Below the pieces are notes generated by a model. That model was not told the origin of the DNA. It was given only the letters and a program-made list of their open reading frames with translations, and did not search any database. The position numbers and the translations under genes are program-made. From assembly GCA_001797815.1 (NCBI GenBank), contig MGQK01000106.1, forward strand, positions 1 to 27,507: a stretch of 27,507 nt of DNA, in the 5' to 3' direction. Positions 1-27,507 of this stretch are shown here, piece by piece. Position 1 is the first letter of the stretch, and the number at the start of each line of letters is the position of its first letter. The DNA comes from Deltaproteobacteria bacterium RBG_13_61_14 (lineage in GTDB: Bacteria; RBG-13-61-14).

Positions 1-39
1 ATCGAAAGAAAAGAAATCCAGCCCTTGGGATGAATTGCC

Positions 40-2934
40 ATGAGCACGGCTCAAATTCCTTTTGATGAAGAGCAGGTCCGGAAGCATTTTCGGCTGGTTC
101 ACCGGCCCCAGTTAGGGGTAACTCCCTTGGTGGTGATCACCCCCTACGGAATTTACAACGGCTTTTTCAACGATGAAGACGCCCTGGTTACCTACTGCCG
201 ATCGCATCACGGGGACGGCATTTTCTACGTTGCCTGCAATCCCTATCTGCAGGAGGTGTTCAACTCTGCACCCAATCAACTGGGTTGTGTCAAGCGGGGC
301 GGCAAAGACAAGGTTGCTGCCATCACAACCGTTTTCCTGGATATAGATCCGGTTCGCCCCAAAGGTATACCCGCTACCCAGGAAGAAAATAAACTTGCCA
401 TCGCCAAGGCTCGGGAACTCACTCGGCTTTCCCTTTTTCAGGAATCAACGATAGCCACCAGCGGTAACGGCGCTTACGTGATTATTCCGGTGGAGTTCAC
501 CGAAGACCTGGATACACGCGAAAAGCAGATCGAAGCCTTGGTGAAAAAAATTCGGCGGGAACACTTTTCCGGGCAGGACAAGCTGGACCTCGACTCGGTG
601 CATGATCGGGCTCATCTCATGGCGCTGATGGGCTGCCTGAAAACGAAAGGCACCGCCAGTGCAGAGCGACCTTATCGCTTAGCCCGGTTTCTGAGTGAGC
701 CGAAGTCCAACCCTTGCCAGAACTTCATGGAAGAGGTCCGGAGACAGAGCATCGGCTCATCCCGGCCATCAGCGAGAGGCCCCAAGCCCGGTAAAAAGCT
801 TGGTCGGCCGCGAATTTCTCCTCGCCAAAGAGCTTCTGCCCTCTGCGCTGGTTGCCGGCAAGTGTTTGAAAATCCACCTCGCTACGAAGACCGTTCCGAC
901 TTTGACCTCCTGTTCACTGCGGCTTTAATTGATCACGGCTTTACCGAGAAACAGGTTTTTGACCTGCTGGCGGACCTGGATCAACGGCGGCCGGAAGTGC
1001 CGGGAAAATCCCCTCGGAAATTTACCGCCCGCAGCGAAGAAAACCAACGAGCCTACGTCTCCGCCTTGTATCGGGACGCTGATCCCAACTACGACTATTG
1101 CCATTGGATCTGGAAGCTCTTGGGTAGCAAGGCCTGTAAAGAGGGATGCCCTCATCATAGCGCCAACCTATCTTCCGGCAAATACAAGTTGACCAGGGCA
1201 CCCAACGTCAAATCGGATCGCAAGGTAACTCTGGAACAGGCCCGATCAGCCCTCGCCACAGATTTAAAAGCCAGGCGAGAGCGTTTGCTGGCAGAAAAAT
1301 CGGTCTTGATCGTGAAAGGCTTGCCTGGACTGGGAAAAACCCATTTGGCCTGCCAGGAGTTCAAGGACCTTCGCCTCTTCTATTGCATCGGCTTGCGGGA
1401 GGAGTTGCCGATGATTCAGAGCGATTTGGGCGGAGGCGTGGCGCTTCAGCTCAAGGATAATCTTTGCCGATTCCGCCAAGATCTGAGAGATTTTCGGAAT
1501 CAGGGCTACCCGGAAAGAGAGATGGAGCTTTGCCGCTCCTGCAATCGGGCGCAGTGCGACTATTTCCAGCAGTTTGATACCAGGCAGAGCTGGATCGGGA
1601 CGACCAAGTATCTGACCACGAGCTTGGAGTTGAAAAATTTTGACCTGATCGTGATTGACGAAGACCCGCTCCGGGATCTGCTGGATAAAACCGAAGTGGA
1701 CCATGATCAGATCAGGGCCTTTCGGCGATTTTTGGAAACCTATCATCTCCGCACTGCCGAGGCCGGCCAGCTATTAACCGGGCTGGAAGACCTGATGGAT
1801 GCCTATCGAGAAACCGGCCGGAAAGATGAAGAGATGAATCTGCTGACCCGGCTGTTTCAATGTCTGGAAAATCCCCAGGCCTTGATCCAGCGCTATCATG
1901 AATCGCCGGAATTCCAGCAGGCAGTCCAACTGGCAGAAAACCTCCCTGCCCGGCTCCTGCCTCCCAAATCCATCTTTACTCTGATCCACCGGCTTTATGA
2001 GGAAGCGACCAGGGCCAGGGCGAACAGTTTATTGGGATTGGAGTTGGTCAGGGGAAGCTGCAAGATCGTGATCCGGAGGTTCCAAGACCTGGACCGGCTG
2101 AGAGACTTCCCGGTGTTAATTTTGGATTCCAGCGCTGACCAGATGATTTACGAACAAATTTTCCCCGGCCGGAGTATTGAGATTTTGGATTATGAGATCG
2201 AGGTCAGGGCGCAGGTGGTTCAGATCACCAACTTTCCCCTGGGAGTTTACGGCTTGCAGTCCAAGAAGACTCTCCAAAGGGTGATGGAATTTATCCAGGA
2301 GCATCAGGAAGGAAGGGTAGGGATTATCTGCCGGAAGCAGTTTGAGGTGGAGTTGGAGCGGAATTTTCATGGGGCCATGGTTAAACATTATGGCAATGTC
2401 CGGGGTTCTCGGGAATTTGAGGATTGCGATAGCTTGTTTTTAGTCGGCGGCGCCTTTTTGCCTCCCCTGGAGCCCTGGAAAATCGCCCAGACGGTGTTTT
2501 ACGACCAGCCCAAAGTTAGCCGGGATAAGATTATGAGGGGGAGAGATTATGGCATGGCCAAGCATAATCAGAGGATCTACGGCCTTTGGGAGCACAAAGA
2601 TGAGAGGGTAAGGGCAATCTCTCAGTGGGCCCAGGAACAGGAAATAATGCAGGCAGGTTATCGGATCAGGCCGCTTCAACACCCCAAGAAGATATTCATC
2701 TTGACCAATATTCCTGTCCCTGGTTTACCTCCCGAAAAACTACTCAAATTGACCAAAAATGAAACTTTTGAACGCTATCAGAAAACCGTAGAAAAACTGA
2801 TTTCTGAAGAAAAAGATGTTAATAATCATTCCGTTAGCAAAATATTGGGGATTACACCCCGACAAGGGAGAAAGTACAAAAATCGGCTACCTGTTGCACT
2901 TTTTCGTAAAAGGAAAAACTCAGCAAGTGCTTGA
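40..2934 (+). CDS. AEP-type primase/helicase of a mobile element
   Basis: This is a 964-aa replication protein, probably a fused primase and helicase that starts replication of a plasmid or integrative element. Residues about 1-220 look like an archaeo-eukaryotic primase core: an FLDIDP strand gives the metal pair D101/D103, followed by an SGNGAY motif near 141 and a late motif ending in CLKTKGT near 199-205. Cysteine clusters near 269-272, 354-370 and 498-506 may bind zinc. A P-loop ATPase follows, with Walker A GLPGLGKT (427-434) and Walker B LIVIDEDP (536-543). A late GNVRGSREFED segment fits a helicase C-terminal motif. Basic residues and a possible HTH close the protein. The ATG at 40 has only a weak ribosome site (GGGATGAA). 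The neighbouring HTH gene supports a mobile element. Primase and ATPase motifs are seen; the exact family is inferred. Confidence 0.75.
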   Translation: MSTAQIPFDEEQVRKHFRLVHRPQLGVTPLVVITPYGIYNGFFNDEDALVTYCRSHHGDGIFYVACNPYLQEVFNSAPNQLGCVKRGGKDKVAAITTVFLDIDPVRPKGIPATQEENKLAIAKARELTRLSLFQESTIATSGNGAYVIIPVEFTEDLDTREKQIEALVKKIRREHFSGQDKLDLDSVHDRAHLMALMGCLKTKGTASAERPYRLARFLSEPKSNPCQNFMEEVRRQSIGSSRPSARGPKPGKKLGRPRISPRQRASALCAGCRQVFENPPRYEDRSDFDLLFTAALIDHGFTEKQVFDLLADLDQRRPEVPGKSPRKFTARSEENQRAYVSALYRDADPNYDYCHWIWKLLGSKACKEGCPHHSANLSSGKYKLTRAPNVKSDRKVTLEQARSALATDLKARRERLLAEKSVLIVKGLPGLGKTHLACQEFKDLRLFYCIGLREELPMIQSDLGGGVALQLKDNLCRFRQDLRDFRNQGYPEREMELCRSCNRAQCDYFQQFDTRQSWIGTTKYLTTSLELKNFDLIVIDEDPLRDLLDKTEVDHDQIRAFRRFLETYHLRTAEAGQLLTGLEDLMDAYRETGRKDEEMNLLTRLFQCLENPQALIQRYHESPEFQQAVQLAENLPARLLPPKSIFTLIHRLYEEATRARANSLLGLELVRGSCKIVIRRFQDLDRLRDFPVLILDSSADQMIYEQIFPGRSIEILDYEIEVRAQVVQITNFPLGVYGLQSKKTLQRVMEFIQEHQEGRVGIICRKQFEVELERNFHGAMVKHYGNVRGSREFEDCDSLFLVGGAFLPPLEPWKIAQTVFYDQPKVSRDKIMRGRDYGMAKHNQRIYGLWEHKDERVRAISQWAQEQEIMQAGYRIRPLQHPKKIFILTNIPVPGLPPEKLLKLTKNETFERYQKTVEKLISEEKDVNNHSVSKILGITPRQGRKYKNRLPVALFRKRKNSASA

Positions 2935-2963
2935 TTTTACGGCCATAAATAGATATTACCAGC

Positions 2964-3012
2964 AAAAAACGGAACTCTCAGCTCTATATAATATAATACA
3001 GAGTTCCGTTTT
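2964..3012 (+). terminator. Strong hairpin terminator after the primase gene
   Basis: A perfect 13-bp inverted repeat (AAAACGGAACTCT and its complement) flanks a loop of about 21 nt, 30 nt after the primase stop. The right arm ends in TTTT and the left arm begins with a run of A, so it could end transcription in either direction. The loop is long for an intrinsic terminator, so a role as a protein-binding palindrome is also possible. Confidence 0.6.
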
Positions 3013-3216
3013 CCCCTGCTAAAAAATTCTATATGAATTCGCACTGGGTGGTAATCATCTGCATATAGCGATAAAAGATAATGCTTAACAGGTCATATTT
3101 TTTATTGAATATAGCCAAGCTAGGCCATAAACATGGTCCTGTAACGCTCTACAATGCCCCAGGAATAATCCTGATTAAATAACCCTAGATGGCCTAAAGG
3201 AAGTGATTTAATAATG
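3013..3216. other. Gene-free AT-rich spacer
   Basis: No supported gene lies between the terminator and the promoter of the HTH gene. The stretch holds the first copy of the 28-bp repeat at 3142-3169. Read on the minus strand, it has a short open frame (about 3125-3236) ending in YSWGIVERYR, which may be a decayed coding remnant. Confidence 0.4.
3142..3169. repeat. 28-bp imperfect direct repeat, copy 1
   Basis: Twenty-three or so of 28 bases match 3749-3776, with the last 16 (ATGCCCCAGGAATAAT) identical. The two copies flank the HTH gene. Just right of the core is a small palindrome, CAGGA-ATAA-TCCTG. The repeat could be a binding or attachment site, or a relic of two related coding sequences. 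Confidence 0.5.
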
Positions 3217-3244
3217 TTGTAGGTTAATAATTCAAATATATAAT
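3217..3244 (+). promoter_or_regulatory. Possible sigma70 promoter for the HTH gene
   Basis: TTGTAG at 3217-3222 and TATAAT at 3239-3244 are separated by 16 bp, about 70 nt before the HTH start codon. The -10 is a perfect consensus, but the region is AT-rich, so chance matches are easy. Confidence 0.35.
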
Positions 3245-3312
3245 TTTATTACGTTTTTATTATTTTAAAGCCGCGGCAGGGCTATAAACATGCCAATAAA
3301 AAGGAGAGTTTG

Positions 3313-3543
3313 ATGAAGTTAAAAGAAATTGAGGCTATTATGAATAGCAAATATCCCAAGTATTTATTAACGAGTAAAGAGGCGGCGGAAGTTCTCCAGA
3401 TGACCTCAAAAAACATTTATCAGCTGGTAAAATCAGGTAAATTAAAGCCATTAAGCATTTATGATTCCGGCCAAAGACCATTTCGATTTAGAAAAGCTGA
3501 TTTAGCCAGGTTAATTAAGCAGGAAAAGATCAATATTCAATAA
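3313..3543 (+). CDS. Excisionase/MerR-like helix-turn-helix protein
   Basis: This small DNA-binding protein of 76 aa has the winged-helix pattern of the excisionase/MerR class. 'LLTSKEAAEVLQM' gives the first helices, 'SKNIYQLVKSGKLKP' the recognition helix and turn, and 'FRFRKADLARLI' the wing and last helix, covering nearly the whole protein. Such proteins act as recombination directionality factors or small regulators in mobile elements. The ATG at 3313 was chosen over the TTG three bases earlier because AAGGAG sits about 7 nt upstream. It lies downstream of the primase gene and is separated from it by a terminator, so it probably has its own promoter. No integrase is visible in the window, so the Xis role is inference; DNA binding is well supported. 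Confidence 0.75.
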   Translation: MKLKEIEAIMNSKYPKYLLTSKEAAEVLQMTSKNIYQLVKSGKLKPLSIYDSGQRPFRFRKADLARLIKQEKINIQ

Positions 3544-4093
3544 ATTAATAATATTAATATAATGCTGTAAAATCATTAAATTATAATTATTTGGCTGTAA
3601 TAAATTAAACTTTTAATTGATAGTATGGAAAATATTTTTTAATGTTTAAAGTCATGGATAAAGAGAGAATAAAGTTGAATAATTACAGTATGTTGGAAAA
3701 TAAAACTGATATATGGTGGCGGTTAAAACGATTAAAACAATGCCTCCTAAACGCTCCAGGATGCCCCAGGAATAATGATGGATAGGAAGGGCGGGTAAAG
3801 GACGTATTAGGGGGAAAATAAAAAATAAATGGGCTGGAGGAAATATCTCCAGGTGGTTAATGATTGGGGACCGCAAAAAAATGTTTAGGTCACCAGGGTT
3901 AATTGGAGTAGGTCCCACTTCTTGATAAAGGGCATTCTCTGCGGGATGGTCAGAATAAACCCTGGGGCACATTGGAGAAAATTCATCCAAGATCTTATAA
4001 ACTTGCAATCTGGCTGGATTCTGATATGATTATTTTAATAAAAGGCCTAGGCGGGGGCAGAGAATACCGCTAATTTAATAAAAGGAGAGAAGA
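3544..4093. other. Gene-free AT-rich interval
   Basis: No gene with a ribosome site or family match is seen in these 550 bases. The interval holds the second 28-bp repeat copy (3749-3776). A 118-codon minus-strand open frame (3652-4008) starts at a TTG without a ribosome site and is not accepted. Just before the next gene, TTAATAAAAGG occurs twice, near 4034 and 4074. Confidence 0.5.
3749..3776. repeat. 28-bp imperfect direct repeat, copy 2
   Basis: Same direction as the copy at 3142-3169, with the last 16 bases identical. On the minus strand both copies read Y-S-W-G-I-(V/L)-E-R, so homologous decayed coding ends are an alternative to a functional site. Confidence 0.5.
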
Positions 4094-4399
4094 ATGGAAA
4101 CTAAAAGTGCTAAGATTACGCTAGGTTATTACAAGCAAGGGGATGATTTTATGTTTCACCTGCAGAAAACAGGGGATCCCATTAAAGCTAGTCTGGCCCA
4201 TGCCGAGCAAATGACAGAAGTTGCGGATCACCTTCAGAAAATTGCAAAAGTTCTCAGTAAAGTTCCGAAAGATAAAATAAATGTCTACGCCGATACCCAC
4301 CATATTGGTATCGAGGCTCCCAGTAAGGTCATTGATCTAATAAATAAACAGAACCTGGCGGAATTGGATGATGAAGAATATCAAGTTTATAATCTATAA
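4094..4399 (+). CDS. Hypothetical protein, 101 aa
   Basis: I do not recognise this family. The ATG has a clear ribosome site (AGGAGAG, 4 nt spacing), and codon use looks like real coding. The protein is soluble-looking: a beta-rich start (ITLGYYKQGDDFMFHL), a central amphipathic helix about 35-57 (HAEQMTEVADHLQKIAKVL), a short 'KINVYADTHHIGIEAP' strand-turn and an acidic tail. There is no signal peptide, membrane segment or cysteine. It sits in the small-gene part of the mobile-element module, between the HTH gene and the 44-aa cysteine protein. Function is unknown. Confidence 0.7.
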   Translation: METKSAKITLGYYKQGDDFMFHLQKTGDPIKASLAHAEQMTEVADHLQKIAKVLSKVPKDKINVYADTHHIGIEAPSKVIDLINKQNLAELDDEEYQVYNL

Positions 4400-4864
4400 T
4401 AAAAGATAAATAGCTAAGAATTAATAGAATTACGTTTGAAGGCGGCGAAAATGCTCTAGATAACCTAAAAATACAACTATCTGCTGGTAAAAGACGCTAA
4501 ATTGATAGATTTGCTATATTTGTTTCCCCTCCATTCTTCTTCATTGATCTCAAACGCCTTGAAGTTAGGCGCATACCTCAAAAAAGCAGAATTGATATCC
4601 TCAATGCTAGGGAGGACAATTTATTGATAGGAGGTTCAGCCAATTCTAATTGCTGTATTTTCCCTCGTAATCCAACGATTGTTCTTGAGTTCGAGGTTAT
4701 CCTTCAGATAGCTTAGGGCTAGATCCAGGGAGCGTTGTTTGTCTTTTAGAAGCTTTTTATGGATGATAAAGATAATTTTGCCCATATCGGTAGTGACAAA
4801 AAGATGTTAATAAGGGTAAGCACACGAAATTGGGCATAAGGATTTAAACACAAAAAGGAGAATT
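4400..4864. other. Gene-poor interval with a possible minus-strand remnant
   Basis: No firm gene is seen. On the minus strand an open frame at 4636-4785 (ATG, 49 aa, starting MGKIIFIIHKKLL) reads as plausible protein but has no ribosome site, and the frame is closed by a TAA 24 nt upstream of that ATG. It could be a decayed gene end. The right end carries the ribosome site AAGGAG of the next small gene. Confidence 0.35.
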
Positions 4865-4999
4865 ATGCAAATGGGAACCAAGATAAAACCAAGGCATTGC
4901 TTTATTGGATATGATTACATCGAGAATAAATGTAGAGATATTGATTGCAAATTTAAGGAGTTGTGTAAGAAGATAAACAAGCAGTTGAGGGGTTATTAG
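4865..4999 (+). CDS. Small four-cysteine protein, 44 aa
   Basis: A short gene with a good ribosome site (AAGGAG, 4 nt before the ATG). The 44-aa product is basic and has cysteines at residues 12, 23, 28 and 34 (HC..., KC, DC, LC), giving C-x10-C-x4-C-x5-C, which may bind a metal. It has no signal peptide. It runs into the last rhs remnant tail to tail, the stop codons overlapping at 4996-4999. Function is unknown; the ribosome site and cysteine pattern are the only support. Confidence 0.5.
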   Translation: MQMGTKIKPRHCFIGYDYIENKCRDIDCKFKELCKKINKQLRGY

Positions 5000-5337
5000 A
5001 TCTTTCTTTCTCGCCGCGTACTTCCAAGCTGATCCTGGTGGTAGTAGAGGACTTCCCGAACTTCCTGCTGTGCCGCTGCCGGCCGTGGCCCCAAAAACCT
5101 TCCTGACTTTTTAGCTTGCTTTAGATTGTCAAAGAGCTCCTGGGTTAACTGACTGAAAGGAATCTTAGCATTGCCGTAAGTGGCTGTCAAGAGTTTTTTG
5201 AGGGCCTGGTAAAGGACCTGTTTATGCATAGGGTTTTGGGACTGGAAGTTAAGTGAAGGGAGGGGTACGCTATAAACATTGTTGTCTGCCAGCGTTGGCT
5301 CGGTTGAGCAATTCATCAAGTTCATTGATGAGGTCAT
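4996..5337 (-). pseudogene. Truncated rhs core stub (fragment C)
   Basis: A 113-codon remnant of the Rhs gene. From about QSQNPMHKQVLYQAL to YYHQDQLGSTR it closely parallels the full Rhs protein upstream of its core, including the helical segment ALKKLLTATYG. The match stops at QLGSTR near 5018, and the frame then ends in RERKI and a stop. The rest of the core and any toxin tip are absent. The ATG at 5337 has no convincing ribosome site. It lies after the partner gene ending at 5461, as the last member of the cassette array, and marks the left edge of the Rhs locus. It is most likely a recombination scar that offers homology for cassette exchange. Confidence 0.7.
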
Positions 5338-5460
5338 CTTGATTCTATAAACTAAAAGGAAGTGAGTTATATTCTAAGACACCAAATCTTTTATTTTTAT
5401 ATCATCAACACATTGCATCATTGCTATATATAAATATGTACAGATAATTCATTTCTTCAA

Positions 5461-6345
5461 TTACTTTAATTCTACAATTAAATGTCTCCATTTATGGCTT
5501 TTAATAATAAGTTTATTATTCTTAACTATTGAATCTATTTTATTATCAATTAAATTAACTAAATTAGAATATTCTGCACCATCAATATTTGAATTAATAA
5601 TAAGGTTACCTTCTAGACTAAATATATATAATTGATAATTAGAATTATTGCCAATAATAATATGTGAATTAGTGAACAAGATATTAACATTACCTTCTTT
5701 ATTGCAATAGCAGTTAGGGAGTTGTGCTATATTTATTTCTTTATGTTCGTTATTATATATAAGATACTCGCATGGTATCCCTTCTATACCTCCTGAATTA
5801 TGCATTAGAAACATCCTGGACTTACTATCAAAGGTAAGATTACCTGCAGCAGGACCACTTTCAGAAAAATAGTGATATTTGATCAAATTCCCTTTATAAT
5901 CATAAATATAAATTAAGCCGGAAAAATCACCATGCGATTCTTCAATAACAGCAAAAAAATTACTGTCAGGGGCTATGCTAATGAAGCAAGGATTCTTAGG
6001 GAGGATTTTCAATAGATTGCCCTTTGAATCCAAAATCCTTACTGAACTATATATTCCCTCATAAGGAATTATCTCTCTAACAATAATAATACCCCTATTA
6101 TTGGCTACAACATAAGGCAAATCATATTCAGCTATTTCAAGGCCTTGGTCAAAGAATGATATCTCTGGTTTCCTTCTATTTATATAAGATATGTTTTTAT
6201 TTCCTCGTATAGATCTGATAATAATAGAATTCTCTTTAATTCTAATACTCGAGAAATTGAAATTGGCATTAATAGAAAATAATATAAGTATCAATAAATT
6301 ATCTAGTAAGTATAGAATAACTGATTCTTTGGCTAGACCGAACAT
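5461..6345 (-). CDS. Exported propeller-like putative immunity protein (partner of M23 tip B)
   Basis: A 294-aa AT-rich gene 30 nt after the M23-tipped rhs fragment. GGAGGAG about 9 nt before the ATG supports this start. The N-terminus (KESVILYLLDNLLILILF, then SINANF) is a signal peptide or anchor. The body alternates short beta strands and turns with repeated 'D.KGNLLK', 'YDYKGNLIK' and 'SLEGNLI' blades, suggesting a beta-propeller. A central stretch (IAPDSNFFAVIEES) is clearly related to the partner gene at 7773-8681 (IASPSKKYYAIIES), which also follows an M23 domain. By position and export it is a candidate immunity protein that guards the periplasm from the peptidase. No named immunity family is recognised. 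Confidence 0.6.
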   Translation of the reverse strand: MFGLAKESVILYLLDNLLILILFSINANFNFSSIRIKENSIIIRSIRGNKNISYINRRKPEISFFDQGLEIAEYDLPYVVANNRGIIIVREIIPYEGIYSSVRILDSKGNLLKILPKNPCFISIAPDSNFFAVIEESHGDFSGLIYIYDYKGNLIKYHYFSESGPAAGNLTFDSKSRMFLMHNSGGIEGIPCEYLIYNNEHKEINIAQLPNCYCNKEGNVNILFTNSHIIIGNNSNYQLYIFSLEGNLIINSNIDGAEYSNLVNLIDNKIDSIVKNNKLIIKSHKWRHLIVELK

Positions 6346-6375
6346 ATTCGCACGCTCCTCCGATAAATTAATTTG

Positions 6376-7575
6376 CTAGGGTAAAATTGTTGCTGGATCA
6401 ATCGGGTTTCCTTTGCCTATTTTTTGTCCTGGGCCTGGGGCTTCACGAAATTCAAAATGAAGACATCCGAGCCCTCTGATCTGACCAGTATTTCCTGATA
6501 GTCCAATGATCTGGCCTGCGGTTACTTGATCCCCTATATTAACCAAATTTTGAGAATTATGCATGTAAATTGTTTGGCGATTTTGGTCTTGAGGATGGCC
6601 AAGAATAATCATATTTCCGCCTGTATTACTAAAACCAGCCCATAGAACTCTTCCGTCAGCAGATGCATAAACATTAGATCCAATTGGTGCACCATAATCT
6701 CGTGCAGGGTGAGGTTCAGGCTGTCCAGTTTGCGAGTTGGTGCGCATACCATAACCAGATGTCATTGGTATGTTTGGATCAACAGGAGATTGATATTGTT
6801 GTTGAGGAGCTGGCACAGGTGCCGGTTGAGGAGCTTGTGCAGGAGCTGGTGCAGGTGCCGGAGCAGGTGCCGGCGCCGCAGGCGCAGCTTGAGTAAAGGT
6901 CATATCGCCTCCCGGCCCTCCACCAAACCAATTATCAATATCTTCAGCTTCCGGAGGTTCGGTTGTTTCTTGCGCATCATCCTCCGCCTCTTTTGCTGCC
7001 TCGTCCGGATTGGGCTGTTCCTGCATCTGGCCGTAAGAATATACCCTTGCCAGTAACATTCCTAACCATAATCCGTAACCCACTCCCGTCCAAAAACCCT
7101 TTTTCGCCCCCTCTTCCGCTCTGGTCTCACCAAAAATCTGGGGAACAATCGCACCGATTACTGCCATTGGTAAACTAATAATAGCTACTGCTGCGAATAT
7201 AATTGCTAAGGATATTGCCAAGGCTTCTAAAAAGGCATGTCCGGTCGGGTCCACAAAGCGCAATGGATTGTTGCCCACGTAGGTGTAGCGGTTGCCGCCG
7301 ACGGCCGAATCAGGCTGGATGAAGCGTGCGATCTCCGGGTCGTAAAATCTGCTTTGATAGAACATCAACCCGCTGCTCTTGTCTTCCTCCTGCCCGGTGA
7401 ACCTTCGCTTGGATTGAGCAAAGAAAGGCAACACAAAAGCGATCAGGATCAACCCATCCAAGACTTTGCCAAAAAGAAGGTAATTGATGTATTGAAAAAT
7501 GCTCCCATCCTTCAGTGTAATCAGCCTTGTGCTCCCCAGTTGATCCTGGTGGTAATAGAGCACATCGCGCTCCAA
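6376..7575 (-). CDS. Orphan Rhs core with M23 peptidase tip (cassette B)
   Basis: A displaced 3' end of an rhs gene. The order is Rhs core ([50 protein letters not shown]), a hydrophobic double helix ([19 protein letters not shown]), an acidic stretch, a long Pro-Ala linker and an M23/LytM endopeptidase domain. The M23 part has HPARD (HxxxD zinc motif) and Y-M-H, but the usual HxH reads C-L-H-F-E, so the first His is Cys. Homology to the full gene runs up to 7664 in the same frame. No ATG is present; the first usable start is a TTG at 7575 with no ribosome site, so it is probably silent until recombined. Proteins of this class cut peptide crosslinks in peptidoglycan. The single frame from core to tip is intact. 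Confidence 0.7.
   Translation of the reverse strand: MERDVLYYHQDQLGSTRLITLKDGSIFQYINYLLFGKVLDGLILIAFVLPFFAQSKRRFTGQEEDKSSGLMFYQSRFYDPEIARFIQPDSAVGGNRYTYVGNNPLRFVDPTGHAFLEALAISLAIIFAAVAIISLPMAVIGAIVPQIFGETRAEEGAKKGFWTGVGYGLWLGMLLARVYSYGQMQEQPNPDEAAKEAEDDAQETTEPPEAEDIDNWFGGGPGGDMTFTQAAPAAPAPAPAPAPAPAQAPQPAPVPAPQQQYQSPVDPNIPMTSGYGMRTNSQTGQPEPHPARDYGAPIGSNVYASADGRVLWAGFSNTGGNMIILGHPQDQNRQTIYMHNSQNLVNIGDQVTAGQIIGLSGNTGQIRGLGCLHFEFREAPGPGQKIGKGNPIDPATILP
7091..7254. repeat. 164-bp identical repeat, copy in cassette B
   Basis: By eye identical to 9347-9510. It covers the end of the Rhs core (DPTGH) and the following hydrophobic helix pair up to AKKGF. The flanks diverge, so this looks like recent duplication or gene conversion. 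Confidence 0.75.
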
Positions 7576-7772
7576 GGTCTGCGCTTTTGCCGACCGAGGC
7601 CCCCAGAGCCGGCCTTGCTTCTTTGCCTGTTTTAGATTATCAAAGAACTCTTTGGTTAATTCGATGATTGTAAATAATATAATAACATTAGGATGTATAA
7701 TAGCTGTGAATATATACGGCTCTGAATCTATCGTAAATATACTTATCTATTATTCAAAGCCTTACCTGTGCT

Positions 7773-8681
7773 TCACTGTCCAAACTTATTATTTATTGTT
7801 ATTATCAATTTATTCCCGTTGCTATTTATAACTTCTATGCTATTATTCAGGTTATTATAATTTATTATATATTTATCTTTTTGGATATTAATTAAATCAG
7901 CAGAATATACAGTATTATTTAGCATCTTACCTTCAGTATTAAAAATATATATATTGGTAATTAAGTCACCTGATTCAATGCTTGGATATTCAATTATCAT
8001 TATATAATTATTCAAGAGAAATATATGGTAACTCCCACTCAATTCATGAATATCAGCCTCAATAATATCCTTTCCCATATTTTTAATTATATACATTTTG
8101 TCATCAACATCAGATATGCTAGCAACAATTAAATCATCTTTAAGAAAATTAAAATGATCTATGTATCCTCTAGTTAAATGGATGGTTTTGATCTCATTGC
8201 CATTTGAATTATAAAATACAATTTTTCCTGTATCTTCTAAAACACTTTCAGATTCTATGATAGCATAATATTTCTTGCTAGGGGACGCGATTGCCGATCC
8301 GTGAAACCTTGGAGATATATCAATTAATCTACCATTAAAATTGTAAAATACCAGCCATACCAATGAATAATCCAATCGATAAATAAGATTGCTTTCAACA
8401 ACTGCTCGTTTATTATTATTATCTATGTGCACATTATCATATCTAATTGCTTCACTAGAGTTATAAATAAACTTATCAGGATATTCTTTATTAATATATT
8501 TCAATCTATTAATTATTATATCATTTTTTTGGAAGAGAATTTCATCATGCGTAACCTTAATTGATTTACTATGTAATTGGTAATATCCACATGATAATAC
8601 AGACATCTGCATAAATAATAATATGCTTATAAAAATGAGATTGATCTTCATATTGATTCTATTTAATATATTATTTAGCAT
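7773..8681 (-). CDS. Propeller-like lipoprotein, putative immunity protein (partner of M23 tip A)
   Basis: An AT-rich gene directly after the M23 tip of cassette A. The ATG at 8681 overlaps that frame's stop, which suggests coupled translation. The ATG at 8651 (MKINLIF) is also possible and gives a more classical signal. Both starts lead into IFISILLFMQMSVLSC, a lipoprotein signal with the lipid Cys in VLSC. The body repeats 'FNGRLID', 'SNGNEIK' and 'TEGKMLN' strand-turn units, so a beta-propeller is likely. It shares a clear block with the partner of cassette B. Candidate role: membrane-anchored periplasmic immunity against an M23 endopeptidase. No named family is recognised. Confidence 0.6.
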   Translation of the reverse strand: MLNNILNRINMKINLIFISILLFMQMSVLSCGYYQLHSKSIKVTHDEILFQKNDIIINRLKYINKEYPDKFIYNSSEAIRYDNVHIDNNNKRAVVESNLIYRLDYSLVWLVFYNFNGRLIDISPRFHGSAIASPSKKYYAIIESESVLEDTGKIVFYNSNGNEIKTIHLTRGYIDHFNFLKDDLIVASISDVDDKMYIIKNMGKDIIEADIHELSGSYHIFLLNNYIMIIEYPSIESGDLITNIYIFNTEGKMLNNTVYSADLINIQKDKYIINYNNLNNSIEVINSNGNKLIITINNKFGQ

Positions 8682-9180
8682 AATCAGGTTTCCCCTCTGC
8701 ATTTTTCAAATGATCCATTGGATTTACTAACAGCTTAGTATTCATGTCTTTTCGTTGATAGTGGAGATGAGGGCCAGAACTTTTGCCTGTATTACCCATT
8801 GAACCTATTTTATCCCCTGCTTTTACCTGCTGGCCCTCAATTACGTTGGCGTCCTTAAAATGACAGTATGTATCTTGATTATTATCATTGGTTTGTATAA
8901 TACAGCCATTACCACATCCTTTATTCGAATCACCAGAAGGATCATTATATACTTTAAGAACTTTTCCATCTGTAGCAGCTTTAATTTCAGTTCCTTCAGT
9001 TCCTGAAATATCAATAGCGTGTTTATTGTGTTGTTCGAATGTCTGTGAAATTTTTCTACCACCTTCACCAACTGGCCAAACTACCTTTTCTTTTTTAGAA
9101 GTTGACTTATTTGATTTTGAATTAGAGGGAGCTGGGGAAGGCTTCGAGGAAGGATCAATATCGGTGGTCTTTCCTTCCAA
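8671..9180 (-). CDS. M23 peptidase tip of orphan cassette A
   Basis: An open 3' part of a broken rhs cassette. The frame stays open up to the TGA at 9346-9348, but the first usable start is a TTG at 9180 without a good ribosome site. After a Ser/Lys/Pro linker, an M23/LytM domain follows: QTFEQHNKHAIDIS, a Gly-Thr turn, ATDGKV, Y-C-H-F, VKAGDKIGSMGNTG and GPHLHYQR. The HLH motif is intact. The first zinc motif is off-pattern: four residues before the Asp stands Lys, with His at -3 and -6. Function would be peptidoglycan endopeptidase. It is in frame with the rhs core 9346-9920 across the TGA. The domain is well supported; expression is doubtful. Confidence 0.6.
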   Translation of the reverse strand: MEGKTTDIDPSSKPSPAPSNSKSNKSTSKKEKVVWPVGEGGRKISQTFEQHNKHAIDISGTEGTEIKAATDGKVLKVYNDPSGDSNKGCGNGCIIQTNDNNQDTYCHFKDANVIEGQQVKAGDKIGSMGNTGKSSGPHLHYQRKDMNTKLLVNPMDHLKNAEGKPDYAK

Positions 9181-9345
9181 AGATTCAGCCGCTCTTTTAC
9201 CATCATCTTTTTGCGCGGATATATCCTCAGTAGGGCCCCCAGTCCCCTGGCTTTTTCCTGAGGCCGTTGCCTCCTTGCTGCCATCTCCAGCGGAATAAGC
9301 TAATCCAGCGTTGGCTCCTAAAAATCCTTCAATAAAAAATCCTGT

Positions 9346-9920
9346 TCAAAAACCCTTTTTCGCCCCCTCTTCCGCTCTGGTCTCACCAAAAATCTGGGGA
9401 ACAATCGCACCGATTACTGCCATTGGTAAACTAATAATAGCTACTGCTGCGAATATAATTGCTAAGGATATTGCCAAGGCTTCTAAAAAGGCATGTCCGG
9501 TCGGGTCCACGAAGCGCAAGGGGTTGTTGCCTACGTAAGTGTAGCGATTGCCGCCGCCGGCGCTGTCAGGTTGGATGAATCTGGCGATCTCAGGATCATA
9601 AAACCGCGATTGGTAAAACATCAAGCCAGTTGACTTGTCCTCCTCCTGCCCGGTATATCGCCGCTTGCTCTACGCAAACCAAGGCAAGATGAACGTGCTC
9701 AGCATCAACCCATCCAACACCTTACCGAACGGCAGATAGTTGATGTATTGAAAGATTGAACCATCTTTCAAAGTGATCAAGCGTGTCGAGCCAAGATTGA
9801 TCCTGGTGATAGTAGAGCACATCGCGCTCAAGGGTTTGTGCCCTGGCCGTTCGTGGGCCGAAAATCCTGCCTGACTTTTTAGCTTGCTTCAGATTTTCAA
9901 AGAACTACTGAGTCAATTCA
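9346..9920 (-). pseudogene. Broken rhs core of cassette A
   Basis: This is the core half of the same orphan cassette. Against the full gene it carries a GAG-to-TAG change (9905-9907, in ELTQ*FFENL), one extra base near 9795 in DQLGSTR, a CAG-to-TAG change (9670-9672, in FAQSKRR) and a TGG-to-TGA change (9346-9348, after AKKGF). Between these, core motifs remain readable: [43 protein letters not shown] and the hydrophobic helix pair. Homology begins at GAATTG (9914-9919), 16 nt after the stop of the partner gene of the full Rhs protein. It cannot be translated as one protein, so the locus is a silent or decayed cassette. Confidence 0.8.
9347..9510. repeat. 164-bp identical repeat, copy in cassette A
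   Basis: By eye identical to 7091-7254. Its left edge lies one base inside the TGG-to-TGA stop of cassette A, whereas cassette B reads on through a Trp. Confidence 0.75.
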
Positions 9921-9935
9921 TTTTACGATAAACAA

Positions 9936-10970
9936 TCAAGGTAAATACTTTGTAAAGTTATTTATCAAAATTATTTTATTTTTATTATTATCAATGACTC
10001 GAGCAAAGAGTCTATCTATTTCATAATCATAAATAATAGATGGACTTTTATAAGATGTTGGCTGATTTATAAAATAGCCAATATTTATCTTCTCTAATTT
10101 ATTCTCTGTTATATTATAGCAATATAAAGATTCTGGACCATTAATATTTTCTATTGGATTAGCAAGAATTAGAATAGATTCTTTTTCAGGTAATGGTATA
10201 AAGGGGCAATCTCCTCCAACACATATATTATCAATACGTATTTTTGAAATAACCCCCCTTTTTTCTCTATCAAATATAACAAAATCTAAATAGCCACAAC
10301 CTCCCGCACAATTGTTTTCGCAAATTCTAATTAGCAACTTATCTTTTCCAAAGCTATTTAAACACCATATATTAAAATCAGAATATATTTTATGAGAACC
10401 ACTATCGTTTAATATATATACATCTGATTTTCCATTGGAATTTATATAGTGATAATAAACATTATTATCAATAAATTTAATACTTATAAAATTAGTGCTT
10501 TCTGCAATAATATGATTATTTAAACTAATAAAATACCTATTAATGTGTTTTGTTTTATCGTATAGATTATAAGTATAGTATATATTATCATTATGATAAA
10601 TAATATCGATTATATTTCCCAATTGGTCAATCTTTAATTTGATTACTCTTTTAGGATATTCTGCCTTTTGGAAATTATAGCTAAATATAGAATCATCATA
10701 TATATAATAAATGTAATCATCTTTAAAAAAGATGGGAAAGAGGGTATCGTAAGCATTAGATTTAATTTGAATTGGAAGTTCTTTTATTACCTTGTTATTA
10801 GTAATATTATAAATAATAATTTTATTAGACAAACTAACAGCAATATCCGATCTGGGAAAGATATGAAAACATTCATATATCTCATTTAAAGGTTTACTGT
10901 CACAATTAGTTTGAATCACAAAAACTTGAAGTATGAGTAACAATAAGCAATAATGTCTAAGAGTATTCAT
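9936..10970 (-). CDS. Exported putative immunity protein for the main Rhs toxin
   Basis: A 344-aa AT-rich gene that starts 8 nt after the stop of the full-length rhs gene. The ATG at 10970 was chosen because it opens a clean signal sequence (MNTLRHYCLLLLILQVFVIQTNC), with GAGGTGA about 9 nt upstream. The Cys ending this segment could be lipidated, though the lipobox (QTNC) is poor. The body has many short 'NGK', 'YDDS' and 'ITNNK' strand-turn repeats like a beta-propeller. It has extra cysteines near ENNCAGGCGY and CVGGDC that could form disulfides in the periplasm. I see no clear sequence kinship with the two partners of the M23 tips. By position it is the likely immunity protein for the amidase-like tip; this is inferred, not shown. 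Confidence 0.6.
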   Translation of the reverse strand: MNTLRHYCLLLLILQVFVIQTNCDSKPLNEIYECFHIFPRSDIAVSLSNKIIIYNITNNKVIKELPIQIKSNAYDTLFPIFFKDDYIYYIYDDSIFSYNFQKAEYPKRVIKLKIDQLGNIIDIIYHNDNIYYTYNLYDKTKHINRYFISLNNHIIAESTNFISIKFIDNNVYYHYINSNGKSDVYILNDSGSHKIYSDFNIWCLNSFGKDKLLIRICENNCAGGCGYLDFVIFDREKRGVISKIRIDNICVGGDCPFIPLPEKESILILANPIENINGPESLYCYNITENKLEKINIGYFINQPTSYKSPSIIYDYEIDRLFARVIDNNKNKIILINNFTKYLP

Positions 10971-10978
10971 TTCAAGAT

Positions 10979-13900
10979 TCACCTCGGAGTAAAATATTGA
11001 GGAGCATGTCTCCCAAAATGCCAAGACGCATAATTAATATTTGGCCGTGTTGAATTAATTCCCAGAACATTAGTGGATTGAGAATAAATGACCGGATTAC
11101 CCCCTGCAGGATAATGTTGAGGGTAGTGGCCAGATCTTGGAAGGGAGTTTAAATCAAAGCCAGGGACAACAATGCCTATATGTCCAACGCCATTAGGATC
11201 AAAATTTCTAAATATAGCAAGGACAAAATTTCCATTATTAGCATGTTGTTGTGCTTCTGCTCCATTCCTTAATTGTCGCCAACGAGAATTAGGTGCACTA
11301 ACTATATCATGAATATCATTAGATGTTCCACTTAGATCATTCCTTTGTGGAATTTGTGCTAAATTAGCTACATGCCGAGCTGCATCACTGCAGTTGTTTA
11401 TAGGAAGAGGTTCACTAACTTCTATTGCATTTCTTATGTTAGTTGCCGATTGATTTAATTGTGGGCCTGGAGCAGGCACTGGCGCAAGAGCGGGTGCAGC
11501 AACAGGTGCTGGAGCCTGAACCGGAGCTGGTGCTGTTAAGTCAACAGCCCAATCCAAAGGGATTTGTTCCTCAACCCCGATCTCGAAATCAATATCGCCT
11601 TCCGCGGGGGACGGCTGACTAGTGTCCTCTTTGGGAGCTGGATTGGTATCCTTTGCAGCTTGTTGGTCAGCCTGATTTCTTTTGGAAAAAGCATAAGCCG
11701 GTTCCATCACTCTTCCTATAGCTAATCCTACGCTCATTCCAATGCCCGCTCCGATCAGCGCTCCTTTCCAGCGATCCTTTTGACCAAATATTTGTGGAAA
11801 AATAGCTCCAATTATCCCGCCAATGATTGCGCCAGTAATAGCTCCTATAACCTGGAATAGGAAATGTCCGCTCGGATCATTAGCGCCAAGAGGATTGTTG
11901 GCTACATAAGAATACCGATTGCCTGCTAAAGCTGAATCGGGTTGTATGAACCGCGCGATCTCAGGATCGTAAAATCTGCTTTGATAAAACATCAACCCGC
12001 TGGACTTGTCCTCCTCCTGGCCCGTGTATCGCCGCTTGCTCTGAGCAAAGAAAGGCAACACAAAAACGCTCAAGATCAGGCCATCCAAAATCTTGCCGAA
12101 GGGAAGGTAGTTGATGTATTGATAAACACTGCCATCCTTCAAGGTGATCAGCCGCGTGCTCCCAAGCTGGTCCTGATGATAGTAAAGCACGTCACGCTCC
12201 AGGACTTGCGCTTTGGCCGCTCTCGGGCCAAACAGCTTCCCCGCCTTCTTCGCCTGTTTCAGATTTTCAAAGAACTCTTTGGTTAACTCGCTAAAGGGAA
12301 TGTTAGCAGAACCGTAAGTGGCTGTCAAGAGTTTTTTGAGGGCCTGGTAGAGGACCTGTTTGTGCATGGGGTTTTGGGAGGAGAATTCGAGGAGCGGGGC
12401 GGGGGAGAACTCCCAGATCATTACCACGAGGAAGAGGAGGATGAAGGAGTTGCGGAGCGGGTGGCGGCGGAAGCCGGGGCCGGAGAAGACGCGGAAAGAG
12501 AGGAGAAGAATTAAACACAAAGGCACAAAGAGCACCAAGAGGGTAAAAGTGATTTCTTTGGCGCTGGCGATGGTGAGGCGGTCGGGGATGGAGGAGCAGC
12601 CGAGCCCGGTGTGATGCCAGTCGGTGATGGACTCGTAGATGTCGCCAATGGCCTTGCCGCCGGCGAGGACGTGCTTGACCATGTAAACCGGCTGGTTGGA
12701 GGCGAGTTTCAGCTCGTAGTAGGCATTGACCCGGAAGGAGCCTTCCACGTCCCCGTGCTCGTCAATCCGGCCCTCGAACAAGCGGCCGCCGCCCAGGTGA
12801 TAGAAGGAATCCGAGACTCGCGTCCCGGTCCCGTCCAGGACCGCGACCATCCGGTCGTAGGCGTCGTAGAGGTAGGTATGGGCCTTGGGGCTGGCCGGAT
12901 CAATGTCCGAGATTTTGGTGTCCATGGCGCCGTTGTGATTGTAGCCGGCGGAGAAGACCGGGAGGCCGTTTTTCATGATCTCGGTGACGGCATGAGGGCG
13001 CAGGGCATTGTTCGAGTAGGTATAGGTAAGCAGGTCGGTGCTTGAGCCGTTGGGATCGTCAAAGGTGCGGGAAAGAATATTGCCGGATTTGTTGTAGGCG
13101 TAGTATTTGGTCCCGTATCCGGACCAGAGCAGGCCGCCTTCGATGCGGAAAGCATCCGGGGTGGTGGGAGGAGCGGATTGGTAAGCGCTTTCCAGGCGGT
13201 TGAGGTAGTCGTAGGTAAAATGCTGGTGTCCGAAGCGGGGATCAAGGATTTCGGTGAGGTTGTTGGTGAGTCGGCCCTGGTCATCGAGGTAGGAAAAGTT
13301 ATTGCGGAAATACTCCTGCCCCTGCGCGTTGATCGTCCGGATGGTTTTTAAGCGGAAATGCTTTTGCCAGGATTCTGTCTGGTCGTAGTAGATAAAATTG
13401 TCCTTCACGCCATTGCCATATTGTATTTGCGTGGTCTGGCCGAGGGAGTTGTAGCCGGGTTCGGTGTCGGTCCCGAAGAGCGCATAGACCGTGGCGGCGT
13501 CCCGCACCCGCTTGACCGCGCCGGTGTTGTCATAGTCGTAGTTCATGACCGAGCCGTCGGGATAGGTAAGCTGGGTCAGCTGGCCGGAGAGGGTGTATTG
13601 GTAGGAAGTGGTCCAGCGGAGGGACTCGATCAGGAAGTGCTCGGAGGCGGTGCGGCCGAGGGAGTCGTATTGATAGAGGTATTGGAGGAAGGGATCGCCG
13701 GAGTTGTTATTCCAGACCGCGGTGAGGGCGCCGAGGGTATTGTAGTTGGCGCCGGGGTTGTAGCTCACGTCAGCGGGGTAGGTGTCATAGCTGAAGTGGA
13801 TGGTGGAGTAGAAGGAATCAACATATTGGTCCCAGGCAGGAATGCCCGGGCCCCCTGGAGGAGGATCGGGTGAAGCCAGCGGCTCGAGGCAGTCGTTGGG

Positions 13901-16900
13901 GGTATCGCCGGGCAGGTGGAGGCCGTTCTTGAGGTCGTACTGGCGGACCACGCGGTTGAGGGCGTCGAAGTCGGAGCAGGTTCTGATATCATCGCCGGGA
14001 ATCCCGGTCTGGCCGGCCACGTCCACCTGGCATTTGAGGTTCCCCCGGTCATCGTATTCATAGCGCCACTCGCCCATGTCCGGGTCATTCATCCAGATTT
14101 TCCGGCCCAGGGAATCATATTCGATGTCGGAGACCTCTCCTTCAGGACCGATGGTGTGGATCAGGTTGTTGAGGCCATCGTAAAAGTATCGAGTGATCAC
14201 GTCTTGAGTTTGATCGGTGGGGTGGAGATTGATGGATTGGGTGAGGTTGCCGTAGATGTCGGTTTCGGTGCGGGTTTGCTTGCCGTCAATGCCGGTCACG
14301 GTTTTGGCCAGGGCCTCGTAGTCGGAGGTGACGGAGGTGCCGTCGGAGAGGACGGTTTTGATGACGCGGTCGCGGACGTCGTAGAAGGCTTCGGTGTCAG
14401 GCCAGGAGGTGTCAGGGGGAGTTGGCTGGGTCAATTCAGTTTCAAAGCCGGCAGGGATGATAAGAAAGTAGGGCAGCGAAGACCGGGTGACACGGCCGAG
14501 GCCGTCGTAATCGGTATCGGTGACGGTCTGGCGGTAGGTATTGAGGGTTTCCGGTCCTTCGGACTTGGACTGGAGGGCATGGCCGGCGCCGTCGTAGAAA
14601 GTGATGGCCATGGTGAACTGGTTGTCGTCCAGATAGGACCAAGTCTCGATAGAGGTGGGATAGGTATCGAGGTGGTAGAAGGTCTGGGAGGTGGTGCGTT
14701 CCTGGGTTTCGCCGTAGGGGATGACCGCGGTCCTGACGGTCCGGCCGAAGGCATCGAGATCGGTCAGAGATTGGGTGGTGGGATCGCCCTCATTGAGGAA
14801 GGGGCCTTTGCTGTAGATGGCTTTGCCGAAGCGGAGGTCGTATTGGGTATAAGCCTTGTGGCCCAAAGCATTGGTAGCAACGAGGGGGAACATATGCAAA
14901 TCTTGTTCAAACTGGATGAATTTTTCTACGCCCCGATCAAGCCAGTGCAAGAGATTCCCATATTGGTCCATATCGGCTTGATAGTTGGGAACCTCGAACA
15001 TGTTTTCCCACTGAGGAGTGGCGGAGATGGGAGTGGAAGGATCGGTATCGGTGACCAGGGCCTCAATCCTGGTGAGGACGCCTTGATCGGGAAGCGCGCC
15101 CAGAGTTGAGCTGCCATCGTAGTAGTAGCGACGCTCGGTGAGTTTGCTGGCGGCTTCATCCCAGCCCGGAACCACGGTGGACCAGGTGCGGACGATGCGT
15201 TGCTGCCAGGTGGTGGGGTTGTTGGCGAACTCGGTCTTGACGTAGCGCTCGTCGCCGGAGACAGCGGGTTCGCCTTCGTTGACGGAGTAGAGATCGGTTT
15301 GGAGGCCGGATGATGTGTCGAAATCGTAGGAGTTGGCGGAGCGGGTATGGACGGAGGTGTTGTTGCCGTCGTTGAGATAGGAGTCGGTCTGGGAGTTGTA
15401 GATGAAGTGGATGTCAATGTCGCCATCGAGGATGTCTTCATCCAGGATGGGTCCGTATAAGAACGTCCAATCGGACCAGGCTTTTTCGGAGCGGGAGAGG
15501 AGGTTGCCCTGGCCGTCGTAAGAGCGTTGCTCGGCGGTGAGGCCGAGGAAGAGAGGTTCCCAGATGTCCCGTTCTTGAAGGAAGAAGGTGTCGGAGTAGC
15601 GGTAATCCTGGACCAAGCCTTGATTGGGGTCATCGTAAGAGATGGTGGAGCGGGTGAGGCCGAAGCCGCGGAACTCGGAGGCCAGATGATCGCCAGGGTC
15701 CAGATACGGGTCAAGCCCGTCGTTCCATCCGGAATAATGGTAGCCGCCGCAATAAGTGAGAGATTGTTCAGACTCCCAGGTAGTTGGGTCGTTATCGAAG
15801 CTGACGGAGACGGAATCGAGGACCGACATGACGTAGGGGAGGAATGAGGAAGGGGCATCGGTGATAGCATCGCAGGCGCCTCCTCTATCCAGAGGCATTT
15901 CGTCTCTGGTAGATGGTTTGTAATGAAAAGTTTGCAGCCCGCCAGTGCCGTTGTTAATAGATCTAACAAGACCATTACTAAATTTGCTTTGATTGATCGC
16001 GGCCTGGTAAGTTACAACGTTCGGGCCGGTAATAGAGTTTGGATAATAATAGCCATCGCCATCGAAGACGTCCGCAAGCGCGTCACCATTGATATCCCCA
16101 AGGATTGGGCCGCCTTGCTGGCAACCTATGGCCTCGGTAACGACACAAGCTTCAAAAAGACATATGTAAATATAAGTGCATACACTGAAATAACCTTCAG
16201 GAATACCATCCCAATAGCCAGACGATATATCTTGATTCCATCCGGTAGGCCCTCCGAGGTAAAGATACGAGTCTTGATAAGAAGGTGGTGCACAATATGG
16301 TGAAGGGAATGGCAGTATATAGACGCAGTAGATTTTCCCTTGCTTTTGTAGGATATCTAAATAACCATCTCCATTGATATCTAAAAACCGCACACCTAGG
16401 TCAGAATATTGACCACTTTCCCCTTTATACACAAGATCAATTGGCATAGTAAAAGGATTTTCCGTGCAAGGAGCACCAGGGAAGCATATAAGATTATCAA
16501 ACTTCTTTCCTGTATTCAGAAACGTTTTACGCTCGTGCTCATAATTAGAATCTGGTCTCCAAATGCCAATGACCAGGTCCGGCAGTCCATCAGCGTTTAC
16601 ATCTAAAAGTTGTGCGCCATTTTGAGAAAAATAACGATACTCACCCGGTACGCTATTACTAAAATAATAGCAGGGGAGACCATCCTGACATATTATATCC
16701 TTTTCCCATTTCCAAATGGTTGTCACTCCATTGGGTAAGGTGAAAGGTTTTCCCTGGTTGATAAATACATAGACTGATCCGTTATCTGCTTTTATTACAT
16801 CAGTCAAACCGTCACCGTTAAGATCTGCGAACCGAACCGGAGTTGCTGCACTCGTATCACTCTTCAGAGACATATCCACGGAGAACCACTGATTCGAGAG

Positions 16901-18409
16901 GTTGTGAGTGTAACAGTTCAAGCCATACTCTGGCCGCGATTGCCAGCCCCCTCCGTTATTAATGTAAGCTTTGTGTATACCCCCTGACTCTTGGATAATA
17001 TCAGCTAAACCGTCGCCATTGAGGTCAATTATACTCGTTCCTCTGTAATTCGTGCAGTAAGTACTGCTGCAACTAGCGAATATTAAATCGGCTCCCAACG
17101 CCCTTAACGAAAAAGTCCAGGGGGCATTCACGCCTGAGTTTGGGTCCATATGCCAGCCGGTGCCATCTGCTTTATTGAGAAAGACTTCCTGTCTAGGAGG
17201 AGGAGAAAAAAATCCCTCGGAAACGGCTACCACTACATCATTCCAGCCATCGCCATTCACATCGGCTAAAACCGCTCTTCCACTTTGTTTATGGTCGTCA
17301 TCATTAGCAGGAGAGAAGAAAGGGGTAGGCAACATATTGCCAGTTTGTGTGGCAAAGCCTAGGTTGGAAGATTCATTTTGGTTATAGGTAAAGGTGGTAG
17401 CGGGCAAGGATGATCCTCCCGCACTGATTTTAATGGACGAAAGAAATATATCAGCAACGCTAGTCTGGTTATAGGATAGGAGATATATAGTAGCTCCGGT
17501 TTCTTCAGATGAGACTATTATCCGAGCCAAGCGAGAACCGATCACTGCAAGATATCCTGCACGACCTTGAATAATGGTGTCGTTGGGATCGCTGCTATAA
17601 GGAGCGAGTTCGAAATAAATGTGATAATAGGGATCTAGGGGTGAAGAGCCAGAACCGCGCCAACCGGTATAATAAATATCACTAGGCAGAAGAACTCCAC
17701 TAATCTTGTAATCGGTCGAGAGATACGGATAATACTGAACAGCCATATAATTGCCATAGACATCTTGAAGCGCCACCAAATACCATTCAAAGGTAGTTGA
17801 AAAGATTCGAGAAACGGCGGGATCACCAGTGCGTGCATTTTCATTGGATGCAGTATTAGGGTCATCCCCGAAATAATATTGAGTTCCTTGTAGATCTTTT
17901 ACAATCCAACGGTTGTTGACTTCGTCCTTGATAATTTTCATAAAACCCGATTCGAGCTTAAGACGATAGACTTGGCCTGTATATCCATAAACAGTTTCGG
18001 TCGTCAGGGTGGGAACCAATTCAGCGCCGTTGTAAAGAAAGATATCTCTATCGGTATAGGTGGGCGTGCCATATTTAAGACTTCTGCTAATAGTACCAAG
18101 CCCGGTGAGGGACCATCCGCGGCCAACCCAGCTTGCTCCCACCCGGCTGTTATAGACCAAAGCCAGTGAGGGTTGGATACCCCGACGGCCGGCCGGGACA
18201 GAAATTGGATAGCTGTTGCTAAGAGACCCGGTAAAAAGATCACCCACCGATTGAGCAGTTCCTGAACCGATATCGGGAGTCGGAGCTTTGTTAAAGCTGT
18301 TCGGGTCAGTGGTGGGAAATTGAATTTGAGCGATAACCACCTGAGCGAAAGCAAAGCAGATCAATCCCAGCGCTAGACCAAGAAAATTGTTTCGGCTTCC
18401 AGTCGCCAT
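10979..18409 (-). CDS. Sec-exported SpvB/FG-GAP/YD-repeat Rhs toxin with papain-like amidase tip
   Basis: A 2476-aa polymorphic toxin. The ATG at 18409 follows GGAGG at 5 nt. Order: signal peptide (GLALGLICFAFAQVVIA), SpvB-like domain (about 45-300, VPAGRRGIQPSLALVYNS), six FG-GAP-like D-x-N-x-D-G loops (about 380-780), a TcdB-middle-like part, many YD repeats (about 1100-1900), two membrane helices (about 1943-2005), the Rhs core (YYHQDQLGSTR to NNPLGANDPSGH, about 2070-2180), a Gly-rich hydrophobic pair, a Pro-Ala linker and the tip. In the last 139 residues NNCSDAARHVA (Cys about 2340) and GVGHIGIVVPG (His about 2410) fit a papain-fold NlpC/P60- or CHAP-like amidase. Known Rhs proteins form a shell around the tip; here the tip probably cuts peptidoglycan. 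Domains upstream of the tip are firm, the tip call moderate. Confidence 0.85.
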   Translation of the reverse strand: MATGSRNNFLGLALGLICFAFAQVVIAQIQFPTTDPNSFNKAPTPDIGSGTAQSVGDLFTGSLSNSYPISVPAGRRGIQPSLALVYNSRVGASWVGRGWSLTGLGTISRSLKYGTPTYTDRDIFLYNGAELVPTLTTETVYGYTGQVYRLKLESGFMKIIKDEVNNRWIVKDLQGTQYYFGDDPNTASNENARTGDPAVSRIFSTTFEWYLVALQDVYGNYMAVQYYPYLSTDYKISGVLLPSDIYYTGWRGSGSSPLDPYYHIYFELAPYSSDPNDTIIQGRAGYLAVIGSRLARIIVSSEETGATIYLLSYNQTSVADIFLSSIKISAGGSSLPATTFTYNQNESSNLGFATQTGNMLPTPFFSPANDDDHKQSGRAVLADVNGDGWNDVVVAVSEGFFSPPPRQEVFLNKADGTGWHMDPNSGVNAPWTFSLRALGADLIFASCSSTYCTNYRGTSIIDLNGDGLADIIQESGGIHKAYINNGGGWQSRPEYGLNCYTHNLSNQWFSVDMSLKSDTSAATPVRFADLNGDGLTDVIKADNGSVYVFINQGKPFTLPNGVTTIWKWEKDIICQDGLPCYYFSNSVPGEYRYFSQNGAQLLDVNADGLPDLVIGIWRPDSNYEHERKTFLNTGKKFDNLICFPGAPCTENPFTMPIDLVYKGESGQYSDLGVRFLDINGDGYLDILQKQGKIYCVYILPFPSPYCAPPSYQDSYLYLGGPTGWNQDISSGYWDGIPEGYFSVCTYIYICLFEACVVTEAIGCQQGGPILGDINGDALADVFDGDGYYYPNSITGPNVVTYQAAINQSKFSNGLVRSINNGTGGLQTFHYKPSTRDEMPLDRGGACDAITDAPSSFLPYVMSVLDSVSVSFDNDPTTWESEQSLTYCGGYHYSGWNDGLDPYLDPGDHLASEFRGFGLTRSTISYDDPNQGLVQDYRYSDTFFLQERDIWEPLFLGLTAEQRSYDGQGNLLSRSEKAWSDWTFLYGPILDEDILDGDIDIHFIYNSQTDSYLNDGNNTSVHTRSANSYDFDTSSGLQTDLYSVNEGEPAVSGDERYVKTEFANNPTTWQQRIVRTWSTVVPGWDEAASKLTERRYYYDGSSTLGALPDQGVLTRIEALVTDTDPSTPISATPQWENMFEVPNYQADMDQYGNLLHWLDRGVEKFIQFEQDLHMFPLVATNALGHKAYTQYDLRFGKAIYSKGPFLNEGDPTTQSLTDLDAFGRTVRTAVIPYGETQERTTSQTFYHLDTYPTSIETWSYLDDNQFTMAITFYDGAGHALQSKSEGPETLNTYRQTVTDTDYDGLGRVTRSSLPYFLIIPAGFETELTQPTPPDTSWPDTEAFYDVRDRVIKTVLSDGTSVTSDYEALAKTVTGIDGKQTRTETDIYGNLTQSINLHPTDQTQDVITRYFYDGLNNLIHTIGPEGEVSDIEYDSLGRKIWMNDPDMGEWRYEYDDRGNLKCQVDVAGQTGIPGDDIRTCSDFDALNRVVRQYDLKNGLHLPGDTPNDCLEPLASPDPPPGGPGIPAWDQYVDSFYSTIHFSYDTYPADVSYNPGANYNTLGALTAVWNNNSGDPFLQYLYQYDSLGRTASEHFLIESLRWTTSYQYTLSGQLTQLTYPDGSVMNYDYDNTGAVKRVRDAATVYALFGTDTEPGYNSLGQTTQIQYGNGVKDNFIYYDQTESWQKHFRLKTIRTINAQGQEYFRNNFSYLDDQGRLTNNLTEILDPRFGHQHFTYDYLNRLESAYQSAPPTTPDAFRIEGGLLWSGYGTKYYAYNKSGNILSRTFDDPNGSSTDLLTYTYSNNALRPHAVTEIMKNGLPVFSAGYNHNGAMDTKISDIDPASPKAHTYLYDAYDRMVAVLDGTGTRVSDSFYHLGGGRLFEGRIDEHGDVEGSFRVNAYYELKLASNQPVYMVKHVLAGGKAIGDIYESITDWHHTGLGCSSIPDRLTIASAKEITFTLLVLFVPLCLILLLSFRVFSGPGFRRHPLRNSFILLFLVVMIWEFSPAPLLEFSSQNPMHKQVLYQALKKLLTATYGSANIPFSELTKEFFENLKQAKKAGKLFGPRAAKAQVLERDVLYYHQDQLGSTRLITLKDGSVYQYINYLPFGKILDGLILSVFVLPFFAQSKRRYTGQEEDKSSGLMFYQSRFYDPEIARFIQPDSALAGNRYSYVANNPLGANDPSGHFLFQVIGAITGAIIGGIIGAIFPQIFGQKDRWKGALIGAGIGMSVGLAIGRVMEPAYAFSKRNQADQQAAKDTNPAPKEDTSQPSPAEGDIDFEIGVEEQIPLDWAVDLTAPAPVQAPAPVAAPALAPVPAPGPQLNQSATNIRNAIEVSEPLPINNCSDAARHVANLAQIPQRNDLSGTSNDIHDIVSAPNSRWRQLRNGAEAQQHANNGNFVLAIFRNFDPNGVGHIGIVVPGFDLNSLPRSGHYPQHYPAGGNPVIYSQSTNVLGINSTRPNINYASWHFGRHAPQYFTPR

Positions 18410-18424
18410 GTTTTCCTCCAAGCC

Positions 18425-21400
18425 TTACTCTTGTCCGAATCCAAAACAGTCGGCCCTTTCTAGATATTGAGGCGGTATGCCCTGGCCAAAAATAAATGGA
18501 TCGGTCGGATTAGGATCTACATAATCCGAATCTCCATCACCATCCGTATCAACTACATGCGGATTGGAACCGAGCTGATATTCCAGAAGATTAATCAAGC
18601 CATCATTATCAAAATCTGCATTGGCATCAAGCGCCTCACAAGGATTTAAGCCGTATATTACTTCCCATCCATCTGGAATACCATCATTATCCGAATCAGC
18701 ATTCGTAGGGCTGAGACAGGGATAAAGCGAGGAAGGAAGATCGAGTCCATCAATGATTCCATCATCATCAGTATCTGAATCCCATGGAAGGGTAAGCCAT
18801 GTTATTACTTCGCTATAATCAGTTAATCCATCGCTGTCAGTATCCGCTCTCAGGGGATCAGTAAAAAAAGTCAACACCTCTGCTCCATCCGTCAAACCAT
18901 CACCGTCCGTGTCGCCCTTGGAAGGATCGGTGCCATTCTCAAATTCTTGGAGATTGTTTAAACCGTCCCCATCGGAATCATCCAGAGCATCCAGGGGATT
19001 ACAGGGTTGAAAACCTTGAAGGACTTCCCACCCATCCGGCATTAGATCATTGTCGGTGTCGGGATTGGTGGGATTCATGCAATTGCTGAGTTGCTCGTCG
19101 AGGTTAATCAGGCCGTCGCGGTCCGGGTCGCCGTTGGGGCCGTTGTCAATATCCCCGTCGGGTGTGTTGCCGTCGTCTAAAGGGTCCAGGCCATAAGTAG
19201 TTTCCCAGGCGTTGGCAAGTCCGTCATTATCATAATCGTCATCTTTATCGTAATGGATTGCAATTTCATCAAAGCCGAGATAATTTTCGCCAGAATACGC
19301 CTTGGCCCGCAAGCGGAAATGGAAGCGGTCCGGAAGAAGACATGCTCTCATGTCGTTAAGGCCCATGTTTTCGCATTTTTTTTTGTTGTCGCCGGTAAAA
19401 ATCAGATCGCCCAACTCCTGCATGGTAATGGAAAAGAACGGAAGGGTTTCTGAATTTACGGTGAAGAGTTTGTTTTCCATCACTGCCCGGTCGCCGTCGC
19501 GGTTAATGTCCAGATCATTAACAGCATTAGACTGCCGGACAATCTCATATGTCCAATGAACTTCCCAGTGATAAACGAGTCCACCCTCAGCGGTCCAACC
19601 GGCGACTCGCTCCGGCTTGATAAACATCCAGGAGTAACTACCGTCTTTATTGAGACGAAGATAGGTGAGGTTTGTCTCCGAATCATCTATCCGGAATGGA
19701 ACAGGTATGCAGCCCTCACAAAACAAGCCGAGGAAAGTCACTCGTTGTAATCCTCGGGTGTAAGTTCCAGAGCCGACATCGGTCTCCTCACGCCGATCAA
19801 CATACAGCCAGCCCAATTTATCAATGAAGAAAACATGCTGATAATTCTTACCGTCCTTCTGACCGACAAGGAGTTGCGGTCGATATCCCACTAGAAACGT
19901 AGCATTATAAATTAACAACCTAGTTACTTTGCCAGTGGGAGTTAATAAATTGAGAGAGGGCCCATCTATCCACGCCAAGTAGTTGCCCGTCTCATCGGTG
20001 GAAAGGTTGGGGAGCCCGGTCATTAAGTTGGCTTTTACCCGGTTACCATCCTGGACAATGGAGGTAGCGTAAGACAATTCCTGATAGGTGGTTGGAAAAG
20101 GATCTAGGTCAATTTTATATGTTTGATAAAATTCGCTGGGATTAAGGCCATTGATGTTCGCATTGGAAATGAAATACAGCACGTTGCCGTCACCACTGAG
20201 AACCGGAGGATAAATATCGTCATATGTGCTAATTAACCAGGGTGGCATCTCTCTGGGAGAAGCTTCCCGTCCGTCCCATACATGAAGAGACCAAAGAGGT
20301 CGAAAATACAAAAGGTACGCTACTCTCCTGCCATCATCGCTGATACTGGGAGGGCCAGCATTAGCCAAATACATATAATCGTTACCAGTATCCGAAACTT
20401 GGGTCAGGGTATTATTGGAGAAATCCCGCAAGTAGACAAAGAAATCTGGTCCGCTCCAATAAACTACCTGGTCTCCGGAACCGCTCAATGAGGGACTTCG
20501 AACATCACCTTCAAGGGTCGTTAAGGATAAGTTATATGCCGGCGTCAGCGAGACACTCGGGTTTTTTAGTCCCAAGCCTGGCTCCGGATCATTTATTTTG
20601 TTCTCCCAGTAATCCATGGTCACTTCGATCCTGTCAATGGCCTGGGTATTCTCGCCTTGGATGATAACCGAGCTAAGATCCGTGGCATCGGTCAAGACCG
20701 TATCGTAAGCCGGGCCAGTGATGCGGACCGGAGCGGTCTTGAAGCGGATCGTTTTGGGATAGGAAGGAACGTCAAAACACTGCCCTGGGGCAAAAACCTC
20801 CCGCTTGATGCCGGTTCCATAATACTCTTCGAAACTGGAGCAGGAGCTTTGGGCGAAGTGGAGGTGGTTTCCGCTCAGGTCCATGATGGGAATACGGCGC
20901 ATCAGGGCGTAGTCATCAGGATATTCCAAAAAGCCGGTCAGTGAATCATACACATGGCTTTGATAATCAGCAGGCTCGGGGTAAAGATACATTTCAAAGG
21001 TTACTGCCGGAGGCAATCCTTTCGGGAAAAACAGCCCAAAATCTTTCCCCTCCCGGGAGTATCCCTTGTGAGGAGGGACCTCCGGATGAAAACCCGGTGG
21101 ATAAACCTTCGGGTCTGGAAAATTCCCTGAACTGGAAACGTAGGAAAGATTGATGATGGTCTCGGAAAGCTTTACCCGAATTGGATAATGTGGAGGAAAA
21201 GGATACGGAAGTTGATCTTTGTAAACCGGGGGCCAGACATCGGGTGGGCTCAGAGGGATACCTGTGTCCAGGGCCGGAAATATATAAACTGCTTGCGGAA
21301 CCTCGGTATCCTTGGTGCCGTCCGCGACCAGAAACTGAATTACTTCGGTTCCGTTGGAGACATTGCCTTGCTCGTCCATCAGCGGTCCATCCACCCTGTT

Positions 21401-21943
21401 TTTCAGAATGAGCTCATAAAGGATCAAGGCCGGCTCGCTCTGGCCAATAGGCCACTGCCATAACGAGTCGGGCCTTAAAATGATCGTGACGCGGTCGTAA
21501 TAGGGAGGGGCACAATATTCAGGAGCCATCCGTCCAGTGGTGGCCCATTCGAAACGATCGAAGTAGGACCCCTCAAAATCTACTTGTTCCCATTGAGAAT
21601 TATCCATGCACTTGGATAAATCTCCAGAGGTGATATTTTTACTCAGGAGGCATGATTTCAGGTCGGTGATCGAGGCATTGCGCCGGAGCTCGAAGTCGGA
21701 GGGGAAAAGGCTGTCTTGGTATATGCACCGATTGAAAAAGAAAATCAGGCGGCTGGATCGGGTGACGTCGTTTTTATCAATGACAGTGCGGTTGTGGACG
21801 TTCAATATTTTGGGGATATCAACCAAGTAGTAAGTCGGGGCGGTGCCGTCCACAAAAGTGTTTTCTATGTGAGGGGGACAGCCGGCCAGGAAAGCTGCAA
21901 CAAGAACGGAAAAACAGATTATTTTGGGAGTATGGTTTTTCAT
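18425..21943 (-). CDS. Large lipoprotein with propeller and TSP3-type calcium repeats
   Basis: An 1172-aa surface lipoprotein. The ATG at 21943 was chosen because it opens KIICFSVLVAAFLAGC, a textbook lipobox with Cys22, and GAGG lies about 8 nt upstream. An N-terminal Ig-like (Big_5-type) region is possible near 40-100. Residues about 475-765 look like a TolB/WD40-type beta-propeller (SGSGDQVVYWS, SISDDGRRVAYL, LSGDGNVLYFIS). From about 898 to 1150 there are eight or so thrombospondin type 3 D-x-D-x-D-G calcium loops (DTDGDGLTDGAEV and the like). It lies 13 nt after the upstream gene and 15 nt before the Rhs start, so it is in the same operon. It probably works with the Rhs protein at the outer surface, as scaffold or attachment protein. 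Domain calls are good; the role is inferred. Confidence 0.75.
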   Translation of the reverse strand: MKNHTPKIICFSVLVAAFLAGCPPHIENTFVDGTAPTYYLVDIPKILNVHNRTVIDKNDVTRSSRLIFFFNRCIYQDSLFPSDFELRRNASITDLKSCLLSKNITSGDLSKCMDNSQWEQVDFEGSYFDRFEWATTGRMAPEYCAPPYYDRVTIILRPDSLWQWPIGQSEPALILYELILKNRVDGPLMDEQGNVSNGTEVIQFLVADGTKDTEVPQAVYIFPALDTGIPLSPPDVWPPVYKDQLPYPFPPHYPIRVKLSETIINLSYVSSSGNFPDPKVYPPGFHPEVPPHKGYSREGKDFGLFFPKGLPPAVTFEMYLYPEPADYQSHVYDSLTGFLEYPDDYALMRRIPIMDLSGNHLHFAQSSCSSFEEYYGTGIKREVFAPGQCFDVPSYPKTIRFKTAPVRITGPAYDTVLTDATDLSSVIIQGENTQAIDRIEVTMDYWENKINDPEPGLGLKNPSVSLTPAYNLSLTTLEGDVRSPSLSGSGDQVVYWSGPDFFVYLRDFSNNTLTQVSDTGNDYMYLANAGPPSISDDGRRVAYLLYFRPLWSLHVWDGREASPREMPPWLISTYDDIYPPVLSGDGNVLYFISNANINGLNPSEFYQTYKIDLDPFPTTYQELSYATSIVQDGNRVKANLMTGLPNLSTDETGNYLAWIDGPSLNLLTPTGKVTRLLIYNATFLVGYRPQLLVGQKDGKNYQHVFFIDKLGWLYVDRREETDVGSGTYTRGLQRVTFLGLFCEGCIPVPFRIDDSETNLTYLRLNKDGSYSWMFIKPERVAGWTAEGGLVYHWEVHWTYEIVRQSNAVNDLDINRDGDRAVMENKLFTVNSETLPFFSITMQELGDLIFTGDNKKKCENMGLNDMRACLLPDRFHFRLRAKAYSGENYLGFDEIAIHYDKDDDYDNDGLANAWETTYGLDPLDDGNTPDGDIDNGPNGDPDRDGLINLDEQLSNCMNPTNPDTDNDLMPDGWEVLQGFQPCNPLDALDDSDGDGLNNLQEFENGTDPSKGDTDGDGLTDGAEVLTFFTDPLRADTDSDGLTDYSEVITWLTLPWDSDTDDDGIIDGLDLPSSLYPCLSPTNADSDNDGIPDGWEVIYGLNPCEALDANADFDNDGLINLLEYQLGSNPHVVDTDGDGDSDYVDPNPTDPFIFGQGIPPQYLERADCFGFGQE

Positions 21944-21957
21944 GAGCAAACCTCGTC

Positions 21958-22932
21958 TTAGGGATTGCACTTGAAATCCTCCAGCTTGATTGACGGGTTA
22001 AAGATAAAAACATGATCTTTGACCCATCGGTAAAGTTCGTCGGAGAGACAATTTATCGAAGCCGATGGCATGCGTGAAGGGGTTAGCGATCCTTGAGCAA
22101 AGCTTAGCTCAGATATCCCAAAAGTCTCATAAGCTCCGTTGGTCAGGATAACTAAAGCACGGTAGGCGCTGGCATGGACCAAGGGCGATGAGTCCGTTAG
22201 GTAAGCATATTCCAAGGCCGCCATGACCGAGGGCAAAGGGTTGCGATAATCAATTAGGGCTGAGGCTGCTCCAGCCCTTAGCGCATCCAAAGGATCGCCG
22301 ACCAGGGCGCTCATGACTGCATCCAAGGCAGGCTCTCCCGCTGGCAATCCCTGCTCGCGGGCAATGGCGACCAGCGCCGCAACCGACAAGCCTCGGGTAT
22401 AACAATCATAGCGGGAAGGATTGTTAAGGAGCTGATTGAGGGGCTCCACCATCTCCAACACCGCTGGATTATTTGCCAACTTCTTGATCGAAACGATGGC
22501 ATCCCGGACCTCATCAATATCCGCAAATGTGTCAATAAGGAAGGCACGCGAAGCTTTCATCACCGCGTCATAGGCGTTCTTGCCTTGGGGCAATCCCAAA
22601 GCCTGAGCGATGGCAATAAGTGCCTGAACTGCAAGCCTTCTTGTCAGGTAATCTCGGAAATTGTCGTTCATTATATTTTCAAGGGGATAAATGGCGGATT
22701 TGATATTAGGGCAAGAAGCCTGATTTCGAAGTTTATTAATAGAGGTCCGTACCTCATCTATGTTCTCATTCGCCAAGCCAGCGATAGCGATCTGCACAAG
22801 CTGCTGGCAATTCGGACCGGGAGGATTCCCTTGTCCCTGGCCGACAGGGAGGCTTTCCGGAGGAGTTCCATGGGCAAACGAAGCCATAACCAATAAAACT
22901 CCTGCCGTAACTACCATCCATGATCTTTTCAT
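21958..22932 (-). CDS. Secreted helical-repeat (HEAT-like) protein
   Basis: First gene of the Rhs operon, 324 aa. The ATG at 22932 was chosen because it opens a signal peptide (MKRSWMVVTAGVLLVMASFAHG) and has GAGGAG 7 nt upstream; the longer frame to 23034 runs through the leader hairpin. The mature protein is made of repeated helix pairs such as RRLAVQALIAIAQALGLPQG and RGLSVAALVAIAREQGLPAG, and LRAGAASALIDYRNP, so it is HEAT/armadillo-like. Four or more cysteines could form disulfides in the periplasm. It precedes the lipoprotein gene by 13 nt. It may be a periplasmic partner for export or anchoring of the Rhs protein. The repeat character is visible; the family name and role are not certain. 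Confidence 0.7.
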   Translation of the reverse strand: MKRSWMVVTAGVLLVMASFAHGTPPESLPVGQGQGNPPGPNCQQLVQIAIAGLANENIDEVRTSINKLRNQASCPNIKSAIYPLENIMNDNFRDYLTRRLAVQALIAIAQALGLPQGKNAYDAVMKASRAFLIDTFADIDEVRDAIVSIKKLANNPAVLEMVEPLNQLLNNPSRYDCYTRGLSVAALVAIAREQGLPAGEPALDAVMSALVGDPLDALRAGAASALIDYRNPLPSVMAALEYAYLTDSSPLVHASAYRALVILTNGAYETFGISELSFAQGSLTPSRMPSASINCLSDELYRWVKDHVFIFNPSIKLEDFKCNP

Positions 22933-23136
22933 CTCTAGTCTCCTCATACAAAAAATCCCCGGCAAGGTAAACCTACCTCCCAGGGATCTTCCAAGAAGCT
23001 CCTCGTGCCAAACTCGATTAAGAAGTGCAAACACTCACGCCTCACTTCGGCTGGCTTTTGTCTTCAACTCCAGGCTTGAGGGCCTGATAAAGGAACTATC
23101 TATATGGCACAGTTATTGAGATTTTGATTCAGAATG
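22933..23136 (-). promoter_or_regulatory. Structured leader with a terminator-like hairpin before the Rhs operon
   Basis: About 200 nt of untranslated RNA precede the first gene. Its last part holds a strong hairpin (22955-22987; ATCCC paired with GGGAT, then GG/CC and AGGT/ACCT) followed by six T (22950-22955), only 17 nt before the start codon and upstream of the ribosome site. This is the layout of an attenuator or riboswitch. I do not recognise a riboswitch class. Confidence 0.45.
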
Positions 23137-23142
23137 CACCAT

Positions 23143-23171
23143 TCCATAGCAAATTCCTTGAAGCTTGTCAA
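23143..23171 (-). promoter_or_regulatory. Sigma70-like promoter of the Rhs operon
   Basis: On the minus strand TTGACA (23166-23171) is a perfect -35, then a 17-bp spacer, then TATGGA (23143-23148) with an extended TGC just before it. The transcript would start near 23136, about 200 nt before the first start codon. Confidence 0.6.
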
Positions 23172-23527
23172 GAAAAATATTATTAGCGCAAATTTGTCTC
23201 TAAAATCAGCAGGTTAGTCCAGGTATTTTATAGAGATTGGGGTAGCGTTTAGCTGTATTTTCCTCCGCTAAACCCTGAGCTCACACCTCTCCCCTGCTAC
23301 TGCCGCCAATTCAAAAACTCAAATTTACGAAGGATTATCACCCAACCTCAAGGTGTAAGAACTGCACGTGACATTGGTAAATCTTGGAGCCACCCAAATG
23401 TAGACCGTGCCGCTATCGTTTCCCGCGCAGAGGGGCATCCTGGAGAGTCTAGGGATATCTTTTAGGTTGGCTTGAGAGCGATTACAGAAACAGTTGTCTG
23501 AGCTTTTCTTTATCGCGCCCTGCCAGC
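23172..23527. other. Gene-free interval between the two minus-strand operons
   Basis: No gene is supported here. A small inverted repeat (GTTTAGC at 23247-23253 with GCTAAAC at 23267-23273) has no T tract. The interval separates the terminator of the conjugation operon from the Rhs promoter. Confidence 0.5.
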
Positions 23528-23553
23528 TAAAAAGAGGGCCTTTTCAGCCCTCC
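23528..23553 (-). terminator. Intrinsic terminator of the E2/JAB/E1 operon
   Basis: Read on the minus strand, GAGGGC and GCCCTC form a stem with a TGAAAAG loop, followed at once by TTTTT. It lies about 15 nt after the last gene of the operon. Confidence 0.8.
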
Positions 23554-23568
23554 TTTTGGGGATCACGC

Positions 23569-24222
23569 TCAAGGACTGAGGAAGGATTCCACGGTTTTGT
23601 AGAGCATGTCGGTGAAGGAAAACTCCTGGGTGGGGGGAGAGAGCTTAATGAGGAAGCTGCCCTTGTCCTGGGCCAGAATCGGGTCCTGTGACAAGAGCGT
23701 AAAGACGAAACGGGACCTGGGCTCGACGGTGTAGATTTTGAGGAAGTTCTCCCTCGTGTCCCACACGACTTTGGCCCGATCCAGGCTGGTCAAGACCTGG
23801 TGGAACTTGGGCAACGGGAAGAAGAAGGAGCCCTTCCCGTTTTGAAGGCCGAGGAACGGGGCGGGATGAAGCTGGGTGAACTGGCAGAGGCTGGCATGGG
23901 AGAGTTCAATTCCGCGGGAACCGTGCCTGGCCTCCCGAGCAATCGTCACGGCGATGGCTTCGGCCTGCCGGAGTTTATCGCGGAATTTCTCCTCGGCTTT
24001 GGCCTTCAGGCAGCTTTCCAGATAGGGCGTAACGATTGCGAGCTTCTCTTCCGCTTTCGCCCGCTCCCACTTTTTGCGGTTCTCTGGACTGACCTGAAGC
24101 TTGACCAGCGCTTCCTCATCCACCTCCTCCAAAAAGTTCCCGATCACCTCCGGCCCCAGGCTCCCCTCCATCACCCGGGCGAATTTCTTCAGCCGGTTGT
24201 ATTCGCGCAATAGCTTCCTCAC
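23569..24222 (-). CDS. Unknown protein, 217 aa, last gene of the conjugation operon
   Basis: Not recognised. The GTG at 24222 is preferred because it is preceded by GGAGGTGAAAGCC, the same ribosome-site context as the 42-aa gene; the upstream TTG at 24237 lies before that site. The N-terminal half (to about residue 105) is charged and helical, with stretches such as NRKKWERAKAEEKLA and EEKFRDKLRQAEAIA, probably a coiled coil. The C-terminal half is mixed alpha/beta (GKGSFFFPLPKFHQVL, RSRFVFTLLSQDP). It follows the previous stop by 5 nt and is followed by the operon terminator. It may be an adaptor or target of the conjugation enzymes; this is only context. Confidence 0.65.
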   Translation of the reverse strand: MRKLLREYNRLKKFARVMEGSLGPEVIGNFLEEVDEEALVKLQVSPENRKKWERAKAEEKLAIVTPYLESCLKAKAEEKFRDKLRQAEAIAVTIAREARHGSRGIELSHASLCQFTQLHPAPFLGLQNGKGSFFFPLPKFHQVLTSLDRAKVVWDTRENFLKIYTVEPRSRFVFTLLSQDPILAQDKGSFLIKLSPPTQEFSFTDMLYKTVESFLSP

Positions 24223-24227
24223 GGCTT

Positions 24228-24656
24228 TCACCTCCAATCCTTCTCCCAGGGCCGGTCGAAGTAATAGTCGTATTCCTCGGGACTCAGGCCCTGGTGCATC
24301 TGCTCATACCAACCGGAAACTTCCCGCGCCACTTCTTTCCGGTCGCCCCAGTTAAGCTCAAAGGCATTGACCCACTTCTCAAAGACCTTCTGCCCCTTGT
24401 AGAAGACCACGATCCCGCTGGCCTCAGGGTATTGGGGATAGACCCGGATGATCGGGTTCTCGTCGAAAAATCCCTCTTCCTTGAGCGCCAGCACTACGAT
24501 TTCGATCATCTCCCTGAGCCGCGCTCCCCATTTTTCCAGACACGCCACCAGTTTTTGAGGCTCGCCTGGATACCAGATGGGCTCCAACGGCGGCCAATTT
24601 TCAAAAATCCTTTCCAGCTCGACCAGGGCCCGAGCCAGGAAATTCTCCTTGGTCAT
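24228..24656 (-). CDS. Unknown protein, 142 aa, in the conjugation operon
   Basis: Not recognised. The ATG at 24656 follows GGAGG by 5 nt; a GTG six bases earlier is less likely because it would overlap the ribosome site. The protein is rich in Trp, Glu and aromatic residues. It starts with helices (ENFLARALVELERIFENW), continues with a strand region (NPIIRVYPQYPEASGIVVFYKG) and ends in an acidic aromatic tail (EEYDYYFDRPWEKDWR). There is no signal peptide and no C-terminal Gly-Gly. It sits between the 42-aa gene and the 217-aa gene, 5 nt from the latter, so it is co-expressed with the E2/JAB/E1 set. A compact alpha/beta fold, possibly a modified ubiquitin-like protein or substrate, cannot be excluded. 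Confidence 0.65.
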   Translation of the reverse strand: MTKENFLARALVELERIFENWPPLEPIWYPGEPQKLVACLEKWGARLREMIEIVVLALKEEGFFDENPIIRVYPQYPEASGIVVFYKGQKVFEKWVNAFELNWGDRKEVAREVSGWYEQMHQGLSPEEYDYYFDRPWEKDWR

Positions 24657-24725
24657 TTTCACCTCCGATAGAAAAGAGCGGGGGCCGACGGCCAGCCCCC
24701 ACTCCGGGTTAGGTCCATTCGGGAA

Positions 24726-24854
24726 TTAGTTCCCGTTGCTGCGGCGTTGTTTCATGTACTCGATCATGCTCTTGATCCCGGCTACCGCCAGGGAAACTCC
24801 CAAATACGCGATCGACCGGCGAACATCCATGTCCCTGATAATTTTCGACATCAT
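24726..24854 (-). CDS. Small protein, 42 aa, between the E1 gene and the unknown genes
   Basis: A short gene with one of the best ribosome sites of the window (AAAGGAGGTGAAAGCC before the ATG pair). The product begins MMSKIIRDMDVRRS, has a mildly hydrophobic stretch (IAYLGVSLAVAGI) and ends in the basic KQRRSNGN. It could be a small membrane-associated or amphipathic peptide. It is too short for a ubiquitin fold. It starts 18 nt after the E1 stop. Removal of the last residue would expose a C-terminal Gly, which is a curiosity only. Function unknown. Confidence 0.6.
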   Translation of the reverse strand: MMSKIIRDMDVRRSIAYLGVSLAVAGIKSMIEYMKQRRSNGN

Positions 24855-24872
24855 GGCTTTCACCTCCTTTCT

Positions 24873-25514
24873 TTAGGACGGAATGATCATCCCCAGATGA
24901 AAATCGAGGATGACCTCTTTGGGAAAAGTTTCCTGCGAAATGAATTTCTTGACCACCTGGCCGACCCAGGCGGACAATCCGAGCACGGTGTAAATGATGG
25001 CCCGGCGGGTGCACGGCTCGCGTAAGGCTTCGGTCGAAGGATACAGGCTCCGGTCATAGACTTCCGCATCGGCCAGGGGATTCACCGCGTAGATCCGGGC
25101 CACTTCCGCGCCCATCCTCGTGTCAATGAACAGCGGGACGTGGATGTTCCGTTTCACCTGGTGCCAGATCTTCTTCCGCTCATCCATGCTGTCCACGGCC
25201 ACGATCACGATGCCTTGCAACACCTGGTCGGTAAACTTTTCGTTTCGGACCTTGATCTCGATGCCGGTGTAGTCCTTGATGATCTCTTGCAGGGCGATGA
25301 CCTTGCTCTTGCCCAGATCCTGTATCCGGTAGAACTGGTTCGGCAGGTTGTGCGGCGCGATGGTGTCGGGATCAAAGACCGTGAGGTCGCTCGCTCCCAT
25401 TTTGGCCAAAGCCAAAGCGGTAAAGGACCCCACCGCCCCCGCGCCGATGATCGTGATCGGGATTTTCAGCCTCTCCAGGTTCACCAGGTCCAGTTGTCGC
25501 GTGTATTCAATCAT
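24873..25514 (-). CDS. ThiF/E1-like activating enzyme
   Basis: A 213-aa adenylating enzyme of the ThiF/MoeB/E1 superfamily, which activates the C-terminus of a ubiquitin-like or sulfur-carrier protein with ATP. The nucleotide loop GAGAVGS is at 24-30, followed by D48-P-D50, NLPNQFYR (56-63), a Lys pair at 69-71 and the DSMDER segment (108-113). Cys168 in REPCTRRAIIYT stands where prokaryotic relatives often carry a conserved Cys, and may form the thioester. Its length fits a minimal single-domain E1. Its ATG overlaps the JAB stop by 8 bp (ATGATTGA), so the two are translationally coupled. With E2-like and JAB proteins in the same operon, protein conjugation is more likely than thiamin or molybdopterin synthesis. 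Confidence 0.85.
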   Translation of the reverse strand: MIEYTRQLDLVNLERLKIPITIIGAGAVGSFTALALAKMGASDLTVFDPDTIAPHNLPNQFYRIQDLGKSKVIALQEIIKDYTGIEIKVRNEKFTDQVLQGIVIVAVDSMDERKKIWHQVKRNIHVPLFIDTRMGAEVARIYAVNPLADAEVYDRSLYPSTEALREPCTRRAIIYTVLGLSAWVGQVVKKFISQETFPKEVILDFHLGMIIPS

Positions 25515-26196
25515 AGGGCCATTCCTCCAATCCTTGATCCGACAGTCCTTCCTCGCTCAAAAAGTCCTCCGCTTCCGGCCAGCTCAGTTCGCCCTTGCAA
25601 AAGGCATTGATGATTTCTTCCCGGCTCGGGTCGGACGGAGCATAGGGAAACATCTGGCCATCGGAGAAGGAGACCCCCTCCTTAACCCGCTCGTCAAACA
25701 ACTGCTTGCAAACCTCCCGCTGGCCGAACTCCGTCAGGAGGACCTCGGTGGGAACCTCGTCCAGTCCGAGGCGAAGGGGCTGGTAAAAGTCCACCCGGCT
25801 TCGCATCTGGCCGGCCTTGTTGATCACGGTGCTGATGAAGTAGTCCTTGGGCCGGAACCGCTGGATGGTGGCCTGATCCGTGCCGGACCAGAACACCTGC
25901 ATGGTCCCGTGCGAGTGGAACCAGAATTTCAACCGGGCTGGATCGTGGCCCTGCTTTTCCACCTCCATCATCAGCTTAGCCACGTCTTCCGCCTCGATGC
26001 TGGTCTGGGCCTCGGAAGAGCTCTGGTAGGGCAGGAAGATCTCCGTGATCAGGAAGCCCTGCAGGTTACCGTTAAGGATCTCCTCGACCATGCCCAACCC
26101 GCTGATCTCGCCCTTGGCCATCTCGACCCACAGGTCCAACTGCTCCTTGGCCTTGGCATCAATCCAGACCGTGAGCTTTTCCACTTCCACCTTCAT
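25507..26196 (-). CDS. JAB/MPN (JAMM) metalloprotease, isopeptidase-like
   Basis: A 229-aa zinc protease of the JAB/MPN family, which cuts ubiquitin-like tails or conjugates. E30 in the start of the domain and HSHGTMQVFWSGTD (94-107) give the full JAMM motif: H94-x-H96, seven residues, S104, two residues, D107. The domain spans about 1-130; the remaining 100 residues are acidic and unknown (ending GLEEWPYD). The ATG at 26196 was chosen over the upstream frame start because GAGGAGGAG precedes it and it overlaps the E2-like stop (ATGA). The gene also overlaps the E1 gene. Together they form an E2-JAB-E1 order like bacterial ubiquitin-type operons. Confidence 0.9.
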   Translation of the reverse strand: MKVEVEKLTVWIDAKAKEQLDLWVEMAKGEISGLGMVEEILNGNLQGFLITEIFLPYQSSSEAQTSIEAEDVAKLMMEVEKQGHDPARLKFWFHSHGTMQVFWSGTDQATIQRFRPKDYFISTVINKAGQMRSRVDFYQPLRLGLDEVPTEVLLTEFGQREVCKQLFDERVKEGVSFSDGQMFPYAPSDPSREEIINAFCKGELSWPEAEDFLSEEGLSDQGLEEWPYD

Positions 26197-27507
26197 GACT
26201 CCTCCTCCTCTCTCCGATGGTGGCAATTCTCCACCGGGCAGTTGACACAATCCTCCCGGGTTACCGACTCATGGCACTCGGCCTCGTCGCCGGCAAAGGG
26301 ACAGTTCTCTTGATCGCACTCCACGCACTGCCAGGGACTATGCTCCACCCGGCATTCTTCCACCGCCTGCTGCTGAAACCGGCAATGGCTGACGTTGCAG
26401 CCGATGCATTCCGAGAGCGAGGAGTCTTCAAAGCACCGGCTTTGCGCGTCCTCGTTATAGCGGCAATCACTGTCCCCGCAGCGGACACACTCCTGAGCAG
26501 TGGCGCTCTCGTAACATTCCTCGAAATGTTCCCGCTGGTCCTCGTCCGCATCAAAGTCCGGGTCCCAGTAGTCAATCTTGAGATAGGGATTATTCGGGTT
26601 GTAGCTCTTCAGGAACTCGATCATCACGGTCACCAGGCTCACGTAGTCGCCCTCGGCTAGGAGCTTGGTCACGCCGGGCGCGAGGTTGCCCAGGCAGGGG
26701 ATGCCGTCGGAACTGACATGGGGGTGGGGATAATCCTTGGGCGCCGGTCCTCGATACATGTAAATCCGCAGGTCCTGGTCCCGGAAGCGCACCGTGATCT
26801 GGAACTGGCCCAGGTCATAGTTAATCCCCCGATGGGAGAGGCTAATCTCCTGGGTGAATGCGTCGAGTTTGTGTTCGGTAAAGCTGATTTTTTCCAGGGC
26901 GTGCGGCACCAGGTTCATCAGGTTCTTGTATTCGGCCACGAACTTCTTCAGCCTTTGGGTGCGGGTGTGTTCCTGGTGCCAGGCGATCATCTGCCGCAGC
27001 TCGTCATTCTTGCGATAGAGCTCCAATAGCTCGGCGATCTTGTCCTGGATCAGCTCCTCGTTCTCGCTCACGTCCTTTTCCGCCCGTTCGATTCGCGTCT
27101 GATCCGCCCCGACCCGATAACGGGCATACTGGCTTGCTTCGGGCCAGGTGTAGTTGCGGATGGATTGCACCAGCTTAGGGAGGGCGGTGTCAAAGACCGG
27201 TCCCCAAAGAGTATTCAGGAGCCGGCCAAGGTCCTGGTGGCCATTGCCCGAGATCAGGCCCGGATCAAAGACCAGGAACAGGTAGCGGTCCTTGAGCACG
27301 GCCAGGGGTTGATCATGGGCTAGGATCATCTCGCCCTCGGGAAAATAGACATCGCCCTCGACCAGGAACTTGTCCTCGCCCACGCGGAGCTCAAAGCCGG
27401 CCGACGCTTCGGCAGAATGGGCGATGATCTCTACCTGGGGACAAAACGGCTCGGGCTGGAACTCGCGGAGATCCTCGGTCTGGTAGCGGATCGGGATTTC
27501 GTGTTTG
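26193..27507 (-). CDS. E2-like (UBC) protein with four tandem Cys4 repeats, 5' end outside
   Basis: The frame stays open to the window edge, so the true start is outside; residues below are counted from the GTG at 27383. A coiled coil lies near 96-135. Residues about 190-275 are UBC/E2-like: a beta meander, then YPHPHVSSDGIPCLG with H220-P-H222 in place of the usual HPN and Cys230 where E2 enzymes hold the thioester, and a final helix plus NPNNPYL. From 290 to 387 come four copies of C-x8-C-x2-C-x4-C, 16 cysteines in about 26-residue units, likely zinc knuckles. The tail is acidic. E2 proteins pass a ubiquitin-like protein from E1 to a target; the cysteine part may bind targets or act like an E3. 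The E2 call is strong for its Cys context; the repeat role is unknown. Confidence 0.8.
   Translation of the reverse strand, partial: KHEIPIRYQTEDLREFQPEPFCPQVEIIAHSAEASAGFELRVGEDKFLVEGDVYFPEGEMILAHDQPLAVLKDRYLFLVFDPGLISGNGHQDLGRLLNTLWGPVFDTALPKLVQSIRNYTWPEASQYARYRVGADQTRIERAEKDVSENEELIQDKIAELLELYRKNDELRQMIAWHQEHTRTQRLKKFVAEYKNLMNLVPHALEKISFTEHKLDAFTQEISLSHRGINYDLGQFQITVRFRDQDLRIYMYRGPAPKDYPHPHVSSDGIPCLGNLAPGVTKLLAEGDYVSLVTVMIEFLKSYNPNNPYLKIDYWDPDFDADEDQREHFEECYESATAQECVRCGDSDCRYNEDAQSRCFEDSSLSECIGCNVSHCRFQQQAVEECRVEHSPWQCVECDQENCPFAGDEAECHESVTREDCVNCPVENCHHRREEEES

What the first reader, a model, noticed from the sequence alone, without database searches (positions are those of the whole stretch)
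24228..27507. Compact E2-JAB-E1 operon with no visible ubiquitin-like protein
E2-like, JAMM and ThiF/E1-like genes overlap by 4 and 8 bp and are followed by a 42-aa and two unknown genes up to one terminator. Bacterial ubiquitin-like pathways (Bil, Bub and the CBASS Cap2/Cap3 pair) have this set and defend against phage. Here no product ends in Gly-Gly, so the modifier is either outside the window (5' side), one of the unknown 142/217-aa proteins, or replaced by direct use of another carboxyl end.
Basis: partly seen in the sequence, partly recalled or inferred. Interest (0 to 1): 0.8.

Follow-up and report, generated by a model that had tools for sequence, protein, structure and literature searches.

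The report
Mobile bacterial ubiquitin-like tagging gene cassette
The genes form a complete miniature ubiquitin-type protein-tagging kit whose tag protein, missing from the window, lies 133 bases past its end; relatives of the kit ride on integrated mobile elements and in large bacterial viruses.

Summary
The E2-JAB-E1 genes are real, with the stated 4- and 8-bp overlaps. The modifier is not missing. The window stops at an assembly gap, and 133 bases past its end (C106:27640-27846, same strand) is a 68-aa MoaD/ThiS/SAMP-type beta-grasp protein ending EGGN, i.e. Gly-Gly plus one residue.
The same set, nearly always ordered Ubl-E2-JAB-E1, occurs at 32 further loci in three other phyla, complete unless cut by a contig end, and in 12 of 14 viral contigs. 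Residues after the Ubl's Gly-Gly/Gly-Ala vary freely, as expected if the JAB trims them. The predicted E2 core matches E2 enzymes in all 50 listed structures (Z 7.5-8.6).
In one phylum the operon travels with a tyrosine integrase near tRNA/tmRNA genes, once inside a 16-kb element with 57-bp att-like repeats. crAss-like phages carry JAB-E1 with plausible E2 and Ubl genes in the matching slots.
Best reading: a complete mobile Ubl conjugation/deconjugation cassette, Bil-like in order but with a minimal ThiF-type E1 and a Cys-rich E2 tail. Anti-phage defence is unproven.

The parts
26193..27507 (-). E2-like protein: N-terminal region, long helix, UBC core with HPH...Cys271-x-Gly, and C-terminal Cys-rich repeats (C-x8-C-x2-C-x4-C, four times). 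Its N-terminus lies across the assembly gap. NOTE: the Ubl gene that belongs to the system lies just outside the window at contig C106:27640-27846(-), 68 aa, ends VPKVEGGN, and an overlapping 77-aa ORF follows at C106:27843-28076(-); contig numbering equals window numbering
   Evidence: E2; fold; conservation. Ubl outside the window:
25507..26196 (-). JAB/JAMM metallopeptidase, 229 aa, Glu30 and HSH-x7-S-x2-D
   Evidence: profile closest to Rpn11-type enzymes
24873..25514 (-). Minimal ThiF-type E1, 213 aa, single adenylation domain, conserved Cys168-Thr
   Evidence: ThiF 1.7e-16
24726..24854 (-). ~42-aa ORF, probable transmembrane segment by eye, ends SNGN; lineage-specific
   Evidence: no homolog at other loci
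24675..24705 (-). Terminator-like hairpin between the 42-aa and 142-aa genes
24228..24656 (-). 142-aa ORF, function unknown, lineage-specific; membership in the system uncertain
23569..24222 (-). 217-aa ORF, function unknown, lineage-specific; membership in the system uncertain
23372..23411 (-). 40-bp fragment of a tyrosine-integrase gene (97.5% identical to C106:40353-40392); a further fragment lies 5' of the operon at C106:28482-28636
   Evidence: Pfam Phage_integrase on the C106:40072-40404 copy

Best explanation
It is a complete, self-contained ubiquitin-like conjugation and deconjugation cassette. Proposed working: (1) the JAB peptidase removes the residue after Gly67 of the Ubl precursor (EGG|N), exposing Gly-Gly; (2) the minimal ThiF-type E1 adenylates that carboxyl end and probably holds it as a thioester on Cys168; (3) the Ubl passes to Cys271 of the E2; (4) the E2 attaches it to target proteins, the Cys-rich, probably zinc-binding tail acting as a built-in substrate or E3-like adaptor; (5) the JAB reverses the conjugation. 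The cassette is spread by integrative elements and phages, so its job most likely lies in conflicts among phages, mobile elements and hosts. Shown here: gene set, conservation, active-site motifs, predicted E2 fold, mobile context in relatives. Inferred: every catalytic step, the targets and the biological role. The confidence refers to the conjugation-cassette reading, not to defence.
For: Ubl beside the gap. Same four genes at 31 of 33 bacterial loci in four phyla, the other two cut by contig ends. Conserved JAMM, E1 Cys168 and E2 Cys271. Free variation of residues after Gly-Gly/Gly-Ala, matching JAMM trimming of pro-ubiquitin in Caldiarchaeum (PMC5654768) and of BilA by BilC (PMC11354881). 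UBC fold of the E2 core: all 50 listed structures are E2 enzymes, Z 7.5-8.6. JAB profile closest to Rpn11-type enzymes. Integrase near tRNA/tmRNA in one phylum, 57-bp att-like repeat in G159. Twelve of 14 viral contigs carry all four genes.
Against: No biochemistry. MoeB Arg73 has no counterpart at the usual place in this E1 family (Asn59 here). The Ubl is as close to sulfur carriers as to modifiers. The Ubl-E2 junction crosses an assembly gap. Foldseek E-values for the E2 model are weak. The Cys-rich tail is absent in the Nitrospinae copies and poorly modelled here.
Confidence: 0.85

Rival explanations
1. A sulfur-carrier pathway: ThiS/MoaD-like carrier activated by ThiF/MoeB-like enzyme and trimmed by the JAB, for a cofactor or natural product.
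For: The Ubl is closest to ThiS/MoaD/SAMP2 and the E1 to ThiF and MccB; JAB with ThiS-like genes is known in siderophore operons (PMC1779556).
Against: A UBC-fold E2 with a conserved Cys always accompanies it; no rhodanese, sulfurtransferase or biosynthetic genes recur beside it.
Confidence: 0.07
2. Anti-phage defence system of the Bil type: the cassette tags phage proteins and protects the host.
For: Same four activities in the order of Bil names (PMC11354881); patchy, multi-copy, element-borne distribution.
Against: Large phages themselves carry the cassette; PADLOC finds only general E1-E2 similarity; no phage challenge done; no defence genes seen in the immediate flanks of this copy.
Confidence: 0.4
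3. Phage- or element-serving system: the cassette modifies host proteins or the element's own proteins to favour replication, or counters host defence; chromosomal copies are element remnants.
For: Twelve viral contigs with all four genes; E1-JAB in crAss-like and Flavobacterium phages beside primase, uracil-DNA glycosylase and exonuclease genes; integrase fragments flank the window copy; window E1 groups with viral E1s.
Against: Bacterial copies are intact and sometimes numerous, which suggests selection in the host; no infection data.
Confidence: 0.4

Closest known systems
Bil (BilABCD) bacterial ISG15-like defence system
   Same: Four separate genes for Ubl, E2, JAB peptidase and E1; Ubl needs C-terminal trimming (PMC11354881)
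   Different: Here one Ubl domain of 68 aa instead of two; E1 of 213 aa without inactive adenylation domain or Cys domain; E2 lacks the CEHH motif and has a long helix and Cys-rich tail
Archaeal Caldiarchaeum ubiquitin operon and the related bacterial operons of Burroughs 2011 (Actinobacteria, Planctomycetes, Acidobacteria)
   Same: Compact Ub-E1-E2 set with Rpn11-type JAMM that exposes Gly-Gly (PMC5654768, PMC4197634); sporadic distribution
   Different: No separate RING gene here; Cys-rich domain fused to the E2; much smaller ThiF-type E1; MoaD-like Ubl. Burroughs 2011 could not be read, so overlap with part of this family is possible
Operon types 6a-6e of Iyer et al. 2006, including Cap2/Cap3 of CBASS and PRTRC-like sets
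   Same: E1, E2-like and JAB domains, often with a small Ubl (PMC1779556)
   Different: There the E1 is typically fused to an E2 or JAB domain, or sits with a nucleotidyltransferase or metallo-beta-lactamase gene; here all four are separate genes
ThiF-ThiS / MoeB-MoaD sulfur carriers and archaeal SAMP-UbaA-JAMM1
   Same: E1 size and Ubl fold; SAMP2-JAMM1 is the best solved match of the Ubl family
   Different: An E2 is always present here; no sulfur or cofactor genes

Membership tests
Bil (BilABCD) | Four genes Ubl, E2, JAB, E1 in the order A-B-C-D | tested here: met
   31 of 33 bacterial loci hold all four, in this order except in two Nitrospinae genomes; Bil order taken from its naming (PMC11354881)
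Bil (BilABCD) | BilA with two tandem Ubl domains | tested here: not met
   68-aa single-domain Ubl
Bil (BilABCD) | BilD with inactive plus active adenylation domains and a Cys domain | tested here: not met
   213-aa E1 with one ThiF domain
Bil (BilABCD) | BilB CEHH motif (Cys, +6 Glu, +8 His, +13 His) | tested here: not met
   Pro, Val and Ala at these offsets from Cys271; HPH lies before the Cys instead
CBASS Cap2/Cap3 or 6A-MBL | E1-E2 (or E2-E1-JAB) fusion with a CD-NTase or MBL partner | tested here: not met
   Separate genes; 6A-MBL_cap2_3 model 50.3 bits vs cutoff 320; no CD-NTase or MBL seen among the neighbouring ORFs
PRTRC system | NCBIfam PRTRC ThiF and PRTRC A models above cutoff | tested here: not met
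   42.2 vs 144.75 bits and 11.8 vs 101.8 bits
Prokaryotic E1-E2-RING ubiquitin operons (Caldiarchaeum, Burroughs 2011) | RING-type E3 | tested here: inconclusive
   Cys-rich tail on the E2; best solved match B-box of Midline-1 at E=0.66, not significant; tail poorly modelled
E2 (UBC) enzyme | UBC fold with active-site Cys | tested here: met
   All 50 listed structures for the core are E2 enzymes, Z 7.5-8.6; Cys271 conserved in every copy. Position of the Cys in the superposition was not read out
JAMM deubiquitinase | Glu plus HxHx7SxxD | tested here: met
ThiF/MoeB cofactor pathway | thi/moa/cys genes in the neighbourhood | tested here: not met
   None in C106:22001-42000
Ubiquitin-like covalent modifier system | Covalent conjugates on target proteins | not testable with these tools
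   needs protein chemistry
Bub systems | Bub gene set | not tested
   Only the E1 profile was seen to match Citrobacter BubCD at 2.5e-6

The most novel reading that the evidence does not exclude
Large phages, including crAss-like phages of the human gut, encode a full Ubl-E2-JAB-E1 cassette and conjugate a ubiquitin-like protein to host or own proteins during infection; the bacterial copies, this one included, are element-borne or captured relatives.
Probability: 0.35. Interest if true: 0.9.

Novelty: new variant of a known kind. Interest (0 to 1): 0.66.

Why it matters
Four small separate genes would be one of the simplest ubiquitin-type pathways to rebuild, with a ThiF-size E1 and a sulfur-carrier-like modifier, close to what an ancestor of the ubiquitin system may have looked like. 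Finding it on integrated elements and in phage genomes turns 'what is bacterial ubiquitylation for?' into a direct experiment. It also suggests that crAss-like phage genes annotated 'thiamine biosynthesis protein ThiF' and 'metalloprotease' may belong to a protein-tagging system.

Tried and rejected
Search of genome contigs with the window E2 alone found nothing; with an alignment it found only the Nitrospinae copy, because poor patterns were chosen. Viral scans with two E2 profiles found nothing; E1 profiles worked. Plasmid searches with E1 gave only partial, general ThiF matches. The 42-, 142-, 217- and 77-aa proteins have no credible relatives at other loci, so the idea that one of them is the modifier was dropped. 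The E2 profile had no significant match to solved structures by sequence. The E2 and Ubl slots of crAss-like phages were not detected by the profiles, so they stay candidates. A weak E2 hit in G132 (1241-aa ORF, E=0.007) was ignored. Att-like repeats were found at only one of nine loci with a tRNA or tmRNA gene in the fetched stretch; other elements may extend beyond it. Burroughs 2011 (PMID 21547297) is not held. The searches run returned no paper on such cassettes in phages; subscription journals and preprints are not covered.
Full report
CHECK OF THE OBSERVATION. The three genes are as described: E2-like 26193-27506, JAB 25507-26196 and E1 24873-25514, all on the minus strand, overlapping by 4 and 8 bp, followed by ORFs of about 42, 142 and 217 aa. 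Pfam sees only the ThiF domain with confidence.

THE MISSING MODIFIER. The window is the first 27,507 bases of contig C106 (122,811 bp) and stops at a run of 26 N. On the far side, same strand, C106:27640-27846 encodes MKVRVLKLGHAAKEVEVGAGTTVEEALQASGIEQDGYSVTVNGVGANLSASTREGDVIALVPKVEGGN. It scores above Pfam's ThiS cutoff (32.5 vs 22.5 bits), and the profile of this Ubl family best matches archaeal SAMP2 in a JAMM1 complex (5lda, 4.6e-9). Further out lie an overlapping 77-aa ORF and then EtfA/EtfB-like, FAD-dehydrogenase and GlcD-like genes, recognised by eye. There are no thiamin, molybdopterin or cysteine synthesis genes.

CONSERVATION. One of 97 other sampled genomes had a relative of the E2; its operon E2-JAB-E1 is followed by a Ubl ending KIKGG. 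A sister genome, whose 42,131-bp contig matches a record titled Nitrospinae bacterium AH_259_B05_G02_I21, has the same four genes. Profile searches then found the E2 in G159's phylum (11 of 39 genomes, up to four copies each) and in G139's phylum (10 of 294, up to six copies); a few of these hits are weak. I fetched 28 more loci and scanned them with profiles of the four proteins. Of 33 loci in all, this one included, 31 hold all four genes; one has its E1 and one its Ubl cut by a contig end. The order is Ubl-E2-JAB-E1 except in the two Nitrospinae genomes, where the Ubl follows E1. A broader E2 profile over 386 spread genomes hit only five, so the system is rare and patchy.

ACTIVE SITES. JAB: HxHx7SxxD in every copy, and the upstream Glu in those aligned. 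E1: ATP-site residues and a Cys-Thr at 168-169. Ubl tails after the last Gly-Gly or Gly-Ala differ freely: N, I, R, C, A, GW, GQ, DQ, CRS, LV, KS, longer, or none. That is expected if a peptidase removes them. Caldiarchaeum Rpn11 does this to its pro-ubiquitin (PMC5654768), and this JAB family's profile is closest to Rpn11-type enzymes.

E2 FOLD. No Pfam or PDB sequence match was significant. AlphaFold models of the whole protein and of the core alone (pLDDT 84, pTM 0.78) were compared with solved structures. Foldseek's best E-values were weak, though its top hits include Tsg101-UEV and UbcH7. VIA-align gave E2 enzymes in all 50 listed rows for the core, Z 7.5-8.6 over 113-135 residues. The tool notes that models without a clear match usually fall to Z 4-5 at rank 50, so a UBC fold is well supported. 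The four Cys-rich repeats at the C-terminus are modelled poorly. Tails of other Cys patterns occur in the G159 and G139 phyla but not in Nitrospinae.

MOBILITY. In G159's phylum a tyrosine integrase lies upstream of the operon at nine loci, and nine loci there have a tRNA or tmRNA gene in the fetched stretch. In G159 itself the 3' end of tRNA-Asp recurs as a 57-bp exact repeat about 16 kb away, with integrase and operon between: an integrated element. At the window's own locus, fragments of one integrase family lie on both sides of the operon (window 23372-23411 and C106:28482-28636). They are remnants; the order of the pieces does not fit one simple insertion.

PHAGES. E1 profiles hit 14 IMG/VR contigs. 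Twelve carry all four genes. A terminase match is found in six of the 14 contigs, three above cutoff, and L082 lies near endolysin and ribonucleotide reductase families. In the E1 tree the window's E1 groups with three viral E1s and the Nitrospinae pair, with moderate support. Annotated phages also match: crAss-like phages, Flavobacterium phages and others, mostly labelled 'thiamine biosynthesis protein'. In crAss001, cr111_1, bajarodcaudo virus 1 and Fpv3 the gene before that E1 matches the JAB profile (1e-6 to 1e-8). The two genes before it are not found by profile, but in crAss001 and Fpv3 they sit in the E2 and Ubl slots and show a Cys after an MHSH motif and a KSGA/KSGG stretch. I treat those two as candidates only.

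WHAT IT IS AND IS NOT. By every sequence test available it works like a ubiquitin pathway. It is not a Bil member: the order is the same, but the two-domain Ubl, the large E1 and the E2 CEHH motif (PMC11354881) are not met. It is not Cap2/Cap3, 6A-MBL or PRTRC by score or gene structure. Related operons in Planctomycetes and other phyla were reported by Burroughs 2011 (cited in PMC4197634), which I could not read; parts of this family may be described there. Hence 'new variant of a known kind'.

MECHANISM AND ROLE. The proposed cycle is JAB trimming, E1 adenylation, E2 thioester, target conjugation and JAB removal. Gene set and motifs are shown; the steps are inferred. One caution is that MoeB's Arg73 has no counterpart in the usual place in this E1 family (Asn59 here). 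Carriage by integrated elements and phages points to conflict among phages, elements and hosts. Defence and phage- or element-side use are about equally likely on present evidence; the two role hypotheses listed as rivals are sub-readings of the best explanation, so the confidences do not add to one.

Noticed in passing
L102 (crAss001 NC_049977.1 Gp76-Gp79), L103, L104, L105: crAss-like and Flavobacterium phages carry a JAB-like metalloprotease and a ThiF-type E1 adjacent, preceded by genes that may be E2-like and Ubl-like (Ubl part followed by a long C-terminal extension), next to primase, uracil-DNA glycosylase and exonuclease genes.
   Followed up: partly
L017 2666-18713: A ~16-kb integrated element at tRNA-Asp, bounded by a 57-bp exact repeat, carries integrase, an AAA/sigma54-type regulator-like gene, the Ubl-E2-JAB-E1 operon and two large genes that look like secreted proteins.
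   Followed up: partly
L018, L068-L071, L073, L075, L076, L078-L081 (upstream of the Ubl): In G139's phylum the cassette has a conserved upstream set on the same strand: a DUF3150-like protein, a Ycf46-like AAA ATPase, a TOPRIM-like and a DUF1257-like protein (names by eye) and small proteins.
   Followed up: no
L083 4864-5640 and L089 5624-6829 / 8902-10260: Two viral contigs carry a second E2-like gene beside the cassette.
   Followed up: no
window 10979-18421 (-): 2480-aa ORF with SpvB, TcdB-middle and RHS-repeat domains, i.e. a Tc/RHS-type large protein; described only.
   Followed up: no
C106:40072-40404, 28482-28636 and window 23372-23411: Three partial copies of one tyrosine-integrase family around the operon and the neighbouring electron-transfer gene block; piece order suggests more than one insertion event.
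   Followed up: partly
window 24726-24854 and C106:27640-27846: The ~42-aa protein ends in NGN and the Ubl in GGN; coincidence or a shared tail was not resolved.
   Followed up: no
G000: The window's phylum has only three held genomes; neither of the other two carries the E2.
   Followed up: yes
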